The translations under genes were made by a program, and so were the position numbers. This document shows positions 1-64,000 of a stretch of DNA of 64,000 bases, piece by piece (within the stretch, counting starts at the first letter, position 1; each line of letters opens with the position of its first letter). The notes beneath the pieces are model-generated. The model was not told where the DNA came from. It did not search any database and was given only the letters and a program-made list of their open reading frames with translations. The DNA is taken from positions 18,076,922 through 18,140,921 of the forward strand of contig NC_092678.1 in the NCBI RefSeq assembly GCF_964355755.1, given 5' to 3'. The stretch comes from Antedon mediterranea (Eukaryota > Echinodermata > Crinoidea > Comatulida > Antedonidae).

Positions 1-1
1 G

Positions 2-73
2 CCGCGTAAAAATGAAACATTGACGTTCGATTGGATTTGCCGTCGCCGGACCGGAATCGTACCGGAACAGGTG
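2..73 (+). CDS. possible end of a terminal coding exon at the window edge
   Basis: The first 130 bases are far richer in G+C than what follows. One frame is open from base 2 to a TGA at 71-73 and ends in GIVPEQV. An AATAAA-type signal lies near 330. I recognise no family, the frame is only 23 codons, and the opposite strand is also open here, so this could equally be a GC-rich non-coding block. Confidence 0.17.
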
Positions 74-265
74 TGAAAGACCCTTAAGCGTTGTGTCTGC
101 GAAGATGCGATAGTACCACCAAAGACTAGAGTGACACTGCCGTCTACGAAATGCGATAGAAAAAATAGATACATATTTTTAACGCGTGATAAAGTATTCA
201 CTATACAATTAGGAAGTGTGGTCTGCATATTTTTGCTGAATGTTTATATTGTATCATTCATTCAT

Positions 266-365
266 CCATGCGTTTTATTTCACAATGCATCACACTTGAT
301 AAGTTATTACAGAATAATTCAAAGTATTAAATAAAAGATGAAAAGCCTGGAAAGGACCAAATAAG
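266..365. repeat. interspersed repeat, copy 1 (second copy at 3647)
   Basis: The core GCATCAC-cTTGATAA...AAAGCC-GGAAA-GACCA recurs at 3647-3735 with scattered substitutions and small indels. The short ORFs that run across both copies are by-products of this shared repeat, not genes. Confidence 0.5.
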
Positions 366-837
366 CTCTAGAGAGCTTTAAGCCATTCTACACATATTTG
401 TATCTAAAATAACTAATAGGCATTCATGATTTATATAATTGTATAACATAATTTCCATAAATCTGCTAAATAAACAATAATGCGATTCTTCGGCTACTCG
501 GTACTCTATGAAATGTAACTATTTATTATTACTATTTTTGCGGTAGATCATTTCCAGTTTCTTAACTTTGCATTAAATCAATCTATTCATTAAATGATAA
601 TATGTGGAACTATGGTTTAAACTTTGGTAAGAGAGCTAATACTGATAATCATTCACAGTAGTTAAAAGCTTTTTAATAGAGAAGAAACGCGACAATTTCC
701 AATTCTCTTCATTTCGGTTAAATATGAATATTTTGAATATTTTGTGATCGTAGAACATAATGGGAATTCTGTGCGTAGGAAAGGGCAGTTATCAGAGAAT
801 TACCGTCGTAAGATTGGCTGACTGTGGGGCCTACTTT

Positions 838-925
838 AACAAGGTCATATACATGGCTACAGTCGCGTGCTCAAGTTAGTGTTTACCGACCGACCGACAA
901 ACCGACCAAAATAGTGAGCTGTAGA
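838..925 (+). mobile_element. short (CCGA)n-cored interspersed element, copy 1
   Basis: Starts with AACAAGGTCATATACATGG, then CAGTCGCGTGCTCAAGTTAG, a CCGACCGACC microsatellite core, and AGTGAGCTGTAG. Related copies lie at 14838, 18292 and 20295 on the + strand and at 11490, 12183, 27321 and 39977 on the - strand. Fuller copies carry inverted ends AGTCGCGTGC / GCACGCGACT. No coding capacity; best described as a non-autonomous element with a microsatellite core. Confidence 0.65.
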
Positions 926-1109
926 TAAAAGATACAAATTCATAATAATTAAATACTGATTGAACTTTGAAAGTTATTAAATGGCATAGCAAATGGGAAT
1001 AAAATTCTAAAAACAAATTTAGCCTAATTTTTCTAACATGGAATTGAGGACTAAAACACTTAGACCGTAGTCTGTGAATTGATATTTACTTTTTGAATCG
1101 TCTGACCAG

Positions 1110-1775
1110 TTGACATTACCGACGTCAACCAACATTTGCGACTAATTATGCACCAACAATATTGTAACATTTCAATTGTCTGCTTCGCTACGTCAACCCA
1201 CATTTGCAACTAATAGTGCGCCAAAATATTGTAACATTTCAATTGTCTGCTTTGCTACGTCAACTCACATTTGCGATTACTAATTGTGCGCCAAAATATT
1301 GTAACATTTCAATTGGAGTGGAGTGGTGGCCTGGTGGTTATGATGATTGGCTACCACTCCAAGGGTCCTGGGTTCAAGTCCCGTCACATGTCAGGATTTT
1401 TTCTTAGGACCAAATTACTCCACTCTCAAAGACTTGTAATAAGACTTTGTTTATGTAGAGCATCTTGTGTATATGTTTGTCTTGTGAACCTCTGAGGGTC
1501 CCTAATGATCAGCAATAGCTGGATGGATCACGCTCATTAAATATGGTTTAAAAAAAAAATTGTCTGCTTCGCTACGTCAACCCACATTTGCGATTACTAT
1601 GTGCGCCAAAATATTGTAACATTTCAATTGTCTGCTTCGCTACGTCAACCCACATTTGCGATTACTAATTGTGGGCCAAAATATTGTAACATTTCAATTG
1701 TCTGCTTCGCTACGTCAACCCACATTTGCGATTACTAATTGTGCGCCAAAAATATTGTAACATTTCTATTTTTCT
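1110..1775. repeat. 70-bp satellite, about six units, interrupted by a SINE
   Basis: Each unit reads TCTGCTTCGCTACGTCAACC, CACATTTGCGATTACTAATT, then GTGCGCCAAAATATTGTAAC and ATTTCAATTG. The spacing of successive TCTGCTTCG motifs is 69-70 bp. The first unit is the most divergent. The array is split at 1316-1557 by a SINE and resumes on the far side in the same phase, so the array is older than the insertion. Confidence 0.85.
1316..1557 (+). mobile_element. tRNA-derived SINE inside the satellite
   Basis: An A-box-like TGGCCTGGTGG and a B-box GGTTCAAGTCC lie about 45 bp apart, as in a pol III tRNA-type promoter. A tail containing CCTCTGAGGGTCCCTAATGA and a terminal poly-A follow. The satellite sequence AATTG is repeated on both sides (1311-1315 and 1558-1562), consistent with a short target-site duplication. 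A near-identical copy is at 32165, and a copy with a similar head but a different tail is at 38439. Confidence 0.85.
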
Positions 1776-4700
1776 GGCATCTGTGCAGACTACGTGCTGC
1801 ACTAAATGAGAAATCTCCAGAGAAAACAATGCTGAGTTAATGAAACTGTTGTACAACGTTGCTGTTGTGTGTCTAATTGTGTAATGCCACTGTGTAAATG
1901 CACTTATCGTGCATCGTACCACAGTGACAAGGACATGTTCGTTATTAAATTGATGTACGTATAGCCATTACCCTTAATGTTCTATGTAGAAAATATGGAA
2001 CAAACAAGGCTAAAGCTCGTATATACAACCTTGTTGAATACATTATAACTATAACGTAGTTATAAATAGCCACGTAATTTAAACGGCTCGTATGTAGTGT
2101 ATAAACATAAATCTCCGAGAATATCAATAATATTATTTTATTGATGTTAAACTTTAACTTGCCGGTAGGCAAAACAATGAATCGGATGAAAACTATTAGT
2201 CTTAGGATTAATAGGGTAAACTGTCTAATTAAAAAAAATAAAATGTTTTATTTTAAGGACAAAGTTTTTATTTGGTACTAATCCTGGGTTAATCAAATCA
2301 CCAAGATGTGATTATACAAGATGCCTTCGGCGTATATCACTGTTTTTGATTAAATGATGAATTAAGAATAATTATATTATATAATAGAGAGGTATCGTGA
2401 CCTCGCAACCTGTGTATGCAATGTCTTTAAAAAAAATGTTCTGTTGGTTGTTTTATGAACATAATAACATGATAATATACTCATGAAGGAGCATCCAATT
2501 TCTATACATTATGATCTACTGTTAAATATGTAACTTATAGGAAAAAATATGATAGGAATGATGCAGCAACGCCCAGCAATATGACTCGAAAAAAAAATCT
2601 CCCGATATGTATACATTTATAATTTATATTACTCTAGATATAATATAATAGAAAACATACTGATAATGTAGCCTATGTAATGCAGTAAGTTGTTTATAAC
2701 TCGTGCATTGTGTTATAAGTGAAATAATAAGCATGTTCGCACTTTGCACTCATGACATACTCATTTTATAGTATATATTTACAGTATCTTTAAGTTTTTC
2801 ATAGCGCCCTCTATGGTTTTATATATTATTATAGCGGCCTCTATAGTTTTATAAAACCAAAGTTAGAAAGTCTGCACTGCTCCAATGTGTTTAAAGTCGT
2901 AATATTTGTGCTAATCGCGATGTTTGAGGCCTCTGCATAAACAATAACCTAACTTATGTAATAACTACTACAGTGTCTATCATCTGTACGAATTAGGCCT
3001 ACCGGTCTTTCTAGCCGAAATATAATTGTAGGCCTATTACAAACCAAAAATAGCCTTGTGGTCGTAGTGTTTATTTAGTTTGGTAAAATGTAATTTTGTC
3101 AGAAAATAATGCTTTTTACCACTACACAAAAAATAGAAAGAAAAATGCGGTAAGGATGTGTCATCAAGATAAAAAATAAAAGGGGGAAACGCAGACTTAC
3201 ACTAACAATACAATGCGTTTATTTTTATTTGTGTAGATTCCTTATATACAACAATAGCAACAGGTGTTTACAAGGTGAGTAAACTTGGCTGAGGGATTAA
3301 TACAACCACTATAATTAACCATGATTAAACAGCATGAGTCATCGGACAAGCCCTACAACAAAGCTATATATTATTGTGCGGAGTTTAATTAACATTTCAA
3401 TTATGTAAATGATTATTCAATCGTCTGCTTCTTAAGTGGACCAAGCAGACAACAATATATTGTTATGAACTGATTTATACATGCCGGTGTCACCATCGAT
3501 GTTTTAACTAATCCCCGAGCAAAAATAAAGTTGAATTATAATAATTGTGTACATTTCAAACAGAACTTCATCTCTGTAGATATATTTTTCATTACGGCGT
3601 GTAATATTATACTATAATGTTGTAGGCGGTAGTGCTGAAGCTACAGTTCGTTCGTTCTATTTCATATTGCATCACGCTTGATAATTTGTTACCGAAATTA
3701 AAGATTCAAAGCCCGGAAAAGACCAGTAGTTTACTACAATATAATTTTGATTTTGGTCCTCCTTTTCTACAATGTTGTCTTTATTTGATGTTTTATTTTC
3801 TGATCAAACATTATACACACGGCGTGACACTGAGGGACATCCCAGAATCTAACTAGAGGAAGTTGCAACTCCTCTTGATATCTTATAAATTTTACCAAAC
3901 TCCTAGTTTCCACTAATTGAAGAAGTTGCCTGTCTGAAATGTTACTATAGGCTTGTCATCTATCCATCTGCAGGATCACGTGACTACAAAGAAAGTTTTC
4001 TATTCGCTGAGTTCACATACTCTAAACAGACTACAGTTGGTTGTCATAGAGGGCAGAGCTAACTTCTGCTTTAATCAAACACACGTTTTCTGCCGATGTT
4101 ATAAACGGGTCTAGTCTGCAGTGGCAACAGTTGGAAAGCTTTTCTTGCTAAACTCGAATTTTACTCGAGTTTTCAAACTTGCAAGTTGCTAGTTTGTGTT
4201 TATGTAGACTAGGCTAAATATCGGTACACACTGCGTAAGAAACTAAAACATGTTGCGCTACAATGTCAGACTAAAGATGAAATGAAGGAAGTACCAGTGA
4301 AAAAACCTAGGCCGATTGATTACTCATCAGTATTTATTTTTTACTGACATTTCCTTTAAATACTTTCTATGCTTTCGAAATCGAATGTATTTCAAGATTT
4401 CATTGTACACACAGGCCTAGATATTATTGAAGCAGATGTGCATTTTCTTATCAAAATAAATGAATGTCCTACAACTACAAGACTGTCCACCTGAAGACAG
4501 ATCACCGCTGAGCAGAAAGTCAATTTCCCGTGCCATAACAATCAAACATAAAACACAAACAACTGTTTAAGTGTTGCGTCTATATATCTTACACATACAT
4601 TTAAATTGCGTATAACCCGCTGATCAAATCCTGTTATATTACTTCTTTCTTTATATGATTAATGGCGACGATGTGGAAAATGATTTTCATAAAATGAAGT

Positions 4701-5294
4701 AGGCCTATGACTTTTGAAGATTAAAACCAAATTTGCTGAATGTAATTGAGAAGCTTAATTCTAGAGAATCTCAGATATTTAATTTCATTTTTTCAACGCT
4801 TTGCGGACATGCTCACTGATGCGTTTACCTGTTGAAAAATGAACACATTTACGTATTAATACTATTATTAGGTGATGCATCATAAATGCTTTATAAACGT
4901 GTGTAATGCCCCATACAGTGTTTTCTGTAATTCTAATTTCACGATGACAAAGAAAGCAGTGGATATTTTTATGAAACAGTTCTAGATCACATAAGCCTTT
5001 AGTAACAATCTATCGCTCATCCTCTTTTCTTCTTTTGGCATCTCCATCATTCATCTCCTTTCTGATTTCAATATCTTACTGAAAGGTTTGCTATTGAGGA
5101 TTTGCAAGCAGAAGAGTGACATAACGCAGTAGTAAAGAGATATCGTACACGCATGTCAGAGAGGCAAGATACTTTACTCTAATTACGTCGTATTTGACAT
5201 GGCTTAAAGTCATTTGTTTGTCCCTTGTACATACGGTAAAATGCAGTTAGAAAACTTGAAATTGGAGATATTTTCTCGGTGCCCTAATCGCGGT
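1776..5294. other. intergenic, no supported gene
   Basis: AT-rich sequence with short stop-limited ORFs only. It holds a second copy of the 266-365 repeat (3647-3735) and a small direct repeat around GCGCCCTCTATGG / GCGGCCTCTATAG at 2803-2855. Several AGGCCTA words occur. No splice-bounded coding exon was recognised on either strand. Confidence 0.6.
3647..3735. repeat. interspersed repeat, copy 2
   Basis: Homologous to 266-365, with TTTCATATTGCATCACGC and AAGCCCGGAAAAGACC matching that copy. A 74-codon ORF here starts just upstream and shares the homology; it has no recognisable domain and is treated as non-genic. Confidence 0.5.
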
Positions 5295-5830
5295 AGGTGA
5301 TGGCGCTAGTTACATTCCGTTATGCCTGAGTAATTAAAGAATAACGTAATGCACAAACGAGAATACATAGAAATAATTGTTGTAGGCCTGTGTATACAAC
5401 GTCACGCTATTGTAACAAGCCATTGAAGTTGTAAATAATATAACGTATGAATAATTTTCCGTTTCATTTTGTCTAGGGCCTAGGCTATGTGTAGACCTAA
5501 CCTTACTAATCCTGCCATTATAATATTAACTATTAGCACGTTTTGCGTTCCATACTTTAATTGGCCGAGTGGACCGATTATTCTTTGGCCGAGTTGACTT
5601 TAGGCCGATATGACGTGAGGTCGAGTTGATTGAGGTCGAGTTGATTGAGGTCGAGTTGATTGAGGTCGACTTGACTTTGGGCCGTCTTGATTTGGGGCCG
5701 ACTTGACTTTTAGCCGAGATAGTTTAGGGCCGAGTTGACCTGCACCCGCTTTTGTCGTTGTTGTGTACTTGTCGGCAGAAGATTATTTACCGACATAATA
5801 GTACGATCGTGGTCCGTATCCATTTTTTAA
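5295..5830. repeat. interspersed repeat with an internal expansion
   Basis: The left part (GATGGCGCTAGTTACATTCC ... ATGCACAAACGA) and right part (AGATTATTTACCGACATAAT) both match 30920-31205 in the same order. The 30.9-kb copy lacks the GTCGAGTTGATTGAG array that sits between the two parts here. Confidence 0.5.
5565..5740. repeat. 18-bp tandem array of GAGTTGATTGAGGTC-type units
   Basis: About nine degenerate units share GGCCGA/GGTCGA-(G/C)TTGA. Three central units (about 5615-5670) are nearly perfect. The outer units diverge, for example GGGCCGTCTTGATTTG. The period of 18 keeps a local frame open but no ORF of any length results. Confidence 0.7.
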
Positions 5831-5840
5831 AATTCCCAGC

Positions 5841-6817
5841 CTAATTGTAAATGAACATCTTTAGGCCTAACTATAATGGATAATTACAACATCTGTGTGT
5901 GTGTGTGATCAAAACAAAACTAATGAAGATTAGATTATGTAATGTCATTGTGTAAACACCAGGCTTGCACATCTCGCGCAGATGGCATGAAATAAACGTA
6001 GCGTATCATCATACCAATTTAGAACTATAAATATTTCGGGATAATTTCAAAAATAACTTTAAAAACCCCCACAGAGTAAAAAGAGTAAAACAAAAAAATC
6101 GTTGATGCAATGCGATGAATCATTGATTGTGTATGACGATGTGCTGTATCACGTAGTATTATCTCTTTTTAAATTCTCTTCAAATTATGAAATTGTAAGT
6201 GTGCTCATTTTCAGTCACGTTGAATTGGTCTCATGGGACATTGGCGCGAAGTGTAGATGGGTGCTCTAATACACATTACGTCTGCTTTGTTTGTGGACAC
6301 GGTGTTAAAAAGTAGGCCTAATAAGAAGATTACATACGCATATTTAGAAGCTTTCGATTGGCGACGAAAGACGGCTAAACTACGTCATGTTAATGCAGTG
6401 TGCGCGCGCATACGGAGCTCCCCACCTCGACACAGGTTTGGTGGTGTTTAAGTCAATGCTACGACCGACGACACATCGATTGGCCTAGGTAGGTCACCTG
6501 TCGTCGCCTGGACCAAGAATCTGCCCAAATTGCATCGGTAACATTATGTATTTATTATTATGGATACCGCCCCTCTGAATAAAAACAACAAAAATAGTGA
6601 TTATTGTAATCACGTTACATTTTAATGACGATATTTTTAATTTGAAATATCGCAATTAAAACAAATGTTTTTAGAATGTACATCAGCGTCATCATTATTT
6701 AATATATGTTTGTATTGTGATATACTGTGTTTTGATTGGACAATAGTAGCAGACGACTAGTCTACATTTTACCTACGTAACAATGAAAGTGTTCTTATTA
6801 TTAATGTGTACGTGTAG
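5841..6817. other. intergenic, CpG-richer patch near 6340-6540
   Basis: No gene recognised. The patch at 6340-6540 is richer in CG dinucleotides than its surroundings. A 64-codon ORF over part of it (6257-6451) has no recognisable motif. A (TG)n run is at 5893-5908. Confidence 0.5.
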
Positions 6818-6819
6818 CC

Positions 6820-7312
6820 ATGTCTCAGCATGTTTGCTTTGTATTATATCTTTCTATTTTTAAATAAAGTTTAATAACATTTTTTAACGTTGTAATATTT
6901 GAATGATTTACATTTTTGACCCGTTCTGGTGAATACCAAAATAAAATAAAAAGTTGTGATATACTGTCTCAGCATGGTTGCTTTGGATTTTATCTTTCTA
7001 TTTTTAAATAAATTTTAATAACATTTTTTAACGTTGTAATATTTGAATGCTTTACCTTTTTTACCCGTTCTGGTGAATAACGTCAATAAAAATAAGATAT
7101 TTAGGAATGCTCTTTATTGTATAAATAGAATCTGGGTATGGTGTATTGTGCTGGGATTAAAACTTCATGTCGTCGTGTTTCTGAACATTTTTAAGGTTGT
7201 AATATTTGAATGATTTACATTTTTTACCCGTTCTGGTGAATAACCACAATATAAATAAGATATTTAAGAATGTTCTTTATTGTATAAATACAGTCTTGGG
7301 TATGATATTTGC
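6820..7312. repeat. tandem duplications of a 144-bp AT-rich segment
   Basis: TGTCTCAGCATG-TTGCTTTG starts at 6821 and again at 6965. The internal block GTTGTAATATTTGAATG, then TTTACCCGTTCTGGTGAATA, appears three times, the last at about 7191-7245. The stretch AAGATATTTA-GAATG-TCTTTATTGTATAAATA is duplicated as well. These are overlapping rounds of local duplication. Confidence 0.75.
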
Positions 7313-7487
7313 CTACTATAAACACGCACGATTTTTGCCTAGATTAAAACATCATGTCTTCATGTCACTCTAGACTTCAATTATTCCTTACCTTCAAAAT
7401 CTAATGTATTTTTTTGTTACTATAAATATTCATTGGAATTGGAATACAAAATTGATTACAAGCAAAATATTAATCCACTACACAGTA

Positions 7488-7680
7488 TTTTCATCTTTCA
7501 TCTCATCAAATTATTTGTACCATTGCACTGATAAACATTCATTATTTTTATATTATATGCCCGTCAACTACAATACCAAATTGTTCATCTTTCATCTCTT
7601 GAAATTATTTGTACCATTGCACTGATAAATATTTATTATTTTTTTTTATTATAAGCCCGTCAATCATACTGTAAGCGACA
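7488..7680. repeat. 94-bp direct repeat, two copies
   Basis: TTCATCTTTCATCTC, then AAATTATTTGTACCATTGCA and CTGATAAA-ATT-ATTATTT occur twice, each followed by GCCCGTCAA. The 73-codon ORF covering the pair is itself internally repeated and looks non-genic. Confidence 0.7.
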
Positions 7681-9589
7681 TAACTTAAACGCGTCGACTA
7701 CAATACTAACCACACTGTTCTAATCAACTTACACGTGACATAATTTAAGTTATTTATTATATATAATTTATTATATCATCAGAATCCTTTAAATCCAATT
7801 GTCAAATTCTCTATTTTCTTTCAAGCTATGCTTTGTGTCGTATCGTAGATTCATCACATTCGCTTGTCGCTTCAAGGCATGTAGAACCTAGGCTCCTGAA
7901 GATCTCAATTAACTTGAAGATCAACTTGTCATTTGTTTAAGCGAGGATAATAACAACTATTTGAATAATATAATTCCAATTGGATATTTCAACCAAACCG
8001 TGTTTATTTCTGTTAATGTAAAATATAAATATTTAATTTTATGTGATTTTAAATTTAATTCACACATCATAAATTGTGTTAATCTTATGTTAACATTTTG
8101 GAATACTACTGACTGTACCTTTCTTTCCTTTTTTACTTTCTATTCCATTCACACAATTATAAAAATACATAAATAATAATAGTACAAAACAAATTATCAC
8201 AAATCTAAAAATCAATAAATATATGAATCTACCTTAAAGGATGTCTATCAATCGATCAATCAATCAATTAATCGATCTAGATTGGCAACAAGTTAATAAA
8301 TTAACAATCAACAACCGATGTATTTCGTTCGATAAAACATTTTGATTAATCAATCATTCGATAAAGGCTATCGATCAGAAGATACAATCAAAGATATCAA
8401 TCTAACATGTCAATCAATTAATCGACGATCAAGGTTGCCAATCAATAAAGTATTGCAAAATCTTTACAAATGTCATATCTAATTAAGCTTCTGTCTTCGT
8501 GAACAATTTGATCACATTAAATTGCACTCGTAATCAACTATTCAGCCCCTAATTTTAACTAAATTCCTCAAACCATTCATTGAAATTGTTTTATATTTTA
8601 TTAATACAAATAAGCACGTTTACAATGCAAGATCTGGTGAAATATGAACTGGGTTGCATAAAGATTACATTAAAGAAAATCTATAAGGCAAATTTTTATT
8701 TCATACTTTGACGCTCGTTGTGGCTATATAGAAATCAATTCAAATTGATTTTATAGAAATTAATAAAAATCCAAAACTATTAATTGTATATAACTGTCAA
8801 ACGTTGACACTTTCCTTTGCTGTGTGATCAATACAGTTCGATTTCAATAGCGATCCTTCGCTGATCAATTAGTCGAGGCTGCCGAAGGGAATGAGCATCG
8901 GTACAAATAAGATAATAATAGAACCACTGTTATCTACTAAAAAGAAACTATTTTGAAATATTTAGTTCATAATCGATCTAACATGTTTAGAGAAAATGAA
9001 AACTGAACAAGAAAATCACCTACAGTAGTATACACGATCGCGATTTTTTTTTCTCAAAGACATTCTCTGAACAACTGACAAGATAGCTGATATTTACTAA
9101 ATTTAAGTGAACCTAACCCTATATACTAAATAATCTGTCTTTCTAGTGAGATATCCAATCCATGATCAAAAGGTTTCGAAATAAGGGCTCAATTTGTATT
9201 TCCAAATGATACCGTACTACAAGTTCTCCAGTATTATCATAAGCAAAAATCATGAGAATCGTTGTAATGGAAGGGATAGAGGCGCATGAATAATACATAA
9301 TAACACTATATTTTTAATAATAATTGAGAAAGAAATTTAAAATTCATAATTTGCATATTTTTTTATTTTTATTTCTGGTTTTATTCATTCTACTCCTTGC
9401 AATATATAACATTAAATTGAGAGTAAATTACATATACAAATTGTACAATAATAAAGAAAAAACAGTTAATCCACAAAGAGTAAGTTGGATTTCAAAACGT
9501 ACGTAATTATAAGATAATATAATTTGTTTTTTCATAACAAAGTTAGGTTTCCTGATGCTTAGAAAAACTAATGTACAGTGCATTTGACA
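7681..9589. other. intergenic with an (ATCA)-rich simple-sequence zone
   Basis: 8235-8460 is dominated by degenerate ATCA/ATCG words (AATCGATCAATCAATCAATT and similar). The rest is AT-rich with no recognised exon. The ORFs at 7961 and 9324 are low-complexity and hydrophobic or lysine-rich, without recognisable domains. Confidence 0.55.
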
Positions 9590-9942
9590 TACAACGACCG
9601 AGCGGTTCAGGCAGGGGCGCCGTTTACCGTACTTAAAGAGCCAACAACATCGGCAAGGGTTCGAGGCCGACTCTCTCCTAGTTCTGGTGGTGGAACAAGT
9701 CTTCTCGGATAAGGACTATAAACCGTAGGTCCAGTGTACACAGTTATAACCTGTGTGCACTTTAAAGAACCCAGTTCATTATTCGAAAAGAGTAGGGGGT
9801 TACCCCGGTGAACTGGTTCAGAAAATATCCCCTGGCTGTATCAGGGGGATTACCACCTATCTGATAGGACAGTGATTAATTCACTATTGATAATCCTTGG
9901 CCACATTGCCTAAAGACATAAATAAAATGAATACATAAATAA
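9590..9942 (+). mobile_element. full-length tRNA-derived SINE with a conserved-looking central domain
   Basis: The head carries ACCGAGCGGTTCAGG and a B box GGGTTCGAGGCCGACTC. The centre has CTCGGATAAGGACTATAAAC, GTAGGTCCAGTGTACAC and CACTTTAAAGAACCC, resembling a core shared by SINEs of many invertebrates (MetaSINE-type, from memory). The 3' part ends in TCCTTGGCCACATTGCC and an AAAT-rich tail. That 3' part alone recurs on the - strand at 44898-44990, as expected of a 5'-truncated copy. Family assignment would need a repeat library. Confidence 0.75.
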
Positions 9943-11489
9943 ACGGAAACCACAGAAATAATTATTATAAACAAAACAAAAACACAAAATAACAAAGACC
10001 TAGCCTTGAAAGTACGGTAATCCTTAAGTTCGTCACATTTTTATTAAAATGTTTGATATGCTTTCTAGAAAAATGTTAACAGAAAACAGGAGGAACGTGG
10101 TGATGTATTTTAAAAACTTCGATTTATAACACAGAAAGCTGCAGGTCAAGATAACCATATTGAACAGAATATACTATTTTAAAAACCAAATAGCATTTTT
10201 GTAGATCCGATAGATATTAAATCATACTTAATTAATTGTTAGTGAAGCAGAAGTTTTTTTTATGAATTACCTTGCTCCCCCCCCCCCCCCCTCCCCTACT
10301 ACTCGAAACAACTCTGACGTAGATCATCCCGAACAAGATTGAAGTAAGTTGCCATACTTTAAGACAGTTTATTTCTTATTTAGTCATTACTAATATACGT
10401 ACGTAAGTCTATAATTGGTTATTTAGTCTCAAACATTTCACATTACCAATAGAGAGTTGCATTATCAGTAGATAACTGTCCGACTCTTTTTCTCTATAAA
10501 TATCTTATCTAAATGAGTCGTATCTTTATTCTGGATCTGCAGCCTGGTTTCTGTCGTAAATGTTCGTCTTATTCAAAAGTGATCCGTCTTGATTATTACT
10601 GTACTCCGGCATAAGATTGAATTTGTCAATCATAATTGCGGTGGCTGTTTGTCATTTTATGTCACAAATTAATATTTACATCGATAATCAAGTCTAATGG
10701 GTTACCCCGAGGCTAGAATTATGTTCGCATTGTTTTCCAGTGTCGCGAAAAACATTAGCCTAGGTACTTTATCATAACAATGTGAATTAGCGATGTAAAT
10801 GAGTGCGTGTTTACACGGGTCAGTCACCTTAAATGATTGAAGATCAACTATACAAAAAATGAAGATCGTCCATTATAAAATATATATCCATTCATTCACA
10901 AAACTTACACTAGCCTAGTTTTGCGAACGATTCATACATTTTTCCATTTACATTGTAGTTAATGAGACTTATTTTAAATTAAATTCAATTCATTTCAACT
11001 TTTATTTCAGACAATTGTCCATATGGTATAATACATTACAAAAAAAAAAGGAGAGAGGACCAAAACTTTTATCTATTGGTATATAATGCCTCTCTCCATT
11101 TGTAGTACATGTTTGAATCCATTAACAAATATTTATATACACAAATTAACATTCTGTTTTCGCTTTTCAATGTTGAAGATGGAATTAGTTGACAATGTTC
11201 ATAGTATTTACATTGTCATTAGCTTGTACTGCATTAGGTCAACATAGAGCCTCAAATCTAACGTCAATAATTAAAAAGGTTTTACAGGGCAGTGTGTAAT
11301 TTGTACTAAACTCTTATTTTGAGTTGTTTTCAATGTCTCTCAAATCTCTACTGTTTTGGCATTTCTGCTGAGATGATCCAAGAAATCCGATCAAGAAACA
11401 TGAAATCAAGAAATGATCAAAAGGTTTGACAGAGTGCAGTACGCTAATATACATTCATCCTAAACTCTTCCTGTGGTCACGTCTCTTGT
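9943..11489. other. intergenic, no supported gene
   Basis: Contains a poly-C tract (about 10276-10293) and AT-rich sequence. I found no exon with both splice signals and a recognisable protein match. Confidence 0.55.
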
Positions 11490-11611
11490 TTTTTAGTCCC
11501 GTGGAAGCGACTCTATAGTTCACTATGTCGGTCGGTCGGTCTGTCTGTCTGTCGGTCTGTCGGTCTGTCTGTCGGTCTGTCTGTCTGTCTGTCGGTCCGG
11601 TATCACTATGC
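11490..11611 (-). mobile_element. (TCGG/TCTG)n-cored element, expanded core
   Basis: TTTTAGTCCCGTGG-AGCGACTC, then ACTATGTCGG, introduces a pure TCGG/TCTG run (about 11526-11598) and then GTCCGGTATCACTATGC. The start matches the inverted-end family described at 838. The far end differs from the other copies and matches only the neighbour at 12183. Confidence 0.6.
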
Positions 11612-11628
11612 GTTTTATCGCTTTATGA

Positions 11629-12118
11629 CCTTATCTTGATATCAGTTTAATCTAGCTAAGTTAATTTTTCGCAGAATATTCCTTATGGCCAGGAATCGAT
11701 GTGGTTATGTTTTCACGGTGCGCAATAAAAAATTACGCGGTCTACGCACGATTTAACGAAATCACGTTTGTAATCATATCTTAACAACCATGAATCACAA
11801 TTAAATAAAATTTGGTACTCATAAATTTCAGGGCATAAATCATAATATGGCAATACAATTACGTGCGTAGCGCATGTAACGCATGCGTACGCGCGCTTAA
11901 AATTTTCAAAATTTATTTTCGATGAAATAAGAGTACGTTTCAGGCAATTTTAAGCGTTTACAAAATTGCCATGAGTGCGCAGATTTTTGCGCGCGCACTG
12001 CGCGTTAAACGTTATTGCGCACTCTTTTTGCCCGATTTCTGTTTTCTTGACTTACTTTTCAACTCGAAATTACGTTATACGAGCACGTCAAAAGTGACAG
12101 GCTACGGACGTGTAAATT
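11629..12118. repeat. CG-rich repeat core, related to the 42-44.9 kb units
   Basis: Begins TTATCTTGATATCAG, with GGCCAGGAATCGATGTGG and GCGCACTCTTTTTGCCCGAT inside. It is close to identical over about 490 bp to 42101-42630 and 43512-44035. Alternating purine-pyrimidine GC stretches (ACGCGCGC, TGCGCGCGCACTGCGCG) stand out against the AT-rich background. No long ORF; probably the 5' part of a non-autonomous element. Confidence 0.75.
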
Positions 12119-12182
12119 AAAAAAATATAAATGTTTTTAAACATTTCAACATTTTTAAACATGTTCAGTAATTTCGGTCAGT

Positions 12183-12265
12183 ATAGTTCACTATGTCGGT
12201 CGGTCCGTCTGTCTGTCGGTCTGTCTGTCTGTCGGTCTGTTTGTCTGTCGGTCCGGTATCACTAT
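12183..12265 (-). mobile_element. (TCGG/TCTG)n-cored element, second of a close pair
   Basis: TAGTTCACTATGTCGGTCGG, a TCTG/TCGG run, then GTCCGGTATCACTATGC repeat the pattern at 11516-11611. The pair flanks the CG-rich repeat of 11629-12118 in the same orientation. Confidence 0.6.
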
Positions 12266-12969
12266 GCATTGTAGCATGCGACTTAATGGCTGTTGGCCTT
12301 GTTCTTAATTTCTTTGAAATCTCTACTGTTTTGGCATTTCTGCTGATGTTTAAAAAATCCGACAGAAATACGAATGTGTACGATGATTTGTACTAAACTC
12401 TTTGTTTGGTCTCTTTGTTTCTTGCTTTTCTTTCAATGTCTCTCAAATCTCTACTGTCTTGGTATTTATGCTACTGTTTCAAAAATCTGACCACGAAGTA
12501 AGAAAGTTTTTTTTAAAGTATGTGACCAAGCAATTTAATCAAGAAAGGATTCTAATATTTTTATAAGCCAGGCTAGCAGTACAAGGGGAAGAGAGTAATG
12601 TTGTCAACCTACTGTTATCACTCTATATGTACTGTATATTTATATTAAATTCAAATCTGATGTATACTTTTTTATCATCAATTGCCTTGTTATAAATTTT
12701 ACTGGAATTTATTATGTTTACCTCATTTTCTTGAAGGAAGAACTAAATGTTAAGTTGAATTGAATTGAATTGAATCTTTCATAGTGTCTCCATTCAATGA
12801 AACAGTTTTCTAAGTGTTATCCGGTCTTAAGTCATCAAGGACACATTATTCTGGTGTCAGTGCAAACTTTGAGGTTTAAAGAATCTGAAAAGATGTGGTA
12901 CCAAGCTACAACTCGTCATGTTAACTTTGCTATTTCTTTCAACATGAAGGTTCTGCAGCTCAGCTTTAT

Positions 12970-13584
12970 ATGGCAACTAGCTCCGGATACGCTCTCAATC
13001 AAGTCGACCAGTTCACCTATCTTGGCAGCAACATTGCCTCATCAGCAAAAGACGTTGATATACGTATCAGCAAAGCCTGGTCAGCTCTCAAACGCCTGAC
13101 TGTCATATGGAAGTCCAACATCTCAAACAACATGAAGAAAAATTTCTTTAAGACCACAGTCGAGTCTGTCCTTCTCTACGGGTCATCGACATGGACCCTA
13201 ACTAAGAAACTTGAAAACACTCTAAACTGAACATATACTAGGATGCTACGAGCCGTTCTTAACGTTTCGTGGCAAGAGCACCTCTCGAACGCTCAGTTAT
13301 ATGGGAATCTTCGCAAGATCACCGATGTTATCAAAGAAAGAAGAGTCCGCTTTGTTGGACACTCTTTCCGCAACAAAAGTGAACTGATAAGCGAACTTAT
13401 GCTCTGGATGCCATCACATGGGACAAGAAGACCAGGCAGGCCCCCAAAATCATTCATTGACCAACTAGTTGCGGACTCCGGCCATACAATTGAAGAGCTA
13501 CCAGGAGCAATGATGAACAGAGACGGCTGGAAAGAAGTAGTCAAAAGGATCCGAGCAAGCTCGACGCAGTAGTAGTAGTAGTAT
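12970..13584 (+). pseudogene. 5'-truncated non-LTR retrotransposon, reverse-transcriptase C-terminal part
   Basis: One frame encodes the region after the RT catalytic core: FTYLGSNI, the DIRISKAWSALKRL helix, IWKSNIS, VLLYGSSTWTLT, then MLRAVLN-SWQEHLSN, RRVRFVGHSFR and RRPGRPPKSFIDQL. This order is typical of RTE-like and related non-LTR ORF2 proteins; the clade is not certain. One in-frame TGA at 13228-13230 breaks it. The catalytic YADD region and endonuclease are absent, so the copy is dead. It ends in (TAG)n at 13570-13584, as expected of a non-LTR 3' microsatellite tail. Recognisable homology starts near 12970 and the true 5' edge is unclear. Confidence 0.88.
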
Positions 13585-14837
13585 ATGGCAATGTTTATCA
13601 GAGATATTGTTTTGACAACTTTGAATTCACTTTTTAACATGATTACAGCCATTTCCCCCTAACTTAAAATGTAAATTCAAAAGTGTCCTTCACATGGCCT
13701 TCGTGCCCCACGCGTGGCCCGTGGCTCGGTGCTGTTTTGAATATAAGTACTACATCAACCTTTACACGAACATTATAATGGTTAAATTACACACATAAAT
13801 GTAATATGCGGAGTAAATGTGCACGTAACAATGCTCAATCATCTCATGAATATTCATTAGACAATCAATCTTCGTTCAAACTTAGAGTTGTCTGTTTTTG
13901 ATGGTTGATTTCATGATAAAAACAAATCCTTATTGTTGAATGTTTCAACTTTCTTGTTAAAATGCAGAAATTAAACTGTCACTGTAAAAAGAAAATAGAC
14001 ATTTGTTTTTATTCTACCTTAATATCCATCAATGCCTTCCTTCCAGCATAAACATTGTAGCTTTCTGTTATTTTGTCTTCTTAATTTAAAGTTAACTTTA
14101 AAAATGTTGATGTCTTCGAATTGAGTAAAGTCCGCATGTCTCTTACGAACTATGATTGCTTTGATAACTTGTGTTATTCCGGTGTTAATGCACTTTCGCA
14201 CCTCTCTCGAGAGATCTTACCCAATTTAAAAACATTCACCTTCTGCGCGGCGGTGAGTGACCATGAAGTCCAGTTTTAGGTGCGAAACTGCAGTAGCGCC
14301 GTGTATTACTTTATACTAAACTTTCCTTTGGTCTTTTGCTTTATTTTATTTTCATTGTCTCATGATTCTACCGTTCTATGTTGATGATCCAATAATCTGA
14401 GCAAAACAATTAATAAAAAACGATGCTAATATTCTATAAGAGACGTGTGGTTCCCACTAGCTAGGATATTTACACTGTGTTAAGTCCATGTGGGAATCAA
14501 TCTTACGTACGACAAAACAAACTTAATATTCCTAAGTGCGCATGCGCAAAGTTCATTATCCTCAATTAAATTACTGACTTTGACTGATTCTTTCATATGA
14601 ATGTTTAAGAGTAAATTAGCTTACTGCTATTTGATTTATTCATTTAAAATGATGTTCTAGTTTTTTTGTGTTTTTTTTAGTAATTACTTATGTGGCAAAA
14701 TAAATTTATTCTACTGCAGTAAATGCAATTCTTTAGCAAGCCTTTCTTATGAAAATCATACACATTGTTTATTTCAGTGATTTCCTGATAAACCTATATA
14801 CATTGAAACGATAACCTGTACGTTAATATTTAGAAAA
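13585..14837. other. intergenic, no supported gene
   Basis: AT-rich. A 60-codon - strand frame (14019-14201) has no ATG (it opens with GTG) and no recognisable domain. Nothing else stands out. Confidence 0.5.
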
Positions 14838-14924
14838 AACAAGGCCATATACATGGCTGCAGTCGCGTGCTCAAGTTAGTGTATGTTTACCGACCGACCA
14901 ACATAGTGAGCTGTAGAGACTAAA
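14838..14924 (+). mobile_element. (CCGA)n-cored element, short-core copy
   Basis: AACAAGGCCATATACATGGC, then TGCAGTCGCGTGCTCAAG and CCGACCGACCAACATAGTGA, ending CTGTAGAGACTAAA. It lacks the terminal GCGACT hairpin of the copy at 18292. Confidence 0.7.
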
Positions 14925-16394
14925 TATATTGGTAGTGCATTCAGTATTTATTTTGTATTTCATTTTCAATCTTTCATTTCAATAATACAATACAAACAAT
15001 TACAATTGCCTGCAGTAATTACTGTATTTACTGCAGTAGGCCTATAATAATTTTAATCCATTTTAGTTACTTGTTTTAACCAAAGATAGCATGGATTAAT
15101 ACCGAATACAACATTTTATTAGGTGTTTTACGTGTGTTTCAGTCACGTACTTGACAAATAAAATACGATAATAATAGATAAAATATTTCACTTGTAATTC
15201 AAATGTTGTATGTGGCAATTGATGACTCTAAAGAAACAGTAAGCATTCATCTTCTCTGGAATCCACTGGGATAAGAGTGACTTTTGCGGGAAATTATTGC
15301 TGCGAATTTTAATTAAGCAACTGTGTGATACAGATAATTATTTCATTTTTAAATATAAGTTTAATATTGATATTGTGTTTTCTGTGCTGTGATTTTTAAT
15401 TACCGTTAATTAATTATCTTATGTATTTTAAGTGGATTCTCACCGTAGCATTTGGAACAGCTATGAGAAAGCCTGGTATTAAAGTAGGTATGCCTATACA
15501 TTGACAGTTGAAATTTAGTTATATAGTTTTATATCTATGCATAAAACAACACGTCCATCTCTTTTTCCAAACGAAAATCATTCCACATTTATAAATTGCC
15601 TCTGCATTGACTTAAGTTTAAGTTTCACTTTATTAAAATATGCGCGTTTTTCACACGCATGCTATTCATGTGCCGGCAATTTTTTTTATTTGACTTTTAC
15701 GGCTATATAATAACATAACTTGAATGACAGCCGCTTCAATTGCCGTCAGCAATTTAGCGTTAGTATCATAAATATAAAAGGATCTTCTGTTTCTACTGTA
15801 GTATTATGGTTGTTTTTTAATCGCAAGAATTGGCAGCGATGTCTGCTCATGATTTATAGAGCTATTGCAATTTGAATCTTAAAGTGGCGCTGTGTGAAAA
15901 CTGGTTAGAACCAGCTGAGCAGCTGCGCGTATGATTCACGGTGAACGCGCCTGAATAAATTAACTACGCGCGATACAGACATAGCCAATAACAGAGTACG
16001 AAGCATTGTGTTTGACGAAATGTTATATAATCTCGTTTATTGATGATGTTAGTACATCCATGAGAGACAAACTTCAAATGCGGTGTTATTTTATGTATTA
16101 ATATTTTACTGATGTAGCAAGTTTTGTGTATGAACTGGTCACATGACACGCAATCGTTAGTTGAAAACATCAGAAGCTGTTATATGATCATTTTAATAAC
16201 ACTTAACATTGTGAGCAAATGTAATCAAACAAACATATCGTGACGAGTGTCTTACGCCTACGAAAAATACTTGTATTAATGAATACATTATGAAATGATA
16301 AAAAGACAAGAGGAAATATGACAAATTAAATGTGGGCGAGAATGATAATCTTGTGAATAGACAGAATTACATAACACAAGGTTTGATACAGGGT
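14925..16394. other. intergenic, no supported gene
   Basis: AT-rich, with CTGCAGT-AATTACTG-type small palindromes near 15010-15040. No exon recognised on either strand. Confidence 0.5.
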
Positions 16395-17110
16395 GGCGGA
16401 ACGGTAATTGTGACGATGGTGGACCGGTAGTGGTGACGATTGACAATGGCGGACCAGTAGCGGTGAAGATTGACGGTGGCGGACCGGTAGTGGTGACGAT
16501 CGGTGATAGTGGGCCGGTAGTGGTGACGATCAACGATGGTGGACCGGTAGTGATGACGATCAACGATGGTGGACCGGCAGTGGTGACGATTGGTGATGGT
16601 GGACCGGTAGTGGTAACGATCAACGATGGTGGACTGGTAGTGATGACAATCAACGATGGTGGACCGGTAGTGGTGACGATCGGAGATGGTGGACCGGTAG
16701 TGGTGACGATCGAGGATGGTGGACCGGTAGTGGTGACGATCGAAGATGGTGGACCGGTAGTGGTGAGGATCGAGGATGGTGGACCGGTAGTGGTGACGAT
16801 CAAAGATGGTGGACCGGTAGTAGTGACAATCAACGATGGTGGACCGGTAGTGGTGACGATCGAAGATGGTGGACCGCTGGTAGTGACAATCAATGATGGT
16901 GGACCAATAGTGGTATGATGATCGACGATGATGGGCTGGTAGCTGTGATGACGATGGTGGACCGGTAGTTGTGATGACTATGGTGGACCGGTAGTTGTGA
17001 TGATCGATGATGGTTAATCAGTAGTGGTGACGATGGACGACGGTGGTGGTAACGACAACGGTGGACATGTAATGATGACGACGACAGAGCGGTTGTAACG
17101 GCGACGATGA
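16395..17110. repeat. 30-bp minisatellite, open on both strands
   Basis: About 17 regular units of GGACCGGTAGTGGTGACGAT plus a variable 10-mer (CAACGATGGT, TGGTGATGGT, CGAGGATGGT and so on) run from about 16410 to 16915, then a degenerate tail. Since 30 is a multiple of three, both strands keep long frames: + strand GGPVVVTI(N/E/G)D and - strand TTTGPPS(S/L)IV repeats, 162 and 201 codons. The - strand product would be Thr/Pro/Ser-rich and mucin-like. No splice context, signal peptide or flanking domain supports either as a gene, so I call it a minisatellite. Confidence 0.85.
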
Positions 17111-18291
17111 TTGACAAATATTACAATTTTAATGTACGGGTATAATCCGTTCCGTACAATTGATAGAAAGACAGAAAACTATCCGCTTTCATGGGTTAAA
17201 ATTAAATTAAAAATTAATCCAGAGCAGACTTTTTTTTTTATCATAAATACAATTAGTTATATAATGAAAAGATGAAAATGAATAATAATAATTGTATTCA
17301 TTTAAAGTAAATATGGCCCACATGACTTTTTCTTATACCCAAAATCGTAGACTAGGGTTACACTAATCTAGTACCACCAACATGTGAAAGCTCCCCACAC
17401 CCAATGCTATGCACATTGTAAGTGCGATGTATACCTGTGTTGTTTTCACATAATGTGGATAGTCAAAGCGATTCTTTCTTGTATCTGTTACTTAACCCTG
17501 AGTACTTATAACTATTCAGGCATATTGATAAAAAAATGAAAAGATAATGCAGAAAATTATTTAGTTTACTGTATTTTAAAAAGTATAGCCTAGACTGAGT
17601 ATATACGTTGGCCTGCGTGTGATATGCAGTGTTGTTTGTTTCACATAGATGATGGCGACGCTTTCTTCCATTTCACCTCCTACTGGGTCTGTTCAACTAC
17701 TGTTCGTTGATGGTGATAACAATGGCATCATCTGACAACGGTGATTAGTTATCAATCATGGAGCGTAAGTAAAAACGTGCAAAGTGATCAATTCAGATTC
17801 GTGCATTACTATTTGCTTGGACATTAAATGGACGTAAATTATGATGATTTCTGTGACGTGGAATAGGAAGCGACTTAACAGTTTATTGTTGACATGATAT
17901 CGATAATAGAAAACGAAATATATAATCACGAACGCCGTGATGTTGGATTAAGATTGTCTGTAGTTAAAACTGTTAATTGCAATATAGATTACTTAGCCTT
18001 TTATCGAGGAAAGTGATGCTAACGAATTAGAAATGATGAGATGGCAATAAGCCACGAACAGCATACACCTAGTCAGCCTGGTCGAACGTCACGATCCAAA
18101 AGAACATTTATTTACTTTCGTATTTATATTTACTGACTATATTTATATTTACTAAAGATAAACCCATAGGTTATAACATATCTTAAATTCGAATGCTAAG
18201 CAAATTGTTGATTTCGTGTGGGAATGTTAATTTCTATACATTAATGAAGGTGATTGCTTCCCAGACGATAGTTACTAAAGTCACAAAATAA
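17111..18291. other. intergenic, no supported gene
   Basis: AT-rich. An ATGATGGCG at about 17649, preceded by TTTCACATAG, opens a 28-codon frame ending at a TGA, but no family is recognisable and no donor follows. Otherwise featureless. Confidence 0.45.
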
Positions 18292-18406
18292 AACAAGGCC
18301 ATATACATGGCTGCAGTCGCGTGCTCAAGTTAGTGTTTACCGACCAACCGACCAACCAACTGACCGACATAATGAGCTGTAGAGTCGCGTTGGACGCGAC
18401 TAAAAA
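18292..18406 (+). mobile_element. (CCGA)n-cored element, best-preserved copy
   Basis: AACAAGGCCATATACATGGC starts the copy, the CCGACCAACCGACCAACC core follows, and it ends in the hairpin AGTCGCGT-TGG-ACGCGACT followed by A's. CAGTCGCGTGC near the start and the terminal GCGACT together give the inverted ends used to define this family. Confidence 0.75.
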
Positions 18407-18639
18407 CGTTATTTTCAGATTTCAGTGAATTGAAAATTTAAAACCTTTAGGGCATAAATTGCTTGACAGCAGTGTATTTTAGTACGATTAGAGCGCATTT
18501 CCAATGTACATAAATATAACATAATTGACCACAAATTTCATTAGATTCAAGAAATTTTATTGGTCTTATCTAATTATGTAATACTTACGTTGACTTTTTC
18601 TTACGCACGTTTAAATTCTGAACTCAATCAAATTGCTTG

Positions 18640-19090
18640 ATATTGTGACGTTATCCGTTAATACAGTACGTTATAGCCTAACCCAATTAAATAGGTTTAG
18701 CAAAGGGCTGCTGATAACAACTTTCGACGAAATATTTAGGTTGCGCTAGCTTGTTATTTAAATTGGCTACATTTTCAAGAGATTTGTACTACTTTAAATC
18801 TGTGTAATTAAATATGTAAGTTTTGGGGTCGTTTTGTGACGTCAACCGTTATCACGTTGTAATCACGTTTAAATACGTTTAGCAAAGGGCCTACTGGTAA
18901 CAACTCTCGAAAAAAATGTTTAGGTTGTGCTTGTTATTTTAAATGGGGAGTTTTGTGACGTTATCCATTTTTACGCTGTAATCACGTTTAAAATACGTTT
19001 ACGTTTAACTAATGGCTAAATTTTCAAGAGCTAGTTTAGATCTGTGTAAATATGTCAGTTTTAGGTGAAACTTTTATGCAAACAGCATTA
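18640..19090. repeat. 182-bp tandem duplication, about 2.5 copies
   Basis: TTTAGCAAAGGGC starts at 18696 and 18878, each followed by TAACAACT-TCGA-AAA and TTTAGGTTG. GTGACGT-A-CC-TT, then A-CACGTT-TAATCACGTTTAAA, occurs in the flanking copies. TTTTCAAGAG with TCTGTGTAA-TAAATATGT also repeats. Confidence 0.7.
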
Positions 19091-19977
19091 ATAATTTAGG
19101 CCGCGGTGTGATATTTGATTGTTGTTAATTTGAATACTTACGTGATTTACACCTGCTTGTTAATTAAAAGAATTGTAACGAAGAAATAAACTTTACGTTT
19201 CGCGTGGCGAAATCAAGACAACGGATTATTGTTACGGTAGCATTGGTATTTAGTTTCTTTGTAAGTCTTGTTACGATAGCATTGGTATTTTGTTTGTTTG
19301 TAATTGTTGTTTGATAATTAATTTCACCTCATTAATTTTATAATGGTTTTAATACAATGGTCGTAAGTATTTGCGACACGCGCCAGCTGCAGAAGTGCTG
19401 ATTATTTTAACACAACGATAACGATAATCAAATAAAAAATATTGTACAATATTTAGCTAATGTTACTCCATGATTTAGCCAAGGTTATGGAGAATGCATG
19501 GAGTGCCCGGTAATATTCGCAAACCGGAGAAGAATATAATTTCACTCTTTCCTGGCTAAATAAAGTGTCCAGCTCTGATTTTGTTTGCAATCTGATGTAG
19601 GCCTAAAAGTACATATGCACCTGCTAGGTTTTATTCTCAATAGTCACTTCATCTTTTATTATCAATAATAGATAAATATATACATAAATAACAAACGGTG
19701 ATAATGTGCAGTTCATAAAACTAATCGAAGTATAACACAACAACACCAACAAAAAACATGGCCCCAGTGGAAAGCAGTGATATCACTGATCTGGGTTACC
19801 CTCTTTAAAAAATATAAAAAAAACTATTTAAACTGTTATATCAAAAATTGTAGAGTTGAATAAAAGTAAAATATAAATAAATAAATAAATATATATCATA
19901 AATAAAATGTGTATAATGTTATATATTATAATACTGTTAAATATTAAACATTCTATTGTCTGTGTGATATATTTCAG
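19091..19977. other. intergenic, no supported gene
   Basis: AT-rich. ACGATAGCATTGGTATTT repeats around 19230 and 19270. An (AAAT)n-like run lies at 19870-19905. No exon recognised. Confidence 0.45.
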
Positions 19978-20101
19978 CGTTGAAAACTGTGAAAATTCCG
20001 ATGGGATTATGAAGGCATCCGTAAATGGCGGAACGAAAAGGTTCAATCTTCGAGCCAGCATCGCATACATTAGTCATGAATCGTCTAAAGCCCGTAGTTA
20101 G
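19978..20101 (+). CDS. unidentified candidate terminal exon
   Basis: A good acceptor (GTGATATATTTCAG) precedes a 41-codon frame that ends at TAG 20099-20101. Local G+C is higher than around it, and the product starts VENCENSDGIMK and ends SHESSKARS. I recognise no family and found no partner exon or donor upstream. GGTTCAATCTTCGAGCC inside also resembles a pol III B box, so this could be a decayed SINE instead. Confidence 0.2.
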
Positions 20102-20294
20102 ACTTTTATCGTTGATGTTGACACATCGAAGTGGATTTCAAAGTCAAGTGTTGTCTCATTGAAACCTAACGTATTTAGCCATTTGCCCAGGTGAGAATTT
20201 ACTTTTCTGAACGCTTGTAATTTACAGAAAGCGTTTTCAATTACGTATTTAATTGTAATTGCGTTCCCTGAAAACAAGAAGTAACATAAAGAAG

Positions 20295-20414
20295 AACAAG
20301 GCCATATGCATGGCTGCAGTCACGTTTGTCACGTCAAATTTGAGTTAGTGTTTACCGACCGACCAACCGACCGACATAGTGACTTGTAGAGTCGCGTTTG
20401 CACACGACTAAAAA
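20295..20414 (+). mobile_element. (CCGA)n-cored element
   Basis: AACAAGGCCATATGCATGGC with the CCGACCGACCAACCGACC core, ending GAGTCGCGTTTGCACACGAC. It carries an extra TTGTCACGTCAAATT after the first CACGT compared with 18292, matching the longer - strand copies at 27321 and 39977. Confidence 0.75.
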
Positions 20415-21408
20415 TAAGAAGCACATTTTTATGAATACTTTTTTTTTGCGAAAGATAACCTTCAGTAATGATACAGTAAAACACACAACACTAATATCCA
20501 GAAGAAAATTAAGACGCATATGAATAATTTCTGAAGATAGCGATGTGCGAAAGATAGTTCTCAGTAATGTAATAGTAAAAGAACACAGCAAATATAATAA
20601 TATAGAGAAGTATATGCCAAGTGTGTTTTATGCAAGTCCCCAAGACACTAGGCCTACATAGCAATAAAGTACGAGTTCATGCTTAGAGCAATCATTAATT
20701 TGCTCAACTTGTCCAGTCAGTAGGCCTGCGATGGCATTTTAACGAATAAAGGCATTTTGAATGACGCTTTCACAGCCAATCAAAATGCTTACGCGTCCAT
20801 GTTGACGCAAAAGCGACGCCATTTTCCAATTAATTCTGTTACTTATCTATATTTTAGATGTTACTTATATCAATGTCTCCATTCGTACCGTATCTGACTT
20901 AATTAGCGGTAATAACGTAACGCGTACGTGATAGCACGCCTGAGTTGATGTTGTGTTGTGTTGGGCTTAGGAAAAGTCGTCCCTGGTTCGACCTAAAAAA
21001 AACTCAGTGTACTTATTACTTACTTACTGTTACTTTTTACAACTAAAATGTATACTTTACAGACTATAGTTAGGCTACGGCCTTGTGAAATTAGGTAAAT
21101 TTCTTTAGTTAACCATCGCACGATATAACTCCGATATAGGCCTACAGTATCTAGAATATAACTTCGATGGTTTCAGAGATACTTCTGATGCAACTATAAC
21201 TCATATGTTTAAGAATTTAACAATAGAGAAGCGCTTCCCATATTTCTAACCGGTATAATATTATTTGTTTGAATGCAGAACAAGCAAAGCCGCGTTTTAA
21301 CTCCGATAAACCGCATTTTAACTCCGATAGAGAAAAGATCATGTAGGCCTAAACATATCGCAGAGTTCCTAGTACGTCATTGGTCAGGTGAATTGTTTCA
21401 TAGTTCCC
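20415..21408. other. intergenic, no supported gene
   Basis: AT-rich with several AGGCCTA words. The motif TGCGAAAGATA-C-TTCAG-AATG-ATA-TAAAA is repeated at about 20448 and 20546. No exon recognised. Confidence 0.45.
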
Positions 21409-21564
21409 GGTTCCCACTTGAACTCAAACCAATAACGTAAGCGCGCCGAAAAGTAATTTGACCAATCACGACGCGATGTATCTTTCGAACTGTCGCTTGT
21501 GATTGGTCAACTCATTTACGTTGTGTTCTAGTCGTTGCGTGGCTTCCAAGTGGAAATGAAGCTT
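21409..21564. mobile_element. GGTTCCCAC MITE, diverged copy
   Basis: Left end GGTTCCCACTTG, with GACCAATCAC and CTTGTGATTGGTCAACTC as internal inverted arms, and right end CAAGTGGAAATGAAGCTT. The family has inverted ends AAGC(T/G)TGGTTCCCACTAG and no coding capacity. This is among its most diverged members. Confidence 0.65.
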
Positions 21565-22661
21565 AAAAGCCTATACAACATCGTGCTTTTACGAGATAAA
21601 CATTAATTCGAAGATCAAATATCTTGTACATTATTATATAACACTTCAACATATCAAATACATGCGCCACGCTTGCCCCGTGAAATAATAGACAAATGAT
21701 CAAGAAAATAAGCCGACATTTTGACTTCTGATAATTACATCGACGATAAAAACGATCGGCTAAAATTCCCTATCTGAAGCGTTCGTGCTATATCATGAGA
21801 ATATATTACAGATCAGTGACCGACAAGGGGATTTTGTATTTCCCCCGTATAAAGTAGTAAGCGATTATATTCAACATTTACTCCTGATAAATTTACAGTT
21901 AAAGCCAAAAGTCCCGGAGTTAAATTTCAATGCGGGAAGATAAAAAGCGCAATAGAAATGGAGTTGTAAATCAGTTAGGCCTGCGCATGCGTACACATTT
22001 AATGCCGATCGTTTATATTATTTCTGTTATTGAAATGCCAAACGGCAATTGAATATCATTTCGGTAAATTGTTTGAAGAAAAAGAAAATAATCAATAATA
22101 AATCAAATAAATATTCTGAAATTTGTCATCGGTTATAAGTTCAAATATTACGTGTTTGATAAATGTGTGTATGTGTGTATGACGTCACGCATCGTGATTT
22201 TTGCTTTATCAGCAAAAACCAAGCAACTATCCTCTTTTGTGAAGTGATTGTTCATTTGTTGAGAGATCGGTTGAGACAGGCTCTATCAGACAGTGTCACC
22301 ATGTGTAAGACAAATCCTAGATCACTGCTACCTTTGCTCTAACATCATTTTCACAGCCTTTTATTATCTGGGCGATTCGTAGGCCTACTAAAATAATTAC
22401 CCGATTCTCGGTATTGACTTTTTCCAGTATCATGACCGTGTACAGTGTCACATTATATCAGATATGACACCTGTATCACCGTATGTCATAAGCTTAACGT
22501 AACAACGGTGCAGGTGCCACGTGTGATACGTGTGCAACTGTATAACAGAATGTGCCTACGATAGACAGTGACATAATGTGGATCGGTTAGTGTTTCACAT
22601 ACTGTTTGAAGCATACAACACGAAAGAAAACTATGATTCAAATAAAAACTGTATTATTCTA
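21565..22661. other. intergenic, no supported gene
   Basis: AT-rich. A region with TGTATCAC / CACGTGTGATACGTG words (about 22430-22540) is loosely echoed near 33390-33600 and 35040-35180, perhaps remnants of one old repeat. No exon recognised. Confidence 0.4.
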
Positions 22662-22792
22662 AGAGCTGTCTACGCTATCAAACTGTATGTGACAAAGAAT
22701 GTAAAGTGCCCATAGGCCTATATGGACATGGCTACGTGTTTGTGAATATCACACTTTTTTTTCAAATTAGTTTGATAGTGTAAACAGAGTTT
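22662..22792. mobile_element. GTCTACACTATCAAAC MITE, copy 1
   Basis: Left end GAGCTGTCTACGCTATCAAA and right end TTTGATAGTGTAAACAGAG are inverted repeats. The centre carries TATGTGACAAA and CATATATGGACATG-like sequence. Three further copies are at 24385, 35354 and 51962. Length is 130-165 bp with no ORF. Confidence 0.8.
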
Positions 22793-24384
22793 TAATTTAT
22801 TTGACTTTTCTGATCATGTCTCATTCATTTTCAAAACTAAGACACTATAGGGCCAATATATTAATCATGAATATTCATGAGCTACGCCACTGGTGTCCAT
22901 TAGTTTGTCCTTTCCTTAGAACTAATCAACACGAAAATATGTTAGCGTATGCCTACATATCAACGTTCATCTCATGGGCCTAGACAGTGTTTATTGGTTC
23001 ATAAAATGTACTTCACTGACAACATTAAGCGTAACGTGACGTATTCTTAATGGAATTTACGCTGCGTTGCTACACGTAAACAATCAATCAGAATATGCAA
23101 GAAAACGTTACGTCACGTATAGTCTGATTTTAACCAACTAAAAAAAAAATGTTTCACAAATGAACGTATCATACTCCATTGAAAGTAAGTTATAATAGCT
23201 AGTCTTTAATTGGAGATAGGCCTTCGAATTCCTTTTTATGAAATCGTAAAGTAACATTAGTTAATGCAATCTATTGACATTTTCTACAGCGACGTTGAAA
23301 GGCGGTGTTTCGCGATTGAAATCCAATTTGCCGAATGTTTGTCCTCCAATATTAATTACGGAGAGCTTTCACAAAAGAAAATTGTAATTTATTTACTACA
23401 TGTTGCCTTATTATAATTAGTAGATTTCATTTATATCTGTCTACATTGTCGTCGTGTAATGCGTGTAATATCCAAGCTGTGTTTACAAGTTAGACAAATA
23501 TTACATCGAGAGCTGTTGTCTGCCCGACGACGACCACATTAGGGGAGCAAATGAATAACACAGATCAATTTTCCCGACAGTTCAGATGGGCTAAAGGCCC
23601 TGACGTCAATGGGGGGGGGGGGGCGCATGCTCGCAAAGGTAGAATCTATTGACTGGGGCCGCCCCTCCCCCTTCCACCACTGAAATAAAGTACCTGACAT
23701 CATAAACGTTTAGAAATTACGTACACAAGTTTATGGATTTTTTTTCTTAAATTTGAAAAGAGTTTTTTTACACAATAGCATTGCCATTTTTTCATTAATT
23801 CGCCTTTGAATGTATAAACTAAACTATCTGTTAAACTCTGATATGTGGATATTGTAATAACAATATCCGCATTTACTGTAGTAGATTTAGTAGACGTCTT
23901 TCCAGATTTTAGCAATGGCTGCAGAATTCATTATTTTAAATCAATTCTTACGATACCATTTTTGTTTCGATTAGGCCTAATGAAAGAGTTAATAGATAAG
24001 AAGATAAACAACTTTATAAGATGAAAAAAACATTAAACAAAACTGGAGCAATGTACAGAAGCTTACAGTAGACAGACAACCTTCAAAGTGTAATTTCTTC
24101 TGGGTTTTTTAAGTGACAAAACTGAGTATAATTTCTGATTTGTCATACTTTGGATGTTGGATTGCTAAAGGCAGTGTGGATTATGATTGCCTATTATTAG
24201 TCGTGACAGAATTTCATTTGTGTCCTATATTAAAATGGATAGCATGTCTTGATTTTAAATATTTGTAGACATAATACCTCCTCCTGTTATAAATTGTTTT
24301 ACTGAACTTTCTTTGGTGATTTTTTTGTTGTATTCTTTCCACTTATATTTGTCGTAAGCTCGTTGGTGAATGTTGGGATGTTGT
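22793..24384. other. intergenic, poly-G tract at about 23611
   Basis: Contains a G13-type run followed by CGCATGCTCGC. Otherwise AT-rich. ORFs at 22801 and 23700 lack recognisable domains. Confidence 0.45.
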
Positions 24385-24549
24385 TAAGCCTCGTCTACAT
24401 TATCAAACTTTATGTTACAACAAAAATGTGATGTGTCCATATATGGACATGATGATGTCATATCACTACCATGTTTAAGCATATCACTACCATATTTGGG
24501 CATATCAAACTTTTTGTCAAACTTGTTTGATAGTGTAGACAGAGCTTTT
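24385..24549. mobile_element. GTCTACACTATCAAAC MITE, copy 2
   Basis: AAGCCTCGTCTACATTATCA at the left and TTTGATAGTGTAGACAGAGC at the right. Internally ATATCACTACCATATTTGGG is partly duplicated. Copy 3 at 35354 shares this duplication, suggesting a subfamily. Confidence 0.8.
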
Positions 24550-24754
24550 AGGCATGAATTGTTTTGCTGAACTTTCTTTGGTGAATGTTATGTTTTTTTT
24601 TATTCGTCCACTTTTTATTCGTAAGCTCGTTGTTGAATGTTGTCAGTTACTTACTTGTGGTTGTGATAATTATGTACAACTGTGATAGCCAGCTTCTCTA
24701 TTCTAACATCATTATTTCTCTGTTACCGCATGTACTGTTGGTGGCTATAGAGAT

Positions 24755-25824
24755 GGGTGTCACGAAAGCTCAGACCACGAAAGCTCAGACCCCCTAAGAC
24801 CTAAGATCACGAAAGCTAAGACCCAACACCTAAGATTACAAATATTTATCTTTCGCACCTGCCTTGTATTTTAACTCCTAACATTTATTCTGAATACCAC
24901 ACCTTAGAATTGGCACTTTCATGAAAAAGAATCACATAAAAAGTAACAAATACATTTTTAAATTGATGATTTTACAGACGTTTTTCTCGCACACAAAATG
25001 ACTAGCCTACAGTACAGTAGGCCTACCCCATGGGCCATGTTAAATGTTTTTGTTTCTATGGAACTTCAAAAGAGCAAAAATTAGGGCTGAAAACTCTGTG
25101 GAGTCCATCTACAGTGTGGATGGAACAATGTAAAATTAAAATTGTAATGATAATAGTATAATCATGCAAGTACGAAGAAATAAATACTGGCAAATAAATT
25201 TTAATATAAAAATCATGATAAGTTTTTTTGTTTCGTTTTCTTTCTGTTTTTATACTTGTACTATTATTGTTGCTCTTTTGGCGCTCCATAGAAACAAAAA
25301 CATTGAGCATGGGGAGCTCGAGGAGTTACATTACAGTATACAAAGAAACACATCTGTAAAATCATCAATTTAAAGGATTTATTTATTTGTTATTATGTGT
25401 TTCTCCTTCTGAAAGTACTTATAAGTCCTAATTTTAATGTGTGGTGTTCAGGATAAAGTTAGTCAACAAATTTGGAGTCAAAATACAAGAAAGGCAGGTG
25501 TGTAAGAAAAACATCCTCTGAATCAACACAATGGAGTAAATATATACCAACAACCCGTCAAGTTTGTTTGTTGTAAAGAAAAAATATACATTTACTCAAC
25601 GGGCGAAAATAATGTGAGTTTATCTATGTTTTGCGGTAGTATTAAATTATATTTATGGTAATAAATGAAACCTACTGTGTTTAAAATTATGTATGGATAA
25701 ACAAGTATTGTTTTTAAGCTGTAGTATATCTTAGTATTTGTAATCTTAGGTGTTGGGTCTTAGCTTTCGTGATCTTAGGTCTTAGGGGGTCTGAGCTTTC
25801 GTGGTCTGAGCTTTCGTGACACCC
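24755..25824. mobile_element. 1.07-kb foldback element with perfect 90-bp terminal inverted repeats
   Basis: GGGTGTCACGAAAGCTCAGA starts the left end, and its 90-base continuation is matched exactly, inverted, by 25735-25824. Homology of the arms resumes further in (CACCTGCCTTGTATTTTAAC at about 24856 against 25480-25502, GATGATTTTACAGA against 25350-25372), with an extra segment of about 230 bp in the right arm. Flanks TATAGAGAT (24746-24754) and CTTAGAGAT (25825-25833) match at 7 of 9 positions, which would suit a 9-bp duplication of the Mutator type. No transposase is present. The internal ORFs mirror each other and are not genes. Confidence 0.9.
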
Positions 25825-25833
25825 CTTAGAGAT

Positions 25834-27224
25834 ATGCTAGCCTTTTAAAGAGATTGATCTCATCTTTTACTGTTTTCACATTGTTACTTGTTTAGCAGTG
25901 TTATTTAATATTCATAAAATAATTTAACCATGGATTTATATAGGCCTACAATATTCTTGTTTGTTCCAGTGGTTCATAAATGTATTTATTTTGCACGTTA
26001 AAAATGTCTCTTTCTTTTTTTCGTTTGAGGAATTGTTGTATTTATAACAAGCCTAGAAACGTGCACACAAACACGGTACTATGCATTATAATATTACAAC
26101 TAATCTATAGGCACGGCTTTGCAAAACTAACAAACATCCGCAAAAACAATCCACAGCGCATGCGTAATAATAGCTAGATACCATCGTGTCTTCCTAACGA
26201 TGCTTTAATTGCATGGAATTGTGTTTGGTTAGCTTATTACGTTCTAATAATAAATCGTGAAAAAAAATCTTAGTAAACGGCTGCTGTTGCTATATCTTTG
26301 TGTATACAGTCAATGAACTTCACAAGCTCATTTTAGACCTTTAAATTCGTATTACCTTCTGCAACTATGTTTGACCCAGCTTTCAAATAAAGGTTATAAT
26401 TCCGTACAATACTTTGTTCTGTAATGACATTTTGATATAACGTTCGTTAAATAAAACCGTATTCTCTCACGATTTCACGCAATTTGTATAACAGAAATGC
26501 ATAGCTTTATTCTTTAGCATTGTCTATTACAATATTTTTCTTAGCTCGACATCCATAACATATTTTAGTCATGAAAACGAATGTTATTGGTCACAACTCT
26601 TAAAGTATACGCGTACGCGTATTGATGTTTTTACATCATTACGCGTACGCTCATTAACAATATTCTAATCAGCAGGTACAGCCGTGTTCAGGGAACATTT
26701 TGTACCATATAATTATAGTTTCCAACACATTTTGTTGATGACAATACAATACCGCCATGTACAGACGATAAAATCGGGAAACAGTATTTTTTTTTATTTA
26801 AACAATTTTTAATTACATAAATACAAAAAATGTGAAACTCACGAGTACATTACGTTTCCAACTGGGTCAATGATTTGACCGCTGGGACGATAATCAAAAC
26901 AAAACCGAAGTTACTATACAATTAATGACGCATTAAAACATGTGAGCGCGTACTAATTTGATTTGCAAGTCAGTCAATTTAATTACAGGTGGTCTATTCA
27001 ACAAGCATGTTGTTGTTTGTATACGCAATATGTATACGTGTGTATTGTATGTTGTCAACAGGTACTGTGTATGGAAAGGGTGGGTGTGTAATAAATTACA
27101 CACAAGTGTATTAGATAATCTGTTATTAAATTATGAGAATAGCATAATACTTGTCAGATTTGGAGTCACAATAAACCGATAGAGGGAAGTATTACAGTTA
27201 GGTTTGTATTGAATTAAAGTAAAG
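25834..27224. other. intergenic, no supported gene
   Basis: AT-rich. A small palindromic patch ACGCGTACGCGTATTGATG...CATCATTACGCGTACGC lies at 26610-26650. ORFs at 25980 and 26958 have no recognisable domain. Confidence 0.45.
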
Positions 27225-27635
27225 CAATTAGAGACGCAACGCAAGTACGTTGACGCAACGCAAGCGAGTTGACATTGTGCGTTTCTACTGAGAACCAAGC
27301 TTAAGTAGTTTAACCATGTTAGTGGCGTGCAACGCGACTCTAAATAGCTCACTATGTCGGGCGTTTGGTTGGTTGGTTGGTCGGTCGGTAAACGCCAACT
27401 CGACTCAAATTTACGCACGTGACTGGGCCAGCCATGTATATGTCCTTGTTCTGTTGCGCACGCACAGCGTACATTACTTTGTGTTGCGTCATACTAGTTT
27501 AAGCGCTTATTTAACGTTGCTTCTACGTCGTCGCGTCCTAGTGTGACGTCATCCATTGCGTTTTGATTATTGCTCAATTCTCTTGCGTTTTAAGCCTACG
27601 TCGTTGCGTTGCGTTCAATTGGGAACCAAAGTATG
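27225..27635. mobile_element. composite of diverged GGTTCCCAC MITE pieces
   Basis: GACGCAACGCAAGTACG...GAACCAAGCTT (27232-27302) and GTTGCGTCATACTAG...TTGGGAACCAAAG (27483-27630) carry the CGTTGCGTTGCG and GGGAACCAA words of the MITE family, but no intact pair of ends. A (TCGG)n-cored element lies between them. Confidence 0.45.
27321..27450 (-). mobile_element. (TCGG)n-cored element between MITE fragments
   Basis: GGCGTGCAACGCGACTC, then GCTCACTATGTCGG, GGTTGGTTGGTTGGTCGGTC and CAGCCATGTATATGTCCTTG read as the reverse complement of the copy at 20295. ORFs running through it are repeat-derived. Confidence 0.7.
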
Positions 27636-28449
27636 GGCTATGCGCTATTGCTTGTCCGTTTAACGGTTTACCTTCATAGTAGCAATAATAATAATAATTA
27701 TAACAGCCCAACGTTGAAGTCACAGATGGTGTTTTATTGAAATAACAAGGGCGTACTTTTCACTGAACAATGAATAATACAATGCATATGCATTTTTAAT
27801 AGTACTTACATTAAACTCAATGAATATGTCATGATATGAAGGTTAGTTTGAAATGTAACTGAAAAACAATATGACTAAACTACTAACTACATTTATAAAC
27901 AAATAATCATAGCGACGAATCACGTTTTTGTTAAAGTAAGGCCTACATGGTGACTTATTGTAGGCCTGTGAGCAACTTTCGAAAAACCTAGCATACAGAC
28001 CTTAAGTTTTTGTACATGATTCACATTTATTTACTCATCGTTTATAAATACAGTTTTTATAGCATAAATGATGGTAAGGATCCTGCATACAGAAGTTTAC
28101 ACTTCTGTTTTCGCAGGACCCTTTTACATAAACAACATAAAACAATAAACACAACATAATAGATACAAAATGAAAAAAACCATTTCCTATATACATTTTA
28201 GAGTTGATTGATTCAAACTTGAAGTGATGACACTAGGAAAAACCCTCTACCACCAAGGTTTTGGTATGTAAATTGCTATTGGTTGAGAAAGTTGATTAAC
28301 ATGCTGGTGTCATACCAACGATTATAGTGGTACGGCGGCAGTTTCAAATGGGGAAAACATTCTATGGTTTGAACTAGGGAATTGGACATCCAAGTCTTGA
28401 AATGATACCTTTAATTTTAAACCACCTAGGGGGCCGTTCAGGTTTAATA
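27636..28449. other. intergenic, no supported gene
   Basis: AT-rich with one hairpin, AAGTTTACACTTCTG at about 28090. No exon recognised. Confidence 0.4.
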
Positions 28450-28610
28450 CCCTGGTAAGTTTTCGCTATCGTTGGTGAGTAGGTCGATGTATGGGGTTCG
28501 ACTCCTATGAGCTACTTCTTTTACTTATAGTGAGAGAGAGATTATTTAGAGGGTTGGGTTTAGTTTTATTTAGAAAGTAGTTCGGGTATCTTTCACATGG
28601 GGTCGGTCCC
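28450..28610 (+). mobile_element. SINE-like element sharing its tail with 61984
   Basis: B-box-like GGGGTTCGACTCCTATGAG is followed by GAGAGAGATTATTTAGAGGG, TTGGGTTTAG and AGAAAGTAG. The same tail follows a tRNA-like head at 61984-62140. The 5' half is too diverged to place an A box with confidence. Confidence 0.5.
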
Positions 28611-29251
28611 AATTTTTGTACGAAAAAAAAATCGCGAAAAAAAAAAAATGCTACATAAGTTTAATTACGCCTCCGTCCGACCATAACATTCTTACATTAT
28701 TCTAAAGTACAATATCTTCAACCTATGTCTTTAACTTTGCGATACTCTCTTGGTACGTAGTGTATTTTTGTATTCCATCATCATGTGTTATTATTTCCAA
28801 GGTTAAAGTAGCAGATGATTTTAACAAGAAGATCTCAAAATATCGGCCAATTATATCGATTTTGTTTATATAGCTCTGAGCACTCACTCAACTGTGACTC
28901 ATCGCCTGATTGACATGGAAATTATTAGAGATAAACTATATAGAATATAGATTATTGTTTTCTACAGTAATAATCTCAGTTTAGCAGACAGCATTAGTCA
29001 CGAACGAACTGCCTGTAAGTGTAACAATATGGAGTAGGCGTCACCGCCGGGGAAATACCATCAGTAAGAAAAAAACAAGTAGGCATATAAACGTGAGTCA
29101 GAGAAATGAAGAATACCGCATGCAGGATTTAAAATTCAACGAAAATCACGAGTTCGCTTGTTTTGGATTTTAAAACATGTTCCATCATAGAGAGATCAAA
29201 GACTTTTTTTAGCACGAGCAATGGCGTACGCATAATGAGTGCTTCCCACTG
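28611..29251. other. intergenic, no supported gene
   Basis: AT-rich, with an A-rich run at 28622-28650. No exon recognised. Confidence 0.4.
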
Positions 29252-29428
29252 AAGCTTGGTTCCCACTAGAACGTAACGCAAGGACGTAAACGCAACGCAA
29301 GCGTTTTAACCAATGACAAGCGAAGTTATAGACATCAATCACAAGCGAATAAGCCATCGCTTGTGATTGGTTAATTCACTTGCGTTGCGTTACGTCCTTG
29401 TGTTGCGTCGCTAGTGGGAACCACGCTT
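29252..29428. mobile_element. GGTTCCCAC MITE, near-intact 177-bp copy
   Basis: Left end AAGCTTGGTTCCCACTAGAA; right end CTAGTGGGAACCACGCTT. Between them CGTAACGCAAGGACGTAAAC and AATCACAAGCGA / TCGCTTGTGATT fold back almost end to end. It has no ORF and is one of the best copies for defining family ends. Confidence 0.85.
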
Positions 29429-29872
29429 GGTTGGTTCCCACTATAGACGCAAAACAAGGAAGTAACGCAACGTAAGTGAGTTGACCAATCACAAGCGATT
29501 GAATATTCGAACTGTCGCTTGTCAACACGTTTGCGTTGCGTTTACGTGCTTGTGTTTCGTCTTAACAAAATGCCCCTCTAATAATTGTTCCCCCGCCTCC
29601 GTGAAATCAAATTTTCGATGTTTGCAGCACTGTTGTATCGTCGGTTCCCACTTGTGATTACGCAATACAGCACTTTGCGTCAATACTTCGTTGTGTTGCG
29701 TTACGTTGCGTCGCTAGTGGGAACCAAGCTTTAGGACGAAACGTATGGCCATAAGCACTACGCAAGTCATTTGGCCAATCACAAGCGATAGATTATTATT
29801 ATCGGGGTCGTTTTTCATTGGTCAACTTGCTTACTCGGCTCACGTTGTTGCGTTGCGTCCTTGTGAGAAATT
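29429..29872. mobile_element. cluster of three partial GGTTCCCAC MITEs
   Basis: GGTTGGTTCCCACTATAGAC starts a copy (29429-29562) whose right end lacks GGGAACC. 29641-29732 has both ends (GGTTCCCACTTG and CTAGTGGGAACCAAGCTT) but only 92 bp. 29733-29872 keeps only the inner GGACG-AACG...CAAGCGATAG...TTGCGTTGCGTCCTTG arms. They lie directly against the intact copy at 29252. Confidence 0.7.
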
Positions 29873-30919
29873 TCAAAACGCAATGGCCTGCGCGTAATGT
29901 ATAATTATACACATACACCAGTATTTTTAACAAAATGTGTAACAGTAATGATTCGGTTAACCCATCGTACTATGCGGCATATCTAAAGCAAATTAATGTT
30001 TAAAATTAACCATTTGTATAACTTGATATTTACGAAATACTTTTGAAATACTCATAATTGTTATGTTTTGTTAGCCTGGTAATAGTTCAGTGTTGTTTAG
30101 AAAATAATCGTGCATTAAAATCTTAAAAATCCGAATATTGCACCTGTCAAACCTGCACAACTATCGCCTATGTTATGAAAAGATATGAGTACGCGTGCTT
30201 GCTTCATTCATTCTTGCTGATATAAAAATTCATTATAAATTAAAATGTTCAAACATTCTTCTGCTATAAAACATATATTACACTACGGTCAAACTAGTGC
30301 GACTGACAATAAACATGATATTATATCTTCTCGAAATGGTATCCACATCTATAATACTGGCATGTAACATAGCTTACTAATGAATATATCGGCTCGAAAA
30401 GTATGTCAACAGATGAAATGATTAAAAGTCGTATTATTCGGACTATGTCATTTCTGCGTGTTGTGAAACAAAGATTTCCCATCTGAGCCATCAACAGTAT
30501 CGTCTGCAAAATTGTATGTGCGTACTTGAAGAACTATAGACGAGGTGTTATGCAGCCAGTGACGTATTATTATTATAATGTCTATGATATGGTAAAATAT
30601 TATGTTGTAGAGTCTGTAATTATTGAGTTTTATATTCTCCTTTTAATCGAAATGTTGTAAATAGGGAACCAGATAAGGACATGGTACACTATAGCAAATT
30701 ATATAACCCATCAGATGATATATAGATAAATTATTGTCTATTTTGTTATATAAGCTTAAAAAACTAGAGACTAATGACTTCTGTACGTACAAATAAATTG
30801 GTGAATAAATAAAAAAAAATCACTCCTCATGTTTAATACCGGTACTAGTTCAACCCTTTAGAATAATACATTTATACAATAAGTCATTCATTTTTAATTA
30901 ATCGTATTTTTTATTTAGT
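29873..30919. other. intergenic, no supported gene
   Basis: AT-rich. A 62-codon - strand ORF at 30321-30509 shows no recognisable domain. No other feature seen. Confidence 0.4.
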
Positions 30920-31205
30920 ATTGTGATGGCACTAGTTACACTCGGTTATGCTTGATTAATTAATAGAATGACGTCATGCATAAACGAAATACAATACGGA
31001 AGAAGAATATCATTGCGAGTAAGCTGCTATGGGCGGCCATTAGGGCCAAAATAGACAAACGTTGCCGTACGAACAATTCCGCTACGGGATACCGCTGTAG
31101 GTTATGCTTGTAAACAGGCCCGATGGGTTGTGAATAAAGTACCAATGAATTTAGCTGAATTGTCATCAGGTGATTATTGACCGACATCATAGTATCATCA
31201 GTTAC
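30920..31205. repeat. interspersed repeat, second copy of the 5295-5830 element
   Basis: GATGGCACTAGTTACACTCG, ATGCATAAACGA and, 180 bp on, GATTATTGACCGACATCATA match the two halves of the 5.3-kb copy. The - strand ORF here is repeat sequence. Confidence 0.5.
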
Positions 31206-32164
31206 AATCCCTCTAGGTATTAGTGTATTTTTCTTATTCTTATGGCTGAAAAGTCCAATCTTAGATCAACCATACTGGCAGTGGTGACATATGCACTCAT
31301 TAGTATCTGTAGGTCTAAGTTGATACAGAGTTCCTTGATAGGCATAATTCTTCTCTCATGAAGTTCCTTCTGTTGTATCTCTAACTTATTGACACAATCT
31401 CAAATTGTACTATTCAATTGTATAGTTCAGTAATTGTAAAATAGATTCTCGGGGCTATTTCCGGTTACTCCCCACTTGCTTTTTGGTGGTTCGTTGGTTT
31501 TTGAAGGAATCAATAGCTTCAGCGTCTCAGTCAATTGCTGCAACCAGTCCATAGTATACAGCACTTGCTCATCTGGTCTAGAATGTTGAACATAATATTT
31601 AACGTAATTTGACGCGTTTCGTATGAGTTATGACGCGTGTCGTATGAGCAGGTATGACGGGTTTCGTATTAGTTATGACGCGAGTGATGAATTTAAATTG
31701 AAAGCCTAATATACCAAGAAATAATACAATACACATTCTATGAACGTCGCTATATGATTTATCTCACTGTGATCAATATCAGTTATAGAAGATAGTAATA
31801 TTGTAATTTATTTATTTTAATATTTTATAAAACAAATCAAATATACTTTCTAATTTCTGACATGTAAAACATTTATAGGAAAAAAAATCAGAAAATTATG
31901 TTGAGCACCAATATAAAAGTCATGTGAACAAAGCAAATAGGATTTATTTAAATCAGGTATATTGCTTAAAAACCTGAAACGCATGATGTGTTTTTTTTTC
32001 TACAAAACCAATCAAAAAACATGAACCCAACCTCAATTGTGTTGAAGTAATTGGAAACATTATAGCTGGTATGATTATTGAAGGTAAATTCATTTGTAAA
32101 CATGATGAATCGAGTATAGTTTTGCATCAGTTATGCTAAAATATTTTAGTAGAAAGGAAGTAAT
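31206..32164. other. intergenic, no supported gene
   Basis: AT-rich. A small direct repeat TATGACGCG(T/A)GTCGTATGAG / TATGACG-GTTTCGTAT-AGT lies at 31610-31685. No exon recognised. Confidence 0.4.
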
Positions 32165-32406
32165 GGTGGAGTTGTGGCTTGGTAGTTATGATGCTTGGCT
32201 ACCACTCCAATGGTCCTGGGTTCGAGTCCCGTCACATCCCATGATTTTTTCTAAGGACAACATTGCAACTCTACTCCTAAAGATTTGTAATACGACTCTG
32301 TTTATGTAGAGCATCTTGTGTATATGTTTTTCTTGTAAACCTCTGAGGGTCCCTAATGATCAGCAATTGATGGATGTATCACCCTCATTAAATATGGTTA
32401 AAAAAT
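32165..32406 (+). mobile_element. tRNA-derived SINE, second copy of the 1316 family
   Basis: GTTGTGGCTTGGTAGTTATG carries the A-box region and GGGTTCGAGTCCCG the B box. The tail CTGAGGGTCCCTAATGATCA with CTCATTAAATATGGTTAAAA matches 1316-1557 throughout. No convincing target duplication was seen. Confidence 0.85.
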
Positions 32407-32524
32407 ATATATTTAATTATATTTTAACAGTCATTGTATTATTGGTACTGCAGGATTAAGAGTGGTAGTTATAGTGGTAGAGAGGGGTTAGTGTTAGTGG
32501 GAGTGACAGTAATAGCCGTAGTGG

Positions 32525-33022
32525 TAAGGGTGGCGGTAGTGGTGATATTGGTGGTGGTAGTATCGGTCGCTTTGTGGTGGTGGTAGTATCGGTCGCTTTG
32601 TGGTGGCGGTAGTATCGGTCGCTTTGTGGTGGTGGTAGTATCGGTCGCTTTGTGGTGGTAGTAGTATCGGTCGCTTTGTGGTGGTGGTAGTATTGGTCGC
32701 TTTTTGATAGTGGTAGTATTGGTCGCTTTGTGGTGGTAGTAGTATCAGTCGCTTTGTGGTGGTGGTGGTAGTATTTGTCGCTTTGTGGTGGTAGTATTGC
32801 TCGCTTTGTGGTGGTAGTATTGGTCGCTTTGTGGTGGTGGTAGTATTTGTCGCTTTGTGGTGGTGGTAGTATTGGTCGCTTTGTGGTGGTGGTAGTAATG
32901 GTCGCTTTGTGGTGGTGGTAGTATCGGTCGCTTTGTGGTAGTGGTAGTATCGGTCGCTTTGTGGTAGTGGTAGTATCGGTCGCTTTGTGGTGGTGGTAGT
33001 ATTGGTCGCTTTGTGGTGACAC
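32525..33022. repeat. 26-bp minisatellite (about 18 units)
   Basis: Units of TATCGGTCGCTTTGTGGTGG plus TGGTAG vary mainly by GTG/GTA content and small indels. A unit of 26 shifts frame each time, so the - strand 188-codon ORF cycles through all three frames of the same unit (SDRYYHHHKA, TDTTTTTKRP, ILPPPQ). It is open only because no frame of the unit holds a stop; it is not a gene. Confidence 0.9.
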
Positions 33023-33677
33023 GTTCAGGCTTAGCTATAACTATAGTAAGTTGACAATCTACTCACCAAAGTTAGCGATAATTGGTCGATGACGTCACCC
33101 TATGCGAGTAAATAATATTAGTTAAACCTATCGTGACTGTAATATAATAGTGGACATTTCAGATTTACGCGTGCGAATTTTGATTTTGAAGTGCGCACAA
33201 TCATTGATCATCACTAATGTTTTATTGGCATTGATTTTCGCTTAAAATGTAAATATTACTGTCTAGTCCAATTCTATTGAGTCTTACCAAATCTCGCCAG
33301 ATCGTCTCGTCGTTTTTTAATAGCTTACACCTGTTGTCTTTGATGTATAGCCGATTTTACAGTTTGTTTAGTACTGTATCATAGACAATTCCTTGTAACA
33401 GGGTCATACGCCTGTATCACAGAAACAGCAATACTAGATAACGCTGACGATTCTCGATACTGCATCTAATTTTTCTAAATATCCGTAGACAAATTCTGTG
33501 ATATATAGTAAGCAACGTATCATATGCCCTAATCTAACACTTAACCTAACCGTCCATGATACAGACATCACATGGAACACGTGTGTTGCTGTATTAGGAA
33601 ATTTGACTTTTCATACTGAAGAAATATAGATACAGTATTGAAAATCGGGTGCGAATAATTGATATAGAATGCATGTT
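33023..33677. other. intergenic, no supported gene
   Basis: AT-rich, with loosely repeated TGTATCAC / ACACGTGTG words shared with 22430-22540. No exon recognised. Confidence 0.4.
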
Positions 33678-33858
33678 AAGCGTGGTTCCCACTCGCGACG
33701 CAACACAAGGACGTAACGCAACGCAAGTGAATTGACCAATCACAAGCGATGGCTTATTCGCTTGTGATTGCTAACTGTCTATAACTTCGCTTGTCATTGG
33801 TTAAAACGCTTGCGTTGCGTTTACGTCCTTGTGTTACGTTCTAGTGGGAACCAAGCTT
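33678..33858. mobile_element. GGTTCCCAC MITE, intact 181-bp copy
   Basis: AAGCGTGGTTCCCACTCGCG to CTAGTGGGAACCAAGCTT. It is close to identical, in the same orientation, to the copy at 45658, including the asymmetric centre ATTGCTAACTGTCTATAACT. Those two plus 47799 form one young subfamily. Confidence 0.9.
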
Positions 33859-35353
33859 TACCGCATGGGACCCTGTATCACGGACCTTTCCTGTGATAGT
33901 ACGCTATCTTTGTAGACATACGTTTATTACTTTTCTGTACATTTTCACCTATACTATATATTTTTTTCTTATGGATATCATTCAATGTCTATTGCGGAGG
34001 CCTATTCTCTTGTTGAACCATATACAATGTAGGTCGCCATTCTAAACTGCATTTGATTACGTTTTAATTAAACCCTGGTCGATGACAATTACCCATCAAT
34101 CATTGCGATGTTATCCAGAATAACATAAACTGAGAATGTTTTGTAAGATCAAAGCTTCTAGGGACTTAGTTAGACCTATTGTTCCTATGACAACGACCTC
34201 AGTTGACCTTTACGTTAGTTTTTAATGATTTTTTAATCTATATATTTCATCTTTGTGGAGAAATGGCTGGCTTAATTGGTTTCTATTGTTGAAATATCAA
34301 TCTATAACGTACGGAACTTTCTTTAAATTGAATTTTTATATTTACATAATTGATATATTATTACAAATTTGATATTTATTTTTAAAATAATGTCAGGCCC
34401 ATTTCACTGTTTTTATACAAACTGTGTTTACGAATTGATAATTGTAAAAATGTCTTCATTTTGTCAGTGAGAAAATACTAGAAATTGAACTTACTCTGAA
34501 TTGGTTTATCAGTTAAATACTATACTATACTATATGAATTTATAAAGCGCTTTTCCAAAAAAAAAAAAGACCAAAGCGTTGTAGAATAATTTAAGCAGTT
34601 AAAGCAGGATCTAAGCCATTTATAAAACACCTAATGTTGTGAAACCTCTAAGTGCTGTACAATATTTCTCCGGTAATGTTTGGATCAAACACGTATGAAA
34701 ACATAATAATAATGATAGATTATAATCAATATTGGGCTCACTCATGTTCACTTATCAAACTTTGTTTATTAAACCTGATTTTAAAAGGAGTAGTGGGTGT
34801 AGGCCTACAGAACAAAAAAAAATCCCTTCTTGTTTTCCTTTTTTTTTTTTTTTTTCTTCTTTTTTTAATAGATAATCATTATGGAATAGTTTTAATTTTG
34901 GGCCCACGCATTTTCCGTCTTATTAATAAAGTATTATGTAAATGTAGACCTATATATCAGAAATTCTGATAATATGTATCTAATATCTATATCTAACACC
35001 TGTTTGAAATAGGCCTACAAAATTCTCATTGCTGTATCTCCATGTACTTCAATATTTGCCCAGTATCATAGGAATATTTGGTAATACAGCATTTCATTTG
35101 TATCACATGTGGTGCTTGTATCGTGTACGATTAGGTTAGCCTATTGGTTAGGTCTATATTATAATGATAAATGTGAAACACATGTGATGCTGTACCGAAT
35201 GATCTGAAGAAATCTATAGATTACAGTAGGACTACAGAGAATCGTGTGTTTTGAAATATGTATTGATTTATATTAGTTAGTAACTAATTTGTTTTCACTC
35301 ATAAACAAAATAATATTATAATACTGCTTTTCTGTTGGTGTGTTATATAATCT
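33859..35353. other. intergenic, no supported gene
   Basis: AT-rich, with a poly-T tract at 34840-34867. The ORF at 34652 runs through the poly-T and is low complexity. No exon recognised. Confidence 0.4.
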
Positions 35354-35508
35354 AAAGCTCTGTTTACCCTATCAAACTTTATGTGACAAAAAATGTAAAT
35401 GTTTTGTGTCCATATATGGACATGATGATGTCATATCGCTACCATATTTGTGCATATCACTACCATATTTGGGTACATCACACTAGTTTGATACTATAGA
35501 TAGAGCTT
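35354..35508. mobile_element. GTCTACACTATCAAAC MITE, copy 3
   Basis: AAAGCTCTGTTTACCCTATC at the left and GATACTATAGATAGAGCTT at the right, with the CCATATATGGACATGATGAT centre seen in copy 2. Confidence 0.8.
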
Positions 35509-35747
35509 AACTTGTTGTCATTCTTTGCCAAAATACGTGATATTTCATATTTTTACGAGAGAGTGACTAAAAACAGATTAATATTAACGATGGGCAAAAG
35601 CTGTTTGGACATGCACTAGTTATTATTAAAGTCCAATCCAGCAACAGCATTACCACAATTAAATTATATGATACTGTAATATTATTAGTAAAATTTGATT
35701 TAATTGTAGTCTAAATGTATTGTAGGCCAGAACAATTTACAATAGAG

Positions 35748-36475
35748 TTTCCTAAACTCTACACGTTCATACAAATTCATATATACATATAAAATACAAA
35801 CGCGTTTCCTAAACTCTACACGTTCATACAAATTCATATAAAAATAAATACAAACGCGTTTCCTAAACTCTACACGTCAATACAAATTCATATATACATA
35901 TAAAATACAAACGCGTTTCCTAAACTCTACACGTCAATACAAATTAATATAGACACATAAAATACAAACGCGTTTCCTAAACTCTACACGTCCATACAAA
36001 TTCATATAAAACTAAAATACAAACGCGTTTCCTAAACTCTACACGTCAATACAAATTCATATAAACATAAAATACAAACGCGTTTCCTAAACTCTACACG
36101 TTCATACAAATTCATATATATAAAATACAAACGCGTTTCCTAAACTCTACACGTCCATACAAATTCATATAAAAATAAAATACAAACGCGTTTCCTAAAC
36201 TCTACACGTTCATACAAATTCATAAAAACAAAAAATACAAACGCATTTCCTAAACTCTACACGTCCATACAAATTCATATAGACATATAAAATACAAACG
36301 CGTTTCCTAAACTCTACACGTTCATACAAATTCATATAAACATAAATACAAACGCGTTTCCTAAACTCTACACGTTCATACAAATTCATATAAAAATAAA
36401 ATACAAACGCGTTTCCTAAACTCTACACGTTCATACAAATTCATATAGACATAAAATACAAACGCGTTTCTTAAA
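35748..36475. repeat. satellite of about 14 units, period 53-59 bp
   Basis: Each unit has a constant half (CGTTTCCTAAACTCTACACG, then T(T/C)(C/A)ATACAAATTCATAT) and a variable AT spacer ending AATACAAACG. Length differences lie in the spacer (ATATACATATAA, AAAAATAA, AAACTAA). The last unit decays at CTTAAACTATAACAGC. No ORF of note. Confidence 0.92.
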
Positions 36476-36479
36476 CTAT

Positions 36480-38438
36480 AACAGCAACCCTTGTATGCAA
36501 TTGACAATATCTTTGCCCACGTGTTGGACAATTGAATATACATATTAATTAAAGAGTTACTCTCATGTTACACCGTTGTATAGGTACACAACATGCGTTT
36601 CAGTATATTTTCTCAAAATATGAGATTTCGAGTTTTAAGAGATGATTTTATTTTTATTTTAATGTTTTGACAATAAATTACATATTTTAGTACTGCTTGT
36701 ATACAGTATTGCTTTGGCATTTTACCAGGAAGGACAACAGAACAAAATGGCGTCACACACCATATCTATAGCAGGCTATAATTCTGCTCAACAGAAAAAT
36801 AGATGTTTTATATATATTAATTTGATCCAACGTGCATTGCAATTTCATTTGCACGTATGAAAACATTTATAACTGTCCGTTCGTTACAGTCAGGAAATTG
36901 GATTACAGTAAGGACATTACCAAAGTGTATCAGTGGTATAAGGCCTAGAGAAATAGTGTTTGAAATGAGAAGACTGATCGATTTTAACTGTAATCAATTA
37001 TTTCTTTAGGCCACAGTTTCCTGCTCAGCAATATGAAGTAGCCTGCTTGATGCCATTTGTCCCGCGGTAGACTATACGTGCTAGTGTATGGTAAACAACA
37101 TTGATAGCCTGTTTTGGTAATTCAAACAATTTTGAAAAGTATATACTGTACTAACTAAACAATACAACATTGTAATTCTTTCTGTTTCACCATTTTAAAC
37201 CCTCTTCAACTTTATTAAGGTGTGTTTAATTTAGATATCATGGTTATTGCAAAGCTAGATTTGTTACGCCACACCCACATCAAATTGTGTATCATTTTAT
37301 TTGAATATTGGTTAATTTGTATCACGTGCCGTTAGTTATTTGGTTCCATTGCACAGTCAAGTTCTATACAATGGTTATATTGCACCGGTTGTAACTTTTT
37401 GCAAGAAAGAGTGCATTTTTTACATTTCTCTGAAAATGTTGCGCGACGCGTTAGTTACCGTACCAATATTAGGCGACCGAGAACTACTTTGTAGAATGCG
37501 CTGTTTATAAATTGTTCAGGTCCCGAATTCGAGTGCCACTTTTGTTCTGGCCTGAAGTCTAAAGCTGTAGATATATTAAATATAAGTTTACTTTGTAACC
37601 GTCAGTAGGTATTGTCGTATTAGGTATTTTGTTTATAAAACATATAATGATTTTTATATAAAATAAAATATTCTCCAAATTCAGCTCATAAACATTCATT
37701 ACTTTGTATAACTATTTGCCTGTAATATTTGAGGTTCTTTGCCGTTACATCTGTCTTAATGAAAATTTCATTATTGTACATACCACTAGCGATAGCGTCC
37801 TAATCAGTATTTGACAGCGATCAATTTCATAAGGGAAATGTAAAAATACAAACATCAATCTTCTCTGTCAAAACATTCTCAGGCATATTGAATAGCTTAA
37901 TGGAACCTATAACATCGATTAACGGGTTACAGAAGCTAGATTGAATCCCACGGGTGATCAACTTGTACATTTGTGAAAAAGAAATTAATCCGAGCGTTTA
38001 ATCAGGAACACTCGTTAGGCTGTGATTAAGCGCGGCAAAATCTTGTCAATTGATATTCCATTACGACGGCTTTCACGTTGTAAGAACAACTCGAGCGACT
38101 AAGTAGGAACAATAAGTACACGCATGATTAGACTAATTTTAAATTTTAAAGTGTGCCTCGTTATCATGCGCAAGCCGCTGTTCTTTCTCGTAGATGTATT
38201 GTTTATTGGGAAGATGATCAGTTGACCGGCAGTTTGGTTCTCGGAAACAATTACAAATATTAATTATCAAGAACAAAGAAAGTTATGTTAGTGTCTCCAA
38301 ATGATTGCTTATCATTTGATGGAGTTATCAAATTGGTAACTATCAAATCACATTCCAATCCATCTTTCCACTTATTTAATTCTTAATTAATTTAATATTC
38401 TAGAGGTTGACCTAGTCTCATTAATTTGATGGATCCTT
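36480..38438. other. intergenic, no supported gene
   Basis: AT-rich. AAAATGGCGTCACACACC at about 36746 opens a 37-codon frame with no family match. No exon with both splice signals was recognised. Confidence 0.4.
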
Positions 38439-38737
38439 GGAGTGGAGCTGTGGCTTGGTGGTTATGATGCTTGGCTACCAATCTAAGGGTTCTGGGTTCA
38501 AGTCCTGTCATATGTCAGGGTTTTTTTCTCATGACAATTTACAACTCCACTCCCAAAGACTTAATAATAAGTCTTTGTTTATTTCTTGTGTATTGTTTGT
38601 CTTATATGTTCTAGTGCAGTATATGGAGAGCCATCTCGATAGTGCTTTGCACTCATGGCAATCCTCAGGGTGCTGCACCGCTGTATTGTCATGTATTGTT
38701 GTGCCTGAAAATTGAATAAAATAAAATAAAATAAAAA
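38439..38737 (+). mobile_element. SINE with the same head as 1316 but a different tail
   Basis: GGAGTGGAGCTGTGGCTTGG and GGTTCAAGTCCTGTCATATG match the head of the 1316/32165 SINEs. After about 160 bp the sequence switches to GTGCTTTGCACTCATGGCAA, GCTGCACCGCTGTATTG and an (AAAAT)n end. ORFs on both strands here are SINE sequence. Confidence 0.8.
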
Positions 38738-39976
38738 AGACAATACACGACAAACAATATTACAAAAACATTTAACTATCTTTAGAGGAGGTGCATAGTA
38801 TGCAATTATAAGTCAATATTTTCAATGTTTTATTAATGATTCACTTGGAAAAATTAAAATTTTCTCATAAAGTTTAAGTAACTTTAATATTTCCCTATTA
38901 TTTCGTAGATATGAAACCAATAATATCCATGGCCAAAATTCATATTTTCAATAACACACCAATATATCACTAATATTTCCAAGATATTTAACATATACTG
39001 GACTCCATATTAAATTGTATTTTACAATATTCTTCAAACATGTTTGACTCTTTTAAGTATACTTTTTTTCCATATAGGCGTATCCTTAAGACACGTTCAT
39101 TCATCGTGTCAAAACATTTTTCAGGTTCAAGATTTATTTTTACTTTCAATGGAATTATTCCTATATTTAGCTCAATAATTTCAAGATCCTTAACTCCAAA
39201 CATACTTAACTCCAAACATATTAACTAATAACTCAATTGCTTCAAAGAAACCTAATCTATGTGTAATATATTTAACTAAACAATGTTCAAGGTTTTTTTT
39301 AAACTCAATGTTAAGATTAAAGTTCTTGCTTCCAAAATCTCCATATTGTCAGGAAAAAGAAAAATTCTATACATTTCAGAACATGTAGTTCCTTACTTCC
39401 AAAGCAAATTAATTCTATCGTAGAGGAAACTGATTTTACTATAAGATATAACTCCGTACTTTCAATTTACCTCCATTTTTTGTGGAACTACAGTACATAT
39501 TCTGAATAGTCTTCCATGACTACATTACATAGATATCTAAAACTTTCTCTATTTCGCACACTGTGTAACTCTATCCTTTTCAATCCATGGTGAAAACTAA
39601 TCTAACCATGTTGAAGCAGAGATCACTTCCTTAATTCAACTACTATATAATTCCCAACCTTTATAATTAGCATGCTTAACCTCAATTCATTTAACGAAAT
39701 GATGTCATTTGTAAACTAAAGATGATACGGTGTTGAGATTCAATTCTTACCGGAATTTAAAATGTGGCACTTGAGCTGAACCGGAAATTACTCGACAAAA
39801 ATGTGAACATCAGCCTTCCCTGCAGCATAAGATTGATTACGGTATCAAACCCCCTTCACAAACTACTCCGTATCTACTAACGATCCAAAAGAAATATGTT
39901 ATCGTTTTTTGACTGCAGAAACTCTGATGCTTATAAATGGTTACAAAATAAGAATAAACATATTTGGATTATTACC
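38738..39976. other. intergenic, strand-asymmetric pyrimidine-rich zone
   Basis: 38860-39680 is rich in TTTCCAA, ACTCCA and TCAATTGC words on the + strand (purine-rich on -). A 75-codon - strand ORF (38988-39215) has plausible amphipathic composition but no recognisable family and no splice support. Confidence 0.4.
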
Positions 39977-40100
39977 CTTTTTAGTCGCGTGCAAACGCGA
40001 CTCTACAACTCACTATGTCGATCGGTTGGTCAGTCGGTAGTTTGGTCGGTTGGTCGGTAAACATTAACTAAAATTTGAGCACGCGACTGCAGCCTTATAG
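39977..40100 (-). mobile_element. (TCGG)n-cored element
   Basis: TTTTTAGTCGCGTGCAAACG and CGACTCTACAACTCACTATG introduce the TCGGTTGGTCAGTCGG core; the far end is GAGCACGCGACTGCAGCC. The inverted ends AGTCGCGTGC / GCACGCGACT are perfect here. Confidence 0.8.
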
Positions 40101-41937
40101 ACTTCGTATTAGTGTGTTCACATTGACTGTCGTTATACCTAGACTTACTGGTATTAAGTTCATATTATTTTTATTTTGTTTGAAGGTACGTTTGCATGGT
40201 TGATATAAGTTTTCGGTACACACCACGTATGCAGTTCTGAAAAAAACTGTTGAGTTTCTCGACGTTTTGATCAATATGCTTTAATCGTCCTCAGGGGGTG
40301 TGATACGTGGTTCGATGTACGGCACACTATCAACATGTTTCGGTGTACCGCAAACTATCAACATGATGTTAGTTAGTATGATGTTAGTAGGATCCCATAT
40401 GATTATTAATCAAGCATAGAATTTGTTTATTATTGTGTAGCAGCTACAGTATTCAAATTCAGCAATATGTCACGCTTCATTGCCTGTCAGATCCGAAAGT
40501 TCATTGTTTGACTACAAAACATTGGCCTACGACGACCTAGGCCAGTTTACGGCTTTCTTTCTCGGCAGGTGAAAACATTTATTGCAGAGGAAGATTGTAC
40601 TCTGCATGCACTGGACTGTACATGTATTTTGTTATTGAGAAGCGAATATAGACATTTTGTTTTGTTTCTTAAGGAGGCCCTGTGTACATCCATATGCTAT
40701 ACACTTTGTAATTTCTAGTTTAAAAAAACAATTTACAAAACTTAATAAAAGTTTTAAAATACAACAATGAAATTCAACAAATTTATCGTCGAACACAGAT
40801 TCCTCATCAAATTAATCACCACTAGGCCTAATTGTAAGAACAGTTCTATAAAGTAATAAACCTTCCTATTTTAGTTGCCCTAGTTTAAAAAATTCGTATT
40901 AATAAATATTTTAATTTTAAAAAAAGGTATTTACAAAAGCAATCGATATAGGCTACACTGAACTAATTTTGAAAAAAGCAATGCAAATATTTAGTCACCC
41001 AACCTAGAAATGAACAAACAAGTAATTTTGCTTGCTCGAGGTAATTTGTCATCAAATATAACAGGGTTTTTATACTATAACAAAACATCAGTTTATTTGA
41101 ATATCAAAAGAATTATATTTGGATAACAAAAATCTGAGCTGCACTTGACTTGATGAAATTATTTCTGAAGCATAGTTCTTCTAGATAAATTTTAATTAAG
41201 TATCCAGAATTCATATTGTAAGAAACCCAATTTAAATAGTTGATGAATTTATCTTATAGTTCTTTGTCTTATGTAGATTCGTCCCACTTTATTCTTCTTT
41301 ATCTGTTAAAATATTGTTTACGTAATCATGAATGATTGCACCGAACATACGAGTTAAAATAACTATAGCGAGGCATTTAATGAATAGGCAAACTGCCTTA
41401 AAATGTGACATGTTTCGAGAAACTGTTCTCATCATCAGAACAGAAAACAGCACCTAGAGTACTTATATACCAATATGACAGAGGTTGTATGTAAATAAGA
41501 GAGTGATTAGCATGATAAAACAACAAGGAACGCAGGCAACAAACAATCATATTACGTAATAATATGTATATGCCATACAGTACAACAATTACTCCATGTT
41601 ACAACTGACATTTATTTTTCAACCATTTAAAAAAAATCTTTTCCTTACTATATTGTGTTTAAAAAACGATTGTTTAACTTAATAGTTTGTAAAAATATAT
41701 TTCCTCCTCGTTTGTGTGGTGGGAACGTGTCCCCTTAATTGTGTCTGTATGTGTCTATTGTATAGAGGTGGTTGTACTGTATGGGAAATAAAATAATTAT
41801 AATTTTTAATTTTGATTAATAGACTTCCCGAAGTATGTAGTTGTTGTCTTGTTTATGTTAGTCCACCACTGGTACTGATATTCGTTTATTGTCCATAGTA
41901 ATATAACATAGAAATACATTTATTTATTTTAATTTTT
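40101..41937. other. intergenic, possible retroelement end fragments
   Basis: TTTCTCGACGTTTTGATCAA...GTCCTCAGG (40254-40298) and GACATGTTTCGAGAAACTGT...CATCATCAG (41408-41440) resemble the 'ACGTTTCG...ATCATCAG' ends I associate with Penelope-like elements. No RT or GIY-YIG sequence accompanies them. The rest is AT-rich. Confidence 0.35.
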
Positions 41938-43472
41938 AGGTTATATGCATTATCATGCATATAACCTCTTGATTCTGTCAAAATCTTTATTAGGTTATAT
42001 GCATGATATGCATATAACCTCTTGATTCTGTCAAAATCTTTATTTATTTATTTATTTATTTATTTATTCTTTCCTTAGCACTATTTTGTCCGTGCATTAT
42101 CTTGGCATCAGTTTAATCTAGCTAAGTCAAGTTTTCAGAGTATATTCCTCATGGCCAGGAATCGATGTGGTTATATTTTCACGATGCGTAATCAAAAATT
42201 ACGCGGTCTACGCGCGATTTTACGAAATCACGTTTGTAATCATATCTTCACAAGCATGAATCACAATTAAACAAAATTTGGTACTCATAAATTTCAGGTC
42301 ATATTTCATCATATGGCAATAAAATTACGTGCGTAGCGCATATAACGCTTGCGTACGCGCGCTTAAAATGTTCAAAATTGTCAAAATTTATTTTCGATGA
42401 AATTAGAGTACGTTTCAGGCAATTTTAAGCGTTTAAAAAATTGCCATGAGTGCGCAGATTTTTGCACGCGCACTGCGCGTTAAACGTTAATGCGCACTCT
42501 TTTTGCCCGATTTCTGTTTTACAATCTTTCTTTAATAATATCATCATGTTTGATTCAGGTTTCAACTCGAAATTGCGTTATACGAGCACGTCAAAAGTGA
42601 CTGGCTACGCACGTATAAGTTAACAAAATGGTGAAAATATGCTAAATTTTAAAATTAATATATATCATCAGAATGCAGGGGAACACCTATTTTTTATTTC
42701 ATTTTCTTGAAGTGTATGTATCATATGTATGATTTATTATCAAATAAAGAGAACAAAAGTTGATTAAGTCATCATTAATTGCATATTAAATTTTTTTTAA
42801 ATAATTTCGACAACCAAACAAATTATGACATTTTCTTAGGCCAAAATAACAAACTTAACATTAACTTTCTTCCTTCAAAAATTTTATATATTAAAGTTAA
42901 AAGTATGTAGTTTGACAGTGCATCATTTGTATACATTTTAAAGATGTCATCATAGTAAAAAATTATAATTCATTTCGGTATGTAATAATCTATTTGCATC
43001 AAAGTGGTTACTGCATAGTAAATACACGGAGGAATTTTTCTACAACTTTTAGTCAGTTGTGTACGGCTCGGTGGTCTGTGCTCGTGTCTATGGCATTCAA
43101 GGTACCGAGATCGAGTCTCACCTTGGGAAACGAAATAAGATTTTTTTTTTATTATCCGTATTGTTTGTTCAAATTTATTTCTTAGTGTATAGATTATACA
43201 CATGATTTATAATGAAATCTAGATAAAAATTAACTTATGTCTATATTATTATGTAACAACAAATGTGGTTTATGACATTATACGCATATGGATCTTTGAT
43301 CGGATTGTGATACCGGCTATGGTGTTCGCGTTAGCAAGGTCCTATCATATATTATAAATAATTAACGATTCTGAGAAAATCAATCAATCAATATATCTTT
43401 TAAAAATCAATTATCTTTATTTAAATCAATGCATATAACCTATAATTCGTCATAGTGACGAATTAAATCTAG
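41938..43472 (+). mobile_element. 1.4-1.5 kb repeat unit, first of a head-to-tail pair, hairpin plus CTAG end
   Basis: Opens with two tandem copies of a hairpin AGGTTATATGCAT...ATGCATATAACCT, then a (TTTA)n run and the CG-rich core shared with 11629. It encloses a tRNA-like SINE (43056-43137). It ends ATGCATATAACCT, a hairpin with 9-bp arms AATTCGTCA / TGACGAATT around TAG, then AAAT and CTAG before a T. A 3' hairpin a few bases before CT(A/G)(A/G)-T is the Helitron pattern. No Rep/helicase ORF is present, so at best it is non-autonomous. Confidence 0.6.
43056..43137 (+). mobile_element. tRNA-like SINE head inside unit 1
   Basis: A-box-like GGCTCGGTGGTCTG and B-box-like GAGATCGAGTCTCACC, then GGGAAACGAAATAAGA and a T run. 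The pseudo-tRNA lacks an intact cloverleaf. It has the same position in unit 2, so it predates the duplication. Confidence 0.55.
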
Positions 43473-44894
43473 TTTATTTATTCTTTCCTTAGCACTATTT
43501 TGTCCGTGAATTATCTTGATATCAGTTTCATCTATCTAAGTCAATTTTTCAGAGTATATTCCTTATGGCCAGGAATCGATGTGGTTATATTTTCACGATG
43601 CGTAATCAAAAATTACGCGGTCTACGCGTGATTTTACGAAATCACGTTTGTAATCATATCTTCACAAGCATGAATCACAATTAAACAAAATTTGGTACTC
43701 ATAAATTTCAGGTCATATTTCATCATATGGCAATACAGTTACGTGCGTAGCGCATATAACGCTTGCGTACGCGCGCTTAAAATGTTCAAAATTGTCAAAA
43801 TTTATTTTCGATGAAATTAGAGTACGTTTCAGGCAATTTTAAGCGTTTAAAAAATTGCCATGAGTGCGCAGATTTTTGCACGCGCACTGCGCGTTATACG
43901 TTAATGCGCACTCTTTTTGTCCGATTTCGGTTGTACAACCCTTCTTTAATATTATCATCATATTTTATTCACTTTTCAACGCGTAATTGCCTTATACGAG
44001 CACGTCAAAAATGACAGGCTACGCACGTGTAAGTTAACAAAATGGTGAAAATATGCTAAATTTTAAAATTAATATAGATCGTCAGAATGCTCGGGAACAC
44101 ATATTTTTTATTTAATTTTCTTGAAGTGTATGTATCTTATGTATGATTTATTATTAAACAAAGGGAACAAAAGTTGATTAAGCCATGATTAATTGCATAT
44201 TAAATTTAAAAAAATTCATTTCGACAATCAAACAAATTATGACATTTTCTTAGGCCAAAATAACAAACTTAACATTAACTTTCTTCCTTCAAAAGTTCAT
44301 ATATTAAAGTTAAAAGTATATAGTTTGACAGTGCATCATTTTTGTACATTTTTAGAGATGTCATCATAGTAAAAAATTATAATTCATTGCGGTATGTAAT
44401 AATCTATCTGCACCAAAGTGGTTACTGCATAGTAAATACACGGAGGAATTTTTCTACAATTTTTAGTCAGTTGTGTATGGCTCGGTGGTGTGTGCTCGTG
44501 TCTATGGCACTAGACTCAAGGTACCGAGATCGAGTCTCACCTTGGGAAACGAAATAAATTTTTTTTTTATTATCCGTATTGTTTGTTCAAATTTATTTCT
44601 TAGTGTATATATTATACACATGATTTATAATGAAATCTAGATAAAAAATAACTTATGTCTTTATTATTATGTAACAGCAAATGTGGTTTATGACATTATA
44701 CGCAGAGGGATCTTTGATCGGATTGTGATACCGGCTATTGTATTCGCGTTAGCAAGGTCCTATCATATATTATATATTATTTAAAGAATCTGAGAAAATC
44801 AATGAATCAAAATATCTTTTAAAAATAAATTATCTTTATTTTAATTATCAATGCATATAACCTATAATTCGTCATAGTGACGAATTAAATCTAG
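43473..44894 (+). mobile_element. 1.4-kb repeat unit, second of the head-to-tail pair
   Basis: Begins directly after the CTAG of unit 1 with TTTATTTATTCTTTCCTTAG and follows unit 1 base for base with about 5-10 percent differences. It ends in the same hairpin (44866-44886), AAAT and CTAG (44891-44894). The leading AGGTTATATGCAT hairpins of unit 1 are absent. Confidence 0.7.
44473..44560 (+). mobile_element. tRNA-like SINE head inside unit 2
   Basis: TGGCTCGGTGGTGTGTGCTC and GATCGAGTCTCACC match 43056-43137, with an extra CTAGA before the B box that the unit 1 copy lacks. Confidence 0.55.
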
Positions 44895-44897
44895 TTT

Positions 44898-44990
44898 TAT
44901 TTTATATCTTTAGGCAATGTGGCCAAGGATTACCAATAGTGAATTAATCACTGTCCTATCAGATAGGTGGTAATCCCCCTGATACAGGGG
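44898..44990 (-). mobile_element. 5'-truncated SINE (3' end of the 9590 family)
   Basis: GGCAATGTGGCCAAGGATTA and AGATAGGTGGTAATCCCCCT are the reverse complement of the last 90 bp of the 9590-9942 SINE. It abuts the CTAG end of the repeat unit at 44894. Confidence 0.85.
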
Positions 44991-45657
44991 CTATTTTGTG
45001 TTATGTATAATACATTAAAAGCTTTTATCATAAAATCACTTTTTATCATTAAAACTATTAAAAATACAATATTAAAAAGGAAGAATTGCACAATGATACG
45101 TTAACTCTACAGTTTTGTATCTGCCAGTAGACGTTTCGATTTTTTTTAAATATTATGAAACGCCATATGTCTCAAAATATTTATTTTTTAACTACTTTCG
45201 AACTAGAACCTACTTGATTAAAAGCATAGACCATCAAAGACATTTGCATTACCAATTAATCAAACCATAATTATTCCAACGCATTATTATAAATCGCTTA
45301 GTTGGTCATGTTTATTTGGATTAATTTTAGTCGTAAAACTTATAATTATCGTTTATGAATTACTCATCTGAGCCTATAATTGTTTATTAATTGATAAATG
45401 TAAATTTACAAAATATTTCTTACGTATCTTCACAACAAAACACCTGTTGATAGCATTCAGACACTTTTACGGCCATTTTGACAAATGTTCTCAACGGTAC
45501 ATGTACCCGATTCAGCTGTCAATAGGAAGAGTCTAACTGACTATTGCAAGTCATCTAGAAACGAGTCATAACAGGTATATGCGTATAAAATCACTGTTAC
45601 TACATGTTACATGAGTTGGTTAATAGTAGTATGGGTCTTAACGCCAGTTTATGGTTT
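44991..45657. other. intergenic, no supported gene
   Basis: AT-rich, no exon or repeat recognised. Confidence 0.4.
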
Positions 45658-45838
45658 AAGCGTGGTTCCCACTAGCGACGCAACACAAGGATGTAACGCA
45701 ACGCAAGTGAATTGACCAATCACAAACGAAGGCTTATTCGCTTGTGATTGCTAACTGTCTATAACTTCGCTTGTCATTGGTTAAAACGCTTGCGTTGCGT
45801 TTACGTCCTTCCGTTACGTTCTAGTGGGAACCAAGCTT
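45658..45838. mobile_element. GGTTCCCAC MITE containing a duplication breakpoint
   Basis: AAGCGTGGTTCCCACTAGCG to CTAGTGGGAACCAAGCTT. The 2.1-kb direct duplication that follows begins inside this MITE, at TAACGCAACGCAAG (45694). Confidence 0.9.
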
Positions 45839-47791
45839 AAGGCCTACTTCTGATTATTGCAACCTGGGAAAGTAACGCAAACATAAAAACACAATTAAAC
45901 GCAAACATAATCCTAGACAATTAACTAATAACAATTCACGAGCTCACTTATTTGTTTATCTCAACGGTTCACAAAGTGTTTAATCGTTATGTGGAATTAA
46001 CGATGCCTCATAATATTTTAGCCGTACTTCTGAATATTACCACTTAGAAAACGCAAACAAACGCAATAAAACACAATTAAACGCAATAACTGCATAATCT
46101 TATAAAAACAACTAATGAACTATATAACTAATGTAATTCAAATAAATAATAAATAATCAATCATATAATTTATGAGCTAACTTATTTATTCATCTATAAT
46201 AATTAGTACCGCCCTTATAATGCCAGAATAAATTAAGCATGACGAATAATAATTATAATGCACTGTGTTTTGGTTTCGGGTGACGCTACAATTGAAATGG
46301 AAACAAATGCTAGTGGCGACTTGTGACTCACTATAAAGGTGATAACAGTAAAATGGCTTTCCATAATGAGTCATAGTTAAATTTAGCTGGTAGAGTAATT
46401 TGAAATAAATCATAACTAATAATTTAATTATTATAGTTATAGATATAATCTAATATTGGTTGTACATGAATTTGTTGTATTTAATGCGAACGAGTACTTT
46501 TTAAAAGTGGTTTAGTTTGTCCAAAACTAAATACTAAAAAGAATGTCTCTTTACGAAGGTTTTTAATAATAATTATATTGAAAATGTTTGGTTTTGGGGA
46601 ATCGCCGATTCAAGAGGGTTTGTTTATGATGTAACTATCTGTTTGACGCTTTATTGCTTCATTAGTCTGTCATTTAAAAATAATCATTCTGAGAAACTAC
46701 CGAACAGCAAAAACAAACAACAATGGAAAATTGCCGAAAATTCTGTACTTATAACATTGGGAATCTACCGAAAATACAAACTGACAGCAATGAAAACTAC
46801 CGAAAATACTGACATTCAAAACATTCAAAAACTATCACAAATTCACAAACAGACAACAAAATGAAAAACTACCGAAAATACAAACTGACAGCAATGAAAA
46901 ACTGCCGAAAATATAAACTGACAGCAGTGAAAAACTACAGAAAATTCTAACAGTGCAGCAATAATGAAAACTGCAGAAAGTTCTAACACAATAAAAAATA
47001 CCGAAACTTACTACTGTACTAGGCCAACCTGAAACTAAATCAGCGTCATTTTTAATATTGAAAGTAATGTGTATTTTCCCTAAAAACAACCTATTTTGTG
47101 TGTAAATAAACTTGCAATTGTTAACATTATCTTCGGTTTCATCATTGTTATTTTATTATTCACGATTAGCAGTGAACACTATCGTCTGCGCAATTGAAGA
47201 CGACTAAACGGTGTAAACGCATTATAGAAACGCATTGACCGTTCACCGCTCTAGAGATACCGTTACTGATCTCTGTAATACAATCTCAATTACACAACAA
47301 ACATTTGAATTGCGGTCAGTTTTGGCTGGAGATAAAAAAACCAGGTTAATGAATGCTGTAATTATCTGAGCGCGTGTGTTAATTAGCGCGATAATACGCA
47401 CTTGTCCATTTGTGTTAGGATTTGGAAACTAAGTAAAGCCAAACTGAATACAATCTCTGGCTGAATGATGATGATAGAGATATAATATGTTTTACAATTC
47501 AATCTTTTTCGTGTACTGTCTTGTGTATATCCTTCGCTCTGTGTTGTTTGAAAATTATACGTGACGCGGGACGTGACGCATCCATTATCTTGTGTAAATC
47601 ATAATAATTTATTTATTTTTGTAAACATACATATTTTTAATTGAATATATTACACTAGTAAGCTTGTTCTTCTTCCAAATGTAAATACCTTGTCAAGTGA
47701 TGCACCAATATCAAAACCTAACTACTCGGACATGGATATCGTGTCTTAAAACATACTGGGCATGCGCATATGTTTCAGAGCGTGCGCAGTG
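45694..47791. repeat. 2.1-kb direct duplication, copy 1
   Basis: Runs from inside the MITE through GGCCTACTTCTGATTATTGC and the 33-bp array to TCAGAGCGTGCGCAGT. It matches 47799-49940 at an offset of 2105 bp near the start and about 2149 near the end. No gene is recognised; the 73-codon ORF near 46643 recurs in copy 2. Confidence 0.92.
46690..47010. repeat. 33-bp tandem array in duplication copy 1
   Basis: Degenerate units AAACTGACAGCAATGAAAAA plus CTGCCGAAAATAC. A 33-bp period keeps frame and gives KYKLTAMKNCR-like 11-residue repeats, but stops interrupt both strands within a few units, so a coding role is not supported. Confidence 0.8.
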
Positions 47792-47798
47792 AATTCAG

Positions 47799-49940
47799 TA
47801 ACGCAACGCAAGTGAATTGACCAATCACAAGCGATGGCTTAATCGCTTGTGATTGCTAACTGTCTATAACTTTGCTTGTCATTGGTTAAAACGCTTGCGT
47901 TGCGTTTACGTCCTTGCGTTACGTTCTAGTGGGAACCAAGCTTAAGGCCTACTTCTGATTATTGCAACCTGGTAAAGTAACGCAAACATAAAAACACAAT
48001 TAAACGCAAAAATAATCCTAGAAAATTAACTAATAACAATTCATGAGCTCACTTATTTGTTTATCTCAACGGTTCACGAAGTGTTTAATCGTTATGGAAT
48101 TAACGATGCCTCATAATATTTTAGCCCTACTTCTGAATATTACAACTTAGAAAACGCAAACAAACGCAATAAAATACAATTAAACACAATAACTGCAATC
48201 TTATAAAAAGAACTAATGAACTATATAACTCATGTAATTTAAATAAATAATAAATAATCAATCATATAATTTATGAGCTAACTTATTTATTCATCTATAA
48301 TAATTAGTACCGCCCTTATAATGCCAGAATAAATTAAGCATGACGAATAATAATTATAATGCACTGTGTTTTGGTTTCAGGTGAAGCTACAATTGAAATG
48401 GAAACAAATGCTAGTGGCGACTTGTGACTCACTACAAAGGTGATAACAGTAAAAATGGCTTTCCATAATGAGTCATAGTTAAATTTAGCTGGTAGAGTAA
48501 TTTGAAATAAATCATAACTAATAATTTAATTATTATAGTTATAGATATAATCTAATATTGGTTGTACATGAATTTGTTGTATTTAATGCGAACGAGTATT
48601 TTTAGAAGTGGTTTAGTTTGTCCAAAACTAAATATTAAAAAGAATGTCTCTTTAGGAAGGTTTTTAATAAAAATTATTTTGAAAATGTTTGGTTTTGGGG
48701 AATCGCCGATTCAAGAGGGTTTGTTTATGATGTAACTATCTGTTTGACGCTTTATTGCTTCATTAGTCTGTCATTTAAAAATAATCATTCTGAGAAACTA
48801 CCGAACAGCAAAAACAAACAACAATGGAAAATTGCCGAAAATTCTGTACTTATAACATTGGGAATCTACCGAAAATACAAACTGACAGCAATGAAAACTA
48901 CCGAAAATACTGACATTCAAAACATTCAAAAACTATCACAAATTTTAACAGACAACGAAATGAAAAACTACCGAAAATACAAACTGACAGCAATAAAAAA
49001 CTGCCGAAAATACAACTGACAGCAATGAAAAACTGCCGAAAATACAAACTGACAGCAATGAAAAACTGCCGAAAATATAAACTGACAGCAGTGAAAAACT
49101 ACAGAAAATTCTAACAGTTCAGCAATAATGAAAACTGCAGAAAGTTCTGACACAATTAAAAATACCGAAACTTACTACTAGGCCAAACTGAAACTAAATC
49201 AGCGTCATTTTTAATATTGAAAGTAATGTGTATTTTCCCTAAAAACAACCTATTTTTTGTGTAAATAAACTTGCAATTGTTAACATTATCTTCGGTTTCA
49301 TCATTGTTATTTTATTATTCACGATTAGCAGTGAACCATTATCGTCTGTGCAATTGAAGACGACTAAACGGTGTAAACGCATTATAGAAACGCATTGACC
49401 GTTCACCGCTCTAGAGATACCGTTACTGATCTCTGTAATACAATCTCAATTACACAACAAACATTTGAATTGCGGTCAGTATTGGCTGGAGATAAAAAAC
49501 CAGAGAGAAACCAGGTTAATGAATGCTGTAATTATCTGAGCGCGTGTGTTAATTAGCGCGATAATACGCACTTGTCCATTTGTGTTAGGATTTGGAAACT
49601 AAGTAAGCCAAACTGAATACGATCTCTGGCTGAATGATGATGATAGAGATATAATATGTTTTACAATTTTCGTGTACTGTCTTGTGTATACCCTTCGCTC
49701 TGTGTTGTTTGAAAATTATACGTGACGCATCCATTATCTTGTGTAAATCATAATAATTTATTTATTTTTGTAAACATACATATTTTTAATTGAATATATT
49801 ACACTAGTAAGCTTGTTCTTCTTCCAAATGTAAATACCTTGTCAAGTGATGCACCAATATCGAAACCTAACTACTCGGACATGGATATCGTGTCTTAAAA
49901 CATACTGCGCATGCGCTTATGTTTCAGAGCGTGCGCAGTG
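47799..49940. repeat. 2.1-kb direct duplication, copy 2
   Basis: Begins TAACGCAACGCAAGTGAATT after the 7-base filler GAATTCA at the junction, so it carries only the right 145 bp of the MITE (to 47943). Differences from copy 1 are scattered substitutions, an extra 33-bp unit, a CAGAGAGAAAC insertion near 49500 and loss of TCAATCTTT near 49660. Confidence 0.92.
48800..49165. repeat. 33-bp tandem array in duplication copy 2
   Basis: Same array as 46690-47010 with about one more CTGACAGCAATGAAAAACTG unit, so the array changed length after the duplication. Confidence 0.8.
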
Positions 49941-50324
49941 TTAGAATGTAGCGTTGTGAACGTATAAGTTGTGTACAACACTTTCGTTTATAATGCTACG
50001 TTTGGTATTATTCGAGATGCTGTTTCATAAATGTTAAACCGCCTGCTTTAATTTATGGCTTTACGATGCATTATACTATTAACAACAACCTTCGATTTAC
50101 AATCCGGATAAGAAAATATAGATTAGAACAGTAACAGAGCCGTAAATCATATCATCGTTACATCATAATATGCATGTTTTTGTTGCTCAGTTAGTACAAA
50201 TTAAACTAATTAGTAGCACCCCAAAGAGCCATTGATGTCATCATTTACAGACCCAAACACGGGGCTGCCGGAAATGTCACGGCGTCGGGAGGATGCGCAA
50301 CTGTGGGAACTAACCTTCATGTTA
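49941..50324. other. intergenic, no supported gene
   Basis: Unique-looking AT-rich sequence turning GC-richer after 50250. No exon recognised. Confidence 0.4.
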
Positions 50325-50490
50325 TGAAACCTACTCTTCCTGACTTACTCCCCCTGACCCAAGGCGCATTACCCCCACTGACTTACTCCCCCTGAACCAA
50401 GGCGCATTACTCCTTTTGAATTACTCCCCCTGACCCAAGGCGCATTACGCCCCCTGATTTACTCCCCTTGACCCCAGGTGCAGGTTCGTG
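50325..50490. repeat. GC-rich degenerate tandem repeat
   Basis: Four or five units of TTACTCCCCCTGACCCAAGG plus CGCATTAC-CC, period about 35-45. G+C is well above the surroundings (50260-50560). Confidence 0.75.
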
Positions 50491-51961
50491 GAACAGACCC
50501 CGTCAGAAACACGAACGTTTGCCGCGCACAGAAACATCCATAATCTTGGGGAACACACTGCTCTCCCGCTCTTTTAAATTTTAGATAAAACAACGCTAAT
50601 GTAACACTGGGTTAATTTTAAAATTTCATTTACTATAATTCTCCCTATTTCAAATTTCTTGTAGGTCAACTTGATATGGAAAAGACACCGATCTATTTTT
50701 TGAAAACATCTGCGTCTTGTAATAGTGTCAAAATATTCTGTAGGCACGAATACGCGTTATGTTTGCTCGTCGAAGCGAAATAGTAACGCTTGTTCAACTG
50801 CTATCACGTCCGATACGACGCTTCCGAAGATTAACAATATCGACTGATCTGCCTGCCTAGACTTCCGCTGGTAGGTTAATATATTGTATGAGGACAAGGC
50901 CGCTTGGAAATGAAGACACACCCTAACAAAACAGCAAATTGCATTGTAATTCATACCATATTTTTATTACCGATTACTCAAGGTTTTATGAAATAAATTC
51001 TGCAATAAAAATCAAAATATGACGTGAAAGGTCACGTGAAAGGTCGCGTTAAAGTCACAGCATTGTGGTATTATTAAACCAAATCATATAATGTAGCTAT
51101 TAATAGTTTGTACAAAAATAATTCGCAATTTAAAAAACTGACTTACCAATTGCATAATATGAAGCTTTTGTAGGCGCGCCTACCCAACAAAACCATGCAA
51201 TTATTTAAATTATAATAATGTTGTACATTGGGACCGTATCTGTAGTTCTATTTTAAAATAGAGCCTTTATTTCAGTATACTTATTACATTGACATGATTG
51301 TGTGTTTATTGGAAAAAAAAATTGTAAACGCCGCTTTAAGTTAAATCAGTTGAACCGTAAGATGGCGCTCTTTACAATTCAACAACATTCGTATAAAAAG
51401 AGAAAATAAACGTTAAATTATAACCCAAAAACCATTGTCTGACAGACAAATTAAATTACATTATATGACAACAAAATGACACATTCAAAAACAAATTTAA
51501 AATTTAAAACTGTTACGCGAGAAGCGTTTTTTGTAAGAAATAATTCTTGTTTATTTCTTCTTTTACCATTTTGTATTTAAACAAATAATTGGATAGTATT
51601 TATCTTTCAAATTAAAACGTATAATTAAAACATAATTGAAGTATTATTTATACCAGTAACCAAGAAATTAATTAGACCAGAGATACACTGTATTCAGGCT
51701 TACGTTGTTGGCATGACTCGGCAATAGTATTTTTATGAAAAACACTTATTTTTTATTACTCTTTTATGTAACATATTTTAGGCAAACAGTTATCTAAAGA
51801 CAGTATTTGTCCATATATGTTGTTTCAGTATAGCCTATAACGTGTAATTACACAAAAAGTTAGTCCTACTGAATGTACTACTACTCCTCTCGCGTGCAAC
51901 ACGCGCGCCAAACGAGGACTATAATTATGTCATTGTGTCACAGGCAGACATGAAATTGTAA
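50491..51961. other. intergenic, no supported gene
   Basis: AT-rich. A 65-codon - strand ORF (50757-50954) lies in a CpG-richer patch but shows no recognisable domain. A cluster of hormone-receptor-like half sites is listed separately at 51020. Confidence 0.4.
51020..51058. promoter_or_regulatory. 12-bp tandem with nuclear-receptor-like half sites
   Basis: GACGTGAAAGGTCACGTGAA, AGGTCGCG and TTAAAGTCAC form three near-repeats containing AAGGTCA-type half sites and a CACGTG E-box. No promoter or gene is recognised nearby, so function is only a possibility. Confidence 0.25.
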
Positions 51962-52109
51962 ATCTCTATCTACACTATCAAACTGTATGTGACAAAATAA
52001 TGTGATGTGCCCATATTATATATGGACATGGTGATGTCATTATTACTACCATATTTGGGCACATCACACTTTTTTGTCGCATAAAGTTTGATAGTGTAGA
52101 CAGAGCTTA
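51962..52109. mobile_element. GTCTACACTATCAAAC MITE, copy 4
   Basis: CTATCTACACTATCAAACTG to TTTGATAGTGTAGACAGAGC. It shares the CATATTTGGGCACATCACAC segment with copies 2 and 3 but has one block rather than the duplicated one. Confidence 0.85.
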
Positions 52110-52121
52110 ACGGTTTGGTAA

Positions 52122-52279
52122 ATCGTGGTTCCCACTAGATACGCAACACAAGGACGTACGCGCAACGCAAGCGAGTTGACCAATGACAAGCCGCTGTTCG
52201 AATAATCCATCGCTTGTGATTTGTTAAATCACTTGCGTTGTGTTACGTCCTTGCGTTGTGTCGCTAGGGGAACCAAGCT
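52122..52279. mobile_element. GGTTCCCAC MITE, 12 bp from the preceding MITE
   Basis: CGTGGTTCCCACTAGATACG to CGCTAGGGGAACCAAGCT. The inner arms are TGACCAATGACAAGC and GCTTGTGATTTGTTAAATCA. Confidence 0.8.
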
Positions 52280-52805
52280 GTAGGCTTTGAATTTAACTGG
52301 AAAAAAATACATGCGGTACTTTCGTATTATATGATTGTTTTTTAAAGCCAACTGCAGCCTCGCCATGGACTCGTCTGTCATATATATGCATTAGGCCTAA
52401 CAATCCATTCAACACGATAAGAATTAAACAATAATTCTGTTTAGATAGAGATGATAAAAACTACATTTCGACACGATTATACCACTTTATACCTTATAGG
52501 TTCAATGACAGTTAATTTACTGTACCATCTGCCTTAGTATTTTCTTTTGTGATAAAACGAAGGAAAAATCAATGAACGTCCAACGTATCTTTTTCAAATT
52601 ATGAATTATGGAGAGATATGAGATTACAGTAAATTGCTATTAAAAAGTTCATTGTGCAAAATTCAATTTGGGTTTCTCATATCAATTTATTATAAGCTCA
52701 TTAGTGGAAGTGATGTGCTCTTGTCGTGTACGCGTTGAATCGACGTACACTATGTACTTCAACATTAACATATTCATGATGACGACAAAATATATATCTG
52801 TAAAG
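52280..52805. other. intergenic, no supported gene
   Basis: AT-rich spacer between two MITE pairs. No exon recognised. Confidence 0.4.
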
Positions 52806-52952
52806 ATTGGTTCCCACTAGATAAACAGCATGATGTAACGCAACGCAGGTGGTTTGCCCAATCACAAGCGATGGAGTATTCGAACTGTCGGTTGTCATTG
52901 GTCAACTCGCTTGTCTTGCGTCTACGGCCTTGCTTCTAGTGGGAACCAAGCT
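52806..52952. mobile_element. GGTTCCCAC MITE, 147-bp copy
   Basis: ATTGGTTCCCACTAGATAAA to CTTCTAGTGGGAACCAAGCT. The - strand ORF spanning 52902-53273 is composed of this and the two following elements. Confidence 0.8.
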
Positions 52953-52956
52953 GTAA

Positions 52957-53097
52957 GTTTGTTTCCCATTTGGACACAACGTAATGATGTAACGTAAGTA
53001 TTTTGAACACCAATGACGAGGCGTGTTATTGGTCAACTCACTGTACATGCGATGCGCCTGCTTTGCGTTGCGTTCAAGCATTGGGGGAACGAAGCTT
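52957..53097. mobile_element. GGTTCCCAC MITE, diverged, adjacent copy
   Basis: GTTTCCCATTTGGACACAAC to CATTGGGGGAACGAAGCTT, with inner TTGCGTTGCGTTCAAGC. It begins about 5 bp after the previous copy ends. Confidence 0.7.
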
Positions 53098-53101
53098 AAA
53101 T

Positions 53102-53350
53102 GCCAATTTACACAGACGAGCGGTAACGGTAATAACGCAGCGCTACGGCTATGAGCGCTCACTGGATAAAAACGCATTAGGCCTCCAGCGCTGGAAGGCG
53201 GCTTGGGGTTCCTATACCAGTGACTATAGCATCTATTCTTCCTTATGACCACACACCGCGGTTTCCGTCTCAATATAGATACAGCTTATCGTGGGAACAA
53301 GCTACGCGGTTTTCCGCTTACCGTTACCGCTCGTCTCTGTGTAAATTGGC
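53102..53350. mobile_element. 249-bp element with 27-30 bp inverted ends
   Basis: Left GCCAATTTACACAGACGAGC then GGTAACGGTAA; the right end is the inverted match, with a two-base indel (CAGAGACGAGC). It is not homologous to the other families and is a single copy in this window. No obvious target duplication. Three ORFs overlapping it are by-products. Confidence 0.85.
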
Positions 53351-53927
53351 CTCAAAGAACAGAATTCCCTTTTTACCGTATTCTTATTCGAATTTGCGGA
53401 ATCCTCTTCAATGCATTAAAATAGCGTCTTTAAATAAGTGTTTTATTTGAAATATCATCTAATCCTTGGCTTGAATTTTATAAGGAATTTATTATTTAAA
53501 ACGTTTTTGGCAATTGATACCTCGCGGAGATAGATATGCATTATCGCATAATTGCACACCGGTTTAATTAGCAGCGAAAACAAAACGTGATCAATCAAAA
53601 AGTGCATTTTTATTGCTTCATTGATTTTATATCAACACACATGGCTGATGTAACCAATATTATCTTAACAATTTTATCGGTGAAAGAGATAATATAAAAC
53701 AGATATTATTTTTATTTTGTTTCTTTGTATGATGTATTGTAGTACTCTACTGACATTTAAAAATTTCATCGTTTTAACATTATAGTTACAATGTAACTGA
53801 AGCAATATGTTTGTAGTCATTTTAACAAATTTTAATTTCTCCTAAGGTTCTCTTCACGTTTAGGTACAGCCAACAAAGACACTTATTCTGAGATGGGCCA
53901 GTAGACCGGGGTATACCCTCCCCCACC
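53351..53927. other. intergenic, no supported gene
   Basis: AT-rich, no exon or repeat recognised. Confidence 0.4.
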
Positions 53928-54122
53928 CAGTGGCGTAACGCGGAGGCCAGAGGCCCCTGGTTTAGGAACCACTTGATGCCTCGGGCGGTTTTAGCATTTT
54001 CGACATATGTATACCTGTTTTCCTCTTGGCACTGCTCATGGGCCCCATGAGCTCCATGCCTCCCCCCCCCCCCCCCCCCGGGGTTTAGCCAGTGAGCGCT
54101 CTTATCCGTTACGCCACCACTG
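53928..54122. mobile_element. CAGTGGCGTAACG element, hAT-like ends, copy 1
   Basis: CAGTGGCGTAACGCGGAGGC at the left and CGTTACGCCACCACTG at the right are inverted repeats apart from a CAC insertion. Internal GCCCC and GGGTTTAGCCAGTGAG are shared with 62658-62761. A poly-C run (54062-54079) has expanded inside. CAG(T/G)G ends suggest a non-autonomous hAT element; no 8-bp target duplication is visible at this copy. Confidence 0.65.
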
Positions 54123-54218
54123 CGTTTCGTGTGTACACTGAACCTCCAATCATTATGTGTTTATTAATTAATTTGATTAATTTTCTATTTTTACTGAATA
54201 TATATTCAGTGGCCATAA

Positions 54219-54327
54219 AAAAAGAATGAAAAACATCAAACAAATTAAACAACTAGCCAATGAAAGATCCGATTGGAAACAACTGGTAAAAGAGATATAC
54301 GGAGCACCCCAAGCGGAAATGTCGTAG
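54219..54327 (+). pseudogene. possible 3' scrap of a non-LTR retrotransposon ORF
   Basis: A frame reads QIKQLANERSDWKQLVKEI then YGAPQAEMS and a stop. The 'LA-(D/E)R-W--LV' pattern followed shortly by a stop is typical of ORF2 C-termini in several non-LTR clades. It is only 36 codons with no tail repeat, so the call is tentative. Confidence 0.3.
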
Positions 54328-54449
54328 ACTTCAGCGGAAAGGCAGTAATCTATCAACAATCATTATAAGAAAGAAACCCACGAAACGTTTACTTTAACTG
54401 AATACATTTTAGGAGTCAACGAACTCATTTTAATTTGATTTTTTTATAG

Positions 54450-54498
54450 ATTCGATACAACTTAATGCATTAAAATGTGGAAAACAACGAACTGTCAG
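54450..54498 (+). other. 49-nt segment bounded by consensus splice sites
   Basis: TTTTTTTATAG precedes it and CAG|GTAAGT follows, both strong consensus. Only one of the three frames is open across it. It lies about 690 bp upstream of the NDUFAF3 start codon on the same strand. It could be an untranslated or alternative exon, or chance. Confidence 0.2.
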
Positions 54499-55183
54499 GT
54501 AAGTAAAACGTTGATTTGTTCAAACTATTAATCATGTGAACGTGAACCCAATGGTTTACACTCCTATTGGCCTTGTGTTAATGACGTATATTACAAACAA
54601 AACATTAACCCATCAAAATGTTAATGAACCAGATGGCTTACTGTGCTACGACGAAATAATCAAGCAGGGTTTTTTTTAGAATTGATTTCAATTACCAATT
54701 ACGGTATACAAAACTGACGTCTTACATTGTATTTAGTATTATTATTTGGGAGTCTTTTAGCTATTAAGATAATTAGACCTTATTACAATGAAAGCAGTTA
54801 TGGGTTGTGTTCTTGCTTTTAGGTTCATAGATTAATATATAAACGCTTAACAACAAATCAACAAATGTATCGATCGATTAATGTTGGTATAATTTATTTC
54901 AGGCCTAGGCCTATGTGTGATTTCAATCTACTAGACATTAATTTTTTTTAAGAAAATCGGTAAAATGTTGCGATTGTTGTTAATTTTGTATTCTATTACT
55001 TTGATCAGGTTGGCGTATTAAATTAATTAAGGCAATTTATGAGTAGGTTTTCGACTGAATATAAACGAATAATATAGTACTTTATTTTATTTTCGATTTT
55101 GTTAAAAACTGGGTTGCTGCCCTCTATAATTGTAATCCAAAACTAATAGCGCGACCTCTGTCGTCAAACTTTAGTCTAACAAA

Positions 55184-55281
55184 ATGGCTGCGCCCATGGG
55201 TCTTGTCAGGCCTCGTCTGTCAGGCATTCTAAGCCTGATATTTTCCAATGTAAAATGTATTGGTTCATGTTACAACATAAG
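55184..55281 (+). CDS. NDUFAF3: NDUFAF3 coding exon 1 (targeting peptide)
   Basis: Encodes MAAPMGLVRPRLSG through GSCYN-I and ends in a split codon (AG|C, Ser) at donor AAG|GTAACA. Arg-rich and without acidic residues. The upstream sequence has CCCTCTATAATTG and GCGCGACC but no clear TATA box at a fixed distance. Confidence 0.85.
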
Positions 55282-57187
55282 GTAACAAGATTAAGATTTA
55301 ATAGTTCTAGGCGCTATTGTAATAGCGCCTAGGCCTAGTTTAACATATTTTATTTTAGGTCTAGGCTAGCCTACTATTCTAACTAAAAAAAAGCCAGGAG
55401 GCTAGAGCCTAGGCCTAGCCTGCCTCTCTAACTAAATCTAGGCCTAGCTAGACCTAGCCTAGAGGGAGTAGGCTAGAAGAATGAATGTCACGCATGCAGT
55501 CATATTTGGCCGGCATGATCATGTAAATTGTAATGATGATGGCGAAACCTGCCGCCATGTAGGCCTAGACAGAATTGCCTATAATATAGACTAGTACTAA
55601 TACTAGTAGAGAGTCTACCCAAGCTGCCGCCTAGTAGTACAGTAGACCTACATCTGGTGGGGCCCAATAAAAAAAGGTTTTTCAGCTATATTAATATTAT
55701 ATTATATAATAAATGTTATTGAATAAATGGGTTGATGTCTATCTTTGTTTGGTCAGCTGTACATACAAATAAAACACTAATTATACTATACTTTTTAGTA
55801 TTGTTGTACATTTAAACACTATCTTTGTAAACATTTGTATTTTTGCAGCAAAACATCAAACCGAACATTCAGCAGGCTGCATCCTACTGATGATGAACTG
55901 TACGTTAAAACTACAGTTAGTCTTTTGTCGAAAGAGGTCACCGACGTCCCACAAGTGACAGCCTACAGTCAGAAGGGATTCACCATTAGTGAGGATTCAA
56001 TTACTGGGCCAGTTGCAATATTACCGAAGAGTCTCATCTCGTGGAATGTAAGGGTAACTTAATTCGATGTTCCGCAAGCTACGGGACACAAATTGTAAAA
56101 AAAAATATTAATAAAATATTTGACTGACAGGCAAGCATCTTACCATCTTGTAATTCCACTTTCATGACATCATTTAATTTACTTTACTCTCTCTTTTTTT
56201 GCTAACTTGCACTATTTTTATTTACAGATTCGAAATTGGGAGGAGATTTCAAAAGAAAGTTTAAGTTTATTTTATTTGATAGAACCTAAAATAGGTGAGA
56301 AAATATGTTTGAGGAATAATAAAATGTCATTCCTATTTTGTACTCAGTTTACCTCAGTGATTTTTTTCAAACACGTAATCAGTGGAGCTGTGTTTTGACT
56401 TTGTCAGGTACCCATTTATACACCTGGATGAAGAGAGGTAAATGTAAGTAATGTCTTAACAAAGACACAAGCAATGTGACGAGCATTGGAATCGAACCCG
56501 CGATCAATACACTGTTGGACAGTAACAATGTGTACCAGTAAAAGATCTTGGTTATAAACGATGAGACTACTGTAATTGTCTTAATTTATTAACATTGTCC
56601 TGTAATTTTAATTATATATTTTTAGAAATTTTTATACTCGGTGTTGGATCAACAAACCGAAGACTTGACCCTGAAATTCACTCCTTTATGAGTTCAAAGG
56701 GCATAGCACTGGAAGTGCAAGATACGGTAAGTGACATACATTTTGGGGAACTTCTAATTCACTCCTTTATGAGTTCAAAGGTCATAGCGCTAAAAGTTCA
56801 AGATACTGTAAGTGACATGCATTTGGAGAACTTCTAATTCACTCCTTTATGAGTTCAAAGGTCATAGTGCTAAAAGTGTTTAATCCAATCATTATGTTGA
56901 CATTAAATATTAAATTAAACTTTCAAACAGGGAAGTGGGGGGGGGGGGCTGAGATTGGACAGAATAATCTCTTCCAAAAGATACATTGGTTTCTTTAAGA
57001 GTGCACACACAGCCTATACAGTACTATAATTTTTTTTTCATTTCAGAGGCATGCATGCGCCACATTCAACTACTTGGTAAATGAAAGCCGTATCGTGGCA
57101 GCTGGCCTGATACCACTTGACCCTGTCTTACCCCCATCATTAGCAAAACTAAAAGGAATAGGAAAGGGACAACAATACATCGAATGA
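55184..57187 (+). CDS. NDUFAF3: NDUFAF3 homologue, complete, five coding exons
   Basis: NADH dehydrogenase 1 alpha subcomplex assembly factor 3, a mitochondrial protein that works with NDUFAF4 in early complex I assembly (family knowledge). Joining 55184-55281, 55849-56047, 56228-56294, 56626-56726 and 57047-57187 gives about 201 residues (human about 184), with GT-AG introns and consistent phases. The Arg-containing, acid-free N-terminus (MAAPMGLVRPRLSG) suits a matrix targeting peptide. The Mth938/DUF498-type fold follows: GFTISEDSITGPVAILP, SLISWN, SLSLFYLIEPKIEIFILGVG, IALEVQDT, ACATFNYLVNE and AAGLIP, all in the order of animal orthologues. The start is AAAATGG, the first ATG in frame. 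It converges on STIMATE. Oddity: the exon 4 3' end is tandemly repeated in intron 4. Confidence 0.95.
55330..55650. repeat. CTAGGCCTAG-rich block in NDUFAF3 intron 1
   Basis: Dense CCTAGG, CTAGGCCTAG, GCTAGCC and GCTAGAC words overlap, many palindromic (for example GAGCCTAGGCCTAGCCTG). It is the strongest local concentration of the AGGCCT word that is over-represented across the window. Confidence 0.6.
55849..56047 (+). CDS. NDUFAF3: NDUFAF3 coding exon 2
   Basis: Acceptor TATTTTTGCAG; donor AAT|GTAAGG. Encodes KTSNRTFSRLHPTDDELYVK through LPKSLISWN, the first strands of the Mth938-type domain. An alternative donor AGG|GTAACT two codons on (56054) would add Val-Arg. I preferred 56047 because SWN followed by exon 3 aligns better with the family. 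Confidence 0.93.
56228..56294 (+). CDS. NDUFAF3: NDUFAF3 coding exon 3
   Basis: Acceptor TATTTACAG; donor ATAG|GTGAGA. Encodes IRNWEEISKESLSLFYLIEP then KI, and ends with one base of the next Glu codon. Confidence 0.93.
56400..56545 (-). mobile_element. SINE fragment in NDUFAF3 intron 3
   Basis: Read on the - strand: B-box GCGGGTTCGATTCCAATGC, then about 90 bp on, CCAGGTGTATAAATGGGTAC, a 3' end common to many invertebrate SINE/LINE pairs. The 5' A-box part is diverged. Confidence 0.6.
56626..56726 (+). CDS. NDUFAF3: NDUFAF3 coding exon 4
   Basis: Acceptor ATATTTTTAG; donor ACG|GTAAGTG. Encodes IFILGVGSTNRRLDPEIHSF then MSSKGIALEVQDT. Its last 51 bases and the donor are the first unit of an 81-bp tandem repeat that continues into the intron, providing a second in-phase donor at 56807|56808. 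Confidence 0.95.
56676..56880 (+). repeat. 81-bp tandem duplication of the exon 4 end plus its splice donor
   Basis: ATTCACTCCTTTATGAGTTC starts at 56676, 56757 and 56837 (periods 81 and 80). Copies 1 and 2 both carry a GTAAGTGACAT donor; copy 3 stops before the donor position. Copy 2 keeps HSFMSSKVIALKVQDT in frame with exon 4; the frame closes at TAA 56835-56837 because of a one-base loss. Confidence 0.95.
57047..57187 (+). CDS. NDUFAF3: NDUFAF3 coding exon 5 (C-terminus)
   Basis: Acceptor TTTCATTTCAG; ends TGA 57185-57187. Encodes RHACATFNYLVNESRIVAAG then LIPLDPVLPPSLAKLKG and ends GQQYIE. ACATFN-L-NE and AAGLIP are the most conserved family motifs here. Confidence 0.94.
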   Translation, partial: RHACATFNYLVNESRIVAAGLIPLDPVLPPSLAKLKGIGKGQQYIE

Positions 57188-60100
57188 CCGAGATTCTCAG
57201 TTTAAAAAATCGGTAACTAGAATTCAATTTTATCAAATTGATTCAATTTTTAAAAAAACAAATACACTGTAATATATTTTATACTCCTCCTGAAGTTGTT
57301 TAGTGTTTTTTTTTCAATGTCGAGTTGGCCAAATTTTGACAAGAGAAATTTGGCTGAACCCTTTATGGTGTAAACCTGATCAAAATAGGTTTCTTCTGTT
57401 TATGTACATTGTTGCAGACTATTGTAGCCTGCAGGAGTTGTCATTAAGGTTTTTAACTGTCCAGTTAACAAGTAGATAAGTTTTCTTACTTGCCCAAATT
57501 CAATATTACTGGCCACGAGTGTTGTATGCGAAAATTAAGTATCATAAATGACACTTTATGTTAAAAAAATATTCTGGCCCCATTTGGCCAGTTTTACAGG
57601 CCTGCCATGGGTTTTACTGGCCATTGTACTAATTGAATGGCAAGTCATATACTCGTGGAGATATACTGCCGTACTTTGAGAAAAGGCATTACCTCTACAT
57701 TTTTTTCGAATTTGAGATTTTTGTCTTATTTGATTCTTAAGGGCATAACTTAACATCTGAATTGAGCATACATGGCATATTTTTGTTTGATGTTCTTCTC
57801 AAGACTATACATTTAGAAATAGAATATTATTTGTATGTTTTTTATAATAAACAAAAACGCATTTTGCTCATTTACTCAAAAGTACCTTTTTGTAGATAAT
57901 GCCTTTTCTTAAAGTACGGCAGTATTGTACTCAGTTTCCAAAGAATTGCGTATAAAACAAGCATACATTTAAGTACAGTATGACACGCCATATGTGCAAA
58001 ATGTTTTAGCTGAATCTCTATTTAAAACCTGGACTATGTGTTTACATTATTCTAAAAATTTAGCAACATCATAAATCTGTAGGCAGAAAATGAAAGCAAA
58101 TCTTCCATCTAAATTGATAGCTGGTGTTTCAAGCTTTTGAAACCGGGTTGGTATTTTTGTTAATATATTTGTTGGTGATAGTAAGTATTTATGTGTTCAA
58201 AAACAATAAATAAAACATACATACTTTTAAAAATAAAATGCATTTATTTAAATGTGTCTCCTGTCAGACAACACTGATTTATCATTTCATTTCACCCTGA
58301 AAGCAATTTTTCTCTGACTTTTTTAGATAGAATTCGCTTAGTTTTGTGCAACACAAATACCTTCTTTGGTGAACAGTATTAATATTTTGGGAGACTAATA
58401 GGTGATTTTTCATTTACATTTTATAATCACAGGTCAAATAAAAAAAAAAAATGACTTTCACGTCCTCAACTCAAGGATGATTAAAAGTATGCTTGCAAAA
58501 TTAATGATTCTTTCACATTTTTTTTTAAATATCTACATTTTTTAAACAAATAAAAATGAAAACACTCAGAAACTGAGTGAAGTACCACAGAGTGTACATG
58601 TTGATATTTAGGCCCATGTTAAGAATACAGATTTTTCTTCTTTTTTTTTTCTATTTGTAAAGTTATCAATGAACCAATTGTCTTGAAATTCAGTAGGCAG
58701 CCGCATGTTCTAAAAGTATATATACCTATTCACACCAAACTATTTAGGATAATAGTTTGAAAATAATGAGGGATGGCATTTTTTTTTGGCTAATAATAAT
58801 AATAATAATATATACAAATTATAATAATATAATATGGCAACAAAATATGATGTTTGATGTTTGTTCGTAAAAGCTATGAATAGTTGTCATATCACAGATC
58901 GATTCACTTCTTTGTTTTCCTCACATGACGTAAAGAAATCCAGTACATGCCTACATATTTAAATTAAAAGTATTGCTTTTTAAAACACTAATAGCTTTGG
59001 TTAAAACGTGGAGGTATATTGCAACCTCCAGGGATAGACTATGCTCTCCTTAGGGCATTCGATAATGCACACCCTACCCTCACCCTATTTTAGCAATTCC
59101 AATACAATATAGAGGTTGAATTCAGCACATTTAAGATTTAGGCCCAATCAATATAATCAATTAAAAATATTCAATAAAAATAATAATAATAAATTAAAAA
59201 TAATAATAATAATCAATAATAATCATTAAATAACTTATCAATTAATTATAAATGTAATTGTAGTGGTACAGTACCTACAACCTACTGTAAGGTTTGTCAT
59301 ATTAATAAAAAAAAAACTTCACCACCTACATTTACCCTGAAATTTGGCACACAGATTTTTGTTTTCCTTTAAAATCATATTCATTTTAATATTGTATTCT
59401 TACTATTCACTTTTACCAGACCACTACAATATAATTGTTTTTCAATTGTTTAGTTACTTCATATTAATGAAAAAAAAAACCAAACAAAAATAATATTACG
59501 GGGACACCTCCAGGGCACAACAAATTGTTCCCTTAATATAGGCATAGAATAGATACATTAAATTTTAACAATGCTTACTAAATATAATTAAAATTACAGC
59601 CTTTATTTATGTCAAACTAAGATTGCACATACGCTAAAACATAAAACAAACTTTTAAATTAAAAAATAAATATTTGCTAACATTATTACAAATTACTGTG
59701 GACATACGAAAGTATTTGTTTATAGGGTGAAAATTAAAATGTTTAATATACAAAATAATATATACATTGTTTTATGATTAAAATAAATGAAAGGGTTTTA
59801 ATACGCCACATGCAGCATACCTTGAATGAAAAAAAGTGTAACTCTAAAAATTGAACGTAACAATTTTGAATAAAAGTTTTGATTCATTACATAGTACACA
59901 AGAATGTTAATACCACTTTTCACATATTTCATATTTTCGTTATTAATAAAATGGCAAATCGGGTGTTGCTAAAAAATGTATTTCAAATCAAATCCAAGTA
60001 TAATATGTTATTCTTTCAAAACCTTCTATCATGGGCCATTATTATTATTATTATTATTATTATCATAATTTACTTCTAATACTACTTATTCTATATTATG

Positions 60101-60504
60101 ATTTTTTTCCTCCTGTGTAAGTATGTTCCATAGAGATATGAGGACGGTATTGACTAAATAGCAAGGATACAAACATGGTATATGTTTCGTTCTATGACTA
60201 ATTTGGCAATTTAATGCTAATAGCACACACCTCATCTAAACCACTCTAAATTAATTACAGTATAAAGATTTTTTTAAAGGAATTAACTTTTTTTTTACGT
60301 GATTGATATTGACAAATTTTTGAAATTTTATAGCAAATTGGACAGATGTAGATATTACATTTCCAGGAGGGGGTGGGGGGGGGGGGGGCGATCCATACAT
60401 TTTTAAATGGCAAGCACTAACATAATCTATCAAAGATAGATATTAAAAAGTAGTTAATAATTCCATTTTACCTGTCTAAATTGAGGTAGAGTACGACCCA
60501 AGTG
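57188..60504. other. shared 3' flank between NDUFAF3 and STIMATE
   Basis: AT-rich, including the likely NDUFAF3 3' UTR (a candidate AATAAA near 58205 is one of several). Holds (TAA)n microsatellites at 58793-58810 and 59180-59225, and (ATT)n at 60040-60062. ORFs at 57556, 59879 and 60251 are low-complexity or palindrome-derived. No exon recognised. Confidence 0.45.
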
Positions 60505-60630
60505 CTACAGTACAACCAGCTTCCTTAGCACCGTCATCTCGGTAAAAAAAACTAATGATTCTCGGGAGACCAATGCATTATGGCAACCATTTACCGCGCA
60601 AACATTACCACGAAATCGTATCTTCTTTAA
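60505..60630 (-). pseudogene. weak THAP-like zinc-finger start
   Basis: The - strand frame reads RGNVCAVNGCHNALVSRESL then VFFTEM. The CAVNGCHN spacing and a following -FF- resemble the opening of THAP DNA-binding domains (C-x4-C ... later C-x2-H). The later Cys/His pair and the AVPTIF-type end are not seen before a stop. It may be a scrap of a P-element-type or host THAP gene, or coincidence. Confidence 0.2.
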
Positions 60631-60904
60631 AAACTTCACTGTCTCACAGACCACATTACGCGACACACAGCTAAAAAGTAACGCATTATCTGTGAACAAG
60701 ATTTCAAAGCATGATAAAGTAGACTAGAAAAACAGTGGGAGACCTTTCAAATTGTGGTTATTGCATTATTAACTTCAGCCTCATTGTGTTATAAAAGTGC
60801 CGTTTTTTTTCGTACGCGCATCTAACCGCGAGAAAATCGGCAATTACAGTACAGGAGGATGGATAAACTATTTCATAATTTATGCTTATAAACCAAGTCT
60901 CACT

Positions 60905-61062
60905 CGAGGTTTAGGGAGTGGTGTTGAAAGAGTTGCGAGTTACAACCCTGGCATTAGGTTTAGGGAGTGGCGTTGAAAGAGTTGTGAGTTACAACCCTGG
61001 CACTAGGTCAGGATTGAACCTCAGGATTGGAAGGCAAACATGTTAACCACCAAGCTACTACA
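60905..61062 (-). mobile_element. tRNA-derived SINE near the STIMATE 3' end
   Basis: On the - strand, A-box-like TAGCTTGGTGGTTAAC and B-box GAGGTTCAATCCTGACC lie about 35 bp apart. The 3' part (+ strand GGTTTAGGGAGTGG-GTTGA) is tandemly duplicated with a 49-bp period. A partial second B-box copy is at 61095-61118. Confidence 0.55.
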
Positions 61063-61139
61063 AGCCTAAGTCTATTCGCCATGGAGTTGAAAAAGTCAGG
61101 ATTGAACCCTGAACTTGGGATTGGAAGGCAATCAAGTGC

Positions 61140-61290
61140 AGAGTCGATGGTGCCAAGCCTTATCCTATCCTATAGCTTCACCATACTTCCAACTATCTAT
61201 GTAATATAACACAAAGTGTTAGACGCACAGTCGATGGTGCCAAGCCTTATCCTATGCTATAGCTTCACCATACTTCCAACTAAAAATTGT
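61140..61290. repeat. 87-bp direct repeat downstream of STIMATE
   Basis: GTCGATGGTGCCAAGCCTTA then TCCTAT-CTATAGCTTCACCA and TACTTCCAACTA starts at 61143 and 61230. The copies differ by one or two bases, so the duplication is recent. Confidence 0.8.
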
Positions 61291-61437
61291 AAAATCAGGT
61301 TATGCAATATCATATAGTTGGTCTGTGAGATACACGTAAAACTATTTGTATTTGCTATTTTATGTTTGTACAATTACGAAGGAACATTTTCAGGCATACA
61401 ATTTGTTTTGGTCGTATTTTGGACATTCGATCCATGG

Positions 61438-61653
61438 TCAAACACTCCTGTGTAGAAGATGCTCAATGACCACTTTCTCGTCGCTGCTCGACACTCTGTC
61501 ATGGTCTTCTCGGTCCGTTAGCAGACCGTCTGATTCGGAGTCGCTGTTTCCCTTGTGGTATTTGACAATGTCGTACGACGGAAGACCTCGGCTTTTCTTG
61601 GACATTTTTTTGTGCTTCATTAGTATGTTATCAACGACCCAAAACATAATACC
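61438..61653 (-). CDS. STIMATE: STIMATE last coding exon
   Basis: Acceptor TTATTTCTAAAG; encodes GIMFWVVDNILMKHKKMSKK, a Ser/Asp/Glu-rich tail (NSDSESDG, RVSSSDEK) and ends HLLHRSV before TGA. 72 codons including the stop, and less AT-rich than its flanks. Confidence 0.94.
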   Translation of the reverse strand, partial: GIMFWVVDNILMKHKKMSKKSRGLPSYDIVKYHKGNSDSESDGLLTDREDHDRVSSSDEKVVIEHLLHRSV

Positions 61654-63095
61654 CTTTAGAAATAAAATAAATATTAATTTAATACAATTACAGTAATAAT
61701 ATTGCATTTAATATAGCACTCAATAATTCACAAAGTCTATCATTATAATGAAAAAAGGAAATTCAGTCAAAAATTCTTGAAATACGATAGTCTTGTTCTC
61801 AGTAAACGATTTCAGAGTTTCGGACCACTGACTGGTCGCGTAATTTTTTTTTCCAGGACGAACGTGGGCAGAAATCATGAATAATTCATGATTAATTATG
61901 ACATAATAGGGAACATTATAGAGGGCGCTGTATAAGAATGCAGAGAGATTAAATAATTAGTGTAAACAACGATTGCCAACCGAAATGTTTGGTCTAGTGG
62001 TAAAGGCTTTAACCTATTACGCTGAAGCCCTCGGTTCAAGGTCTTTCATGAACATGTTTTTTTTAATAGTTGAGAGAGATTATTTAGAGGGTTAGGTTTA
62101 GTATATTTAGGAAGTAGATCAGCTATCTTTCAATTCTTTATAATAGAAAATAATTAAGGTAATGAATTATTCATGACTTCTGCCCACGTTCGTCCTGGAA
62201 AAAAAAAACACGCTGACTGGTCTGTTACGGAGAGAACATGCATCAAATCAACATTTCAATCAATGTTTCTGAGATATTGTATTGTTTGTGTTTATAACCG
62301 TGTTGTAATGTTGTAACATAAAAAGTAGATAAATATAAAATTAACGATTACGATTACTTACATTGACTATAAAAGGTATAATTAGAATATGCAGAACTAT
62401 CCTTACTTCTCCACTAAATATATATTTATGACTTACTAGTATACTTTGCATCTGAAAGAAATAATGTTCAAACACATTATAATAAGTCTAATTTAAATAT
62501 TTATTGTTGTAGCTCACTAAGGGGGGGGGGGCAAACCTGTTGTAGTGAGTCCTACTAATGGAAGAAAATAATACAGCCATTTGAAATATTGGACTATACC
62601 GTTATAGTTCGGACATTCATAACCCCTCCCGATATTTCAGGTTTCCAAGTTGGGGGGCAGTGGCGTAACGCAGAGGGAAAAGGCTGGCTTAGCACTCCTA
62701 AGGGGCCTTCCAATGCTGGGCCCCTGGGTTTAGCCAGTGAGAGCTTATAACCGCGCCACTGTTGAGAGGTCTACCAAAGGTAGTCAAGGTTTTGTATATT
62801 TATAGTAATTTAAAGTTATGAAAAATGAAAAAAAAGATAATTTGTAATCAAATTTGTCACCTTATTCCCAATTTCGAGAAGAATCAGCAAGATAATTACA
62901 GCCTTTGAAATTAGCAATATCAGCAAATATAGGGCACATTGACCAATCCACGCCTCTAATTTAGGAGGATCTCCATATTCTCCTGATAATAGTGATATAT
63001 AACCTCTCCACTTGACTATACATTGCGATATTTTGACCAGAATATATATAAGAATTAGTCCAAGACTGGAGTCTAACAGGAAGTTAACTAAATAT
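61438..63095 (-). CDS. STIMATE: STIMATE/TMEM110 homologue, last three coding exons (5' exons outside window)
   Basis: Store-operated calcium entry regulator of the ER membrane, which promotes STIM1 activation at ER-plasma membrane junctions (family knowledge). On the - strand, exons 63095-62861, 62451-62362 and 61653-61438 join in phase with clean AG/GT sites. Recognisable blocks are YLVNFLLDSSLGLILIYILV (membrane segment), GEYGDPPKLEAWIGQCALYL (the EYGDP and WxGQCALY signatures), a second hydrophobic run, then IIPFIVN joined to GIMFWVVDNILM. The tail is cytosolic, basic (KHKKMSKK) then acidic and Ser-rich (SDSESDG), as in orthologues. About 180 residues are present. The upstream exons (family N-terminus) were not found up to 64000. 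Confidence 0.94.
61838..62212. mobile_element. 375-bp inverted-repeat element in the last STIMATE intron
   Basis: T-run plus CCAGGACGAACGTGGGCA and ATCATGAATAATTCAT at the left; the inverted counterpart with one or two changes at the right, about 45 bp each. The decamer CTGACTGGTC flanks both sides (61828-61837, 62213-62222) in direct orientation, a likely target duplication. The centre is occupied by a SINE. Confidence 0.85.
61984..62145 (+). mobile_element. SINE nested inside the inverted-repeat element
   Basis: TGGTCTAGTGGTAAAGGC (A box) and CTCGGTTCAAGGTC (B box) lie 35-40 bp apart, followed by GAGAGATTATTTAGAGGGTT and GGAAGTAGATC, the same tail as at 28520-28590. It is a tRNA relic but no intact cloverleaf. 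Confidence 0.65.
62362..62451 (-). CDS. STIMATE: STIMATE penultimate coding exon
   Basis: Acceptor TTATTTCTTTCAG; donor AAT|GTAAGT. 30 codons, phase 0 at both ends: MQSILVSHKYIFSGEVRIVL then HILIIPFIVN, the last membrane segment leading into GIMFWVVDN. Its initial Met is internal, not a start. Confidence 0.92.
62658..62761. mobile_element. CAGTGGCGTAACG element, hAT-like ends, copy 2
   Basis: CAGTGGCGTAACGCAGAGGG to TTATAACCGCGCCACTG. Flanks TTGGGGGG (62650-62657) and TTGAGAGG (62762-62769) agree at 6 of 8 positions, fitting an aged 8-bp hAT target duplication. It lies in a STIMATE intron. Confidence 0.7.
62861..63095 (-). CDS. STIMATE: STIMATE coding exon (third from last)
   Basis: Acceptor TATTATTTTTCAG; donor AAG|GTGACA. 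The first base completes a codon begun in an exon beyond the window. 78 further codons include EYGDP and WIGQCALY and end LLILLEIGNK. Two hydrophobic segments flank a polar loop. Confidence 0.94.
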
Positions 63096-63139
63096 CTGAA
63101 AAATAATACATAACAAATTATTAATTAATGTGCACTGAA

Positions 63140-63660
63140 TTTAGAATGTTTGCCACTTGGAAGTAAATAAGTGCTATAGTGAAATAAGTGCTATATATAG
63201 TGAAATAAGTGCTATAGTCAAATAAGTGCTGCAGTTTAATAAGTGATGCAGTCATACAGTTGTCAAATAAGTAGTAGTTCTAGTAAACTAAGCACAACAA
63301 TCGAATAAGTGCTTCATTTGAATATCAGATTTGAATAAGTACCGCAGTCGCATAAGTACCATAGTCAAATACTGCAAGCAACGCAGTAATAACGAATAAG
63401 TAGCGGAGTCAAAATAAGTAGCGGAGTCGAAATAAGTACTACAGTCGAATAGTGCAGCAGTCAAATAAGTATGTACCATGTCAAATAAAGTACAGTCAGT
63501 TGAAATAAGTACTACAGTCAAATAAGTGAAACTGCAGTATTGAATAAGTACTGCAGTCTACTTTATAATACCGCTGTCAAATAAGTACCACAGTTCAAAG
63601 TAAAGTAAAATAAGTATGCTTGTAGAATAAGTACAGCAGTCAAACATTGTCCAGCAGTTT
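63140..63660. repeat. degenerate ~20-bp AAATAAGT tandem array in a STIMATE intron
   Basis: More than twenty units of (T/C)AAATAAGTNCTNCAGT(C/T). Recurring AATAAGTAC and CAGTC words have spacing 17-24. Units at 63400-63440 include a local pair AAGTAGCGGAGTC. The - strand ORF (63288-63521) is repeat-derived. Confidence 0.8.
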
Positions 63661-63694
63661 ATCAAAAAAAAAATAGAAAACATTTACTCATGGA

Positions 63695-63900
63695 ACCATA
63701 AGTTAGATCAATGATTTAATTAGTCAGTCAATGATTTAATTAGTCAGTCAATGATTTAATTAGTCAGTCAATGGTTTAGATAGTCAGTAAATGGTTTAAT
63801 TAGTCAGTCAACAGTTTAATTAGTCAGTCAATGATTTAATTAGTCAGTCAATGGTTTAGATAGTCAGTCAATGGTTTAATTAGTCAGTCAATGGTTTAAG
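63695..63900. repeat. 20-bp tandem array TTAGTCAGTCAATG(A/G)TTTAA
   Basis: About ten nearly perfect units. Variants alternate ATGATTTAAT, ATGGTTTAAT and ATGGTTTAGA, hinting at a higher-order unit. The period of 20 is shared with the array just to its left, though the sequences differ. Confidence 0.9.
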
Positions 63901-64000
63901 AGTGCTTGTCACCAAAAATCAGACATATTCGTAATTTAGTGGCAAGGGTCAAAATTTCGAATTGGCTCATATTTTGCACATTGGTAGACCTTGATGTAAG
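63901..64000. other. right edge, STIMATE intron
   Basis: No exon found. The - strand does not encode the membrane segment expected immediately upstream of the 63095 exon, so that exon lies further right. Confidence 0.5.

Follow-up and report, generated by a model that had tools for sequence, protein, structure and literature searches.

We find that the end of exon 4 in a gene of the NDUFAF3/DUF498 family is repeated in tandem together with its splice donor, which places a second donor (donor 2) downstream of the canonical one (donor 1). Judged from the sequence, the repeated stretch is probably a silent intronic repeat, with canonical splicing from donor 1 and with donor 2 at most leaky. All coordinates refer to the window, that is, the whole 64-kb stretch of DNA that was analysed.

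A five-exon gene of the NDUFAF3/DUF498 family

The gene lies on the + strand of the window and is made up of five exons; all four introns have GT-AG borders, and a single frame runs uninterrupted to a TGA stop codon. Spliced from donor 1, its predicted canonical product is 201 aa long. The model comprises the following parts:

55184..55281, + strand: NDUFAF3 exon 1, coding part only, from a predicted ATG start codon
55849..56047, + strand: NDUFAF3 exon 2, with GT-AG borders, a continuous frame and Pfam PF04430
56228..56294, + strand: NDUFAF3 exon 3, from the gene model
56626..56726, + strand: NDUFAF3 exon 4, ending at donor 1 (ACG/GTAAGT; U1 duplex −10.1 kcal/mol)
57047..57187, + strand: NDUFAF3 exon 5, coding part to TGA, with the RHACATFN block at its start

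The 201-aa product matches PF04430 (DUF498) with 167 of its residues and across the complete profile (positions 1–109 of 109), at 111.2 bits against a cut-off of 33 and with E=3.2e-32. From this match, and from its likeness to the human protein, we take the gene to be NDUFAF3, with a putative role in complex I assembly. All four matches of the NDUFAF3 protein found in the 354-Mb, 18-contig assembly fall at one locus, and for the sequence present in that assembly a second copy of the gene was set aside on that ground.

Intron 3 of NDUFAF3 contains, at 56488–56505, the stretch GGAATCGAACCCGCGATC; it looks like a tRNA T arm on the minus strand and is perhaps a remnant of a tRNA-derived SINE. ARAGORN predicts no tRNA in the window, and so none at these positions.

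A tandem array across the exon 4/intron 4 border

TRF and a repeat finder agree on a tandem array at 56675–56878 with a period of 81, 2.5 copies, 91% matches and a score of 338, which is far beyond chance. The unit consists of the last ~51 bases of exon 4, the GTAAGTG donor and the start of intron 4. Two of the copies include the exon end, a GT donor and the intron start, and the third stops earlier:

56675..56755, + strand: copy 1 of the repeat (81 nt), running from the last part of exon 4 into the first part of intron 4
56756..56835, + strand: repeat copy 2 (80 nt), the duplicated exon end, donor 2 and part of the intron
56836..56878, + strand: repeat copy 3, partial (43 nt), stopping 9 nt short of its donor position

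The initial annotation had described a duplication of the exon 4 end with its donor, in an 81-bp unit of 51 exon bases, GTAAGTG and 30 intron bases whose third copy breaks off before its donor position, and had placed the borders of donor 1, donor 2 and exon 5 at 56726/56727, 56807/56808 and 57046/57047. The duplication, the period of 81, the early end of copy 3 and all three borders are borne out, with three corrections: the ~30 intron bases of the unit include the donor itself, copy 2 is one nucleotide shorter than the period, and copy 3, with the array, stops at 56878.

Copy 2 differs from copy 1 by eight substitutions and a 1-nt deletion, the latter a single T missing after donor 2, which leaves the frame untouched. 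Over the 42 nt shared from the ATT codon on, copies 2 and 3 show two differences from each other and have four differences from copy 1 in common. They are therefore nearer each other than either is to copy 1, which suggests either two steps (copy 1 to copy 2, later copy 2 to copy 3) or homogenisation. Copy 1 is presumably the older form, since it lies within the exon and agrees with the family.

Searched as DNA against the assembly, the unit scored at one candidate place, this locus; this is a lower bound, since the search skips very common words. Elsewhere within the window only seven pieces of 10–14 nt match the unit; with one place in the assembly and only such short pieces nearby, a dispersed element was set aside.

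Position and strength of the two donors

Donor 2 retains the intronic part of the donor motif:

56808..56813, + strand: donor 2 (ACT/GTAAGT), 81 nt downstream of donor 1; U1 duplex −6.2 kcal/mol

Paired with the U1 5' end, donor 1 has a calculated duplex energy of −10.1 kcal/mol and donor 2 one of −6.2 kcal/mol; a human donor matrix gives 10.2 and 6.1 bits, respectively. Donor 2 is weaker because the G at the exon end has been lost and is now a T; this G is 82% conserved among human donors (PMC8283771). The other NDUFAF3 donors have duplex energies of −6.5 (exon 1) and −4.8 kcal/mol (exon 2, AAT/GTAAGG), and the exon 2 donor, like donor 2, has a T before GT. Donor 1 is the best-pairing of the five candidate sites scored in the gene.

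Donor 2 keeps GTAAGT, and its −6.2 kcal/mol lies inside the range of the four predicted donors (−4.8 to −10.1 kcal/mol). As the donors of exons 1 and 2 are comparably weak, donor 2 does not seem too weak to work, and could function alone. It has what an alternative 5' splice site would show in sequence: a GT, U1 pairing within range and an open frame. Furthermore, it is nearer than donor 1 to the exon 5 acceptor, and where two competing donors are both well occupied, the one nearer the acceptor can be favoured.

An open frame up to donor 2

The initial annotation had also proposed that splicing from donor 2 would insert 27 in-frame residues, and the stretch is indeed open:

56727..56807, + strand: 27 stop-free codons that use of donor 2 would add in frame

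The predicted extension is VSDIHFGELLIHSFMSSKVIALKVQDT, which would lengthen the product from 201 to 228 aa. Of the 27 codons, 17 are of coding origin and ten are derived from the intron; reading on beyond donor 2 leads to a stop after nine codons. Such openness is ordinary in this DNA: random 30-nt stretches of the window are open in a fraction of 0.51, and stretches starting from GTRAG sites on both strands of the window are open in 87 of 156 cases. With a one-in-three chance that the period is divisible by three, the joint probability of an open frame and kept phase in the absence of selection is about 0.17. Selection for the open frame is thus not needed, roughly 0.5 times one third arising by chance.

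Copy 2 as protein and its fit to the family

At the codon level, copy 2 differs from copy 1 by a change of Gly to Val, a change of Glu to Lys and four silent differences; this and the other comparisons of the two copies involve small numbers throughout. We placed the changes against five solved DUF498 relatives with E<0.01 (2fvt, 2fi9, 2k2e, 3cpk and 2gm2), of which the third and fourth are identical in the segment compared; FosA3 (E=0.91) was dropped as unrelated. In this order, the Glu column reads D, D, E, E and E, acidic in all five, and the Gly column reads N, R, G, G and G. With only three of the five carrying Gly, that residue is not invariant. At the junction of exons 4 and 5 all five relatives are free of gaps and insertions, and the donor 1 protein aligns to every one of them without interruption there.

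With copy 2 substituted for copy 1, the PF04430 score drops by 6.3 bits, from 111.2 to 104.9. The extended protein scores 109.4 bits, in two stretches, and the piece formed by copy 2 and exon 5 alone reaches 36.7 bits over profile positions 72–109, above the cut-off of 33. Judged by these scores, copy 2 fits the family less well yet is still recognisable. The silent share of the codon differences (4/6) exceeds what random change predicts (P 0.02–0.05), an excess that constraint on copy 1 explains as well as constraint on copy 2 does. Divergence of copy 2 amounts to 6/51 in its exon-derived and 2/28 in its intron-derived part (Fisher p=0.71), and at these small numbers there is no sign that the exon-derived part is the better conserved.

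Silent repeat or longer exon

The exon 4/intron 4 border of NDUFAF3 is spanned by a small tandem duplication, to which the partial copy 3 may later have been added with copy 2 as its source, unless the two were homogenised. We propose that splicing would continue from the upstream, better-paired donor 1 to exon 5 and yield the 201-aa protein, with copies 2 and 3 sitting in intron 4 and presumably drifting as intronic sequence. Donor 2 would then be a leaky donor at most, contributing a minor share of mRNA with the 27-residue in-frame insert; donor 1 would mostly win. The initial annotation had regarded the locus as a natural case of exon lengthening through donor duplication. The duplication and the in-frame reading stand, whereas for use in nature the sequence evidence leans the other way, towards the silent repeat or at most a minor isoform, because of the weaker U1 pairing and lost exon-end G at donor 2, and because of the Gly-to-Val and Glu-to-Lys changes, the missing insertion in the five relatives and the similar divergence of the exon-derived and intron-derived parts of copy 2.

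The same observations bear on how far donor 2 might be used. It is unlikely, although the open frame and kept phase would allow it, that both donors serve and give a regular second isoform in which a 27-residue insert repeats the HSFMSSK...VQDT segment before ACATFN. Such an isoform would accord with a donor 2 comparable to two other donors of the gene, with four silent changes among six codon differences and with a copy 2 that PF04430 still recognises; it sits poorly with the weaker pairing and lost G, with a Lys at a column that is acidic in 5/5 relatives, and with the lack of any insertion there in the same five, and the open frame itself is of an ordinary kind (0.51 of random stretches; 87/156 GTRAG sites). 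Less probable still is the fuller account, in which a one-step, donor-spanning duplication was kept in frame and a regular NDUFAF3 isoform with a repeated core segment exists beside the canonical one. That donor 2 has displaced donor 1 and the extended exon 4 is present in all of the mRNA would be a very improbable outcome: donor 2 is nearer the acceptor and no stop lies ahead of it, but donor 1 pairs best of the five candidate sites and is placed where the canonical protein results. We give equally little credence to an assembly or haplotype artefact, for although a single assembly is the source of the array, eight substitutions and an indel between copies 1 and 2, and two differences in 42 nt between copies 2 and 3, are unlike doubled reads. 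Two other constructions were set aside: that copy 2 forms an exon of its own, since its exon-derived part is separated from that of copy 1 by a mere 29 intron-derived bases, and intron gain, since the unit joins an exon end to an intron start and holds no copy of the gene's acceptor.

Comparable duplications at splice borders

Tandem duplication at or close to splice borders has been described as a source of new introns and splice variants (PMC4974935, PMC2891723). The potato RdRp gene carries a tandem genomic duplication crossing an intron-exon boundary (PMC4974935), and it and the NDUFAF3 array both cross an exon-intron border and copy existing splicing signals. The potato unit held a 3' splice site and led to a new spliced intron whose donor was recruited from the exon; in NDUFAF3, by contrast, it is the 5' splice site that was copied while the gene's acceptor was not, and use of the new site is putative. 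A donor copied in this way would at most lengthen the exon. In Drosophila, novel intron positions have been traced to partial tandem duplication of exons with a proto-splice site (Lehmann et al. 2010, PMC2891723). The Drosophila cases share with NDUFAF3 small coding tandem duplications that add potential splice sites, in multiple-of-three sizes that permit alternative splice patterns; they differ in that an exonic AG/GY site was duplicated to give an intron, whereas NDUFAF3 copied an existing donor. For exons with alternative 5' splice sites, U1 complementarity bears on which forms are major and minor (PMC2423196). Those exons likewise pair two donors with one acceptor; the ones described there mainly have overlapping donors a few nucleotides apart with transcript support, unlike the 81 nt and purely sequence-based case of NDUFAF3.

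Among the papers listed in our literature searches, none describes this locus or a tandem duplication that copies a donor alone, and nothing bearing directly on the case was found in PMC8724738, PMC11718197, PMC7730772 and PMC2531105. If donor 2 is used, the locus would offer a compact natural test of competition between two near-identical donors 81 nt apart that differ in G or T at position −1, and of the tolerance of a conserved mitochondrial assembly factor for an insert within its core. If it is unused, the array is a splice-border repeat that is probably harmless, since the upstream donor stays the better one.

Repeats elsewhere in the window

The window holds 14 separate tandem arrays with a period of at least 30, merged by hand from 58 repeat rows and including the NDUFAF3 array; they cover 5.0% of it, or 2.9% without the two longest. 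By a rough estimate that assumes no selection, 0.4 overlaps between such arrays and the eight exon-intron borders are expected by chance (0.23 without the two longest), and the coincidence of array and border is not remarkable.

No Rfam family reaches its gathering score in the window, and a Pfam scan of ten of the 21 listed window ORFs of at least 100 aa gave no match above cut-off; one of them gave PF25383 at 13.1 bits against a cut-off of 40. A tblastn search in plasmids returned seven records, all from Azospirillum, at 28–29% identity.

Long minisatellites lie at 16412–17046, 32549–33018 and 35747–36477, with 21, 18 and 13 copies. The first is overlapped by open frames of 185–229 aa on both strands, the second by minus-strand frames of 105–192 aa; the repeat probably accounts for them.

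Further, the arrays at 46765–46945 and 48866–49170 share the unit CTACCGAAAATACAAACTGACAGCAATGAAAAA, and those at 47585–47637 and 49734–49786 share the unit TTATCTTGTGTAAATCATAATAATTTAT; in each pair the spacing is ~2.1 kb, and a segment of about that length may have been duplicated. The arrays at 1122–1315 and 1558–1770 (periods 67 and 70) are seemingly circular permutations of nearly one unit. Two 15-nt arrays ~1 kb apart, at 24761–24823 and 25758–25819, have units that look like near reverse complements, and are possibly the ends of an inverted-repeat element.
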